Assembly (NCBI GenBank): GCA_028753945.1
Contig: JAPNXP010000018.1
Span: 62,001 to 126,000 of the forward strand
Reading direction: 5' to 3'
From: Hexactinellida sp. DTS-2022
Lineage: Eukaryota > Porifera > Hexactinellida
Length of the DNA: 64,000 nt
The translations under genes and the position numbers were made by a program. Of this stretch, positions 1-64,000 are shown in pieces. Under the pieces are notes generated by a model that saw only the letters and a program-made list of their open reading frames with translations, had not been told where the DNA came from and did not search any database. Every line of letters starts with the position of its first letter. Position 1 is the stretch's first letter.

Positions 1-245
1 TTAACCTTTGTACTAAACCGATATTCCCTTTATCCGTGTTCTTATTAACAGAGTCTACTGTAGTTAATTAATATGTACCTTATTGCATATCCATTAATTC
101 AGTGTATTATACAAGGCATATGTGAATACGCTCCTAATCCTGGTTTGATCTTATCTTCATACTGTATAGGAGAAATTCTAAATACTCTCGGTCTTAAATA
201 AAATATTTCCAAATATCATACTCCGTCTCTTGCTCCTGTATATCC
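1..245. repeat. Two repeat fragments in the intron left of the first visible NUP155 exon
   Basis: Bases 1-62 are the right end of the palindromic MITE family ending in ACTGTA (sequence read ...AACAGAGTCTACTGTA). Bases about 95-245 are a copy of a second interspersed family: a TGTATTATACA start, then AATACGCTCCTAATCCTGG, ending near CCTGTATATCCTCGC. That family recurs near 8.99, 15.6, 31.15, 40.5 and 62.3 kb. No coding signal is seen. Confidence 0.6.
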
Positions 246-285
246 TCGCTAGCAACGAGTGTGTACGAATGGAACGTGTGTGTAG

Positions 286-3200
286 GTGATCCTGTCTGTC
301 TCTCTGTCGGTCCCGAGACGCGGGGTGTTGCGGGAGCACATCCGACACCTGCTCTGTCTGACGACCCCCAGCAGCATAGTGGCCCTGGGGGTCTCCTTCT
401 CGGGAGGGGGCCAGGGGACAGGGGGGGAGCTGGTGCTGCACCCAGAGCCCCTCTTCTGTCTCCCCACGGACGGGGTCTCTCTGACAGTGGTACCGAGGGA
501 CCCCCCAACTCCCTATGAGAGGATATTCCTGGGGGGGAAGGACGGGTGTCTGTACGAGTTCCTGTATAAGGCTAAGGTATGTTGGTGTTGTTGTTGTTGT
601 TGTTGTTGTTTGTAGTTTGTAGTTTGTTTGTTTATATGTAGTTTGTTTGTATGTTTGTTTGATTGTTTGTTTGTTTGTATGTTAGTTAGTTAGTTGTTTA
701 TTTGTGTGTTGTTGTTGTTGTTGTTGTTGTTTGTTTATTCGTTTGTTAGTTAGTTAGTCAGTTAGCTAGTTAGTTTGTTTATGTTTTATCTTTATCTTTA
801 TCGTTGTTGTTATTTGGTTATCATTGTTGTTGTTGTATATTAGGAGGACTGGTTCGGGGGGCGCTGCAAGAAGGTTAACCATAGCTCCTCCCTCCTCTCC
901 TACCTGCTGCCCTCCTTCCTGGCGTTTGGGGACACGGATCCCCTCCGGGAGATTGCTGTGGACTCCAACCGACACCAGCTGTACACCCTGTCTGCAGGTA
1001 GGGAGTTATAGCACCTTAGTGGTATCTGATTAATCACATTACACTGAGATTAGTCTGATTAATATCATTATACACCTTATTACACTCAGGTTAGCAGACT
1101 ACTCCCGTTATAATAATACTTACCCATGCCCTTATATAGCTGGTAGCATAACCCTGTACGACATGGGTCCGGAGGGTGCCGACATGTCCCGTGTGACGTC
1201 ACTTACGCAGGACAGCATATCCCACGTCTGCTGCTCCACTGCTCTCACGGGGGACAGGGGGCTCTTTAGACCCATCGTCTCCATCCACGCCCTCCCCCCA
1301 GCCTCCTCAGCCAACCTGCATCTCCTTGCCCTCACCAAGGCCGGTACGTGTCTATTTATAGCACACTTGTATTTATAGCACACTTGTATATATAGCTATT
1401 GTAGTCTACGTTATAGCCAAGTTATAGTGTATTCCCCTCGTTAGTACGGACACCATGGGAATGCTATTACTACCTTATCCGGAATTCGTATTAACCGGTG
1501 TCGTTGTATTGAAAAGGCTTTGAAGGGGACTGAAATAGTGTTCGTGTTACCGTGTTCCTACTAACGAGGTTCTACTGTAGTTGATTTTAGTCCGCTTATA
1601 TTGATCTACATTTGTTATCGCCTAATACAATTGCTCTATTAGCAAGTTATCTTGATTCACAAGCGAGCATTTAATACTAATTCTGTTCCTATAATAGCAG
1701 TTCGCCTATTAGCAGCAAATTTCGTGCTAAATGCGACTTGCTATTACGCTAACACCACTGTATACCTATATAACTACTCCGCTTATAACGACTCTACTAA
1801 GCCTCCCTTTGACTCGTATAACGGAGTTACTGTGTTACTGTAACGTTACGGTACATGTGTCCCCAGGGGTGCGTCTCTACTTCACGACTACGCCCAATGG
1901 GATCACAGCGCGCCCCTCCCTCCTGGCGCTGGTGCACGTCAGACTGCCCCCCGGCTTCTCCGCCTCCTCCTCCGCCGCCAGGCCCCCCAGGTACCCACCG
2001 GACCCATTGGGCCCTATTGGTATCCATTGGGTACTTATTGGGACCTATAGACACCAATTACAGGCCTATAGCTAGACATTCTGCCATACTGCCTTAGTGA
2101 GGGTAACCTCCCATTAGACAAATAATAACTGTCAGATATTTCGTTTTCAATATATGTCTTTTGTATACCAAGGTTTCATCCAGGCGCGTATTTTGAAAGT
2201 TAGTATTTCAAGGCGCGCGAAAATCGAGAGATGCAAACAAATTGAGCAATTTAAGCATGTTTGTGAGCTCAAACTAAATATATATAACTGCCTTTAGAAA
2301 GCCTGTTCCATACATGGCCGTTTGACAGAATGTCTAATTTGAGTCCCGAGTCCTACAGTCCTCTTGCCCCCCAGGTCCGTTACGGGGTCCCACCTGTCCC
2401 CCTCTGTGTTCCTCATGAGTGTCAATACGGGGGAGGGTGCGGACTCCCTCTGGGTGCTCAGTCGCGACCTGTTCCCCTCCCAGAGCCTCCTCATGGAGAC
2501 TCGACACGTCCTCAGACTCCCCTCCCCGGTATGGGGCATCGGCGAGACCGGGGGCGTGCCCCGCGACTCCGCCGCCAGTCGCCTCCCGGCCTGCTGCACG
2601 CAGCACCTGTATCCCAACCGGGAGATACTCATACTCACCGCAAGCGAGGTAGGTGCTCTTATGCCGGTTATAAGAACATCGTCGGGAACTGCATAATATA
2701 ATGTTCTTTTGACCGGCATAAATAATACGGTAGAATGTTCTTTTTTACAACCGGCATTTATTATGACGACTTTTTTACTGTATTCTGGATTTCAAATAAC
2801 TTTCTGGATACAATTGTCCCAATAACAACAAGGCCCCGGGGCTATTACAGTATGTACGGTTGCTATTGCTGTAGGTGTACAAGCTGTTCGTGCTGCGTCC
2901 GCTTGACCAGCTGAGAGAGCTGCTGTCGCGCCTGCCCCCCGAGAGCGGTCAGGTGGCTTCCTTCTTCCGGCTCCTGGGGGAGGGGCAGGCCCCCGCCATG
3001 AGTCTCCAGCTGGTGTCCGACCCCGACCAAAGGGTCGCCGCCGCGGCCGCACAGGCGTTCTTCAGGTTAGTCATTCCTACAGGTAACCATAGGTGCGCTA
3101 TACTGTCAGTCAGACATCGGTTGAGGTACAGGCGTTTATATAGGATTTATGGGCCGGCACTTTATAATGGAGGTAAAATTTGTACCGGACCCTAAATGTG

Positions 3201-6200
3201 TTAGCCATAATACATGATCGGTATAATTCAAAGATGCGGCACTATTTGATGGAGATACAATTCTTACTGGAACCCGAATAGGGGTTTGTTTATCGAGGAA
3301 CCTATGGGCCATATACCTAGCACCTAATTAAGTGCCAACCCGGCACCTAAATCAAATCACACTGCAAACACCTTGGCTCCTTAGCACCTAGATAGCCCCT
3401 GGTAACCATAGCTAACTATTGTCCCCAGGTATGGAGGAGAGCCCAGGTTCCTGTCCCCCTCCCAGGCGCCCCCCTCCCGACCGGACGCCTCCCCCCAGCC
3501 GCTGTACCTGGGCAAGGCGCTCATCGGTCCGGACGTGCTCTACTCGGACAAGCTGCACGGACTCGGGCTGTTCCTGTCCCGCCTCCTGCGCCCCCTCTGG
3601 AGGACCCCCCTCGTCCAGCGGACCCCTTCTGGCCTACATGAGCCCCTCTTCCAGGAGGTATGTCACTTCTGTTATATGTGCCACCTCTGTTAGCTGTGCC
3701 ACTTGTATCACCCGTGCCACTTGTGCCACTTGCATTAATCAGGTGTGTCTGTAGAGAACTGTTGAGCTCATCAGAGAGAGACTCATACACCTGAGGGACT
3801 TCTTGGATTCCAATCCGTCGCTTAGGAATGTGTCCTCTCCCCTGGAGCCCCTCTCCACCAACACCTCTCTCAACTCGTCTATCTTCAAGAGCTCTCTTTA
3901 TTCGCACCCCGACCCCACCTCTGGTAAGTTACCCCTGTCCCCTGTCCCCTGTCCCCTGTCCCCTGTCCCTTATACTATACCCTATATTTAATACATTAGA
4001 TGTCGGATATAAGCACACCGGTTATAAGAACATATCGGATATAAGAACACTATGTTGGAACACTATGTTGGAAAACGGTTGCCATATACCCTGTATAATT
4101 TATGTCGGTTATAAGCACATTAAGTGCCGTTCCCGACGATGTGCTTATAACCGGCATCCACTGTACTTACTGTCCCCTGTATTACTATGCCTTGTCCCCT
4201 GTCCCCTGTATTACTATGCCCTGTCCCCTGTCCCCTGTATTACTATACCCTGTCCCCTGTCCCCTGTATTACTATGCCTTGTCCCCTGTCCCCTGTATTA
4301 CTATGCCCTGTCCCCCGTCCCCTTATTTACAGTCCCCTGCCCCCTACCCCTAGACCCCTCTCAGAGACAGATGGCAGAGGCCACGCGGTTCGAGTGCCAC
4401 CAGTTCGAGTCCCTCCACCACATAACTGACCTGTCCATAGAACTGCTCTCCCTGCTTATCCTCCTCTCGCAGCACCAGTTGCCCCTCCTCCTAGAGGCCC
4501 TGCCCTCAGAGCAGAGGGGGGACCTCTGTCTCATGACCTACTCCGACCTCCTCCTGGTCCACAGACAGGTCACATCCGCACTCCTGTCCGCCCTCCTGGC
4601 CAGGTCAGTATACTGTCTTAGGCTGTAGTCAAACAGTGTTATACAGCCGTGTAAATAGCTACTAATTATTGTCCATACGCCACGAATTATTGTTACGGTA
4701 TAGGAGAAGATAATTTTAGCGTTTCTCATTAAATATTTTCAAAAGATCCGACTCCAAAAGGAGTGTCTCGCTAGCCTGGATAGTTCCTTTCTACCAACTA
4801 TATCACATTATAATTCCTAGGATTTGCTGTTAAGTTTGAATGATAGCACTCGGTTGTACAAGTTTATAAAGCAGTATGTATTTCTATGTAGGGTAAACTC
4901 GGTTTAAACGTACTTATTCCATTCTCGAAGGGTACGTTATACCCGAGTTATACTGCATATGTATTCGCTTACACTCTAATCGAGTCCTAATACAACATAG
5001 CCCTCACGGTTCCCATTCCGCAGGTACCATGGCGACGAGAGGATGACAGAGGAATTGAGTCAGAGACTGCTCCAGCTGACTCCCTCTCTCTACTCAGCTG
5101 ACGACGCCAAGCGCGCCAAAGCGGAGGAGTGTCTCTCCCTCGCCTCCGACCTCTCTGGGGACCCCGCCCTAAAGGTACCTCTATAGTTCCGGTTATAGTT
5201 TCATAGTGATATATGCCCAAGGGCCTCCGTTCCTATTATACAATACAGTCAACTCCCGTTATAAAGAAGTCGGATATAACGGAGTTCCGCTTATAACGAA
5301 GTCATTTATTCTCCCATAGCCTTCTAAGCTATTGATTTTACTCCGCTTATAACGAACCATTATAGTTTCATTTGTCCCAGGGCTCAGTTCCCATTATAGT
5401 TCCATATTGTCCCAGGGCTCAGTTCCCATTATAGTTCCATATTGTCCCCAGGTCTCAGTTCCCATTATAGTTCCATATTGTCCCCCAGGGCCAGAGGGAG
5501 TCGCTGCTGGCGGAGAGCCTCCAGCTGTTCACGCAGGTGTCGCACCAGGTGTCTCTCGCGGGGGTCTGCAGCAAGTACTACGAGCTGGGGTTCCACAGGG
5601 GCCTGGTGGACCTCTGTCTGTCCGCCGCTCAGAAACTGGACCCCTCCAACCGGGCCAAGAGCTACGTGGACACCGGGAAGCCAGCCAGCGACGTCACGGG
5701 TATGTCTGTCTTAACAAGCTGGTAATATACTGGCTATTCTGTCCCTAGAAAGTATACAGGGTATTTGCAAGATATTTGCTAGCTAATAGGCGAACTTGCT
5801 ACAGTAGATGTCGGATATAAGAACACCGGTTATAAGAACATGTCGGATATAAGAACACCGGTTATAAGAACACCGGTTATAAGAACATGTCGGATATAAG
5901 AACACCGGTTATAAGAACATGTCGGATATAAGAACACCGGTTATAAGAACATTATACTGGGAAACGGTTGCCATATACCCTGTATAATTTATGCTGGTTA
6001 TAAGAACATCGTCGGGAACTGCATATGATGTTCTATAACCGACATAAATTATACAGGGTATATGGCAACCGTTTTCCATTAGAATGTTCTTATAACCGGT
6101 GTTCTTCTAAAACTATATGTATAATTACCCCCCTGCTTACCCTCTGTGTAGGTCTCAGCTGCCTGGAGAAGAGGGACGACTGTTACCAGACGATAGTGGA

Positions 6201-8000
6201 CTACCTGGAGCGGTCCCACGCCCCCTCCCGGGCCGGAGAGCGGGACCTCATGTCCCACGAGGCGCTCCTCTCCCGGGCCCTGGCGGCCCCGGAGGAGCTG
6301 CTGCACCACGCGCTCTACTCGCACCTGATAGAGAGCGGACAGCAGGAACGACTGGTGCAGGTCAACACCGCATATCTGGAGGTGTATCTCCGGGCAGCCG
6401 CCGATACCGCGCCCCCCGGCGACACCTCGCACCTCAACCTCCTCTGGAGGTATGTAGCCACTTGCTATACATAATAGAGTCGTTATAAGCGGAGTAGTTA
6501 TAAGCAGTACAGTGGTGTCCCGTAATTGCAAGTCGCTTTGCACGAAATTTGCTTGCTAATTAATAGGCGAATTTACTATTTGAGGAACAAAATTAACTTT
6601 AATTAAATGTTCGCTTGGTACTCAAAATACTACCTTGCTAATAGAGCAATATTGCTATTGGCGAACACTACTGTAGTCACATACCATACCTGGGGTATCT
6701 ACTATACTATGTAACTTAGGTACTACAAGAACTCGGATAACTTGATGGCAGCTGCGCGGGTGCTGCACACCATGGCCGCCTCTGTCTCCTCTCAGCTGAA
6801 ACTCTCGGAGCGCATAGAGCTGCTCTCCCGCGCGGTCATGTGTGCCACCAGTCAGCCGGTAGGATTCTCCCCCGCCTCACAGCACCAGGAGTTCCTACAG
6901 GAGACACGAGACAAGCTGGAGGTCGCACAGATACAAATGGGTAAATACCCCCCCCCCCTTTATAGCCCCTTTATAGCCCCCCTTACACCCATAATAGCCC
7001 CCTAATACTCTTATGGTCGAAATGTGAAGTTTAATTGAATTTTTGGACAAGTTGGTTTTCATCCAGGAATTTTCTGCGCGTCTACATCAAGTTTGAACTC
7101 GCAGGGATTTTACCACACTCCCTCTATTTCTCAAAACATTGATTAACCCACCCCAAATACATTTCCTAACCACTCCCTAACCCAGGGTTATTTTTGTTGT
7201 TGCAAAATTTACACCAAGATCGGCCTTAAAAAAAATCCTGCCCTAACCGATCAGCTGTCCCTATACTAGCTATGCTATGTCTACCGATCAGCTGTTCCCT
7301 AGGCATACAGACCGCTCTCCTCACACTGGACACCCCCGCCGCCACGGAGTCAGCTGTGCAGCTAGACCTGTCTCTCCTCGACAACACAAAGCTGTACGTG
7401 GAGTACGCTACCCCGTACCGGCTGTCCGAGTGGCGCCTCTCCATCCTGCACAGCTCGGGCCACCAGGACCCGCGGCTCTCCGAGGCCCTGTGGCGGGACA
7501 TTCTTACGGCCCAGTTCCGTGTCCTGGGGGCAGATGGGGACACCATACGCCTACTCCGGAAGCTCAAGGAGCTCACGCTTAAGTACCTACAGTCGGGAGA
7601 TGCGTACTTCCCGCTGGCATTCATTCTGCAGCAGCTTGAGCAACAGGGGTTCCTGCAGGGGTTGGAACTGTCGCACCTCTTTATGTGTCTCTTGGAGGCG
7701 GGGCTGTCCCCTGTGCGGCTCCTCTCGGAGTACCACAGGGCCTACCTTGAGAAGGACCCCTTCTGGCCGGACAGCCAGGCCCCCCTGCACCTCACACAGG
7801 TGTTGCTGGCCCTCTCCTCCTACCTCATGGGGTCCCACAACCTCATGGGCGCCACTGAGAAGAGACAGGTCACGGAGTGGTTGTCAAGCCACATTCCTAT
7901 CTACCTAACGGATCTCCAGGGACTGAATGTGACAGCCCCCTTGGTGCGGGAGTTGATTGGCTCTTTTCGCGAGCTCATCGCCCCCAAACCGGACCCCTAA
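286..8000 (+). CDS. NUP155: Nucleoporin NUP155 (5' part outside window)
   Basis: Scaffold nucleoporin of the inner ring of the nuclear pore. Fourteen exons chain in phase: 286-576, 844-997, 1140-1343, 1867-1990, 2375-2648, 2875-3065, 3429-3657, 3755-3923, 4354-4603, 5024-5174, 5489-5699, 6152-6449, 6720-6940, 7303-8000. Together they give 1,154 residues and a stop; human NUP155 is about 1,390, so roughly the first 200 residues lie to the left. Recognisable family segments are RIFLGGKDGCLYEF and VHVRLPPGFSAS in the beta-propeller and EIVYSGK-like DVLYSDKLHG in the linker. The C-terminal alpha-solenoid carries the LLWR(Y)Y, LY.E(Y)A.P and DPFW motifs. Every junction has GT-AG ends. Introns carry MITEs and minisatellites but exons are clean. 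The TRPT1 start codon follows 149 bp after the stop. Identification is secure; single exon borders could shift by a few bases. Confidence 0.95.
580..840. repeat. TTG / GTTT / TTAG microsatellite in NUP155 intron
   Basis: Simple repeats of TTG, GTTT and GTTA units fill almost the whole intron between two NUP155 exons. The same units recur next to splice sites throughout the window. Confidence 0.9.
1434..1850. repeat. Palindromic MITE plus AT-rich repeat in NUP155 intron
   Basis: Bases 1434-1577 match the CTCGTTAGTACG...CTAACGAGGTTCTACTGTA palindromic family. Bases about 1590-1850 are a second AT-rich repeat marked by CGCCTATTAGCA and TATAACGACTCTACTAAGCC; it recurs near 6.5 and 33.3 kb. Both are non-coding. 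Confidence 0.7.
2165..2280. repeat. Interspersed repeat with GGTTTCATCCAGGCGCG
   Basis: Family marked by TTTCATCCAGGCGCG, a GCGCGCGAAAATCGAGAGATG core and GAGCTCAAACTAAAT. Other copies lie near 7.06 kb (partial), 16.2, 18.7, 30.55 and 63.3 kb. No coding content; probably a small non-autonomous element. Confidence 0.65.
3926..4345. repeat. CCCCTGT minisatellite with embedded TATAAGAACA-type MITE
   Basis: The unit CCCCTGT is repeated at 3926-3967 and about 4170-4335. Between the two blocks (about 4003-4160) lies a palindromic MITE reading GGATATAAGCACACCGGTTA at one end and GTGCTTATAACCGGCATCCACTGTA at the other. All of it lies in a NUP155 intron. Confidence 0.8.
5810..6112. repeat. MITE of the GTCGGATATAAGAACACC family, with internal tandem units
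   Basis: Starts TACAGTAGATGTCGGATATA and ends with the complementary TTATAACCGGTGTTCTT. It contains four to five tandem copies of a CGGATATAAGAACACCGGTTATAAGAACATGT unit next to a unique core (ATACCCTGTATAATTTATG). Related copies occur at 4.0-4.16, 20.92-21.12 and 31.88-32.01 kb, and a partial one near 2.66 kb. Confidence 0.75.
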
Positions 8001-8149
8001 CCCCTGACCCCTGTCCCCTAGGCTCACTTCTTAACAGCTGGTACCACTTGTTAGCTGAGAACTTAGTTATTAGCAGTTATTCTTAACGCACAAATGTTCT
8101 ATTTATAGTCTGTCTACTCTCATTATGTTTGTTCTATAATTAGCTACTA

Positions 8150-8704
8150 ATGGCTACAGGTGGAAAAGACAAGTCCAGATACCCTGTGAGTTGTTGTTGT
8201 TGTTGCTGTTGTTGTTATGTTGTGTTATGTTGTTGTTGTTGTTGCTGTTGCTGTTGTGTTGTTGTGTTGCTGTTGTTGTGTTGTTGTTGTTGTTGTTTTT
8301 GTGTTGCTGTTGTGTTGTTGTTGTGTTGTGTTGTTGTTGTTGTTATTGTTGTTATGACTGTAGGAGAGCGAAGAGGTGAAACTATCGAAAGCTCTGAGTT
8401 CTCTTTTGAGACACAACTTCGAGAAAGAAGGACTGAAAGCTGAACCAGGTAAAATTTTGTTGTTGTTGTTGTTGTTTTGTTTTAGTGATTAGTGTGATAG
8501 TTATTACTTGTATTATTGTTGCTGTTGTTATTGTTTGTATATTATTTACAGTCAACTCTCGTTATAACGAAGTGCTTGGGATAATTACATCCCTTCGTTA
8601 TATCCGGATATTCGTTATAAGCAGATAATAATTAATGCATTTAGTGCTCTGGGGGAAATTTCCATTTCGTTATATCCGACTTGGTTATAACGAGAGTTTA
8701 CTTC

Positions 8705-8738
<34 letters not shown>

Positions 8739-11700
8739 GTGTATTTTATAATTGTTGTTGTTGTTGTTTACTAGGAGGGTACCTGTACCTGGATGACGTA
8801 ATGTCGCTCCCTAAGTTCGGACGTTACTCGCTGGATAAAGTTAAGCTGGTTGTGTCTTCAAACGACAAACAGAGATTCTCAATTATAGCTCATCCCGATT
8901 CGGGGAGACTGCAGATAAGAGCAAACCAGGGACACTCAATCCAAGTAATTAATCATAGTTCCATATACACACGCTATAGTTCCAGTTCTGTTCAGTGTAT
9001 TATACAGCCATTTGTAAATACAAATTTTCAACGCCTAAATCACAAATTAATGTTACTGTGTAGGAGAGGATTCCAAATTTTCGCGCTCCCAAATTCAAAT
9101 TTTCCAAAAATCATGCTCCAAAAGGAGCGTCTCGCGCTCCTGGATATTTCCTTGGTTGTGTTTATCTGTACAGTATAACTCTGCTTTATAAACTTGTTAA
9201 TTAGTACATACTATCACAGGATAACAAAGTTATACTGTACTATTAACTACTAGCGTTCCAATCTCATGTTACCATTGTTATGTGGGGGGGTAGCAACTTG
9301 ATATATGTGGTCTGAATAGTGTATTCACATAGCCTGATATACTATATTTAACTGTAGACTTACACTCTAGTATACTCTGTATATTCTCTCTATTATTAAG
9401 CGTTATTATAGGCAGGCATTAATCTAACAAACCGTGGTAGGGGGTTCTGAAACTTGGCATTTTGAAACTGAAACTAACCTCACAAACTTATTGTATCAAA
9501 TGGGGGCAAATGGAATCGTTACAAATATCAAAAAACTATATATTCCTAGTTTACTGTATGTTGTCAGTTGTCACCATTATTCCTCCTAATAATTATCCCA
9601 TCAACAAGTGTTTATAAAGTGTGTAGTGTGTACAGCATAATGTTCCCACGAATAACATATTTATTCCGAAATATAACTATGTTAGGGGGCAATACTGTTA
9701 GTGCCCATGACTATAGGTACATGCTTGTACTGACACTAACACGTTATAGTTCCGTTACCAGAGTAGCTAGCTAGCAAATGCCGCCCCGAAAGAAGAAGCG
9801 AGAGCAGAAAGAGCGACCTGACGGGTGGCCCCTCAGGTACTACTTCACCCTGGTTACCACTGCGGACACTTGGTATGACTTCAGGGTCTTCAGAAGAATG
9901 AAGGTTTGGAAGCTTAAGATGGTCTTAAAGCTGTTTATAAGAGAGGCAGTCGAGTATCCGCTGGACACCCAGGCACTGGTGTACGGGGGCATTGTGATGG
10001 ATAACGAATCGATGCTAAGAGACTACAGGTAATTAGAGTGTTGTTGTTGTTGTTGTTGTTATTAATGAGGCATTTAGAATATACGATTCTGATTTCAGAT
10101 TTGAATACTACATAGTAAAATTACTCTAGGTGCATGATTCCATTTGTGCCACAATTAGCAAGTGGCAGGGACACTTATGCCACTTCATGGATATCGGATA
10201 TAATCACTAAAATCGCAAAATACTGAAATTTATAACTATTGCAACTTATTCAAGTCTTTCAGAGTAGGTTAAATGAGCTACAGCTAAGCATATTATGTCT
10301 GGAATAAAATTGCTCTTATTCAAATACTTTTGGTCGGTTGGTGTATTGTTGATAAGGTGTTGTTGTTGTTACTGTTTACCTGTATCACAGGGTTACGGAC
10401 GTGGGGTACGCGATGGTGCTGCGCGGCTACGAGCGCGAGTGGCCGGAGGACGCCGAGGAGCTGGAGGAGGGGGAGGTGGACACAAAGGACGTAGAGGGGT
10501 TCCTGCTGACCCACGGACCCACGGATGTGGAGTACCTCGACATGGGACCCGAGCCGGATAAGAACGCACCCATGGAGGTGTCAAAGGAGGTAGTCAAGTA
10601 CTGGATGAAGCAAGGGGGTGAGTAATCTCCCCTGTCCCTGTCCCCTGTCCCCTGTCCCCTGTCCCCTGTCCCCTATCCCCTGTCCCCTGTCCCCTGTCCT
10701 CTGTCCTCTGTCCCCTGTCCCCTATCCCCTGTCCCTGTCCTCTGTCCCCTGTCCCTTGTCCCCTATCCCCTGTCCCTTGACCCTTAGTTGGCATAACTGT
10801 GGCTTATAAGATTCCCATATATTAACTAAATTAAAGCTAAGCCCAGATTTCCTAATGATGATTTATTTCGAGTTGTGACGGAGCAAAAAGAACATATTTT
10901 TAGGCTGAGTTTCTCAGAGCATTTGATTGCTTGATGGAATTAACGTCATAACTTTTCACAGGCGTGAATTTTCTCCATTGCGTCGTTTGGTAGACAACAG
11001 TCCTCGCTTAGTAGTAACAATAATACTGCATTCAAATAGTCGGAAAAAGGGAGTGATGGCTGCATCTGAATAATGTCTGTATAATACACTTTGTCTTTGC
11101 ATTAAATACGCTACCACAGTTCTGCTATTATAACTGTCCCCTGTAGTTAGCATGACTGACAAGAACATAACCATAACGCCCGGGAAGCGCGAGAAAGCTC
11201 GTCTTGACGCCATAACCGCCACGTACCTCCCGGCCCCCACGCGGCCCCCTGGGGAGCGTCTCGAGGTGACTCAGCCCGAGGGATTTGAGTTCCAATACAA
11301 ACAGCCGCTTGAGATGCAGGGAGAGACCGTCCCAGATGACCCGGTCTTAGAGAGCGAGCGCCCGCCCGACTTCGACTACATGGTGGAACAGCTTATGGGC
11401 ACAACCAGCCATGCCTTCATTCGGTCCCGAGTCGAAGATGCGCTCACCGATAGCAACTTTAATATGGAGGAGGCATCCAACAAACTAATAATTATAATGG
11501 GAGAGGAGGTGCTGGCCCCGCCCAAGCGGAAACCGGAAGTGGAACTAACTAAGTACCAGAACAGTGACGTAGAGGGTCTAATGGATGCAGTAGGTGTTAG
11601 CCGAGAGGTTGCTAGGAAGGCGTACCTGGAATGTAACATGGACACGGATAAGGCACACGAGATTCTGCTGGATATGCAAATGGAGAACTTTTGAGTGTTT

Positions 11701-14700
11701 GTGTGTTCATTTTTAATCTTTTTGTATTCGTATTTATCTTTGTAAATATATTTATATTAGCGTTTTTAGTTTTTAACCAACGAATCATGTTTGTGATGTT
11801 TAAGTTATAATTTGGTGTCGTGTTGTTTGCCACTTGTTTACTGGTTGTTTACACAAATTTCTTGTTTGCCACTTGTTTAACACTTGCGCTACCTTTTTAC
11901 TTCCTGTTAAAAATACTGTTTCCAACTTGTTTTCCTCTTCTTTATACCTCTACTACATGTTTACCCCTTGTTTACTACTTGTTTACCCCTTGTTTACCAC
12001 TTGTTTACTACCTGTTTACCACTTGTTTACTATCTCTTTACCCCGGCGCCTGGTTAGTATAGTATAGAGTCTCTAGCATGCTTAGTGTAACGGTTAAGAC
12101 AGTTAAGCAGCAGACCCTTAAGATCGATCTGGGGGAGACTGCGACCGCCCTGGACCTGAAGGGACAGATTCAGGAAACCCTGGGCCCCGAGTTTCCGGCT
12201 GAGAACCAAAAGCTTATTTTCAAAGGGAAGATCCTCCTCGACACGGCCATTATCGGGGAGTTAGGCTTAACGGACACCAGTTTTGTTGTCGTCATGGTGT
12301 CAAAGCCCAAGGCGGCCCCTGTTCCCATTGCGCCCCCTGCCCCCTCCTCGCCCCCCCAGGACCCCGCCCCCCCTGTCCCCGAGGGGGCGAGTGGGGACAC
12401 CCAGCAGACCCGCGAACAGAAAGTGGACACTCTCATGGAGATGACTGGCAACAGTGTGCCCCGTTCTCATGTGACAGAAGTGTTAATCCAGTGTCTCGAC
12501 GATCCGGTGATGGCCGGCGCGATCCTGAGTGGGGGAATAGATGATCTGGGGGGGGCGCAGGCCCCACAGGTCCCACAGGGGGCAGGAATGGTACCCCTAG
12601 CTAACCCCCTAGGGGGCGGGACTAATCCCCTGGAGTTCCTTAGGTCTCAGCCGCAGTTCCAGCAGCTGAGAAACGTCCTACAGTCGAACCCGCAGGCGTT
12701 AACAGCTGTGCTCTCCCAGATGCAGGAGAGCAATCCGCAGTTGTACGAACTGATTAGCAACAACCAAGCGGAGTTCATGCAACTCATGAACGACCCGGCC
12801 ATAGACCCCCCCGGGCAGGGGGCGGGTCTAGGGGGACAAGGGGCCCTCCCCCCCGGCGCCATAAGCGTAACCCCGACAGAAATGGAAGCGATTAACCGCC
12901 TTAAGGCACTCGGGTTTCCGGAACAAATGGTGGTGCAGGCATATTTCGCGTGTGATAAGAACGAAGAGTTGGCAGCTAACTTTCTTCTAACCGACGACAA
13001 CAATTAGACATTCTGTTATGTAGACTATATTGTTGTTGTCATAGTTTTGTTGTTGTTTACTGTGTATCAGAGCATGTGTAATGGGTTATTTGCATAGAAT
13101 TTATATAATACATGTTTGTATCGGGTATCTATAAAACGCGACCCCTATAATTAGTATGTGGACCCCTCCCATTGAATGCTAGCTGCTAATCCATACTGGA
13201 AAACCCTCGAATTTAATAGGCTAAGGTTTTGTCACCTTTTGAGAGGGAATATGTGAATATTTTTCTTGGAAATTGGAACTTGTTCCTAGATACAGTATTC
13301 CCTATCCCCCTGCCAAATTTCAAGTCTGTAGCTCTTACCAGTTCCTCAATCAATTCTGAACAAACCATTGTGATTAATATATAAGATACATATTGTGGCC
13401 CCAGGTTGGAAACACTACTCTAGTGCTACACACAAGTTGGTTTACATTCCGATCCCCAGGGTCTGGAGTTGGGTCTGGTGCTGATAGAAGATGCGAGCGA
13501 ATACCCAGTGGTTATTCACGGGACCTATAGACGGTGTCTGGACAACATTATGGACAAGGTGAGAGCATCCATGGTACATCTACGTTCCTTGCTAAGGGAA
13601 ATATAGGCTATTAACCGGCCATACAGTATAACCTCGTTAGTACGAACGCTTTCAGTCCCCTTCAAAGCCTTTCAATACAAATGATATTGGTTAAAACTTA
13701 AGACAAACGCAGCTAATTAGCAAAAATGCAAAACTTTTGCATTTATAGCATATAAACTTTGGGATTTGCAAAGAATGGTTAACAGCTAACATCAAATTAG
13801 CTGTTAACTGAATCTTACACACAGTTAATTAATACAAAATTCCGCTTACTATGAACACAACTTATGTCCCCTTCAAAGCCTTTGACTACAAATGCCATTA
13901 CTAGCTGATTACTGCTTATAACACACGGTTTAACACCTGCTTAGGGACTCTCCCGAATGGGTAGAACACACATACACTTCGCAACAGGGATGCCGGGGGA
14001 AGATGACGTCATTAGCGGTCAGTTAACAGCGACTTCTCATTGGTTAATAGCTGCGTCATGTTAATATGGCGCCTGTTAGGCATATTGGTACCAATCCCTT
14101 TACGCATACAAATTAGGTGCTAATAGCTACATTCCACTGTACCGTGTGTGTAGGCATGCGGTCCAGCTGTCAGGTGGTTATACAGATAGACTTAGAGGCC
14201 GCATTGAGAGGTAATGTGTTGCTGAACCATGGATGTTGTGTTATTGTTTGTGTCTGTAGACGGGTACAAGTTCTATCTGTCAGAGAATAATGTTATTCTA
14301 TGTCCGGGAGATGATGCTGGGATGTTGCATAGGAAGTACTTTAAGAATGTTGTAGACAGGAAATCAGGTGATAATACAGATTAATATATATGAAAACAAA
14401 CAAACAAACAAACACACAAACAAACAACAAGCATACACACATACTAACAACATACAAACAACATACAAACAACAAACAAAAACAACAAACAAACAAAAAC
14501 AACAAACAAACAAACTAACAAACAAACAAACAAACAAACAAACAAACAAACAAACAAACAACAAGCATACAAACAAGCAAACAAACAAACAAACATGCAA
14601 ACAAACAAACAAACAACAAGCATACAAACAAACAAACAAACAACAAGCATACAAACAAACAAACAAACAAACAACAACAAACAAACAACAACAACAACAA

Positions 14701-14856
14701 ACAAACAAACTAACTAACTAACTAACTAACAAACAAACAAACAAACTAACTAACTAACTAACTAACAAACAAACAACAACAACAACAAACAACAAACAAA
14801 CAAACAAACAAACAACTAACATTATATCTCCTATAGGGTCTAAACATCTACCTTAA
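8150..14856 (+). CDS. TRPT1: tRNA 2'-phosphotransferase (TRPT1/Tpt1), with nested genes
   Basis: Predicted NAD-dependent enzyme that removes the splice-junction 2'-phosphate from ligated tRNA. Eight exons chain in phase: 8150-8185, 8364-8448, 8775-8944, 13460-13558, 13945-14017, 14154-14210, 14260-14367, 14837-14856, giving 215 residues (human 253). All four conserved catalytic side chains of the family are present: Arg and His in [11 protein letters not shown], Arg in IRANQGHS, and Arg in ISGMRSSC. The segments [34 protein letters not shown] and NNVILCPG also match. The intron 8945-13459 (4,515 bp) contains the UBL-UBA and RAD23 genes on the same strand. The first exon is short and its ATG is the only one in frame. 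The final intron is nearly all CAAA/ACAA microsatellite. Confidence 0.93.
8547..8702. repeat. Palindromic MITE, TACAGTCAACTCTCGTTATAAC family
   Basis: The left end TACAGTCAACTCTCGTTATA and the right end TATAACGAGAGTTTACT form an inverted repeat inside a TRPT1 intron. The same family is seen at 63,650-63,736 and as the right half of 61,568-61,852. Confidence 0.8.
8985..9775. other. Intronic non-coding stretch before the UBL-UBA gene
   Basis: About 8985-9175 is a copy of the AATACGCTCC / GAGAGGATTCCAAATTTTCG / AAAAGGAGCGTCTCGCGCTCC repeat. The rest (to the ATG at 9778) is AT-rich with no recognisable ORF. It should contain the promoter of the nested UBL-UBA gene, but no motif stands out. Confidence 0.5.
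9778..11694 (+). CDS. UBL-UBA protein nested in TRPT1 intron
   Basis: Three exons join in phase: 9778-10028, 10391-10617, 11147-11694, giving about 341 residues. The N-terminus is basic ([10 protein letters not shown], a possible nuclear signal). A ubiquitin-like fold follows, about residues 20-100 ([30 protein letters not shown]), then an acidic stretch. The C-terminal half has two UBA-like helical bundles ([19 protein letters not shown] and [17 protein letters not shown]...DKAHEILLD). This suggests a ubiquitin-binding adaptor, perhaps proteasome-linked like its RAD23 neighbour. I do not recognise a named orthologue. The third exon has its own ATG at 11152, so it could be a separate gene. 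I prefer one gene because the acceptor CCCCTGTAG at 11146 keeps the frame. Confidence 0.75.
10626..10785. repeat. CCCCTGT minisatellite
   Basis: About 22 copies of a CCCCTGT-like unit, with CCCCTAT and CCTCTGT variants. They lie directly after the donor site at 10618 in the second intron of the UBL-UBA gene. The unit is the same as in the NUP155 intron at 3.9-4.3 kb. Confidence 0.9.
12078..13007 (+). CDS. RAD23: RAD23-like proteasome shuttle / XPC-binding protein
   Basis: Intronless, 309 residues. RAD23 proteins carry ubiquitylated substrates to the proteasome through the UBL and UBA domains, and stabilise XPC in nucleotide-excision repair. Domains in canonical order: UBL about 1-76 ([22 protein letters not shown]), Pro-rich linker 79-103, UBA1 about 113-153, XPC-binding/STI1 helices about 183-240 ([33 protein letters not shown]), UBA2 about 265-306 ([20 protein letters not shown]). 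It lies wholly inside the large TRPT1 intron on the same strand, 0.38 kb after the UBL-UBA stop. Lack of introns in an intron-rich neighbourhood could mean retroposition or intron loss. Human RAD23A/B are 363-409 residues, so this copy has shorter linkers. Confidence 0.93.
   Translation: MLSVTVKTVKQQTLKIDLGETATALDLKGQIQETLGPEFPAENQKLIFKGKILLDTAIIGELGLTDTSFVVVMVSKPKAAPVPIAPPAPSSPPQDPAPPVPEGASGDTQQTREQKVDTLMEMTGNSVPRSHVTEVLIQCLDDPVMAGAILSGGIDDLGGAQAPQVPQGAGMVPLANPLGGGTNPLEFLRSQPQFQQLRNVLQSNPQALTAVLSQMQESNPQLYELISNNQAEFMQLMNDPAIDPPGQGAGLGGQGALPPGAISVTPTEMEAINRLKALGFPEQMVVQAYFACDKNEELAANFLLTDDNN
14390..14820. repeat. CAAA / CTAA / CAA microsatellite in last TRPT1 intron
   Basis: About 430 bp of CAAA, ACAAC and CTAA units fill the intron between the last two TRPT1 coding exons. 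Long open frames through it (poly Thr-Asn-Lys-Gln, or Cys-Leu-Phe-Val on the minus strand) are artefacts. Confidence 0.95.
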
Positions 14857-15035
14857 AGAGACCTATTCTAACAAATAATATTTGTATATGATGTATTGTA
14901 ATTAATTAATTAATTATCATATTTTAATACATAGTATATTGGAAGTAACGATATTATAACTACAACACATGCTAATATTGTCCTTTCTACTACTAATAAT
15001 ACAACACAGTTCAGCTAATAAGCTGTAGCCGCTAG

Positions 15036-17299
15036 TTAGAATGTAGGGGGTACATACAGTCTCTCAGCCAAGGAATCTTCTCGCACCACAATAGGCTCGT
15101 TGTTCCGATTTATGTCATCTACCGCGAGGTTCTTTATAATTACTTTAATATCCACAGGAAGTGGGAAATTGCCCGACTCCAGTATAAGCGCTACGAGCCC
15201 TGTCACGTGGGGGGTAGCCATCGAGGTCCCGGACTTGTAAACGAAATCTAAGTGGAGTGAATGCACTCTAAATACTATACAGTATATCCTTTTAATCCAA
15301 TCGTTGGGATAGGGGAAAAGGTCGGACTATGCAGGCTCTAATGCATATCCGACGCTCATTGGATTCTGCTGATTCCGGATTATGCAGGTTCTACTGTATA
15401 CAGATAAATTTGAGATAATACAAACAGGATTTTACAATACAGTCAGGAATTTATACTATCATGAACATTAAAGGAGCCAAATTGTGTTCATTATTAACTC
15501 ATGTAACTTATAGAGACTTTATAATAAGAAAACTCAACTTAATTAATACAAACCCTATGTAAGTTGTTAAATTGGCACCATAAATAATTAAGTGTATTAT
15601 ACAGCAGTAGTAAATACGCTCCTAATCCTTGTCTGATCCAATTTTAATACGCCTAAATCACAAATTAATGTTACGGTATAGGAGAGGATTCCAAATTTTC
15701 GCGCTCCTAAATTAATACTTTCCAAAAATCATCCTCCAAAGGATAATTCCTTGATACCAACGTACCATTATTGTTCCCATAGTACGCACTGAGTATATCC
15801 ACCCCGGGCGCTATGACGTCAACACACGGCCCCCAGCTAGAGAAGTCAGCTATCTCGCAGCTACACTCCCCTTCAGGATCCGTCACGGGCTCCTTGTGAG
15901 CTCCCACGTTAATGGAATCCTCAGCAGAGCCGGGGCTCAACAGACAGGCGTTCATACCGTCATTCCCGCTCGCAGTCACCACTGAAACTCCAACTGATAC
16001 CAGGGCATTTACCTCGTTGTTGAATGCTTGACTGTAGCCGCTTCCGAGGGACATGCTCGCGACCGAACCCTTGAATCCAGGGCTATAAATAGAACAGGAT
16101 AAATATCTGTCTGACAATCAGAGGCATAGTCAGGCCGCACCCAAAATGTGTCCCCACAAATGCCCACTAGTTAGCAAGGGGTCAGATTTCAACCTGACCA
16201 ACTAGATACAGCAGGCATGGTATGGTTCATCCAAGCGCACAAAAATCAGAGATGCTCCCATTGCTTAATACGCATTGAGCTATTTAGGTTAGGCGCTGAA
16301 TATTTTGCCTGCATGAGACAGTTAGTATTCGGTTCCAACTAGCACTCACTCTCCACTCCTGCTTGTATGTCTCCCTGCCACATGATCCAATGCGTTTATT
16401 ATACCTTCGATGGTCCCACTGCCTGTGGTCCCCAGCACCTTTATGCTCAAGAGGTTCGCCCCATTAGCTACCCCGCTCTGCTCCCCACCGGCCGTAGCCG
16501 CCACGTGGGTCCCGTGTCCGTTAAAGTCCCACCCAGTCCCCCCAAAGGCATCGAAGTCCCCCCACGCAGCCCGGCCCGAGAAGTCCATGTGGTCATAGTT
16601 AATCCCAGTGTCCAGTATGTATATATCTACATCTGTGCCGTGGTCAGGGGGGGTGTATTCGTTGTTCCTGCATCCGCCTTTCGGCTTACAAATCATGTCC
16701 AGGCCCCATCTGTCCGTAGGATAAGAGTGGTCAAGCCACTTCGAGGTGTTAGGTGTCGCGACAAGTGGCAGCATGTGCACCAGCTGATCGCGCTCCACCC
16801 TTCTCACCTCAGGCAGGGCTAGTATCTGTAGACATAAACACACGCATGTGTAAACAACAAGCAATACAAATATAGCAACATACAGTAGAACCTCGTTAAT
16901 ATTGCGTTCACCGGAATTTGTATTAAGCAATGTCAATGTTTTGAAAGGTCTCTGAAATAGTGTTCGTATTAACCGTGTTATTATTAACCGTGTTCGTACT
17001 AACGAGGTTCTACTGTATCTAATTATGCAACAACAGCCACTGCATTAACTAACTACCTTATCTACTGTATCTTCTCCCATGGTTGCGAATACCATTGGAA
17101 TCAGATTGTTGACATGCAGCATTTCTAGACCATCTTCTCCGCTCTCCTCCTGGCTCTTTATCTTATCTTTGACAAGCTCTATGTCCCCTAAAGTAGACCC
17201 CTCCGTCAACACTATTATGTACCTGTTGTTGTCCTCTGTCACGCTCCTTGTTGACACCAGAGACACAAACAACAAACAAACAAATACCTTGAATAACAT
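15036..17299 (-). CDS. Secreted subtilisin-like serine protease (S8, proteinase K type), copy 1
   Basis: Four exons on the minus strand: 17299-17057, 16825-16350, 16082-15766, 15247-15036, giving 415 residues. Signal peptide about 1-17 (LFKVFVCLLFVSLVS), then an I9-type inhibitor propeptide about 24-81 with RYIIVLTEG and a long linker to the catalytic domain. Catalytic triad: Asp153 (YILDTGINYDH), His185 (FNGHGTHVAA), Ser354 (SGTSMATPH). The oxyanion Asn is in VTASGNDGM. The expected role is extracellular or lysosomal proteolysis after removal of the propeptide. It forms a tandem pair with 17.9-19.85 kb; exon 1 is almost identical between the copies while exon 4 has diverged. The exon 3-4 intron (15,248-15,765) contains an AATACGCTCC-family repeat that abuts the donor site. 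Confidence 0.9.
16881..17017. repeat. Palindromic MITE in subtilisin intron 1 (copy 1)
   Basis: Bounded by TACAGTAGAACCTCGTTAAT and AACGAGGTTCTACTGTA. An orthologous insertion occupies the same intron of the second subtilisin at 19,441-19,565, so it predates the gene duplication or was copied with it. Confidence 0.8.
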
Positions 17300-17900
17300 T
17301 TTAGCAAAGTGGAATCTAACATTTCAGTCCCATTTTAAAGATACCAGTACTCCTATCAGTCTCTTGAAATCTGAGATCCAAATTAATCTGCCTTGTGACC
17401 AGTGGTGTATTCCTATTTTTAAATAGTGGGGGCGGTGTTGTAACATAAGCCACTTTTATACTATGTCTTCTACATATAATTCACAAATTGATTTTATGAT
17501 TGAAAATGATAGAGAATAAAACCTAGGGCCAAACCGAATATTCGAAATGTAAGGAACGACAATTCTAAACGAACGAATATTCGATCGTTTTGATGACTAA
17601 GCATTAAATCAAATTCAAGACTCAAAATGCAGTGGAAAATAGTTTTCTGATAGTGTTGCAATAGTTTAGTTACAAACTACAGTTCCAATCTAATATTTCT
17701 TCAAACGAATATTCGTTTCGAAACGAACAAATATTTGGTATATTAATTTCAGCTATTCTAACATTGAGTACTATTTGTATATGTATTGTAATTAATTATT
17801 AATTATCATATTTTAATACATACATTGGAAATAACAATAATATAACTACAACACATGCTAATATCGTCCTTTCAACTACTAATAACAAAACGCAGTTTAG
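17300..17900. other. Intergenic region between the subtilisin copies
   Basis: The first ~125 bp match the sequence upstream of copy 2 (19,848-19,955), so the promoter region was duplicated too. From about 17,520 to 17,745 there are inverted CGAATATTCG motifs (start TAGGGCCAAACCGAATATTC), suggesting a small hAT-type element with unclear ends. From about 17,765 the sequence matches the 3' flank of copy 1 (14,870-15,035). No gene is seen. Confidence 0.6.
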
Positions 17901-19847
17901 CTAATGTGCTATAGCCGCTAGTTTAAATGTAGGGGGTACATGCAGTCTCCCACTCTTTGAATCGCGTCGTACTGTTTTGGGCTCTTTGTCCCGATTAATG
18001 TCCTTTGCCTGGAGTTTCTTGATCTTGGATTTAACCTTCTTAGGAGAGAGGGACTTGTCGTGCGCCATTATAAGTGCTACTGCGCCTGACACGTGAGGGG
18101 CAGCCATAGAGGTTCCGGAGTATTCAACGAAACCTAGTGGAGTTAATACGATACAGTAGAAAGTTGTTAAATTGGGACCATAGGGCTTGTTCATAATAAT
18201 TGAGTTTATAACGCTCCTAAACAACACATGCCAACATACCATAATCATTCCCATAGTACGCACTGAGTATATCCACCCCGGGCGCTATGATATCAACACA
18301 TTTCCCCCAACTAGAGAAGTAAGCCATCTCGCAGCTACACTTTTTCCCTTTAGCATCCGTCACTGGCTCCATATGAGCTCCCACGTTAATGGAATCCTTA
18401 GCAGAGCCGGGACTCAAGTCACAGGCGTCCATACCGTCATTCCCGCTCGCAGTCACCACTGGGACTCCCTTTGATACCAGGGCATCTACCTGGTCGTTGA
18501 ATATTTCGCTGTACCCGCTTCCGAGGGACATGCTCACTATGGAAGCCACGAAGTCGGATCTATAAATAGAACAGGATATATATCTGTGGTAGCAAATGTG
18601 TCCCCACCAAATGCCCACTAGTATAATACTGTAGTGCGGAAATATCGCACCTTCATGCAGGCTGATAACAATGTAAGGGTCAGATTTAAACCTGGCCAAC
18701 TAGATACTGCAGTTATGGCACAAAAATCGAGAGATGCATTGTTCCCATAACCATAGGCATAGGCTTAATACACATACGTATTTAGGCGCTTCGTGCGCGA
18801 GCTCAAACTAAATACAACCTGCATGAAAACCTGGACGTAACCCTGGGTACAGTTAAGACAGTTAGTATTCGGTTCCAACTAGCACTCACTTTCCTTTCCT
18901 TTCTTCATGTCTCCCTGCCACATAATCCAATGCGTTTAGTATACCAACGAGGGTCCCACTGCCTGTGGTCCCCAGCACCTTTATGCTCAAGAGGTTCGCC
19001 CCCTTGGCGACCCCGCTCTGCTCCCCACCGGCCGTGCCCGCCACGTGGGTCCCGTGTCCGTTACAGTCCCACCCCATTCTAATGTCCTGCTTTTGTTTGC
19101 AGTCCCCTATGGCATCGTAGCCCCCAAACGCAGCCCGCCCCGAGAAGTCCATGTGGTCGTAGTTAATCCCAGTGTCCAGTATGTATATGTCAGCTCCCAT
19201 CCCGTCGTTAGGGGGGGTGTATAGGTCGTCCCTACATCCGCCCTTCGACTTGCTCATTATGTCCAGTCCATATCTGTCCGTAGGATAAGAATGGTCCAGC
19301 CACTTCGAGGTGTTAGGTGTCGCGACAAGTGGCAGCATGTGCACCAGCTGATCGCGCTCCACCCTTCTCACCTCAGGCAGGGCTAGTATCTGTAGACATA
19401 AACACATGTAAACAACAACAAGCAATACAAATATAGCAAATATAGTAGAACCTCGTTAATATTGCATTGCGTTCGCCGGAATTTGTATTAACAAATGTCA
19501 ATGTTTTGAAAGGTCTTTGAAGGGGACTGAAATAGTGTTCGTATTACTAACGAGGTTCTACTGTATCTAATTAAGCAACAACAGCCACTGCATTAACTAA
19601 CTACCTTATCTACTGTATCTTCTCCCATGGTTGCGAATACCATTGGAATCAGATTGTTGACATGCAGCATTTCTAGACCATCTTCTCCGCTCTCCTCTTG
19701 GCTCTTTATCTTATCTTTGACAAGCTCTATGTCCCCTAAAGTAGACCCCTCCGTCAACACTATTATGTACCTGTTGTTGTCCTCTGTCACGCTCCTTGTT
19801 GACACCAGAGACACAAACAACAAACAAACAAATACCTTGAATAACAT
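17901..19847 (-). CDS. Secreted subtilisin-like serine protease (S8), copy 2
   Basis: Four exons on the minus strand: 19847-19605, 19389-18890, 18559-18240, 18133-17901, giving 431 residues. The architecture is that of copy 1: signal peptide, I9 propeptide, then the S8 domain. Asp lies in YILDTGINYDH, His in CNGHGTHVAG, Asn in VTASGNDGM and Ser in SGTSMAAPHV. Exon 1 encodes exactly the same 81 residues as copy 1. Exon 2 has an eight-residue insertion (IGDCKQKQDIRMGWD), and the C-terminus is extended by FKLAAIAH after the shared VPPTF. The lysine-rich C-terminal region (SPKKVKSKIKKLQAKD) differs strongly from copy 1. The reading frame is intact, so both copies look functional. Confidence 0.9.
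19441..19565. repeat. Palindromic MITE in subtilisin intron 1 (copy 2)
   Basis: Counterpart of 16,881-17,017, with internal indels and a damaged left end (TATAGTAGAACCTCG). The right end ACGAGGTTCTACTGTA is kept. Confidence 0.75.
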
Positions 19848-20011
19848 TTAGCAAAGTGGAATCTAACATTTCAGTCCCATTTTAAAGATACCAGTGCTCC
19901 TATCAGTCTCTTGAAATCTGAGATCCAAATTAATCTGCCTTGTGACTAAACCATAGATACACTTTATACTCAATGTGATGCCATATTATATTCCTTACAT
20001 ACTGTTGTAGC

Positions 20012-22072
20012 ATGGAGTTAGCATGTCCCAGCAATGAGTCCATTAGACTGATCAACAAGTGCGGCCTCCCTCTCTCACAGGAGTCTCTGGACCGGCTGTG
20101 GACCCGTGTGCGCCGCAAGCACCCTAGAGGGGGCGAGATGGAGGGGACCATCAGGGAGTCTCCCTCCCTGCCAAACGTAAGCAACGGTCATACTACTCAG
20201 GGCATAGTGGGGACAACCTCGTTAGTAGGAACTACTGTAGACTCTAGTTAGTAGGAACTACTGTATGACCTCGTTAGTAGGAACAGGTATAAGGGAATAT
20301 CGGTTAACAAGGCCAGGTTTAATTCCCCTAGCTTATACAAAGGCATCTAAGTGACTCCGGATAACTCGATCATATTAAGAGGGTCCCCTGTTCCTATTAA
20401 CAGAGCTACTGTAGAATGAAATCAGTGGTATTACAGTCTTAACCCTTGCGCTGCCTAGTAAGGCAACATACTCTGACACCTGGGTCAGTTAGTTCCAGTT
20501 ACCCTGTGTCCCATGCCCCTCTCCCTGTAGCCCCCTGTCCCCAGAGCTCCTCTCTTCTCGGACTCCGGACTGGTGGCACAGAGAGTGGCGCAGCTGCAAC
20601 ACTACCTGCTACAGCTGCAGTATCCTCTCATCGCATGTATTATGGAACTATGTTGTACTTAGTTCCTATTTGTGTTGTGTACAATCATATTCCTTAGCAA
20701 CAGGTATAACCACACTGGAATGCAGTACTTTGAAATAATAAAGAACAGACCAATCAGTAGGTACTAGCACACGCCTACTCTTGTGTTACTGTTTTTAGAA
20801 TTCTATTTATAGATTGGCCGAGACGGCTAAGGACATGATCAGAGAGTCCCTACCAATCAAATGTCTAGAAGCCGTCGTACTAGCTATGTACGCTTCTATT
20901 TATAGAACAAATAGGTTATACAGTGGATGCTGGTTATAAGCACATCGTCGGGAACTGCACTTAATGTGCTTATAACCGACATAAATTATATAGGGTATAT
21001 GGCAACCGTTTCCCAACATAGTGTTCTTATATGATATATCCGATATGTTCTTATAACCGGTGTGCTTATATCCGATATGTTCTTATAACCAGTGTGCTTA
21101 TATCCGATATCTACTGTATTAGCTGTTCTATTTATAGATACCTCCTGGCCCCTATAGAGGCACTCAGAATGTTTGTTATCGGTTTTAAATCTGAGTTTAA
21201 AACCAAAATTCACAGGTATGCCATGGTGCTCATACAAAAGGTGCTAGTCCCATATTATATGCTGTCTGCAGACATGTAGTGCTTGGTGTCAGTTCGAATG
21301 GAAAGTTCGGTACAGTGGGTCTCAGCAGGAGGTGCGAGCTGATGTATAAGCCAATCGTATTCGAGGTTAGCGACTGCCCCTCTATAAGCTGTTGTTATTT
21401 GTTCTATTTATAGACTCTATCTGCTCTGCTAATTGAGTTCGTAGAATCTTATCAGAAGTGTGAGTTAAGTTGCATGTTAAGTTGCATGTTCCTATCTTTA
21501 TGCTGTGATTAACTAGGTGGCCACTCAGTAGTCAAGATAGACCTCAGTTGTAGGATTCCTCATGACATGCATACATGCGAGATTATAGAATGGAAGGTAG
21601 GGTTCTGTTTGTTTGTTAGTTGTTTGTTAGTTTGTTTGTTTGCTTTGTTGTTAATTTGTTGTTTGTTGTTTGTTTGCTTTGTTGTTAGTTTGTTGTTTGT
21701 TGTTTGTTTGTTGTCTGTTGTTAGCTACAGTAGAACCTCGTTAGTACGAACACGGTTAATACGAATTTCCGAATAAGACGAACAAATAGTTCCACAAAAT
21801 CAGGTCCCTACAGTTGCTATTCAATGGGTATTACTTCGGTTAATACGAACTCCGGATAAAATGAAGAAATTTTACCGTCCGTTGGTGTTCGTATTAACGA
21901 GGTTCTACTGTAGTTAGTTTGTTGTTAGCTAGTTAGTTAGTAAGTTGTTTGTTTGTTTATAAGTTTGTTCATTCCTGTTTGCATTTAGCATTTGTCACTT
22001 GTGATGAAGGACACAACTCTGGATGGATTCAACCGTCTCTTAGAGAAGTACTCACATTATATTCGGAACTGA
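20012..22072 (+). CDS. VASH: Vasohibin (tubulin tyrosine carboxypeptidase)
   Basis: Transglutaminase-like Cys protease that, with its small partner SVBP, removes the C-terminal Tyr of alpha-tubulin. Nine exons chain in phase: 20012-20176, 20531-20619, 20704-20760, 20813-20887, 21138-21215, 21272-21365, 21414-21459, 21517-21596, 21989-22072, giving 255 residues (human VASH1 365). Family motifs are YNHTGMQYFEI, RESLPIKCLEAVVL, HVVLGVSSNGKFGTVGLSRR and EIIEWK. The triad Cys121-His156-Ser173 keeps the 35 and 17 residue spacing of human Cys169-His204-Ser221. The protein ends soon after the catalytic core, without the long basic C-terminal tail of vertebrate VASH1. Two MITEs occupy introns (20,919-21,118 and 21,726-21,912). 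A putative ATTAAA polyadenylation signal lies near 22,145-22,160. Confidence 0.93.
20210..20420. repeat. MITE-derived fragments in vasohibin intron 1
   Basis: Several overlapping pieces of the CCTCGTTAGTAGGAAC...CCTATTAACAGAGCTACTGTA family. Ends are degenerate and the order suggests more than one insertion. Confidence 0.55.
20919..21118. repeat. Palindromic MITE, TATAAGCACATCG family
   Basis: Starts TACAGTGGATGCTGGTTATA and ends CCGATATCTACTGTA, with internal inverted copies of GGTTATAAGCACA and TGTGCTTATAACC. It fills most of the vasohibin intron between the Cys121 exon and the next exon. Confidence 0.8.
21726..21912. repeat. Complete palindromic MITE, TACAGTAGAACCTCGTTAGT family
   Basis: Nearly perfect inverted repeat: TACAGTAGAACCTCGTTAGT on the left and ATTAACGAGGTTCTACTGTA on the right, about 187 bp. 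It lies in a GTTT-rich last intron of vasohibin. This is one of the best-preserved copies in the window. Confidence 0.85.
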
Positions 22073-23299
22073 CAGTATAGCACACTTGTTATCACTTCTT
22101 ACTTATTCAATTAACATATTTATGTTATCGAACTTTGTATACACATTAAAGTTGATTAAACCGAATGACTGTATTATTGTTTATTGAGATATTCGCAGGA
22201 ATTAACGTTGTTGTTGTTGTTGTTCTTGTTGTTCTTGGTGGTGTTGTTGTTGTTGTGTGTTCTGTTATGGAGTATAACTTAGCTGATTGCAGCAATAACA
22301 GAAGGTTATCAGCTATTCAATTAACAACAATCCTAAACAATTAAATAACGAACAAACTACATTTCCAAATACTACAGTAGAACCTCGTTAGTAGGAACAC
22401 CAGTTGACCGTCAAAATGCGTTCTCCTTACCCGGAATTAGTATTAACCAGTAACATTTGTATTGAAAATGCCTTGAAGGGCACTAATAGCTATTAGTTCA
22501 AATTTACAGAGATTATTCCTGGTTAGTTCAGAATTAAGTTAATTAATTGAATAATAGCACAAGTATAGCATTACATGGCATGTGGTTCTATGGTTACAGA
22601 GGAATATGCATAAGTACACTTTCCTATAATAGTCACAGACTGTATCTAACTACAATTCTACTGAAATTATACTATTTTCTCGATAACAATAATTCACAGC
22701 AACAATTGTGTATTTATTAATTCAAACGAATTCCTACAGAAACTATTCTTCGATTTATCAGGTTAGTAAATATGATATAAACGAACTAATACACAGTGTG
22801 ATTAATCATTTTAATGAATTTCATTAACCTAATAATTTTTGCTAGGATACAAACACACAACTGAGGAATTCTATTCAAACAATTCTATTCAAACGAATCA
22901 ATTCAAACGAATCAATTCATCAGAGATTCTTCTCACACTGAAATACAGAGGTAGTTATGCTTTATATAAATACAGACTTTTTCTCGAATATGCACTGTTG
23001 TATTTTATGTATTTAATGTTTCACACTTCACTATTGCTATATTTTGTGTAATTTGTTAGAGCGTTTGTTTATTTGTATTTACCTGTTTTTAGATCATAAC
23101 ACAATACAAACACAAACACAGATCAACTATTGACACTCAGACATCAAGTGAGTTATCTAGTTATTAACTTATCAAAGCCCTTATAGTAGTATATTCTATA
23201 CTTTCTATTTGTTGGAATATTGACTGTATATTATACTAATTCTAAATTCTGTCTTTTTGCTGCATTCTAAGCAATAAGCAATTTATCATATATTTGGAG

Positions 23300-23759
23300 T
23301 AGTGTTTGCAATCCCGGGGCATATTTTCCAATCCCGGGATTCGGGATTGACCCGATACTCAATCCCGGGATCCCGGGATCCCGGGATTAAACATTTCACG
23401 TAATATAGTATGGAAAAGCTAGTATAATGAAATCAACTTTTAAAAGTACCATAACTTAATAGATTTAAACGTTACTTTAATGCTGTATAATGAGTGTAAT
23501 AGTGATAAAAGTGTAAATAATGAAAGAGAATAATTAATAGTAAACACCTGGAATCATATAATATGATCATTCTTATTGAGCATCGTGTTTAAGTTCACAC
23601 ATCTACTAATTAAATCAAAGGATTTGCATTAATGGAACGTGGTTAGCACTTAACAACAACAAATTGATCAGGATTCCTAGTACTTTATTGAATCCCGGGA
23701 TTGGTCTCGAATCCCGGGATTCAATCCCGGGATCCCGGATCCCGGGATTGCAAACCCTA
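23300..23759. mobile_element. Non-autonomous hAT-type MITE with CCCGGG-rich ends
   Basis: A 460-bp element. Ends are TAGTGTTTGCAATCCCGGG and CCCGGGATTGCAAACCCTA, an inverted repeat with one mismatch in the first 19 bases. It is flanked by the perfect 8-bp direct repeat ATTTGGAG (23,292-23,299 and 23,760-23,767). Both ends carry arrays of ATCCCGGGAT palindromes; the centre is AT-rich and non-coding. An 8-bp duplication and a TAGxG start fit the hAT superfamily. Confidence 0.9.
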
Positions 23760-25195
23760 ATTTGGAGTCTATCAAATTTTAACCCTCAACCCATCTATTA
23801 CTCATAAGACCATATAAGGTAATAGAGTCAATTTACCTGCTGTCAGTAAGTGTGACAATTATAACTGGCAAAGCCTGAAATTCCTTTTTATTGTAACCAA
23901 ATTTTTCTTTCAAACCTAATCCCTTATTCTAACTTTAAACGCCGCCATATACTACAAGTTCCCAACAATTAATGATATCGTGTGTACTGACCTCATAGAG
24001 TAGTTTGGAAGTAATGTCTAGAGTTCACATTCATAATGAGGATATCAACCACAAGTGCAGTTTAATTACTTTAACATTAACTTTAGCTTTTCAGGTCAAA
24101 TTACAACCTGCATAATAGTGGTATATACTAGGAAAGCCATTTATTTCCTTTAATTCTCTAAAATGGTACATTTGATATATAGGTGTGAACCACAGTCCCG
24201 AGTTATTATGTAGCATGCAACTAGGATTTTATGTGCCGGAACTTTATAATAAGGTAATATTTGTACGGCACACTAAATGTGTTAGTCATAATACATGATC
24301 GGCAACTGTGATTGATTGCTCCTGTCACAATTCCAAATAAATTATCAAGATGAAATCCGGGCCAAACCTTAATATCCCGGCGAAGCGTAGGCGCCAGTGT
24401 TTAATTATTGGACTGAAATTTATTTACAAGGAGCATCTAAGGAACCTGATAAACCATAACCTAATTAACGTATTGGCCCGAATGCCCGAATTACCATCAA
24501 TCCTTTTTGAAAAATCCAGAAAATACTATTTAATTGGATTCTAATAGTTCTCAGCGACAGTAAGCATATCGCAATTGCCTAAATCAATGTAATTACACTT
24601 CAGCATTCATATTTTTCTTATCATGCAAATGCCATTTTATTGACCCAGCGCTTATTCTGGAACTACGGTATGTTGCAAGCATAGATTTCGTAATCATTAT
24701 TGTTGGTAAACCATAGATTAGTATACTGCCATATATCTTAGGGAGTTAATGACTAATGCCGTGCTATCATACTATGGGGAATCTGGTAACTTGAAATAGT
24801 GCAATCTTTTATGTGCTGTTCATAAGAGATGTTGCATATTGAACTTGGGAATACTAAGGATTTGTTTAATATTATTGCGGATCGTGCCTTTAAGGATGTT
24901 TTATGTGCTTAAGTTAATGCTATATGGGTATAAATACTGAATGTAGTTCTTATCTCTGCATTCATTATTTGCAGAAGGTTCCAATAATCAACTCTTATTC
25001 TTTACACGTAGAACATCACGCTTAATTTCTATTCATTTCCGAATTTACTGATTATATAAGGAACTGATATGTTTGTAGTGCAGCAACATACAATTTGAAT
25101 GTTCAGTCTTATTTCTAAGTATTTGGCAAGTCTGGATTCGGTTAACCGGTTAGCCACCGCTATGCCGGTGTAACAGCCCAGATTATACCCCCGGG

Positions 25196-25395
25196 TATGA
25201 AGCATAGTGGACCATGGGTCAACATTGGTGACCCATGACCCATCTGACCCATCGCATTGGTGATCCATGACCCATCGAGTGACCCATTGACCCATCGTGT
25301 ACCTATTGACCTTTTTAAATATCTAAACATTATGTAACAATAATCTGACCCATCGATTTAGGTGACCCATCTGACCCATGACCCATGACCCATGT
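25196..25395. repeat. GACCCAT short tandem/dispersed array
   Basis: Eleven exact GACCCAT motifs and one GATCCAT variant in about 190 bp, spaced by CT, CG, T or longer linkers. It starts about 700 bp before the NLR start codon. A GGTTAACCGGTTAGCC motif precedes it, related to the element at 44,874. Confidence 0.75.
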
Positions 25396-25898
25396 ATAAT
25401 CGTATAACTATTAATTTATATACGAATCCGGAAAACCGAGAAAAGACATCAGCCGTAGCAACGGTAACCGGAATAGTTATAAAAACTCAGCCGTTTGTTG
25501 GGCAGTGTAGACCAGTTAATTTTGTCGCTATAATGCAAAGTAATATATTCCCGCCGCCGGTGTAGATACTCAATCTGATCATTCCCCTGCTGGTATAATG
25601 TACTATATACTCTAACAGTTAATAATACGCTATATTAGTTTTAGACATATTGTTTGTCCCACCTCTTGTTATGGATTTACGCCTATGCAATATTGAATAT
25701 ATAAATTGTTGTTATTATAAATTAAATACTTTACTATGTTTGATCAATTATAATATGCATTCGAATATATGTACGTACTATTGTTGAGCTAATACGTTAC
25801 GCAAACCCTCATTGCATATTCCCTGGCATTCGGAGTGTCGAACTACCATAGCAATGCGTGTACTTATAGTTTCATATCGATAGATTGGCATTTGAGCG

Positions 25899-28800
25899 AT
25901 GAATTTCGAAGAATTGGAAGCATTAACTGAGTTGGCATCTCAGCTAACTGGTGCTGAAATCAAGAGAATTCAAGTTGAGATAGGAATGCCCGTGGCACTA
26001 TGTGAAGACTCATCACAAGGCATTGAGTTCCTATACGCAGTAAAAGGATGGGATAAAAGGAATCCATACCAATTCTACCAAACACTGAATACCATTAGAC
26101 CTGACCTGACTGCCGTAGCGTGTAAGGTTAAGTGGCTGTGCACATCTTCTCCTAGTGCATGTGAATACGAGGAAAGGAAACTGTCCGTTAGAACACTGAT
26201 AAATCTACTGTCATCGGAAGTAACGAAGAGTCAATGGCTGTTGATATACATGAATGTGTCCAATGAAACTGGAGTGAATGTTGGGTTTGAAATTGCACTG
26301 AAAATGCTTTTGGAAAAAGGACTGATCGAAAAAGACCTGAAAACATTGAAGCAAATATTGAGATCCGTGCAGAGACATGACGTAGCAGATAAACTGAATG
26401 AATATCAGAATGTATTCGCGGGGATGGAAGTCGAGAAATTTATAAGCAAATTCAAAATCGAGATTGGAATCCAAGCAAAGGACTTACAACAATGGGAACT
26501 GAAACTTAAAGAGTTTTCAAAAGTTCAATATGGAACCGTAAAACAAATGTTGGGAGATGACGATTCAGTTAACCTCACAGAAGTATACATTGAGCTCACA
26601 ATCCTGAAAGAAAAGCCGCGACCTATTAACATGGAGGACGAGACAACCTACAACGAGATTGCATATCTCCGAAAAATAGCAAACAAGGAAGTTGAAATAA
26701 CACCAGTCGACTTCACAAATGAATTGACAACGTATGAACCTAATAAACCTGAGATTTGGTGCCTGATAGGTAACCCAGGGTGCGGAAAAACATTCCTAGC
26801 GAAGCGAACAGCCCTGAGGTTTAGCTGCAATGAGTTGACTGGCATTCAGTACACAATCTCCGTTCCATGTCGCAACTCGGACTGGCACGCTATGGAGTCC
26901 ACACAGTACGCAGAGGAAAGGAAAGTGGATTCCGAGTTCATTCAACAGTGGCTGTGTCTGGGATTGCCCGTGGGACCGAGTTGGGCCAAAGATCTTGCCA
27001 AACACCTCGTTGAATCAGATGGCCAAGGACTCCTGTTGATAATAGACGGACTCGATGAGTTCACAAGAAAGGTACCGTTCGGGAAATCACTCCTGGGTCT
27101 GTTGCTCACACGCCAATCTCTGACAAAATCAACGATAATACTAACGAGCAGACCCGGGGCATGGACAGACGTATCCACCAACCACGAACTCAAGATAGAC
27201 AGACACTACCAAGTGCTCGGATTCTCCCCGGAGAAAAGAGACCTATACTTTAAGAAGCAAATTACAAACGTAGCCAAACTGAAGGCCTGTTGGGAACTAA
27301 TGGAGCGACACGACGAGATGAAACAGCTGTCTCTGATCCCGGTCAACGCGTCACTATTCGCGGCTCTGCTGAAAGGAGAAGACTCTGCCTCCATCACCAC
27401 GCTAACCAGGCTGTATAGCGAACTGACCCTCTACCTGGTCCGAAGAGAAGTGTCGAGAATGGGACTGCACGAGTTCTCCCGAGTCGCAGCACTGTCTGAC
27501 CTCCATCCAGACATACAGGCCTGTTTGAAGCGAATTGGGTTCATAGCGTTCCTCGGCGTAGCCAACAGAGACCTCGTGTCTGAGGAGAATGTCCCTCTGG
27601 TTATGGGACAGGAGGAATACCCCAGCCATTGCCTCGGTCTGGCACATGAGCACTACAGAAAGGAGGCAGTAGGCCTCGTCAAGAAAGTGTGGACCTTTGC
27701 GCACCTGACGATGCAGGAGTTCACAGCTGCCCACTGGCTAAGCAACCATTCCTGGACCAAGCAGTGTCTCAGCATCCGCTACATCTCCCACTCCACTGCC
27801 CACTTCTCCCTCTTCCGGATGCTAGTCAGGTTCCTGTGTGGCCTCCTGTCCGACAGAGCTGCTGCCGTTCTCTCCATCATGTACAGGTATCTAACCCCGC
27901 AACCAATGCGGATGATTGGTATGCCGTTGAGTTCTCAACTAAAACTGGATAAATTTTCCTATTATATTGATTATACTGGTTTAACAGAATTCACCGAAAT
28001 CTTTATTCAATTAAATTCTATTTTGTTCGAAACAGATTCAGTATCAGTTGCCAGCCGCTTTCCTCATTTTTCCCAATTCTTACCATTTCCACTCTATTTA
28101 TACTTTACAGAAGTGTCTCCTAACGAGTGGTTCTGTTTCCTAAAGTCTCTCAAACTTATTTCTCAAATCCAACTGATTGATATCCTCACCAGAACCATCA
28201 ATCCAATCCAATTTAAGAGTTTGTTGGAGGAAATGAGTATTTGCTTTGTTAAGCACTTTGCTATCTCCTTCGAGTCTCATCATTCGACTACTACAGTCCT
28301 AGAGTATACTAACTTAATTAGAGATACTGAATTCAGGTTTGATACTAAAATTTGTTTTAATCTAACAGAGTGTAATATGTCGGATATTACAGCTGACGAG
28401 TTATTCTCTCCAACAACCAATCAAAAGCTTTCTTGTATTAACCTATGGTACACTGTTCTCTCAAATGAATTCCTTGAAGCATTAGCCAATCAATTGACAG
28501 CTCTAGACTGCATAGTTCTTCCTAATCTGGATGAAGAGTATTATTTGGATGAATCTCCTCCATTTAATTATGAAATTTTGTTACCAAGCTTATGTCAGGC
28601 GACACAATTACGAGTTTTACACCTCAATGACTTTCCTAAGAAATATGATTTGTATCTCAGAGCTATGCTACCTAACTTCTCAAACTTACAAGAGATCCAA
28701 CTCGATAGCTATTCTCAGTTAACTGCATTACCCAAACTATCTAGTCTGACTTATCTACAGATTGGATTTCTTGCAAGTGATACTTTTCATCCAGAACCCA

Positions 28801-29291
28801 ACAGTCTCTATATTAATCTGCAACAGCTAATTATTGATAACAGACGTACACTGAGAGCTGTGAAGTTAAATATTTTGGATTCCTCCGGTTTAAGGAGTTG
28901 CAGTATATTCCTGAATGTGTTATCATTATGCACTAAAGTGGTTGAGCTAGAACTACGTAGAATATATCTACCAGCTGATGACCCCAGTGATTGGAGTATA
29001 ATAGGGAATAATCTGAAGTTATTAGTTGCATTGGATCTACAGGATGTCTCGCTCTATGACACAGGATTCGAATCTCTGTGTGCAGGTCTGGCATATCATC
29101 CTACTGTTAGGAAGTTAATGGTATACAATGCCAAACTCACTTCTCTATCCTGTGTCCCTCTGATACACCTAATACCAACAGTGACACAGCTGGAGGCACT
29201 GAGAGTATCTGACCTCAATAAACCAGATGAAGAAGCACTCGAGCTATTACGGCAAACAGCTGATGAGTATTATATTGAGTTTCAATTGTAA
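25899..29291 (+). CDS. Single-exon DED-NACHT-LRR receptor (NLR family)
   Basis: 1,130 residues, one exon. NLRs are cytosolic STAND NTPases that oligomerise on ligand sensing; animal members signal through death-fold domains. Residues about 1-80 may be a first death-fold-like bundle. Residues about 95-170 resemble a death-effector domain (LLEKGLIEKDLKTLKQIL, QRHDVADKL). The NACHT domain spans about 286-450: Walker A GNPGCGKT 291-298, Walker B LLLIIDGLDEF 378-388, sensor TIILTSRPG 412-420. A NACHT-associated helical region contains MQEFTAAHWLS. Degenerate leucine-rich repeats cover about 820-1110 (LRVLHLNDF, LVALDLQDVSL). The ATG at 25,899 is the first in frame and the frame is uninterrupted. 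The LRR half is visibly more AT-rich than the NACHT half. Domain assignment of the N-terminus is by pattern only. Confidence 0.88.
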   Translation: MNFEELEALTELASQLTGAEIKRIQVEIGMPVALCEDSSQGIEFLYAVKGWDKRNPYQFYQTLNTIRPDLTAVACKVKWLCTSSPSACEYEERKLSVRTLINLLSSEVTKSQWLLIYMNVSNETGVNVGFEIALKMLLEKGLIEKDLKTLKQILRSVQRHDVADKLNEYQNVFAGMEVEKFISKFKIEIGIQAKDLQQWELKLKEFSKVQYGTVKQMLGDDDSVNLTEVYIELTILKEKPRPINMEDETTYNEIAYLRKIANKEVEITPVDFTNELTTYEPNKPEIWCLIGNPGCGKTFLAKRTALRFSCNELTGIQYTISVPCRNSDWHAMESTQYAEERKVDSEFIQQWLCLGLPVGPSWAKDLAKHLVESDGQGLLLIIDGLDEFTRKVPFGKSLLGLLLTRQSLTKSTIILTSRPGAWTDVSTNHELKIDRHYQVLGFSPEKRDLYFKKQITNVAKLKACWELMERHDEMKQLSLIPVNASLFAALLKGEDSASITTLTRLYSELTLYLVRREVSRMGLHEFSRVAALSDLHPDIQACLKRIGFIAFLGVANRDLVSEENVPLVMGQEEYPSHCLGLAHEHYRKEAVGLVKKVWTFAHLTMQEFTAAHWLSNHSWTKQCLSIRYISHSTAHFSLFRMLVRFLCGLLSDRAAAVLSIMYRYLTPQPMRMIGMPLSSQLKLDKFSYYIDYTGLTEFTEIFIQLNSILFETDSVSVASRFPHFSQFLPFPLYLYFTEVSPNEWFCFLKSLKLISQIQLIDILTRTINPIQFKSLLEEMSICFVKHFAISFESHHSTTTVLEYTNLIRDTEFRFDTKICFNLTECNMSDITADELFSPTTNQKLSCINLWYTVLSNEFLEALANQLTALDCIVLPNLDEEYYLDESPPFNYEILLPSLCQATQLRVLHLNDFPKKYDLYLRAMLPNFSNLQEIQLDSYSQLTALPKLSSLTYLQIGFLASDTFHPEPNSLYINLQQLIIDNRRTLRAVKLNILDSSGLRSCSIFLNVLSLCTKVVELELRRIYLPADDPSDWSIIGNNLKLLVALDLQDVSLYDTGFESLCAGLAYHPTVRKLMVYNAKLTSLSCVPLIHLIPTVTQLEALRVSDLNKPDEEALELLRQTADEYYIEFQL

Positions 29292-32024
29292 TAGAATCTC
29301 ATCTCTGCTAATAAGGTACTACATTATATTAATATTAACTTTATACGATAAGACACATTCTATGCTATAATATGCTTTAACACTATATCTATAGAGCTGG
29401 CATATGTACACACTTGTTGTTGTTTACCTTTGACACCTAATGTTGCATTATTGCCACTAACTATACATATAATCTCCACAGTCTCTCTATATAATTAACT
29501 TCCACAACAGTTCCTATATAGCCATTACCGCTTGAGTAGGCACTGCTCTGTTGATACCTCTCTGTCTCCTCTAGACTCCTCTCTCAGCTGACTCCTCTCC
29601 TGTCTCCTCTCGCTCCTCACAGCCTATCTGTGATAGCAACTGACTGTGTTCTTATTTGTTTGTATTTATCATTAAACTCTGTGTATCAATCTTAACACTA
29701 TCAGAGGTGTCTCGTAAAGTGTCACGAGAGGTGTTAACCACCTGACACCTGTTAGAGACACCTCTATTCTATGGACAGTTGGGACTCTCATTATTCGCTT
29801 AATGCACAAAAATATATTTTTATTGACAATTCATTACTTCGGAAATTGCAGAGAAATTTGTGCATCTCATTGATATAACAATTTTGTTACCAAACTTACG
29901 TCATTACCATAGCCTCCCATTAATCTATAACTTAAATTAGTATTCAAAGTCTTCAAAGCCCTACCCTGTTTAAAAATCCCGATTTGAGTTGGCTTGTAGG
30001 TTGGACAGTTGCGATTAATGCATATACTGAATAGCTTTTTGCTGCAACAACAACAACTAACTCTTATTTATTGAATAAATGCCAATCGCTCTAAACACCT
30101 AAATGCTCTCCTTATATTAACCCCTAGCTTTTGACAATAATTTATTGGCTATCATCACCCAGACCAGTGCTCCTAAACATGGTCCTAGATACATCTTTGG
30201 TAGTTTGGAATGTGTGGCATGATAGCACAGCGGATAGCTATTACTAATATCTATGCCCAAATTAAAGGCTACTTATTTATTGGCTCACTCGTTATCAATA
30301 GAAACCCTCAATGAGGTTGATGGGCCTTTTGTAGCAGGTTGCAGACTGATAGGGCTTATGGCTAGGAGTAATTTGATTTGTAGGTGCTTTTGGGCAATTT
30401 GCATTGCGATTAGTAGAAAATCATACCTCTCAACAAGCTATGTAGAGTTCCAACCCTCAATTTAGGGGATCTGTGGTTGTTGAGGCCCGTGAAAAACAAT
30501 ATTATAATTATATCTGCTTTATGGATAGCAATATTTTTCGACAGTTTGCTGCAGGGTTTCATCCAGGCGTATGGGCATAAATTTAAAAGGAAACATTTCT
30601 TGGCGCGCGAAAATCGATAGATGCTTCCATAGAAGTAATACAAAATGAATAATTTAGGCGCGTGTGAGCGAGCTCAAACTAAATCTAGGCGCGCGGGAAA
30701 TTTTGTCTGGATGAAAGCCTGGTTTGCTGTATACGGGCCAACACTTTGTTGATATAATTTCTGGGACTGTTAATCAAATTAGTTTTTATATTGTTAGGGA
30801 AATGGCCAATACATTTACGTGTATGAGTAAGTAGGATTTCCACCTTGCAAAATTTCCTATGCGCCTAGAATTAGCTTAAGCTAGCTGACTTGTGCCTAAA
30901 GTTGCACAATTTGCACGACGTTTTTGAGAGCATCTCGGTTTCAGCCAGATAATAAGTTTCTTTTATAAATTACCCCCCTCCAGGTGCGCTGCATTTTCAT
31001 TTGAAACCCTATAAGTAAGTCCTTTATATTATTGTTATCCTCCTACTGTCAGTCTACATTTCATTTTGGGGCCACTGGACTACTAATAAAGAGATTAACA
31101 AAATTGACGCAATTTATATAAGCTTATGGTCTGCGTATACACTGATGCAGTGTATTATACAACCATTTGCAAATACGCTCCTAATCCGGTCAGGTATCTT
31201 CTCGCATGCGCTATGCTCCGACTATTGCCAATCGGTTATAACACCTTTGCTATTATACCTTCAAACCTCTCAGATACGGGCAACCTAAATACGTATTCTT
31301 TAACCATTAATGATGACAAAATTAAGTAACAATTACATATCTTAAATTATCTACAACGTGTTAAAAACATCATTTTTTGATTTTTGAATGAATCTAGAAA
31401 ATTTGGTTTATAAACTTGGGATTGCACAGTGCTAGCCATTGTATTTTTGAGGTCCGGCAAATTCCCAGTTTCGGCACCCTACAGGCCACAGTACCCGAAT
31501 AAGGGAGCTTTGTTAATACGCTCCTTATCCTGGTCTGATCCAATTTCCATGCGCCTAAATCATAAATTATTGTTATTTTATTTCCTGGCGGGCTGATTTT
31601 GAATATACAGTTAGGTCTGCCTATTGTGAACAATTTTTCGTCTGCTTAATATTAAACTTCACATTATGAACAAGCCCTACGGTCCCAATTTAACAACTTA
31701 CATAGGCCCTGTACTAGTTGAGTTTCCTTATTATGAATTCTCTCTATTATGAACACAATTTTTGGTCCCTTGAATGTTCAATAATAAAAGAACCTGACTG
31801 TATTGTTTGTTTGTTTTGACATTGTCAACAACTTACTTATTTATTGTTTACCTACAACGGACTCCTGTTATAACGAAGTCGGATACAGTGGATACCGATA
31901 TAAGCACATCGTCGGGAACTGGTGTTCTTATAACCGGCATAAATTATACAGGGTATATGGCAACCGTTTTCCAGTAGAATGTTCTTATATCCGATATCTA
32001 CTGTACTATAACGATGTTTATTCG
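29292..32024. other. 2.7-kb intergenic region
   Basis: No gene is recognised. A short imperfect hairpin lies at about 29,703-29,765 (AGAGGTGTCTC...GAGACACCTCT). Repeat copies: the TTTCATCCAGGCG family at 30,552-30,720, AATACGCTCC fragments at about 31,145-31,215 and 31,500-31,570, a complete MITE at 31,606-31,802, and a TATAAGCACA MITE at 31,884-32,005. Confidence 0.6.
31606..31802. repeat. Palindromic MITE, TACAGTCAGGTCTGC family
   Basis: Ends TACAGTTAGGTCTGCC and AAGAACCTGACTGTA, about 197 bp. The internal text (ATTATGAACAAGCCCTA, AACTTACATAGG) is shared with the copy at 46,294-46,489, which has a paralogous empty site. Confidence 0.8.
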
Positions 32025-32355
32025 TTTGAGTACGTAGTTGGTTTGTTTACTAGCTCAGTAGTTGGTTTGTTTACTAGCTAAGTAGTTGGTTTGTTTACTA
32101 GCTAAGTAGTAGTTTGTTTACTAGCTAAGTAGTAGTTTGTTTACTAGCTGAGTAGTTCGTTTGTTTACTAGCTAAGTAGTTAGTTTGTTTACTAGCTGAG
32201 TAGTTAGTTTGTTTACTAGCTGAGTAGTTAGTTTGTTTACTAGCTAAGTACTTAGTTTGTTTACTAGCTAAGTACTTAGTTTGTTTACTAGCTAAGTGGT
32301 TAGTTTGTTTACTAGCTGAGTAGTTAGTTTGTTTACTAGCTGAGTACTTAGTTTG
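32025..32355. repeat. 24-bp minisatellite directly before the USP36 start
   Basis: About 13 copies of a 24-bp unit TTAGTTTGTTTACTAGCTGAGTAG, with AAG/GAG and CTT/GTT variants, ending at the first codon of the USP36 gene. The last unit reads TTAGTTTGATGACTAC, so the ATG sits in a degenerate repeat unit. Confidence 0.9.
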
Positions 32356-33975
32356 ATGACTACACTGGAGAGGCTTCCCCCTGTGCCTAACAAAGAGAAC
32401 GACAGCTGTCTCCCAGCCAATCAGATCGGAGAGCTATCACCCGATGACGTAACAGATGAGTCTGATACGGACGAGGCTATTCGTATGCTCGAGGTGGCTA
32501 ACCTAAAGTGGGTACTGGCCTAACGCCTTAGTTCTGTTCTGGTGTAATATAATGGCTGTTTATATACAGTAATCCAATATGGACTAATATATATGACTAA
32601 TACAGTCGAAACCGGTTTTCTCTAACCAATTATTTGCATGGAAATAAAGAAAAATCCGATAGTTAGAATAAACCGATTGAAATATAAGAAAAATTAAATT
32701 TATTACACATTTTTTGAATAAATAGTTAGTTAGAAAAAACCGGATTCGTTTGTACCTATATGACTATTATGTAACTAATATTCTACTGGTTACAGGTCTC
32801 TGTTGACTGAGGAGATTGCGTTCCATCCAGCCAGACGAACAATCTACGAACACAAAGAGAAGGAACTGAATATTCTAGAAAAAGAAGGTAACTATATTTA
32901 AACTCCCCTGCTGTCCAATCAGATTCCTCTCTCTAGGCCTACTCATCCGTCTCGACTCAAGAACAGCTGTTTCCCGATTCCGCCAATCAAAGCTCCTCCC
33001 TGTGCCCCCTACGCCTATAAGCCCGCTATTCGACGCCTCTGCTCTCACAATGAACTGGACCAGACCCAGGAGAATTGGGTCTGGCCTCTACAACATCGGG
33101 AACACCTGCTTTATGAACTCGGTGCTACAGTGCCTTACATACACCCCCCCTTTGGGGAACTATATGTTCTCAAAGGAGCACACTAACTCTTGTGAGTTAA
33201 CTTATATTTAAAGTGGAACCACACATTCCTATATAGGGAACCTAACTACAGTCGAAATCGGATTTTTTTTAAGTTCGCCTATTAGCAAACACATTTCGAT
33301 GCAATAGCGACTTGTTATTACAGAACACCACTGTATACCTATTTAACCAGGGTTCTCGCCAGGATTTTTTGTTGTAAGGGTACATGAGAGTGAGATATTA
33401 ATTAATGTCAATGTTTTAATGAAACCTTCAAATAATAATATTGACTCAAAGGGTACATGCCCACTTACGACATGCGAATAAAGAGTACAATAGCTTTCAA
33501 GAAAGGCATGTACCTTTTGATAGAGGCCTAGCGAGAACCCTGTATTTTACTAAGCCTCCCTTTGACTCCATATATCCATATACCTATGACTACAGTATAA
33601 CCTATATACCTTCCCATATACTATGGCATAAGGCCGTTGTAACATAACTATACACTTACTACAGTATACTATGGCATAAGTTGGTTATAACAGGTGTACC
33701 CTATATGGCAGGTAAGCTGAACGGTTTCTGCGCGATGTGTCAGTTCCAGAAGCACTACGCACACAGCCAGCAGTTCAGCTCCGGTCCCATCCGTCCCAAC
33801 GCCATTGTGCAGTTCCTAAGCAAAATAGCTCCCTCCTTCCACCTCGGCAGACAGGAGGACTCGCACGAGTTCCTCCGGTACATAATAGACGCCATGCAGA
33901 GCAGCTGTCTCGCCAGTATATCCACCAAGTGAGTAGTGTTAGTTAGATAGGTAGTTAGTTAGCTAGCTAGATAGC

Positions 33976-34006
<31 letters not shown>

Positions 34007-34142
34007 CTAGCTAGATAGCTAGTTAGTTAGTTAGTTAGTTAGATAGTTAGCTAGTTAGTTAGTTAGCTAATTAGTTAGCTAGTTAGATAGTTAGTTAGTT
34101 AGTTAGTTAGTTAGCTAGATAGTTAGTTAGGTAGATAGCTAG

Positions 34143-34178
<36 letters not shown>

Positions 34179-37100
34179 CTAGAATGATAGCTAGTTAGCT
34201 AGCTAGTTAGTTAGTTAGTTAGTTAGTTAGCTAGTTAGTTAGTTAGCTAGTTAGTTAGCTAGATAGTTAGTTAGTTAGATAGCTAGTTAGATAGTTAGCT
34301 AGTTAGCTAGCTAGTTAGTTAGCTACCTAGCTAGATAGCTAGCTAGTTAGTTAGCTAGTTAGCTAGCTAGTTAGCTAGCTAGTTAGCTAGCTAGTTAGTT
34401 AGCTGTATAACTACACAGGATTTTGCCGGAGCAGAAGTGCACTACGGTTGTGCACCAAATATTCGGTGGGCAGGTCAGGAGCCAGGTCACCTGTTGCAAC
34501 TGCAAGACTCGCTCCGACACCTTTGAGCCGATGCTGGATATTTCCCTGAACATCAAGAACTGCGGCAGTCTGGTTGACGCCCTCAGAAGGGCCACTCTGC
34601 CGGACACTCTCGATGGGAACAATTCGTACTTCTGTGAGAAGTGAGTTGTCCTAGTTACCGGTATTGACAATAGGTATTTGCTAAGGTGCTAATTCATGAA
34701 TTATTCGAGAATTACTAAAAATTTCGGAAGTGTCCGTAATTTTTTCAAAATAATTAGCTATGCTCTTATTTAGAAAACTTGAAATGTGTCAAATATTACA
34801 GCTGGTACTAAATGATCAATAATTTATCGTGAGCTCATTGAACAATCATAAATAAATATATTAATTCTTACCATTTTCAATGAATTTGGGAACTCAAGGT
34901 ATGTGTGCCACTGTTGGTACCCTAGTTACCTGTATTGACATAAGGTATGTGTGCCACTGTTGGTACCCTAGTTACCTGTATTGACATAAGGTATGTGTGC
35001 CACTGTTGGTACCCTAGTTACCTGTATTAACATGAGGTATGTGTGCAGGTGCAAGAAGAAAGGCCCCGCTCAGAAGATCCTCTCTATCCATGGTCCCCCG
35101 CGCATTCTGACTATTCACCTGAAGAGATTCTCGTTTGGGTCTCAGCTGGGAATTAAGCTGCAGACAAAAGTAGGATTTCCCTCCAATCTCAACATTAGAC
35201 TCTACATGACTGATAAACAGGTACCATGGATAATAGCACTGGGAAATGGGAATACAGTAGACTATATTAATAGGAACACCAGGGGACCGTCTTAATATGT
35301 TCGTATTAACCAGAGTCACTTGCATGCATTTGTATAGGTTAGGGGAATTAAACCTTGTACTCCTTAACCGATATAACGCTAGCAACAATACAGTAGAACA
35401 TACAGTAGACTCTGTTAATAGGAACACCAGGGGACGGTAAAATTGTGTTCGCTTTACCCGGAGTAAAAATTTGTTCGTAGAAATTTATTTGTGCGTATGT
35501 TCTACTATATCCGTTCATCCCTACTATTCCCTATAATATGCTTAACTACCGTATAATTATAACCCTGTGTATATTACCCTAGGGTCCCCCGGTGCCCTAC
35601 TCTCTGTACGCAGTGCTAATACACGCGGGACTCACATGCAGCTCTGGACACTACTACTGCTACGTATTGGGGCCTAACGGGACCTGGTACAAGATGAATG
35701 ATACGTATGTGGGGTCCATTAGCCTATCCATGGTACTCAACTCCGAGGCGTATATGCTGTTCTATAAACAGGAGGTTTGTTGTTGTTGTTGTTGTTGTTG
35801 TTTGTTTGTTGTTGTTGTTTGTTTGTTTGTTTGTTTGTTTGTTTGGTTGTTTGTTTGTTGTTTGTTTGTTGTTTGTTTGTTTGGTTGTTTGTTTTTTGTT
35901 TGTTACTGTTTATATTATTCTTTAGATAACACCACCACCTATTAAATCTAACCCATCTAATACACTAATTGTAGAAGGTATGGCATAGTTAGTTATTCAG
36001 ATATCTGTTTGTTTGTTTGTTTGTTTGTAGGTCTCGGGAATTCACAGCCTAGCCCCTTATCTAGGAACACTCAACAAAAATTTCCTCTCAATTCTAAGAA
36101 TAACTTTCCCTGTCCCCAATCTTCCCAATTAACCCCTGTGTCGACCAATAAGATTTCGTTCTTCCAGTGCCTACAGGAATCTTCTCCAACCACAAACACG
36201 TTACAACTGCTAAAAGAGAAAAACCTAAACATTATTAGTCCAAATTCTAAAAATAGAACAGATGAGCCCTCTGCAGAACTGGCCAATCAAACGCCGAATA
36301 AAGAGAACGTAGAATCCACCAATCAAACCCCTACCTGCATAGCAACCGTATTGTCCCAGAAGAATGAGACTATAAATAGCTACAAAGCCGGCACCAGTAA
36401 GCCGATCGCAGTTGTTACGCCGAAACAGCCCGAAACTCCACGGACGCACTCTAGCATTTCCAGCACAGCTGTCCACAAAAGCACCGCTTTCAAGTCCCCA
36501 ACCAACCAACTCAAGGGGACCTTCCAGACCCCAAATTTCTACAAGAACAAACGCAAACCGGAAGTAACACCTAGTCTGGACACGGACACTCTATTCGACA
36601 GAGTCACAGAGGCCAGGAAAGGCAAACCCACATTCCTGAGTCAGCTGACTCATTGCGAAACCGAAGATTCGGATGTGGAACTGACACCTAGTAAAAAGAG
36701 GAAAATCGACAGAGGAGAGGAAAGCCCTTCCAACCAAAGGGTAAACAGAGTGTCACCTATTCCAAACAACAACAACAACAACAAACAGGACAGACAAACA
36801 AACCCAAACCCATTGCAAATAGAAATTGTTAAGAGTACAGTTAAACCCGACAATTCTAATCCTACCAAAGAGCCACAAATTAACAAAAGCTTTTCCATAA
36901 CCGGAGTTAAGGGTGTCAAACCGACCGGTGTAATTACACCTCTTGACAACACCAGTCGAGACAGCAAACTGGAACTAACACCTGTGGAGACACAACAAAG
37001 TGAGACTACAGCTGGCAAGATAGAATCCCGTATACCCGAGAAGGAGCGTAAGAGCAAACACAAGTTTATACGCAAGTTATATCGGTGTACAGGAGTGACC

Positions 37101-37990
37101 AGGGATAAGTACATTGTCAAGGCGCTTAAGAGAGGAGTGTTCCTTTCCACTGGAGAGATAGAGAAACAGCTGGGAGACTATGCTGATAGTAGAAACTCCA
37201 AAAGTAGCAAATCTAGAAGGAAAACCAAAAAGAAGAGAGCTGCATCTCCTTCAGGTGAGAACCCTTTGTTTTCCCTGTTTTGTGGCGAAAAAAATCTTTT
37301 TTTTTTTTAGCCACCAAATTTTTGCCTTTGGTGGCTTAACTAATCCACCAAAATTGTGGATTACAGTAGAACCTCGTTAGTACGAACACCAACGGACGGT
37401 AAATTTTGTTCGTATTATCCGGAGTTTGTATTAACCGAGTAATACCCATTGAATAGCCATTGTAGGGACCTGATTTTGTGGAATTGTTTGTTCGTCTTAT
37501 CCGGAAATTCGTATTAACTATATTTAACTTTGTGAAGATAATATTTTTCGTTGCATTATTTGCAACAAGCTGCTCGTAAAAGAAAAAAAAGTGAGATGGT
37601 GACTTAATTAGCCACCAGCAAAATTTCATTTTGTAGAGCACTGAAAAAATTCCATTTTGTCGAGTACCCATTGTGGCACGAATAGTGGCACAGTGGTTTA
37701 ACACCTGACACAGTTCTGTTACAATTCTCTAGAAACTGGGGACTCTTCCCATTTCAGTGTTTTCGACGTCACTTCGAGTCCCGAGCCTGGCAAACCTACC
37801 CCAACTACCAAACTGCCAAATAGGAATTCTCACAATAAGAGCTCTCTCCACTCCTCTACTGATAACAGACATCACTCACATAAGGGCAGTGCTGTGTCCC
37901 GTAGACAAACTAACTGTGATACCTCGGATAACGGTAGTTACTTATTGATTGAGTTAGTTAGTTAGTTAGATAGTTAGTTAGTTAGCTAGC

Positions 37991-38025
<35 letters not shown>

Positions 38026-38854
38026 ATAGTTATTTATTTATTGAGTTATCTAGCTAGTTAGCTAGTTAGTTAGTTAGTTAGATAGTTGCTAGCTACAGTA
38101 GAACCTCGTTAATACGAACACCAACGGACGGTATGTGTTCGTTTTATCCAGAGTTCGTATTAACCGAGTAATACCCATTGAATAGGCATTGTAGGGACCT
38201 TATTTTGTGGAACTGTTTGTTCGTCTTATCCGGAAATTCGTATTAACCGTGTTCGTACTAACGAGGTTCTACTGTAGTTAGCTATTTATTTATTTATTTA
38301 TTCTCTAGTTAAGTCCTGGAAGAAGGGTCAGCAGTCTACGCTTAACTTTATGAAATGCGACGAAAAGGAACAATCGGATATGGAGCAGGACTTGGAGCTA
38401 GATAAAGGGAGGGTGAGTATTATAGTATTTATAGCATATATTAACTCCTAAGGAATTACTCGTTATATAGACCCAGTGCACTGTTCCAACTCCAATGATA
38501 GTTTGGTAAATGCCAAAGTTTCCTGGAAAATCCCAACATAGCATGTTTTCCCTTCGATCTAATTTAACTAACATATTTCGATAGATATTGTGGTTAATTG
38601 CAAATACAATAGGAACACCATGGGACCTCTAATATGTTCATAATTTGATTTGTTGTTATTATTGTTTAGGTCCTTAAGAATAGACGATTATTGTTGTTGT
38701 TATTGTTTAGGTCCTTAAAATGACATGATTATTGTTGTTGTTTGTGTTTATTGTTGTTGTTATTGTCTAGGTTCGCAAGAAGAGACGCCGACACCTCTCC
38801 CGGAAATCGCTCTCCTCTCAGTTTCAGGCTGAGTACGACAAAACTAACTGTTAG
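32356..38854 (+). CDS. USP36: Ubiquitin-specific protease, USP36/USP42 type
   Basis: C19 deubiquitinase; USP36 acts mainly in the nucleolus. Twelve exons chain in phase: 32356-32507, 32796-32887, 32937-33191, 33712-33928, 34419-34640, 35049-35220, 35583-35774, 35926-35977, 36031-37254, 37733-37933, 38309-38412, 38771-38854, giving 988 residues. Catalytic core: Cys139 (LYNIGNTCFMNSVLQCLTYT), His393 (CSSGHYYCYV), Asp410 (YKMNDTYV). Zn-binding pairs are CCNC and CEKC. EHTNSC..NGFCAMC and LTIHLKRFSF match USP36/42. The long C-terminal half is disordered and rich in Ser, Lys and Thr, with nuclear-signal-like KKRK and a final RKKRRRHLSRK, as expected for nucleolar retention. The upstream in-frame TGA at 32,341 supports this ATG. 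Introns hold several MITEs. Confidence 0.92.
33935..34408. repeat. TTAG / CTAG microsatellite in USP36 intron
   Basis: About 470 bp of TTAGTTAG, CTAG and ATAG units fill nearly the entire intron between USP36 exons 4 and 5. Confidence 0.95.
37300..37660. repeat. GCCACCAAA element interrupted by a MITE (USP36 intron 9)
   Basis: The outer repeat starts AGCCACCAAATTTTTGCC and ends GAGATGGTGACTTAATTAGCC...CATTTTGTAGAGCAC. An uninterrupted relative lies at about 44,590-44,855. Between ATTGTGGATTA and the distal half a TACAGTAGAACCTCGTTAGT MITE is inserted (about 37,362-37,520). Confidence 0.7.
38094..38276. repeat. Complete palindromic MITE, TACAGTAGAACCTCGTTAAT family
   Basis: Left TACAGTAGAACCTCGTTAAT and right TACTAACGAGGTTCTACTGTA, about 183 bp, in a USP36 intron full of TTAG repeats. 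Confidence 0.85.
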
Positions 38855-39433
38855 AACTTTTCTAGTTGATATTTATATTGCAATCCATGCACTAACACAC
38901 AGGTATTGGCAGATAGCAACCTCTGTGTGCATATGGAATGTGGCACTACAGACCTGCTATTCAGGAATGTTCCTTATAGAGAGGTGTTGAGGTCTTGTAT
39001 GTTGTTTCTCCGGTTAATAGAGCCACCGGTTAATAGATTTATCCGGTTAATCGGGTTAAAGTAACCTGGTCCCGAGGTGACTCTGTTAAGCGGAGTCGAC
39101 TGTATATACAAATACAGTAGAACCTCGTTAGTACGGTTAATACGAACACTATTTCAGTCCCCTTCAAAGCCTTTTCATTACATTGACATTAGTTAATTTG
39201 TATTCCCTTTTTTACGGCCCCCTGGTGTTCCTACTAACGAGGGTCCCTGTACATTACTATATAACCAGTCTTATAAATCAAACCAGTCTTGTAAATTATA
39301 TCAAATCTTTCAAATTTTGATTTGATTTGAATCCTCAAATGATTTGATTTGATTTGATTTGAGAAAAAATACATTATTTATTTACAACCCTGTTAATAAT
39401 ATTAACCACATACCATACCCGTTGGCTAGCGAC
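38855..39433. other. Intergenic region between USP36 and the beta-trefoil gene
   Basis: A GTTAATAGAGCC / CCGGTTAATAG repeat lies near 39,010-39,100, and a MITE copy (TACAGTAGAACCTCGTTAGT...) at 39,113-39,253. A TTTGATTTGATTTGA microsatellite lies at about 39,315-39,362. No gene is seen. Confidence 0.6.
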
Positions 39434-40709
39434 ATGGGACAGTCTAACACCTCTCTATCCGGCCTGGGTAAGGACCTCGATTCGGCCCTCAAATCCGGAG
39501 AGGCCCAGTTCTCGCAGCTTACCACTCCCTCCAACCCTCTGCTTTGTTTCCAGACCGGGCGTCGCGTGGCCCTGCAGAGCAAAACCTCCGGAAAGTACCT
39601 GCGCTGTCTGCCGGACGGAACTCTGGATTCGCTAGGTGTGCTAGACGCGTATGGGAACTTTACTGTTAACAGCATCGGACCGAATAGATTCACTGTTAGA
39701 AACTGTGGGTACAGTACTCAGTACATATCCATTGCAGGTTAGTAGTAAGTATTTGATGTATGGTTGTTGTTGTTTGTTTATTTTTGTTTGTTTGTTTGTT
39801 TGTTTATTGTTTATTTTTGTTTGTTTGTTTGTTTGTTTGTTTGTTAATTACTTTTTTATTTGTTAATTACTTTGTTTATTTGTCAGTTATTCAGTTTGCT
39901 TGTTTGTTTGTTTGTTTGTTTGATCATTAGTTTGTTAGTTAGTTTGTTTGTCAGTCTGTTTATTAGTTTGTTTGTTTACTGTTTATTGTTCATTAGTGTG
40001 TTTGTTTATTGTTCATTAGTATGTTTGTTTATTATTGTATATTAGTGAGTTTATATCCTATTTCCTGTTTACTCCTTACTCCTCTCTCCTCTAGGGGGCA
40101 TATTGACCTGTAGAGGGACGGGGGGCCCTGACTGTGAGTTCTCTGCTTCACTCACCACAGACGGCTATATTGTATTCGAGGCCATTGCTAACCCGGGGCA
40201 CCACATAGGGACCCTGAATACCGGAGCCATAACCAATCCAGCCCAGACTCTAAAGGTACCATGGACACTCCCTAGTACCGTAATGCCGTATTTAGCTATA
40301 CAGTAGTGTGCATGCAAGGAATAACAGTTTTAACATAAGTACACAAAGTACAAGTATTTGTGTTTCATAGTATAGATAGAGAGTATACTACTGTGGTGTT
40401 CGCCTAATAGCAATTGCTATACGTAATTGCAATATTGCTCTATTAACAAGTTATTTTAAGTCCCCAGCGACTTAAAATAAAGCAATCAAGGAATTATCCA
40501 GGAGTGCGAGACGCCTTTTTGGAGTATGATTTTTGGAAAATTTGAATTTAGGACGCGAAAATTTGGAATCCTCTCCTATACCACAACATTAATTTGTGAT
40601 TTAGGCGTATGAAAATTGGGTCACAAGAGGTTTATGAACAAATGGCCGTATAAAAAAGTTTTTCATATTAAGCAGACGAAAAATTGTTCACAATAAGTAG
40701 CCTGACTGT

Positions 40710-40749
<40 letters not shown>

Positions 40750-42245
40750 GTATTTACAATACACACATGTATGTAGGAGCACCTGGCTGCGCACTTCAAG
40801 CCGCTGCAGACTAACACAGCTGACACAGCAGTTAAGGAGGCCAGCAGCAGTCTGCAGAAAGGCGTTAACGAGGCCGTCTCATCCGGGAACCAACTGGAGG
40901 CTCTGCAGAATGGTAATACGACATATCTATATACAGTAGAGTATAGTGATAGTATAGGTATAGTAGGGAGTCTTATAGTATCCGCTTATAGCGATACGTA
41001 TTATAGGGAATATTAGTTTAGTTCGTTCGTTCGTTCGTTAGTTAGTTTTACAACTAATATTAGTTTTTTGCTAAAACATTAGACTGTTAATAGGAACACC
41101 AGGGGACAGTTAAAATGTATTCTTATTTTTCCGGAATTCGTAGTCACTTGCATGCATTTGGTTAAGAATTTAACTTTGTACTGTTTCCCTTATCCGTGTT
41201 CCTATTAACAGAGTCTACTGTAGTTCCTATTAACAGAGTCTACTGTATAATTAATTAAATAGGAATATGTTTACTACAATTCAAGAGTATAATAGAGTAC
41301 CATTACTACCTCCCACATTCCTTAGGTAACATAGTGCTGCTAGAGAGCAGATGCAGCAAGAAGTGCCTACAGATTAGACCCGACGGAATAATAGACTCGT
41401 TAGGCCTAGCGGAGCCATCTTCCGAGTACACCGTGTTCGTAACACAGTCCGCTACGGAACAGCTGTGCTCCTTCTCACGTAAACAGGACCCAGGGGTACA
41501 TATCTCCGTACTAAAGGGGGCCCTGGTCCCGGCCAGTGGACCCATAGACCCCTCCACACAATTCAGGGTACATTTGGTGCCAACTAACTTCGTGGCACTT
41601 GAGAGCGTGGCGGAACCAGGACATTTCATCGGTCAGTTATGTAGCCAGATACCGTTTGAAACAAGGAATATCCAGGAGCGCGAGACGCTCCTTTTGGAGC
41701 ATAATTTCCATTTCCCAGTTAAAGTAAAACCGGAAGTTAATTCACTTTCAATCAAATTGAAAGCGAAAATGGGATTTTTCTATTTACCTTCTACCCCTAT
41801 GCATCAGAGGATAACTATTAAACGAATTTAACTTAACTTAACTTAATTAACAACACTGGCACTGTAGCATTAGGTTCCGTATCAATAGAGAGTTTTAAGA
41901 GAATCCTTATATAGAGCTGAGCTCTAGTAGAGTTCAGATTTGTTCCCATACTAAAAACCCAGGCTTACTTTCTAAAGGTCAATTTCAAACTCTGGGAAAA
42001 ACTGACCTTTCTCAGTGCCTGAATACACATACTGAAAAACTGAACTCTACTAGAGCTGAGCTCTATATAAGTTATTTGGAGTTTTAAATACTTGCTATTA
42101 TTGTATTAACAGCCTTATGTTTCGTATGAATATATTTGTGTGTTTAGGGAGTCTCCCTGACGGCTCTGCCACGGACCCTGCCCAGACCACAGCTCAACAG
42201 GAAGCTTCTCACTTTTGTGTTAAGCACCAGAGGCTGTACCTATAG
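39434..42245 (+). CDS. Protein with two FGF-like beta-trefoil repeats and myristoylation-type N-terminus
   Basis: Five exons chain in phase: 39434-39737, 40095-40255, 40777-40912, 41326-41631, 42148-42245, giving 334 residues. Two similar halves follow each other. Half 1: VALQSKTSGKYLRCLPDGTLD, FTVRNCGYSTQYISI, ANPGHHIGTLNTG, LAAHFKPL. Half 2: VLLESRCSKKCLQIRPDGIID, VHISVLKG, AEPGHFIG, ASHFCVK. The LRxLPDGTxD strand-turn and the AAHF.P end recall FGF/FHF beta-trefoils. There is no signal peptide. The protein starts MGQSNTSLSG, with Gly2 and Thr6 fitting N-myristoylation, so a membrane-attached cytosolic protein is likely. A ricin- or fascin-like trefoil is the alternative. An upstream in-frame ATG at 39,359 would add 25 residues and abolish the acylation signal. 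Confidence 0.75.
40470..40750. repeat. Repeat fragments in beta-trefoil gene intron
   Basis: A minus-oriented copy of the AATACGCTCC / GGATTCCAAATTTTCGC family lies at about 40,480-40,620. It is followed by the right part of a TACAGTCAGGTCTGC-type MITE (to about 40,710) and a CAA microsatellite (40,709-40,750). Confidence 0.6.
41909..42069. repeat. Palindromic MITE, ATAGAGCTGAGCTCTAGTAG family
   Basis: Left ATATAGAGCTGAGCTCTAGTAGAG and right CTCTACTAGAGCTGAGCTCTATAT form a 28-bp inverted repeat around a non-coding core. It lies in the last intron of the beta-trefoil gene. Only one copy is seen here. Confidence 0.8.
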
Positions 42246-42825
42246 CTATTCACAGGTTTTCTCAGAGTAGAGTAGTATTTAGCTACAAGATTTGATAACT
42301 AACTCTAGACAGTGAAGTAATTGTAATTTGATTGTCCCCCTTTTTATTATATTGTACATTCTTGAGTCTATCTCCATGGATACACTAGGTGGCAATAGGC
42401 ATTCGTGACTGTGCAAATATTGCCCTAGTACATATAGGTACCCATTTAAACTAATTATAGTAATTATAGAGTCCCAAGGAGCTCGAATTACCAAGTTGCA
42501 CTCAAATAGAGTAGAACCTCGTTAATACGAACACTATTTCAGTCCCCTTCAAAGCCTTTTCAATACAAATGATATTGGTTGATACGAATTCCGGATAAGG
42601 AGACCGCATTTTGACAGTCCCCTGGTGTTCATACTAACGAGGTTCTACTGTAGTAAAAACTATAGTCAAATACATCCTCATAAAATGTTTTTTCAAAAAC
42701 TTATTTTTCAAAATATTAGGTTAAATTTGATACATAACTTAATCCAAAACGTATATTTTGAAACAATTAACGTAGTTGTTAATAATACAGTACGTATAGA
42801 TAATTCCTATTTACTAATGTTTAAA
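42246..42825. other. Intergenic region with a MITE
   Basis: Contains a MITE copy at about 42,507-42,653 (TAGAGTAGAACCTCGTTAAT...TAACGAGGTTCTACTGTA), otherwise AT-rich. It separates the convergent beta-trefoil gene and the first MGC..SK family gene. Confidence 0.6.
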
Positions 42826-44048
42826 TTACACTTCATGACCAGGAACATCTTTCATGTCTAGTTTCAATGCGACTCTATTCATCTTGACTTGCCCTTCCAG
42901 AATCCTAGGTCTTTCCTCTCCAAAATCATAGAACCAATAGAGACTGTTTTTATCACCAGGAGATGGTATTGCTACAGAGAAATCATTTGGTGGTCCTTTC
43001 ATTTCCCACTTGAATTCATCCCCTAAAGAGTAAATACAGTAGAGACCGCTTAATCGGAGAACTGATAGACGTGACAAATCTATTAAGCGGCTTCCACTGC
43101 AAATCTATAACTTGTATTCTAAATTAACCTACACAGTACACACAATTTACAAATAGAAAAATCTAAAATTGTATCTGTGCCGACAGAATATTATTTTGGA
43201 AGGCACTACATTTTGTTATTTGGGTTGTTCATTGTGCCTCCATAATAACTGCTGCCTGCACTTAATCTGTTCAAATAGGTGCTAAATACATTTTACTTCT
43301 AATCTGTGATTGAATTTAAACTAATTAACTGTACTTTGATAAAACTATTTCTTTCCCTTACCCTTCAAATCTGCAAAACTATCCCTGAGCACTTTTACTA
43401 CCGCTGCCACTGGCTTGGGATCCATTAGAGCTTCTGTGATGTCCTTAGGATCTTCACAAGGAACTATAGTTCCACTGGTCATATTAGCTGGGTGGTACGG
43501 TGCCGTTATTACATCTTGGGGTTTTTTCGGCACTGGTACTTGCAATTTATAGACAAATTTACGTAAACCTCTATACCTTCCAAAATACAGTGTATAATAG
43601 GGTCGTTCTTTCCCAACTATTAGTGTTTTTCCTGTCTGATCTGGGCTTACACTATAATCTTGATATCCTGCAACCTTTATAATCTGGTAGTCTAAAAAAG
43701 AAATATATTTTACAAACCAATGAGGGTTAGTTTGTCAAAATTCATTGTGGAACTGGTTAAAAAAATTTGGATAGAAAGGTTCTGTCACCTTTTGAGATGG
43801 AAAATGTGAATATGCAAACAAACAAACAAACCTAATGTTCAACTTAACTCACCTCCAGAAGAATATCTGTACTTATAGGGAGCATCAAATATATCTAGGG
43901 CTTGTCGGACTATCTCATTGTCTGTTTGTTTGTCTGTTGAACTCCCGTTAGGAACAGTACCATCTCCTATCTCATTTCCTGTTAGTTCAGTCGGTTCCTC
44001 CCTATTAACTGCCTTTTTGCTCCTAACTTTAGAATGACGACAACCCAT
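42826..44048 (-). CDS. MGCRHSK family protein, copy 1 (dual-acylation start, unknown domain)
   Basis: Three exons on the minus strand: 44048-43853, 43691-43362, 43022-42826, giving 240 residues. I do not recognise the domain. The start MGCRHSKVRSKK has Gly2 (myristate), Cys3 (palmitate), Ser6 and a basic run, like the SH4 region of Src-family kinases, so membrane anchoring is likely. The middle exon has YSVSPDQTGKTLIVG, KFVYKLQVPVP, VITAPYHPANM, GTIVPCEDPKDITEAL and MDPKPVAAVVKVL. The last exon has FKWEMKGPPNDFSVAIPSP, SLYWFYDFGEERP and RVALKLDMKD. The same phases and blocks recur in copies 2 and 4, and without introns in copy 3. No transmembrane segment or signal peptide is seen. Confidence 0.8.
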
Positions 44049-45564
44049 TATAAGCAGACCTGTGTGCAGTTATACTGTTTCCTACTATATATACTATATA
44101 CATACTATAGTGGTATGTATTATATGTGTGACTAAATAAGTGCTCAGGTTACAGTACCTTAAAACTGCAAGGCGACCAAAAAATTCCCACAAATTTCCCC
44201 TTAAATTTTATCATAAACTATTAATTTTGACATTAACTTCTCTTTAACTTTCCATGAACTTTTGAGGTTTTCGCATGAACTTGGTGAGTACATCATTTGG
44301 CAACACTTTTCTAGTTAGCCCCCTATCCAAAAGAAATAAATTATTAAGCAGATAATTTTGATTTAGAAATCAATAGGCCTTGTTGCTATTCCACTTACAA
44401 ATATGTCCCAAATTCATCTTTCTAGACCGTATGGTCTTCCAATTTATTCCGGACAAACACACACAATGACAGATGTTTTACAAAATTCATATAGATAATC
44501 AATTTGAACTATACTAAATCTATTAGTACAAGTTATAACAGAATACTATTAATTTATTTATCATAGTTAGGTGTTTTGTTGAAATGCTTCTTAAGCCACC
44601 AAAATTTTATAAAAATTTGTAAAAAAAAATTGGTTTTGCCTTTTAACTAATCCACCAAAATTGTGGATTATTTGACTTTGTGCAGATTATATTTTTCTTT
44701 ACATTATTTGTTATTAATATTAGTGTTGTTTTACGGCATCAGAAGTTTGTTAAGCCATCAGTGGTTTGTTAAACCGACCAGTGTTTATTATTTAGCCACC
44801 AGAAAAAGTGAGATGGTGGCTTAATTAGCAACCACCAAAATTTCATTTTGTCGAGCACTTAGCAAGGCTGGATTCGGTTAACCGGCTAACCGGTTAACCG
44901 TTGCTGACATCGGTTAACGGTTAGAGATTTTATTAACCAGTTAGCCGGTCTGTTGAATATCAGCAGAGTTATTTGAAAATTAATGCATAAAGTAATAAAA
45001 ATCATCAATATTTAGTCCTAAATCCATTTCTCATCACCACCTAATAAATTTTCTTAGACACATTGATTTAAATTTACCTAAAGCACGAAACATATCAATT
45101 GATATACTTATGCGGTTATACTTTATACAGCTGAGTCTTATTCTGAAGTATAATCAAATTTTTTTAAAAGATTTAATGTATTGAGTAGGACGGGCAGTTA
45201 ACCGGTTAACCGTGGCGAGAAATCGAATTGTAACCGTAGCCTCAGATCGGTTAACCAACCCCACCCTTGCACTGAGTCACACTGTGGGACTGTAGAGTAG
45301 ATTTCATGTTTAGCTTCAATTGGTTTCCATTCGTATTGTCAATATTATATTCCCTTTATTACATTTGTCATTTCCTTCCAATAAAGTTTCTTGTTAGTTG
45401 TTCTTGTTGTTAAACTGAAATCATTGTCGGGCCAATGTGCATACCTCGTAAATTTATCATCTAAAAGAGTATATAAAGCATAACTTCTTAAATTGACTAA
45501 TATATTTATTCTATAACTTCTATTGTTATTTACGTGTACATATTTATTTACTAATGTTTATATA
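44049..45564. other. Intergenic region with two non-autonomous elements
   Basis: About 44,590-44,855 is an uninterrupted GCCACCAAA...GGTGGCTTAATTAGC element. About 44,874-45,262 is a GGTTAACCGG-rich element with ends CAAGGCTGGATTCGGTTAACC and GGTTAACCAACCCCACCCTT. It is flanked by GCACTTAG and GCACTGAG, which may be an 8-bp target duplication with one change. No gene is seen. Confidence 0.6.
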
Positions 45565-47039
45565 TTACACTTGAAGACCAAGAGCATCTAAATCTTTCAT
45601 GTCTAGTTTCAATGCGACTCTATTCATCCTGAATTGCCCCTCCAGAATCCTAGGTCTTTCCTCTCCAAAATCATAGAACCAATAGAGACTGTTTTTATCA
45701 CCAGGAGATGGTATTGCTACAGAGAAATCATTTGGTGGTCCTTGCATTTCCCACTTGAATTCATCCCCTAAAAGAGTAAATACAGTAGAGACCGCTTAAT
45801 CGGAGAACTGATAGACGTGACAAATCTATTAAGCGGCTTCCGCTGCAAATCTATAACCTGTATTCTAAATTAACCTACACAATTTACATATAGAAAATCT
45901 AAAATTTTATCTGTGCCGACAGAATATTATTTTGGAAGGCACTACATTTTGTTATTTGGGTTGTTTATAGTGCCTCCAACAAATAACTGCTGTCTGCACT
46001 TAAGTAATTTTAGATTTTTCGTCATGATGAATTTATAGGATTTAACAGTTTTACCGAATCTAAGGAATAGGTAACAAGGATATTAGCACCCCAATTATGA
46101 CAGAAATCAAGGTTATAATGAAATTCGTGAACTGTCATAATGTGTACAATTAAATTTTATATCCATACATGTAAATTTGATTTAGGTCACATTTTATTAT
46201 TTTAATCTGTTAAAAATTGTAAATAGGTGCTAAATACATTTTAGTTGTAATTTGTGTTTTATTTAAACTAATTTACTGTACTTTGAATAAAACTACAGTC
46301 AGGTCTGCATATTATGAACAAGTTTTCGTCTGCTTAATATGAAGATTTATTATAATGAACAAGCCCTATGGTCCCAATTTGACAACTTACATAGGGTTTG
46401 TATTAAGTTGAGTTAGCTTATTATGAAGTCTCTATTATGAACATAATTTTTGGTCCCTTGAACGTTCATAATAAAAGAACCTGACTGTATTCTTTCCCTT
46501 ACCCTTCAAATCTGCAAAACTCTTATTGAGCACTCTTACTACCGCTGCCACTGGCTTGGGATCCATTAGGGCTTCAGTGAGGTCTACTGGCGGTTCACAA
46601 GGAACTATAGAGTCACGGCACATATTGGGTGGGTGGTACGGTGCCGTTATTACATCTTGGGATTTATTTGTGGTACTTAGTGGTACTTGCAATTTATAGA
46701 CAAATTTACGTGAACCTCCATAGCTTCCAAAATACAGTGTATAATAGGGCCGTTGATACCCAACTATTAGTGTTGTGCCTGTCTGGTCTGGGCTTACACT
46801 ATAATCTTGATATCCTGCAACCTTTATAATCTGGTAGTCTAAAAAACAGATATCTTATAGATTTGCAAACCAATGGGGTTAGTTTGTCAAACTGAATTGT
46901 GGAACAGGTAAAAATAATTTGTATACAAAGGTTTTGTCACCAACAAACAAACAAACCAATGTTCAAATCTGTTTAAGGCTCGACGGACAATCTCTTGTTT
47001 TGTTATTTTACTTGTCTCTTTCGAATTACAACAACCCAC
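45565..47039 (-). pseudogene. MGCRHSK family, copy 2 (start codon and first donor lost)
   Basis: Exons 3 (45,767-45,565) and 2 (46,838-46,503) are open and close to copy 1 (MQGPPNDFSVAIPSP, SLYWFYDFGEERP, MDPKPVAAVVRVL). In the first exon the expected ATG is GTG (47,039-47,037; AGTGGGTTGTTGTAATTCG). A deletion has also removed the end of exon 1 with its GGAG|GTGAGT donor, so the frame runs from RALNRFEHW into intron sequence. An upstream ATG would give an unrelated leader without the acylation signal. I read this as a recent pseudogene. Intron 2 carries a MITE next to the donor site. Confidence 0.75.
46294..46489. repeat. MITE with a paralogous empty site (TA target)
   Basis: Ends TACAGTCAGGTCTGC and ACCTGACTGTA. 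Copy 1 of the gene family has the uninterrupted sequence AAACTATTTCTTTCCC where copy 2 has AAACTA, the element, then TATTCTTTCCC. This shows a TA target duplication. Confidence 0.88.
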
Positions 47040-47331
47040 TGTAAGTAGTGTGTGTATGCAGTTATACTGTTCCAGTGGGTGTTCCTTCAAACACATCATA
47101 TTTATTTCTATAGATTTGGTGTTGTATTATATGTGACTATCTGTTGCTCGTGCTTAGAAAGGAATGTCCAGTACTTACTAGGAGAGCAAAAATCGTATCA
47201 AATCAAACGTCAAATATTATACATTTATAACTGATGGGTAATTTCTAATTTGCCTTTCCTTAACTCTTTCCAAATACTCCTCTATTTGTGATGCAATATT
47301 GGAATATATATTGCATTACATTTACATGTTA
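47040..47331. promoter_or_regulatory. Conserved 5' flank of MGCRHSK copy 2, cut by transposon A
   Basis: This flank is similar to the flank of copy 3 (60,624-60,875). Shared blocks include CTCGTGCTTAGAAAGGAATGTCC, ATCAAATCAA.CGTCAATATT and TGATGCAATATTGGAA. The shared block probably contains the common promoter. Element A begins at 47,332, just after this region; 47,323-47,331 is its left target duplication. Confidence 0.55.
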
Positions 47332-47736
47332 ATGACTGTGAAGTTGGCTTAGTATTCGACCAGGCTCACTTCAGTCAAATCTTTGACTCACTTCTAGTTA
47401 TTAGATTTGAATAAATTTAGTCTCGTTCGAAAGAGGAGATACGGAGGTTTCCCGTGATATTATTTATTTTTTAATTTTTTAACTTTCAGTTGGTTATTTT
47501 TATCATACAAAGCCGCACTGGTATCTCATCAAAAATCACATTCTCAAAATTTGTTTACAATTCTGAAAATTTGTTACCATACTTTGGAGAGTTGGAGGTT
47601 TATGTGATTTAATTTTCATTTAAAATTTCCCAAAAATTGTGGAGTTATGAACATTCAAACTTGAAGTTGGGAAAAAGAGTGGAAGTAGAATTTTGGAAAG
47701 TCCATTGAGTAGGGTTAGTACAAAGTGTCAATTCCT
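47332..47736 (+). repeat. Left inverted repeat of A, outer part
   Basis: Reverse-complement match of 59,244-59,648. Both copies have 397 bp from the terminus to the CAATTCCT target that element B duplicated. Example differences are CAAATCTTTGAC versus CAAATATTTGAC. Confidence 0.92.
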
Positions 47737-47749
47737 CATATATTAAAAA

Positions 47750-47800
47750 TGTCAATCCGCATGCGGAATAAGTAAATCCGCATGCGGAATTTAGTATAAA
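47750..47800. repeat. CCGCATGCGG palindrome array, left end of B
   Basis: Two CCGCATGCGG palindromes in AATAAGTAAATCCGCATGCGG context. They mirror a longer array of four at about 52,797-52,890, read there as TTCACTTATTCCGCATGCGG units. Arrays like these near termini often bind the transposase; that role is inferred. Confidence 0.8.
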
Positions 47801-47964
47801 TTTGCATCACAGGCGGACAAGTCATTACATGTGCAAAAGTCATTGCATGCGGAAGAGAATTCGTCGGCCGTAGGTGACACCCAACTCTGACTCATATTTG
47901 AACATAAATATATGTACTATGCTACTCATAATTCAGAACTTATTATTTTTCTCTAATTTATAAC

Positions 47965-49848
47965 ATGCTCCGTATAAATAAATCTAATGGTCGTGAAATT
48001 TTGATCAAGACGTGCGATAATTTTCATAAGCGAACAGGAGAAGTCGTGGGGATAGTGACAACATGGAAAGGAACCCTTACTGTTCTAGGACCCAAACAGT
48101 TTCGAAATCTGATTTCTGCTCAGAAAGATGAAATTTGGTGTAGCCTTTCTCCAAGAACAGTAGGTTGCACTAATGAAACATCATATACAATGCAGCAAAC
48201 ACAAGATTTATTGGGAAAAGATGTTAGTACTTACACAACTCAGATGTTACGAAGAATAGTGTCTTCAATTGTCAAAGAAGCAGTTGGTATGTTAGCTCGT
48301 TTGATATATGATTTCCAATTAGAGTATTTATTTTTAGTATACTTAATAGGCCGTCATAAGAGGTTTTGGGAAGTTGAAGAACTAAAACCAGTTTGGTGGC
48401 CAAAATATATCCCATTTGTATGCGTTTCGAAATCCACTAAATATAGAATAACTAAAAAGCAGCTTATTGAAATCGTGGTATCATATAAACGAACAAATAA
48501 TATGATTAAGACGAATGAAGCCGAATCCTCAACAGATACACATTTTTCTACGAGCACCCCGATCAAAAGGCAATCATTGCTAGAAAGCTCTAACTACTTG
48601 TCACCTCCTAAAAGATCCTTAGAAATTAGCATAGATGACGATTCGTATTTCAATGGACTGCTAGACCAGTCATCTCATAGTCATTCAATTCAGCAAATTC
48701 TACCGCCACTGAACTATATACTACCTTCTTTAAACAAAGTATCACCTAGTATGAAGAAAGTATGTTTAACAGAACTTTCAACCCAATGCCAATTGACAGA
48801 TACTTCTATTTATGTGTTTTGTGTACTTAAGGATAACAAATTCATTAATTTCTAAATTTGTTATTAACAGCTAATTTTCTTTAGAATATCTTGAAGAATT
48901 GTTTTCCATTACTTAATGGGTTACAAGACACTCTCTTTTCCCAGGTAAATATTCAGTTTCTAAGTATCCTTCAAACTTTCAGTAACTTGTTTCTTAGAAT
49001 AGATACTTATTACATAACAGTTGACCTTCCCTAATCGGAACCTCGCTATTTTGTTCTCCTCGATAATCGGAAAAGTAGTCGGTTGTCCATCTGCACCCTA
49101 GTAAATATATACTTTCGACTATACGTGTATTAAAATTAGAGAGTTCGATATATTATCATTATATGAGTTGGTCTAATAGCAAGGAGCTTCGAGTGTAACT
49201 TGACTTGTTAGTAGGTGAACCCTATCGTATTTTATTCTTCTATTTTAGAACCTTAGTTTTAAGAAGATACCACGTGACGAGTTGAGTGTACAAATTCATC
49301 ATAGCAAGAAAAATCATTGGATGTGTTCCAGTTCCGATAGCGTTAACGGAGTACGTTTGTATGACTCGATGTTTCAAGGAATTACAGCAACTGATATCGA
49401 TACCCAGCTTGCACTATTGTATGCCGACAAATCTATGCAGCTTGAAGTTCAAGTTCCAAAGATACAACAACAACTAGGTTGGACAGATTGCAGTCTCTTT
49501 GCTGCTGCAGTTGTTACTGCATTAGCAACTGGAAGTGATCCTGTGTACCTCACATGGACTCAGGCTAATATGAGAGAACATATGCGCAAATGCATCGAAA
49601 GAGAAGTAATCACTCCCTTTCCTAGTATTACTAGAGGAAAACGCACGGTAAAGGTCCCCATTCCTCAAAGGTATACAATTGAGTGTATTTGTGACTGCAA
49701 TCTGCCTGAATTTGCTTACGCAGAAGATGGAAATGAGTACAGTATTCAGTGCGACACCTGCAACTTTTGGTTTCACAACCATTGCTATAATCTCCCGAAC
49801 ACTTCAATTTCGGATTGTTTTCAGTGCAATAATTGTAGAAGAATATAG
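47965..49848 (+). CDS. Element B protein: C48/Ulp1-like protease fold with PHD finger
   Basis: Four exons chain in phase: 47965-48286, 48350-48813, 48885-48944, 49249-49848, giving 481 residues. The first intron is 63 bp and keeps the frame if retained. The C-terminal half has an Ulp1-type triad: His305 (IHHSKKNHW), Asp321 (VRLYDS), Cys363 (QQLGWTDCSLFAA). It is preceded by LTDTSIYNILKNCFP and LNGLQDTLFSQ. A PHD-type zinc finger closes the protein (CICDCNLPE, QCDTCNFWFHNHC, CFQCNNC). The N-terminal half is not recognised apart from RFWEVEELKPVWWPKYIPF. SUMO/ubiquitin-like proteases are known companions of several DNA transposons; the role here is unknown. No stop or frameshift is needed in this model. 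Confidence 0.72.
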
Positions 49849-49902
49849 TAATACTTCATTTTTGTAGACAGCTAGACATACATGTATGTAGACATAATTT
49901 AC

Positions 49903-52721
49903 TCAATTATTAATACCTTTGTTCCAACATGCTAAGAAATAACGGGAGTTTAAAAACACATTTTCAATCCTCATATATGCCACTTGAGTCGCAATACGTC
50001 TAAGTAATGAGAAAATTTGCTCACATGTTTGTGAATTAATTACTCTCATATCATCAGTGTTCCAGGTGTTCATAGAATATATTGGATTGCATTGGTGATT
50101 CTTAGAATGAAATTTGTCTATTAAGAAAGTTGTGTTGCGGAAAAGAAATGGGTCCCTAAATTAGAGAATAGAGTTAATTTCTAGCTAATTAAATCACTCA
50201 AATATCTAACAATAATAATAATTAGAAAATACTGGATGAAGAACATACCTCATTATACATGTTGAATGCAAATTGCAAGCGTTGTCATATATAATTACTT
50301 CCGGCATCGTTTTTAACTTTTTTAACAACATATTGAAAATGAGGACGGTTGATTCCCTTAATTTCATAACTTCAAAGCCATAACATTTTCTATGCTGACA
50401 AGCCATCATAAGCAATCCAGGGGAAAATCTCTGATGCTTAGGATAAAGTTTCTTGCAATTTTTCTGATTTTCAACGTGTTGATCTTGGAGATACTGAGGA
50501 ATTCTAGAATGAAGCAATCAATATACACTGTTAAATCGGAGGATATTACATAATTAAGTAATATAATTAAAATAGATTGATAAAACTTACTTGAAATTGT
50601 TGTTTAATGCTGGATAACAGTTGAAGTGGTCTTTAACATCACACACATTCACTTCACACACTTTTCGGGTTGGTTTTCGAATTAAGACTTGTATTTGTTT
50701 AAGAATACTCATTAAAACTTCAGCAACATTTTCGTTTAATGTGATTTTATCATTCGGAATATCAATGTCTGGAGGTAACGAATTTATAAGCAGTTCAAGA
50801 AATTTTCTTTTGGGATACATAGATTGTAAGTCAGATAACTTCCCAGTCTTATGTTGCGATAATTCGGCTAGTAGTTTGCGCTGTACCACTGAAATTGCAG
50901 AAATCCGAACAATAGCAAAGATTGATTCACATCGAGAGAACACTTGGATTACTTCTTGGACAAGTGGTAAAATTCGGTGAACTTTTTTTATAACACCATG
51001 TTGTTCAGAACAATATACAATATATTTCGCAAATTCAGGTTTCACGGATTCTAGAGCATTTGTAAAATCTAAACTACTTAACCCTGACTCAATAAATCTT
51101 AGTAATAATTTTCGAGTTTTCACATCAGCAACATATACTCGCTCTGCTATCGGAATAAGCGGATATTGTTGAGATTCATCAATATTATCGTCTTTTGGAG
51201 GCAAGAGATTTGTTGTCCCCATCGCTATGCCATCCAGAATGATTATTGAAGGAGATTCCTTGCATTTAATGCAACAAAAATTGTTTGCATAATCAATATC
51301 TACTAATCGTAGATAAGATTTCCAGGCGTGCTGCATGATGTGATATTTGTATTGGTGTGGATTACCCGTTCTAGTTAGTTTGTCATTCTTTGCCCTACAA
51401 TAGAGATATTCGTATAAAATATGGAATATCCTGGGCCGTGTGATTATAGAATTGAACTTACTTCAGATAACTAAATAGGGGGTTCCTGGAATGAGTCATT
51501 AATTCACTATATTCATACAGCAAAGCATAATGGATGAAATATTTGTTATTTAAGTTCAGAAGTAAGAACTCTTTTCTTTGATATCCACATTTTCATTTAC
51601 ACGGTCCAATACAATATGAACTGTACACTAAACAAAGGAATATACAAAAAAATCAGAGAAAATTGTTGTTGTTACAATAATGAGATAAGTACCTTTGCAT
51701 TGAGCCAGCTCGCGCACATCATTTTCTAAATAAAGGACGATTCCAATATTTTCTAACTTAAGATTTAATATTGAATACTGATATCCATTCTCACATATAG
51801 TAACTTCTGGAATCAGGTTATGAGGTAAATTCATTCCATTTACCGCTTGCTCAGTATATATTTGTGATTGGATTGAATCAAATGAAAAAGGAATTGGGCT
51901 TGAAGATATCGTGGATTCAAAAGTGTTTTTAGGTACTGAAATACATTCCAAATCCTCTTGATGTAATGTTAGTATCTTTTCTAGTGTTTTTTTCAGATTG
52001 CATAGCTTAGTGCAAGTGTCACAAAACCATTTCCTGCTAGAAATTTCATTATATGGAAACTGTATTTGTTCTGCAATACAATAGTACTTGTGTTCAGTAT
52101 ATAATACTTTGTTTCTGTAATTGTAGAAGATACCACAGCGCAAAACACGTTACAATGATTCCGAAAACATAACTCATAGGCTTGAAAGTGGGTACATGTT
52201 ACTGAAGAACATTCCAAGCAAATTAATTTGTTACTATTGATGATTACCATGGAATTCTTCAGAGTAACTCTACCTAAAAACAAACATAATTTATATGATG
52301 AATTTAATAAGGACAGTTTGAAGCAAATAAGTTATTTTGTCAACTAACCTTCATTAATTTTATAGTCGGGCATTATGTAGATATTCGCTTCTTCTAAATA
52401 CCATAACTGTGATTTTTTAAATAATTGATGGCAATATTGGTGAACAAAAGACATGCCAAGTTCGACCACTGCTTCTTCGTTGTAATTTAAATTAGAATCT
52501 GGAAATAAAATAGTTCCGCAAGGGCCCATAGTTTGATGAACTGAAGGAAATCCATGTTCGAACACTGCTTCTTCATTGTATTCTAAGTTATAACCTGGTA
52601 TTAGAGTAATTTCTAGTGTGTCTGTTGATTCGCATATTGATGTCACTTCACAATACAATTCATTCCATCTCCGTTTCTTGGAAGGAATTAACTGTAGCTC
52701 TCTGTTACTGTTTTCCGCCAT
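49903..52721 (-). pseudogene. Element B transposase, HMGXB3/CxC type, broken
   Basis: Six exons on the minus strand: 52721-52349, 52273-51693, 51627-51462, 51394-50591, 50503-50249, 50155-49903; phases agree except inside exon 2. Cys-rich N-terminal region (LICLECSSVTCTHFQ; WFCDTCTKLC). A presumed first acidic residue lies in SPSIIILDGIAMG, the second in PEVIIYDNACNLHSTC after FSPGLLMMACQHRKCYGFEV. The Glu lies in INSQTCEQIFSLLRRI, after LIDKFHSKNHQCNPIYS. These are marks of the family to which HMGXB3 belongs. Two lesions: a frame change in exon 2 near a T-run at about 52,147, and an in-frame TGA at 51,595-51,593 in exon 3. Assembly errors could mimic both. It ends 54 bp from the stop of the convergent protease gene. 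Confidence 0.7.
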
Positions 52722-52789
52722 AATATTTCTAAAAATGTCAATAACAGGTATAAATTATTGTACTCCGCCAATGATGCATACATATATGA

Positions 52790-52892
52790 ATTATTCCGCA
52801 TGCGGATTTACTTATACCGCATGCGGATTCACTTATTCCGCATGCGGATTCACTTATTCCGCATGCGGATTCACTTATTCCGCATGCGGATT
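52790..52892. repeat. CCGCATGCGG palindrome array, right end of B
   Basis: Four to five copies of a 21-bp unit (CCGCATGCGGATTCACTTATT), inverted relative to 47,750-47,800. Confidence 0.85.
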
Positions 52893-52917
52893 GACATTTT
52901 TAATAGCTCCAATTCCT

Positions 52918-53223
52918 ATCCAATATCAACCTGAATCTATTTTATTTTGGTATCATTCGTTAGAAGAGACACGGAGGTTTACCTCAATGCCATTAGATTC
53001 CCGAATATTCCCTATATAACAGATAAATAAGTCCTTTAAAAATGGCTTAAATCTCTGTTTTTATTGTTTTATCTTTTCAAACTTTGAGCTCAATTTTCCG
53101 AGATAAAATTGAACCAGAATCGATTCAAACTTTACAGGTACTTTCTCTGATATATTATTATTCTATCCCCAGAAAAAAAAACAGGGGTCGCTAGTCATTT
53201 CTTTCAGAATTTTTTTAATTTCT
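52918..53223 (+). repeat. Left inverted repeat of A, inner part
   Basis: Reverse-complement match of 58,938-59,243, starting right after the second CAATTCCT. Differences are rare (GAGACACGGAGG here against GAGACAAGGAGG in the other copy). It ends at TTTAATTTCT, after which the two sides diverge. Confidence 0.9.
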
Positions 53224-54562
53224 CCAAAATGTTTTAATTTCGATCTCATTATTTTAGCTAAGCCTATCTTTATTTCATCATAACATCAATATTAGTGATA
53301 TCATATATACTATCTACGTAATGTAACACAATTCATTCGCTTATCTTAGTTCCCATTGTAGTATTGAGTTTCAACTAATAATAGCAAATTGTAATTGCAA
53401 CTATATAACTAAGACATCAGATTGGAATGCAAACAGAATAAGTAAACAATGAATTATTCTGGTTGAAATAATGGTAGTGATAATTATATAATTATTAACA
53501 AATGCAAGAAGAATGGCATCCACAATGTGTGCTTGTATCAATTCCCACTGCTTTTTGGATTGATCTTACTTATCCAATTCCAAGAAGAGAGAATGGCATC
53601 CAGGTATCTCATTAAAATAATATGTGTTTACCGTCCGAATAACGGACATGTTGGGGAAATGGCCTTTGTTCTTTGGACTCTGGAGATGTCCACTTCTCGG
53701 AGACGGCTGAAGTATTAATTACATGCATGGTAAATTCATTCCGTTCCAGGAGGTTTGTCCGTTTTAAATGTGTTGTCCGCTTCTCGGAGTGTCCGTTTTG
53801 GGAGACTACTGTAGCTGTTATCAATTCCGACTGCTTTGGGATAGATCAATTCCTTTTTGTATTTGCCTTCCTTTAAAGAACTATAGGATAAATCTTTACA
53901 CAAATATTTATAAATCATCCACATGTACATTTAAGAATAGAACTTACCACTTTATAACTGTTGTCATGAGAAGCTTTGGGACCTTTCTGTATCAAGCTGC
54001 CACCATTGACAGCTCAAGTGGTCCAAGTGGTGTCGCCACCACTCTAGGGTTTCGGCCCTCCATAGGCCTCATCAGGAGGACGGTCCAGTCCTCTACCCAC
54101 GGTACGCTCACTAAGACCGCTGTATCCGACCTCGTCCAGATGGTCTTCTTCCATCGTCGCGACACAACTAGGCCTGCTCTCTCTCGCTGTCTACACAGCT
54201 CCAGCAGCGCCTAGTCCTCCTGGGAGTGACTGATCATAAGCTCTCGCGGACCACACACCGCTATGTCACACTGTCCAACATAAATGTTGTTGAAAATCTT
54301 CACTATTTAAGTAGAGAAGGTGGCTGTAGAAATGTTTGTTTATTGCCTGTAGAAATGAGAATCGCAATTTTTTGCGCTATAAGAGCCCGAAATAATTTTA
54401 TTCTTCTTTGCTTCTATCGATGTAATTAATTGGATCGCTTCTAAACCTGGATAACATTCCGCATAAGACAATTAATCATTAACTAATAAAGGGAATCCTT
54501 TGGTTTTCTAATTATATAGTTTTAATTAATTAATATCTACGACTACGAGGTAATCAGTGAAT
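53224..54562. other. Element A non-coding region downstream of the transposase
   Basis: Mostly AT-rich. About 53,630-53,818 resembles a degenerate MITE (ACCGTCCGAATAACGGAC...GTCCGTTTTGGGAGACTACTGTA). About 53,990-54,260 is a conspicuous GC-rich island with a GTGGTGTCGCCACCAC hairpin, open for about 80 codons on the plus strand (TLTKTAVSDLVQMVFF). I do not recognise it. Confidence 0.5.
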
Positions 54563-57500
54563 TCATTGATTGCCCGTAGATATTAAATCCACCCGTAATA
54601 TTGGTTCATAATGTACTCCATTATGATTAATATAGATAGAGCCTGCATTATTTCCTGGAGGAGACTCCAAAGTATCAATTAGTTTAGCACCTCTGCCTGA
54701 AAATACCATCCACTTGTTACCCATGTCTGAACTAAATACCCAAATATCCGTATGCAATAATAAGGCTGTTGCAAATAACTCCACATCAGTACCCCACGTA
54801 GAATTCCTCTTCATATTAGATTTTACTACATAGTCTGCCACATTACGATAGTTGATTACACTCCTTGGAAATCTATTGGCAATAAACTTATTGCATGCAT
54901 CCTTCAGCTTACCAACCATATTCGCTACAACTTTCAACCGTACTAAATTAAAACCATCAATATTTCCTGTCAACCAGTACGACAATGATGCAAATAAACA
55001 ATTTCCATCTCCAGGAATTCGCAAACACTTTGAAGGTACATATTCTTTTAAATTAGAATTAGCTGGGATATTATCTCTTATGGAATTTGTAGAATCCGAC
55101 AACTGTAAATGTAAACCTTCACATAACTTCTTCTGTCCCCGATATGTAAGTGGTTGGAATGCCGGTAACTTATATTCCATGGTAGCCATTTCTACTAAAT
55201 CTAAATCACCAATTATTTCAACCACACTTGCACGCACTATATCATTAATAACTGTAGCAACATCGACTGGATTCTCTTCACAAATAGTAGCTTCCTCTCT
55301 GTCTATTGAACGTTTACTTATACTTTCTACATTAAAACTTTTATTTTTACTACTTAAACTTTTAGACTTGAAATTTGTAAATACCTTACTAACTTTATCA
55401 ACAGTTGGTTTAGTATAACTAAATTTACTCTTCTTACTTCTAGACCACTCCTCTTTGCACTCCTCCTCATTCTCTACGCGTAATCTCTTCTTAACTTTAA
55501 ACACTTTATGAGCCAGTGGAGTGAAAGCAAATTTAAACGCCGCGATCCTATCGTCTATATTATTATAAACTGTTCTGATGAAATCAGCAGCTCGTATCCC
55601 GGTCTCTGAATTAAATATGCTGTGTTTAACAATTCTGAACCAATTCTCAACAATCGCATTACTGTCTGTTGCATTCTCTGACGAATGAACTGTACATAAA
55701 ATTATCCCACTCCACAACGGTAACAATGGCATATAATACGTTAGAAGAAATTCAACTATCTGGGGGTTATAAGAAACACTAGGATCAAGTTGCGAATTAT
55801 TTTCGAATTCGCTTATTGAGACTAAGGTATTACGATAAATCATTTCAAAATGTCTGCCAAAAGGGGATTTATCTCTGTAAGTTACAGCATTACTTTTAAC
55901 TTCAGTCTCATCCTCGAATTCATTGGGAACATCATTACTAACATTAATCTCCGCCTTAATACATTCTTCTAGTTGGTTTAATTTAGTGCAATAAACACTA
56001 GTTTGCTTCTTACTACACAAAATATAACAAATTAACCCGAAAAGTTGATTAATTTCATCCATTTGTTTACTATTAACCATACGACCAAATACATGCAATA
56101 TTAATCTTTTTAAAGCCTTTTCTAATTTGAATTTCTTATTTAAATTATAACTAATTCTGTGCATGATATGAGCCGAGCAGAGATGGAGGACTGTTATAAC
56201 ACCTAAGTTCTCACTATTAGCTATAAATTCCCAACAATATTGGAGATAATGAAAAATAGTAAATTTGTTAAACGCTAAACATGTACTGTGCATCATAGCC
56301 CAACTAAAATCTATCTCAACTTTCTTAATTTTTAACTCCATTGTGTTAAATAATTTTACACTCAAACACCATTTATTTAGGAAGTGTGAGATTTCAGCTG
56401 TGCTATGATCGCTACTTATCATTTCAGCTAATGGGATGGGACTAGTGGAAAACTCCGGGTGTTGTATTGTAAGGGCATAGTAATATATTTTCTTAGAACA
56501 GGAAGGGGGTTTAGAAATAAGAGAACCAGTCGCATCTAAATTCAAGACAATATCTTTACTATTCATTAGTTTTAGAATTTCCAGCTGCTTATAAGAATAC
56601 ATATGAATAATGAAAGGATCCTGTACGAAATACTGAACATAGCCTGGTAGGGGGGATTCAGGGAGTAAATAACGGAAATACTGCTGGGTTGCTGTTATAT
56701 CTTCCATATATAAATTAGAAAATCTCTCCGTAGATTTCAATTCAGCTCTAACTTTCCGCAAACAATCTTGTGATTTAAGAGAAGTAAAATTACCATAACA
56801 GAGACCATGATTACTTGAATTATTAAATTGTTTATTATAAATTTTACTAACCGAATTATTCACTAATAATTCTCCCATTTTACTACGCTCACTGCAAGAT
56901 AGATGGCGACTATGTGCGCTCTGTCCATCTGTGTGTTGAAGTGACAAACATCCTTCTGAGTAAATTTTGACAAGTATGTCATTATCTACCAAATTTAGTG
57001 CATCATCAATATAGAAGATATAAGATCGACAATTTTCAAACTTACAAGACGCTCTAGCTCTGAAGAGTGGACTATTAACCTTGCGACTATCAGGTTTCTT
57101 CAACCAATAATTTACAAACTTCAAAACACACATTGGGGCTAAATCTTTAAAATTTTCAGCAAAAACATTAGTCCAATTACTAACCAATGAAGTTTTACCA
57201 GTAGAATTGGTAATACAAATATTATCCCACTCACTCATGTCGAGATAAAACTCACCACAGTCACTACTACTCGTACTACTTATAACTTCAATCTCAGAAC
57301 TTTCTATCACCATTTGTGTTTCAAAGTTGTCAGTTTTAATATCAGGCACATCGTGAGAACGAGGAAGTGGTTCACTAAATTCACTTTCAACTTTAACACT
57401 AAAATCAGTACACTTACTTTCTAAGCACTTGACACCATTAGCATTGTACTCATCTCTCAACACCTTTACCCAAGTTATAAAAAGACTCAAGTCATCTCCA

Positions 57501-58622
57501 CTTAAAAACACATATTTCTTACCAAACATTTGATACAAGAAACTACATTCAAGCTGTACTTCAGACAACCACAAAAACAATAAAGGAGTACATTCCACAA
57601 AGCTTTTACAATAAGTATTTACAATCGTGGTAATAAAATCAAAACACTCCTCAAAATAGCACATTTCCTCGAATTGTAAAAAACCAGAAACATTTTGTGG
57701 ATTAATTAATCCATAAAACATAGCACCGTCTACCCATAACTGGCATTCAGTTGTATTGAACATGTAATACACGTCGTGACCTTCACTATTCAGAGAACTA
57801 AGATTTGTATTCTGAGAATCTATCTTTAACTGATCATACATAGCTTGGTCGGACGCAGAAGATGCCCACACAATAAGTAGTTTATCGTCAACTACATTCA
57901 ATTCAAGTTTTCTTAAATCTAAGTTATCGAATGACGAAAATAAATCGAAACAAGCAGCTACACTTAAACTTACTTCCTTAAGAATTGTGGAAGTTACCAA
58001 TGATACTCTGCTCTGAATAGTTAAGTTACTAAGACTATAACTCACGTGAAATTGCTCCTCCGAACTAGGGGGACTTACTGAAGGCTTAACTTCGCTCAAA
58101 GCATCCCTCACCAGGGTTCTTACGTCATAAGAATTATTTCTCCACTTCAAGTACAGGCTATGTCTCTTATCAGGCTTGTTACGCAAGTAGACTTTTTTAC
58201 AAATGGAACCCCAAATGGAACTGGGCGAACTGTAGCTTGCAGACAGGGACTGGACCAATTGTTCGAATGATATTGTTGTGGAGAGGAGTGCGTCGATAAA
58301 AGATTTGATCTCAGCTGGTAGTTCTAAAAAAAATAACAATAAAGGTTATTCTTATCCATAACATATATAAGTCAAAATTACCTCGTTCGTGATGAGTATC
58401 TTGAGTTGGGGTGATAGGCCCAGGGTTGATCTCGATGCCGCCAATGACGAGTAGAATGGCTACTATACATGCAATAAAAGCCGAGATGATCGAAACAGAT
58501 GAATCAGTTTGGTCTGTTGATTGATGACGATGATGGGTATTATTGCATCTGCGGCTGCAATGCAATCCGATGTGAGCACGCCACAATTCAATAGAAATCA
58601 TTGAGAGAGAATAATGAATCAA
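54563..58622 (-). CDS. Element A transposase with 2A-like leader and C-terminal OTU domain
   Basis: Two exons on the minus strand: 58622-58382 and 58323-54563, giving 1,333 residues. Leader 1-68 has a hydrophobic stretch (IISAFIACIVAILLVI) followed by GGIEINPGP; NPGP is at 66-69, a 2A-like ribosome-skipping motif with Gly in place of the usual Asp. Central DDE-like core: Asp677 (IVLNLDATGSLIS), Asp752 (KKVEIDFSWAMMHS), a C-x2-H (LHLCSAHIMHR), Glu973 (SNAIVENWFRIVKH). The C-terminal OTU cysteine protease domain has Cys1189 (RIPGDGNCLFASLSYWLTG), WGTDVELFATALLLHTDIWV, and His1318 (YINHNGVHYEPIL). The frame is intact. The family is known only by pattern; DDE assignments are inference, while the OTU signature is strong. 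Confidence 0.85.
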
Positions 58623-58937
58623 TAAATAATTGTAGAAAAGAACTAAAGTTCAAGAAATAATTGTAGAAGAATCAAGGAAAAGTTTGAAAGAGTGATGAAA
58701 AAAGCAATGAATGTAAAGTTCGAAATCTCCTACTAGCCTGAGTCGAGGCTTAAATATTCTAAGAATAGCCTAAATGAGCAACAGCTAAATTTGTAAGTGG
58801 AACTAACGATTGTGTGACGCAAATTAGACTTGTGGGAAATACCATTTAGGGATAGCTATAGGTGCATACTTGTAGAGAGCTTATTATAAACTAAAGTATG
58901 AATATTGAAAATTTAATTAATTAGCTATTGCTGTCCA
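58623..58937. promoter_or_regulatory. Probable promoter region of the element A gene
   Basis: The 315 bp between the transposase start and the right inverted repeat. AT-rich with no ORF; it should contain the promoter. No TATA motif is obvious at a fixed distance. Confidence 0.4.
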
Positions 58938-59648
58938 AGAAATTAAAAAAATTCTGAAAGAAATGACTAGCGACCCCTGTTTTTTTTTCTGGGGATAGAA
59001 TAATAATATATCAGAGAAAGTACCTGTAAAGTTTGAATCGATTCTGGTTCAATTTTATCTCGGAAAATTGAGCTCAAAGTTTGAAAAGATAAAACAATAA
59101 AAACAGAGATTTAAGCCATTTTTAAAGGACTTATTTATCTGTTATATAGGGAATATTCGGGAATCTAATGGCATTGAGGTAAACCTCCTTGTCTCTTCTA
59201 ACGAATGATACCAAAATAAAATAGATTCAGGTTGATATTGGATAGGAATTGACACTTTGTACTAACCCTACTCAATGGACTTTCCAAAATTCTACTTCCA
59301 CTCTTTTTCCCAACTTCAAGTTTGAATGTTCATAACTCCACAATTTTTGGGAAATTTTAAATGAAAATTAAATCACATAAACCTCCAACTCTCCAAAGTA
59401 TGGTAACAAATTTTCAGAATTGTAAACAAATTTTGAGAATGTGATTTTTGATGAGATACCAGTGCGGCTTTGTATGATAAAAATAACCAACTGAAAGTTA
59501 AAAAATTAAAAAATAAATAATATCACGGGAAACCTCCGTATCTCCTCTTTCGAACGAGACTAAATTTATTCAAATCTAATAACTAGAAGTGAGTCAAATA
59601 TTTGACTGAAGTGAGCCTGGTCGAATACTAAGCCAACTTCACAGTCAT
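58938..59648 (-). repeat. Right inverted repeat of A (711 bp, uninterrupted)
   Basis: Runs from AGAAATTAAAAAAATTCTG to the terminus CAGTCAT, with target duplication TACATGTTA at 59,649-59,657. It reads GATAGGAATTGACACT across the site where B sits in the left repeat, so it serves as the empty-site reference. Confidence 0.92.
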
Positions 59649-59846
59649 TACATGTTAGGGGTACATATAGGGTCTAGGGTAACATATCATCAGTCCTGAA
59701 GTGGGACTAAATAACCACATAATGTGAATACTCAAAACAGTATAGTATACAAACTAACAAATAGAATAAAATATGGCAAAACCTAAATAGTCACTAACTA
59801 GAGCCTACTCATAATTCGTAACATAATTATTCTGAGAATATTCGAG

Positions 59847-60623
59847 TCAAATGTTCTTGAGCATAACCTTCACTCCCATACCCACTTTGTCAATCAGTTT
59901 AACCTCCCCACTCTTACCACTAACGTCCTCCCAGTACAATCCAGAACTCGAACGAATACTCATATCGACAAAGGTCCCCTTGTAAACCCACTCAAAGTCT
60001 GATCCGTTCAAGTTATGGTTGCCAGGAGTAGAGCTATTAACTGAGTTTAACTTTCCCAGATCGAGTTTTATCGCCGCGACAGGGTCATGCGCATGCTGGG
60101 GCCCCAGTGCATTAGTTATGTCGACTGTGGCACAGGGGACCGTGACTCCAGATTCCGTGCTAGTTAAGGAGTAGGGACTCGTGACGTAAGTCTTTCCGTC
60201 TTTAGCCTTCCATTGATATAAAAATTTAACTAAGATACGTTGCCTATCAAACCCAACATGCAGTTTGTACTTAGTTCGCTGCAGTCCGTATGACAGCTTA
60301 GTTCCGGTCTGATCAGGGGCCAATTTTATAGCGGGGTCTTTCTTTACTTCCATTACGTATTTAACCAGGGCGGGTTGTGGTAGTACCATGGTTATCCCGT
60401 CCGGAGGAGTTGAGGTGTGATGAAACTCGTAGCCCGGTAGGTGACTTTCTAAAGCAGTTTCGACGAAATTTGCGATCTGTTCTGGTGACAAATCTATTTG
60501 AGAGATAGGATCAGCTGTCTCCGTAACCATAGCGACCGTATTGTCCGCATGGCATGTAGTTATAACGTCATCATGTGTCAGTTCTTTTGAGGCTGGTGTG
60601 ACTTTCGAATGACGACAACCCAT
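59847..60623 (-). CDS. MGCRHSK family protein, copy 3 (intronless)
   Basis: 258 residues in one exon, starting MGCRHSKVTPASKELTHDD. Blocks correspond to all three exons of copies 1 and 4: LAPDQTGTKLSYGLQRTKYK, KFLYQWKAKDGKTYVTSPYS, GVTVPCATVDITNAL, HDPVAAIKLDLGKL, FEWVYKGTFVDMSI, SGLYWEDVSGKSGE, GMGVKVMLKNI. It adds a longer N-terminal region (ISQIDLSPEQIANFVETAL) that has a shorter counterpart in copy 1 (NEIVRQALDIFD). It is more diverged than copies 1, 2 and 4 are from each other. The coding sequence ends about 200 bp from the right end of transposon A. Function unknown; the acylated N-terminus suggests an inner-membrane-face protein. Absence of introns may mean retroposition or the ancestral state. 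Confidence 0.82.
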   Translation of the reverse strand: MGCRHSKVTPASKELTHDDVITTCHADNTVAMVTETADPISQIDLSPEQIANFVETALESHLPGYEFHHTSTPPDGITMVLPQPALVKYVMEVKKDPAIKLAPDQTGTKLSYGLQRTKYKLHVGFDRQRILVKFLYQWKAKDGKTYVTSPYSLTSTESGVTVPCATVDITNALGPQHAHDPVAAIKLDLGKLNSVNSSTPGNHNLNGSDFEWVYKGTFVDMSIRSSSGLYWEDVSGKSGEVKLIDKVGMGVKVMLKNI

Positions 60624-61374
60624 TGTAAGAGACCTGTGTACAGTTATACTGTTCCCTTTATCACAGTATATATATACAGGTATGTATATAAAGTATGTGT
60701 GACTATGTATTACTCGTGCTTAGAAAGGAATGTCCATAAACTGAAACTAACTACACTGCAAAGCTAGCAAAATCGCATCAAATCAAGCGTCAATATTTAC
60801 ACATTTATAATTGTTGATATTAATTTGTCTGTCCTTGGACCTTTCTACTAATCTATTTCTGATGCAATATTGGAAAACTTAAAATCCCTTACTACATATA
60901 TTCTGGTCTATTTACCATAGTATATGGTATAATAAACCTGCTTAATTAACGAATATAGTGTGAACATTACAAACATAGTTTTGCAATCGTAGACTAATTT
61001 AATGCAATCGCAATCAATTTACACGCTAATTTTCTGGAATTATACGCTAATTTTGCAATAGTAGACTACTTTATTGCACAATCTAGTTTTCTATGAACTT
61101 AAATTAAATTAAACTCTATTGTAATACGTAATGTAGTTACTGACATCAAATGCAAAATAAAGACCTCAACAAAGTTTAACAAATTAACAATATAGTTTTT
61201 TAATAACTTTTTAATAATGCAGTATAGACATTCATTAAAACTGTACTCAACTTAATTATAGAATTTACAACAAACAATATACATCCTACATATTATTTAT
61301 AGAATTTACAACAAAGTATATACTACTAATAACTTATTATCATACCAATAATATTTTACATATTACTACTACCA
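60624..61374. other. Intergenic region upstream of copy 3
   Basis: The first ~250 bp match the flank of copy 2 (see 47,040-47,331). The rest is AT-rich with no gene; a repeated ATAGAATTTACAACAAA and TTATTATCATA(C/T)CAATAATAT lie near the 3' end of copy 4. Confidence 0.55.
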
Positions 61375-62942
61375 TTAACTTATTATCATATCAATAATAT
61401 CTTCTAGAATTAGCTTTAACGCTTGTCCTCTATTTTCTGTCAATATTACTATTCCCCCAATATCCCCACCAATCCCTTCCCAATGGAGATTGTCGTCACT
61501 TGCAGGCGTTACGCTGAAATCTACTTCTGATCCGTCCACACTCCATTCGAATTGCTCTCCTATAGAGTACAGTAGAGCCTCGTTAATACGAACACCAACG
61601 GACGGTAAAATGTGTTCGTAGTATCCAGAGTTCGTATTATCCGGAGTAATACCAATTGAATAGCCATTATAAGGACCTGATTTTGTGGAAACTGCTTGTT
61701 CGTCTTATCCGGAAATTCGAATATAACGAATTGGAAATTTCCCCCCAGAGCACTAAATGCATTAATTATTACTGTTTATAACGAATATCCGGATATAACG
61801 AAGGAATTTACAGGTCCCAAGCACTTCGTTATAACGAGAGTTCACTGTACTATACTTTGGCAATTAAATCTATTACAATAGCTAATATTACCTATCAATT
61901 GAGAACCATTTGTGAGCACTTCTACCACTGCATCAACTGGGTTGGGGTCCTTAAGAGCTTCGGTTATATTTACTGGCTTGGCACAAGGAACTGTATACTG
62001 TCGTCTCCCATCAATGTGGTATGGGCTCGTTAGAAATACTCCGACATTAGTTGTCAATTGATAGACGAATTTACGTTTTCTAGAATCTATTCCCTTAAAC
62101 AGTTTAGAATTAGGGGACGAATCGCCAATCACTAATGTTTTTCCAGTCATGTCTGGTCTTACACTTAAACGTGGGTTGTTCAGAACCTTCATAATCTGTA
62201 TTTTGTCATCATCTAGAAATACAGATACAGTAAAGGAATTATCCTTTGGAGTATGATTTTGGAAAATTTGAATTAATGAGTGCGAAAATTTGGAATCCTC
62301 TCCTATACCCTGGCATTAATTTGTGATTTAGGCGTATGAAATTGGATCAGACAAGGATTAGGAGCGCATTTACAAATCGCTGTATAATACACTGGATATA
62401 GTATATCAAGCTTGGTTACTAACTTTCTACAGAATTGATTGTGGAACCCTCTTGTTGTAGAGTAGGGAATCCCAACATTAATTTGATCTTTGGACCATAC
62501 TTTATATAGACGCTGAATAAAGTAAATTCAACACTAAAATTATTACTAATTGAATGCTAGCTGCTAATCCATACTGGGAAATTCTGGAATTTAATCGGCA
62601 AAATTTTTGTTCTGGAATTTAATCGGCAAATTTTTGAAAATATTTTTTTGTTAAAATAAAATTCCATCCGCCGTTCTTATTATCTGAAAATATCTGGATT
62701 ATATACATTTGATAATTTACTTGGCCTAATATTGAACTTAACTCACCTCCAGTTGAATAACAATACTTAAAAGAATCATCAATTCTCTCTAGGGCTTGAC
62801 GGACTATCTCATTTCCTGTTAATTTGTTTGTTGAACTCTCATTAGGAACAGTACCATTTCCTGTCTCATTTTGTGTTAATTCAGTCGGTGCCTCCCTATT
62901 AACTGCCTTTTTGCTCCTAACTTTCGAATGACAACAACCCAT
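61375..62942 (-). CDS. MGCCHSK family protein, copy 4
   Basis: Three exons on the minus strand: 62942-62747, 62212-61892, 61559-61375, giving 233 residues with the same intron phases as copy 1. The first exon is nearly the same as in copy 1 (MGCCHSKVRSKKAVNRE, NEIVRQALE). The middle exon keeps SVRPDMTGKTLVIG, KFVYQL, TSPYHIDG, YTVPCAKPVNITEAL and DPNPVDAVVEVL. The last keeps FEWSVDGSEVDFSVTPAS and LHWEGIGG. The frame is intact. Intron 2 carries a chimeric MITE (61,568-61,852) and intron 1 an AATACGCTCC-family repeat (about 62,222-62,395). Function unknown. Confidence 0.8.
61568..61852. repeat. Chimeric MITE: left half of one family, right half of another
   Basis: The left end TACAGTAGAGCCTCGTTAATACG belongs to the AACCTCGTTAGT family. 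From about 61,725 the sequence follows the CAACTCTCGTTATAAC family to its end TATAACGAGAGTTCACTGTA. Either two insertions or a recombination. Confidence 0.65.
62222..62395. repeat. AATACGCTCC-family repeat in copy 4 intron 1
   Basis: Contains GGAATTATCCTTTGGAGTATGATTTTGGAAAATTTGAATTA-like text, GAATCCTCTCCTATACC and TGTATAATACACTG, in reverse orientation to the 8.99-kb copy. Confidence 0.65.
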
Positions 62943-63929
62943 TGTAATGTGTTCAGTTATACTATTTCCTTCTAACACAGTATATCTATATATATGACAA
63001 AATAAGTACTCAGGTTACAGTAGCTTAATAGGCTAGATAAACGGAGTATACTCTACCTTAAAATTGCAAGGCAAACAAAAACTTCCACTCAATTCCAACA
63101 TTGCATTTATAATCGATTGTAGGTAACTTATTTGTGCTTGTGTCCAATTCTTGCAAGTGTCTTTACATTATACACAATTAGGATGTCTCCATAAGTTGTT
63201 AAATGCACTTAGCTATACAAAACTACCTATATTCAGTTAAACCTCGATTATCCGAACTTAGATTAGCAAAACTCTTCAATCATCCAAACTCACCTGGATG
63301 CTCCCAATCAGGATTTCATTCAGGCTATTTTTGTGTCTAAATTAACTTGAGCTCGCAAACACGCGCCTAAAATTCTCATTTTGTATTACGTCTATGGGAG
63401 CACCTCTCGATTTTGCGCGCCTAGAAAAGTTGCTTTTCAAATTAACGCTCCCAATGTTATTCCATAGAATAGTTCTGCTTTATATAATCCGATCTGTAGA
63501 TAATCCGAACACGTTTGACTGATCCCAACCAGTTCGGATAATCGAGGTTGTACTGTAAACCAAATTTCATCTCTAGACCGTATGGTATTCCGATTATCCG
63601 GACAAAACATACTACAAATATTTTTTTAAGATATATAATTAATTATAACTACAGTCAACTCTCGTTATAACGAAGTGCTTGGGACCTGTAAATTTCTTCG
63701 TTATATCCGACTTCGTTATAACGGGAGTTCACTGTATAGGAAAAAAATTCCTTTGAAAACAATTTAATCTGTCAGTATTACATTATTACTACATCAGATA
63801 TTCTAAATACGTATTACATTTGCGATTATGCAATAATGAGGTTAATTTAGCATAAATATTTTGTCTCACAGACCAATATTCCATATCCATATACAATATA
63901 TAAGTAAACTCGTATACAGTCACTATTCA
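62943..63929. other. Intergenic region between divergent MGC..SK genes, with MITEs
   Basis: A MITE at about 63,231-63,557 has pogo-like ends (CAGTTAAACCTCGATTATCCGAAC and GTTCGGATAATCGAGGTTGTACTGTA). It encloses a TTTCATTCAGG / GCGCGCCTAGAAAA repeat of the family at 2.17 kb, so one element sits inside another. A short complete MITE lies at 63,650-63,736. The promoters of the flanking genes must lie here. Confidence 0.6.
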
Positions 63930-64000
63930 ATGGGTTGTCGTCATTCAAAATGTCATACGAACACCACACCAACATCAAAAGAACTGACACATAATGACGT
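63930..64000 (+). CDS. MGCRHSK family protein, copy 5 (cut by window end)
   Basis: The first 23 codons read MGCRHSKCHTNTTPTSKELT and continue HNDV, closest to copy 3 (SKELTHDDV). It is on the plus strand, opposite to the other copies. The rest lies beyond the window. Confidence 0.75.
   Translation, partial: MGCRHSKCHTNTTPTSKELTHND

Follow-up and report, generated by a model that had tools for sequence, protein, structure and literature searches.

What kind of mobile element occupies positions 47332-59648 of the window, the whole 64,000-nt stretch of hexactinellid sponge DNA analysed here, and how does its transposase come to carry an OTU domain and a 2A-like leader? A sequence-only reading had described the locus as an intact DNA transposon of 7.1 kb, here called element A, that encodes a transposase-OTU fusion. 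We consider it probable that element A is an autonomous, recently active DDE-type transposon of a large family, in which the 2A-like leader and the OTU domain are shared accessory parts. Its features, in window coordinates, are these:

47323-47331, no strand: left 9-bp target duplication TACATGTTA, an exact match to 59649-59657
47332-59648, gene on minus strand: element A, with inverted repeats and a flanking duplication
47332-47736, plus strand: left terminal inverted repeat, outer 405 bp (self-alignment)
47737-52909, no strand: insert B, a different mobile element that entered the left repeat of A later, with its own 8-bp duplication CAATTCCT
52918-53223, plus strand: left terminal inverted repeat, inner 306 bp (self-alignment)
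58601-58382, minus strand: exon 1, encoding MISIELWRAHI..., a hydrophobic stretch and the 2A-like GGIEINPGP; start read from the sequence at 58601
58381-58324, minus strand: 58-nt intron, GT..AG, read from the sequence
58323-54563, minus strand: exon 2, encoding the N-terminal part, a CxxxxC..H motif, the DDE-type core and the OTU domain; read from the sequence
58938-59648, minus strand: right terminal inverted repeat, 711 bp (self-alignment)
59649-59657, no strand: right 9-bp target duplication TACATGTTA, an exact match to the left copy

Without insert B and one copy of the duplication that B made, element A measures 7136 bp, and the description of an intact 7.1-kb transposon with repeats, duplication and an unbroken gene holds with coordinates exact to the base. 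Alignment of the two left halves with the right repeat (inverted arms of 407 and 314 nt with an 8-nt overlap) gave 711 bp per end with two mismatches, at positions 50 and 460; the stated length and near-identity of the repeats stand, and the two repeats are not exactly identical. The 9-bp duplication is perfect on both sides, as had been stated. The right repeat holds three imperfect 16-nt copies of a AAACCTCC..CTC motif, which are possible candidate sites for the transposase. The TACATGTTA pattern alone was discarded as a means of finding copies; it occurs at 609 + 631 places in the genome and is uninformative.

The left repeat is interrupted by insert B, as the sequence-only reading had it, and the 8-bp duplication CAATTCCT lies at 47729-47736 and 52910-52917. 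Insert B is about 5.2 kb long and has a 21-bp tandem repeat (a minisatellite of 4.9 copies) near its right end, with related inverted copies near its left end; the left end of B has six further strong matches in the genome. Its frame resembles PHD finger models of Pfam with scores below their cut-offs (best E 1.9e-5), and by eye it perhaps also encodes an Ulp1-type protease. The combination of PHD finger and minisatellite recalls Rehavkus as tabulated in PMC6446971.

Element A has further copies in the 112-Mb genome. The right repeat found at least 41 matches (40 of 162 candidates scored); 22 of them form 11 pairs in opposite orientation, one is the right end in the window and 18 are unpaired, with outer flanks inspected for 7 of the 18. 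Duplications accompany most of the 11 pairs: 9 bp in seven, 8 bp in one (C4), 7 bp in one (C13) and none in two. In six pairs the 9-bp duplication is exact at the very ends of A (AGGTAAACA, ATAGAAATT, TCATTGTGT, GCATAAATC, AAGATTTAT and CTCCCAGGA); in the C11 pair it is AACCCAGTT if the ends are moved 2 bp outward, so that they read ACGA, and with the left end unmoved the match is 11 bp. The C5 pair has no duplication at its repeat ends. Four pairs (C18, C16, C1 and C9) span 7134-7136 bp and have repeats 99-100% like those of the window. A search for copies flanked by 9-bp duplications had been proposed from the sequence, and it yielded them, with repeat ends that coincide with the duplication in most pairs examined. 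Viral contigs and one scan of prokaryote genomes yielded no relative.

The C6 pair was rejected as an element: both of its ends stem from one end by inverted duplication (99.8% identity over 1518 bp). These ends, L031 and L030 (G000 C6:4275859-4310889), lie about 35 kb apart as inverted copies that include 830 bp of outer flank (99.6%), and the arrangement is either an artefact of the assembly or a large duplication in palindromic form. Two further right ends, L022 (C6:1045694) and L029 (C12:4100895), align over 885 bp at 97.7%; about 197 bp of this lies outside the repeat, and this common flank points to a duplicated segment.

The gene was read as a single uninterrupted two-exon gene, and this was upheld: with the start and splice sites read from the sequence, the predicted spliced product has 1326 aa and a final stop only. 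The protein query found at least 44 matches in the genome (37 of 1381 candidates scored). Four of these 44, in the window and on C1, C18 and C9, span residues 1-1258 stop-free; the C17 copy covers residues 1-1257 without a stop, and many of the remaining matches are broken or partial. Between the copy in the window and the one on C18 there are 13 substitutions in 1326 codons, of which 7 are synonymous and 6 nonsynonymous. The unbroken frames and the small number of differences between these two copies indicate that element A has moved recently, and together with the near-identical repeats they support the recent activity that had been suggested.

Does the core of this protein place element A among the Mutator-like elements, as its long repeats and 9-bp duplication had suggested? 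The core alignment comprises six members from this genome: the window protein and five others with 36-49% identity to it, of which two are nearly alike and two are partial. D670, D745, C789xxH792 and E966 in the 1326-aa numbering (D602, D677, C721xxH724 and E898 in the ORF numbering, an offset of 68) are invariant, as are C432xxxxC437 and H469 (ORF numbering) upstream of the core. The core residues would have the catalytic roles of a DDE-type transposase. By eye, we take the D..D..CxxH..E order to resemble that of MULE-type transposases and the upstream CxxxxC..H to resemble MULE zinc fingers.

Profile comparisons gave no such kinship. No Pfam transposase model, MULE (PF10551) included, matched any of the six members at E up to 10; besides OTU, seven families appeared, each in one member only, with a best E of 0.0062 (FadR_C). 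One of them, DUF4372 (E 0.13, one member), is found in some bacterial transposases; none of the seven was taken as evidence. The MULE model works in the same genome, where at least 150 places exceed its cut-off (150 scored of 961 candidates); the window gene is absent among the MULE matches listed, and the direct Pfam scan of the six members is the test. Comparison of the core by hhalign with MULE proteins of the same genome, 6 at first and 12 later, which the sequence-only reading had recommended in kind, gave a probability of 0.3% or less between profiles that are shallow on both sides. The best local match pairs the SNAIVENW E motif with the MULE E motif at a probability of only 0.2%. The 17 MULE-domain proteins that were read fall, by eye, into at least two very different groups. 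Single-sequence fold models of the protein reached pLDDT 33.6 and 37.8, too poor for a fold search, and a sequence search of the PDB with the core profile gave no match beyond chance. That search returned four OTU matches (E 5e-5 to 0.65); a match of profile positions 715-814 to the chain mt-LAF14 (E 0.37) was taken as chance.

The lineage extends well beyond close copies of A. A second family (L043 and L044), with 37% identity to A, bears inverted repeats of about 338 bp, and the two copies read are flanked by duplications of 9 bp (GTAGAATGT) and 8 bp (ATTTTTAG); of its 51 protein matches, 8 are unbroken over the full length. NPGP is absent from the 8 kb examined in each of these two copies, which indicates that the lineage can do without the leader. 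Nor was NPGP present in shorter stretches of L045-L049, outside which exon 1 may lie. The ends of family 2 hold an extra near-copy of the adjoining terminal repeat (L043 544-1303 and 6490-6919; about 93% over 410 bp). The core motif H.C[S/T]AH.M occurs at 154 places in the genome and its reversed control at 0. Of 12 further core-motif loci, most of them broken or ending inside the examined stretch, two carry the OTU Cys motif and one the HYEP motif according to a motif search. In L064, the best preserved locus, the frame continues into DGNCLF ... NHFQP, an OTU domain with Cys and His, and at least three of the 12 (L064, L067 and L072) hold an OTU match among the matches listed. By comparison of listed coordinates by eye, at least 14 places other than A have, on the strand of the core motif and downstream from it, an OTU match above the Pfam cut-off; this count, drawn from about 100 of the 154 core-motif sites and 150 of 440 OTU candidates, includes several close copies and is not a rate.

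Two readings of the core have to be weighed. MULEs, including Phantom, make duplications of 8-11 bp and have inverted repeats that are hundreds of bp long; they encode one transposase, in many groups with a zinc finger (PMC6446971, in part). Element A and its relatives agree in insertion habit: the repeats are long (711 bp, and about 338 bp in family 2) and the duplication is 9 bp in the window and in 7 of the 11 pairs, 8 bp in one pair, and 9 and 8 bp in family 2. That element A truly belongs to the Mutator superfamily and has diverged within it comes close to an even chance, given these features, the CxxxxC..H before the core, the order of the core residues and the pairing of the E motifs, faint as that pairing is; the MULE model that matches none of the six members and the hhalign probabilities weigh against it. 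The same negative profiles, together with the wide diversity within the genome (members down to 36% identity, 154 core-motif places), would suit a separate DDE superfamily with MULE-like habits, a possibility that we hold tentatively, since shallow profiles can miss real kinship and the profile tests covered Pfam and MULE proteins of this genome. The Mutator-like claim stands for the duplication and the repeats and finds no support in the sequence comparisons. Because the kinship tests were negative we have not filed element A as a MULE; it resembles MULEs in insertion habit, and its kinship with them is unproven.

The OTU domain is firmly identified. In the window protein it scores 34 bits (E 4.8e-8) with PF02338, whose cut-off is 23.3, and the Pfam scan found it in all six members. 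The fusion of transposase and OTU is supported, and so is the 2A-like leader (GGIEINPGP at residues 54-62). C1182 and H1311, which we presume to be the catalytic residues, are invariant in the six aligned members, and the domain is predicted to be active. Comparison of the window gene with the A-type copies L041, L040, L042 and L039 gave dN/dS values of 0.135, 0.079, 0.143 and 0.126 for the OTU part and 0.214, 0.229, 0.327 and 0.332 for the whole gene, some of the copies being broken, which raises the ratio. Among the regions that could be estimated, OTU had the lowest value in all four comparisons, with the linker before OTU close to it in L042 (0.147). A higher dS in OTU contributes to the low ratio (0.132 against 0.069 in L040), and in the youngest pair (L041) the dN of OTU, 0.0051, exceeds the gene mean of 0.0019. 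The contrast between OTU and the rest gave one-sided p values of 0.38, 0.022, 0.12 and 0.015, below 0.05 in two of four comparisons; these values are uncorrected and non-independent, and L042 covers only 75 OTU codons. Selection is likely to be acting on the OTU domain, to judge from these ratios. At least 150 places in the genome exceed the OTU cut-off (150 scored of 440 candidates), and many of these lie in open frames of 226-228 aa that are themselves repeated. Several repeated families of this genome seem to have OTU as a common accessory.

The leader of element A comprises residues 1-62: MISIELWRAHI..., a stretch that is hydrophobic by eye, and then GGIEINPGP, a match to the [D/G]xExNPGP form of 2A sequences. 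A codon pattern for GGIE-hydrophobic-NPGP matches 48 places in the genome and a MISIEL.RA pattern matches 63, with 0 for each reversed control. On the same strand, 38 of the 48 GGIE.NPGP sites are preceded by a MISIEL start at a distance of 100-700 nt, with the spelling of A in 19 cases and that of L051/L052 in the other 19. Ten sites are unpaired, L050 among them because its start differs from the pattern by one codon. The L051/L052 spelling occurs at 26 starts, of which two were read. A further 16 sites read GVELNPGP; among the matches listed, a MISIEL start lies upstream of 8 and none is listed near the other 8, and two of the 16 (L054 and L055) were read. Three MISIEL sites on C11 (9014867, 9023396 and 9032992) are about 9 kb apart, and a MISIEL start of the L055 spelling sits between the inverted ends L031 and L030. 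L039, an A-type copy, has lost its NPGP.

We examined six leader loci other than full copies of A (L050-L055). L050 and L053 are A-type relics. At L051 the leader is followed by a Helitron N-terminal domain (Pfam 8.4e-30) and, in L051/L085, by a PIF1 helicase (Pfam 4.1e-25) and an endonuclease; the L052 frame is by eye near-identical to the L051 Helitron gene. L055 has a third leader spelling before the same upstream Helitron-gene exons and is known from those exons rather than from the Rep/helicase part, and at L054, which shows the third spelling too, the 4.6 kb downstream contain no long frame. The leader of A is 37-41% identical in protein sequence to the three Helitron-locus leaders (pairwise E 1e-11, 9e-12 and 3e-15) and 42% identical to that of L054 (E 7e-19), E-values that are generous because a short query was compared with one sequence each. 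Conservation lies at the two ends, MISIEL[W/Y]RA[R/H]I and LL.IGG[I/V]E[I/L/M]NPGP, with unlike middles, and the DNA of the compared leaders is 43-57% alike. On this comparison of sequences, three Helitron-like loci start with a leader homologous to the MISIEL...NPGP of A, and we infer that the leader and the Rep/helicase frame are spliced into one protein there. The L051/L085 frame, the one Helitron read to its end, ends in an OTU-like domain according to a profile of the A-family OTU (probability 95%, E 2.8e-8); Pfam reports no OTU in it at E 0.01. Within A the leader is not strongly constrained (dN/dS 0.19, 0.44 and 0.55 in the three comparisons with changes).

Are these two parts working components or passengers? 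Transposons capture host genes, and the OTU and the leader might be chance captures without a function in transposition; the absence of the leader from family 2 and an OTU contrast that is significant in two of four comparisons only would fit this, which we nevertheless judge very unlikely, because OTU is present in six of six members scanned and downstream of the core motif in at least 14 further places, its dN/dS is low, and the ends of the leader are kept in Helitrons although the DNA has diverged so far. The leader might instead have belonged to a host gene, for example an immune receptor as in the sea urchin, and have been captured separately by Helitrons and by A. The GVELNPGP sites with no MISIEL start listed nearby leave room for such a source, and we think it unlikely: no host gene with the leader was found among the leader loci examined, and no long frame follows within 4.6 kb of L054.

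Our preferred reading of element A is that of a cut-and-paste transposon of Mutator habit, whose leader and OTU pair is also used by Helitrons and whose two accessory parts would have the following functions. A single DDE-type transposase would bind the long inverted repeats, perhaps at the AAACCTCC-type motifs, and insert A with a 9-bp stagger; the insertion products are seen directly in the 9-bp duplications, and repeat binding and DDE chemistry are presumed. When the ribosome skips at NPG/P the leader would release a free transposase able to reach the nucleus; without skipping, the transposase would stay on the membrane route and its dose would be limited. This role in release and tethering is drawn by analogy with the 2A signal leaders of sea urchins. 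Deubiquitinase activity is probable for the OTU domain, to judge from its conserved catalytic residues and low dN/dS, and the domain might protect the transposase or edit ubiquitin at the integration complex.

Because a Helitron of this genome also carries a leader homologous to that of A and a tail resembling OTU, the two look like shared accessory parts that are untied to one transposition chemistry. As a tentative proposal, then, two unrelated classes, Helitrons and a DDE transposon with long repeats from an unnamed superfamily, may use the same two-part control device, exchanged or kept between the classes independently of transposition chemistry: a MISIEL...NPGP leader that splits the product into free and membrane-tethered forms, and a C-terminal OTU deubiquitinase. 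If the leader works in this way, element A is a DNA transposon that controls its dose through translational recoding; such control is described for immune receptors of sea urchins and for non-LTR retrotransposons (PMC4981915, in part) and was not found for DNA transposons in searches of open-licence papers. If the pairing of leader and OTU tail in two unrelated classes is real, it would point to a common host barrier that both must pass, such as ubiquitin-based turnover.

The sequence-only reading knew of no family that combines these features. Among the titles, abstract openings and passages covered by searches of the open-licence literature, there was no 2A leader on a DNA transposase or Helitron and no OTU-bearing Mutator-like element; this absence is weak evidence because most subscription papers and Repbase reports lie outside that literature. 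OTU on transposons is in itself not new, being described for Ginger1 and Helentrons (PMC2836005 and PMC4067079, each in part), for both of which ubiquitin removal has been proposed as its role. The term OTU occurs 0 times in the main text of the MULE paper (PMC6446971), and Ulp1 has been reported in Mutators (PMC2836005).

Compared with MULEs, element A is alike in duplication size, long repeats and a single transposase, and unlike in having a core without detectable sequence kinship. Ginger1 has a transposase with a C-terminal OTU, a Gypsy-type integrase core and repeats of 44-270 bp (PMC2836005); element A has in common with it the C-terminal OTU (the Ginger1 definition asks for a C-terminal OTU or Ulp1), but its six members are without an integrase match in Pfam. 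In Helentrons OTU is associated with a Rep/helicase/endonuclease protein (PMC4067079). Element A likewise has OTU but none of these three by Pfam, whereas L051/L085 has Rep and helicase, and the Helitron-like loci of this genome also carry the MISIEL 2A leader. The 2A signal leaders of sea-urchin NLR proteins consist of an N-terminal signal-like segment ending in ...ExNPGP that splits products between cytoplasm and secretion; 2A sequences are reported in non-LTR retrotransposons as well as in these leaders (PMC4981915), and activity is reported for -GxExNPGP- motifs (PMC6249498, in part). The segment at the start of element A is of the same type, but in sea urchins it is carried by immune receptors and here by a transposase and by Helitron-like genes.
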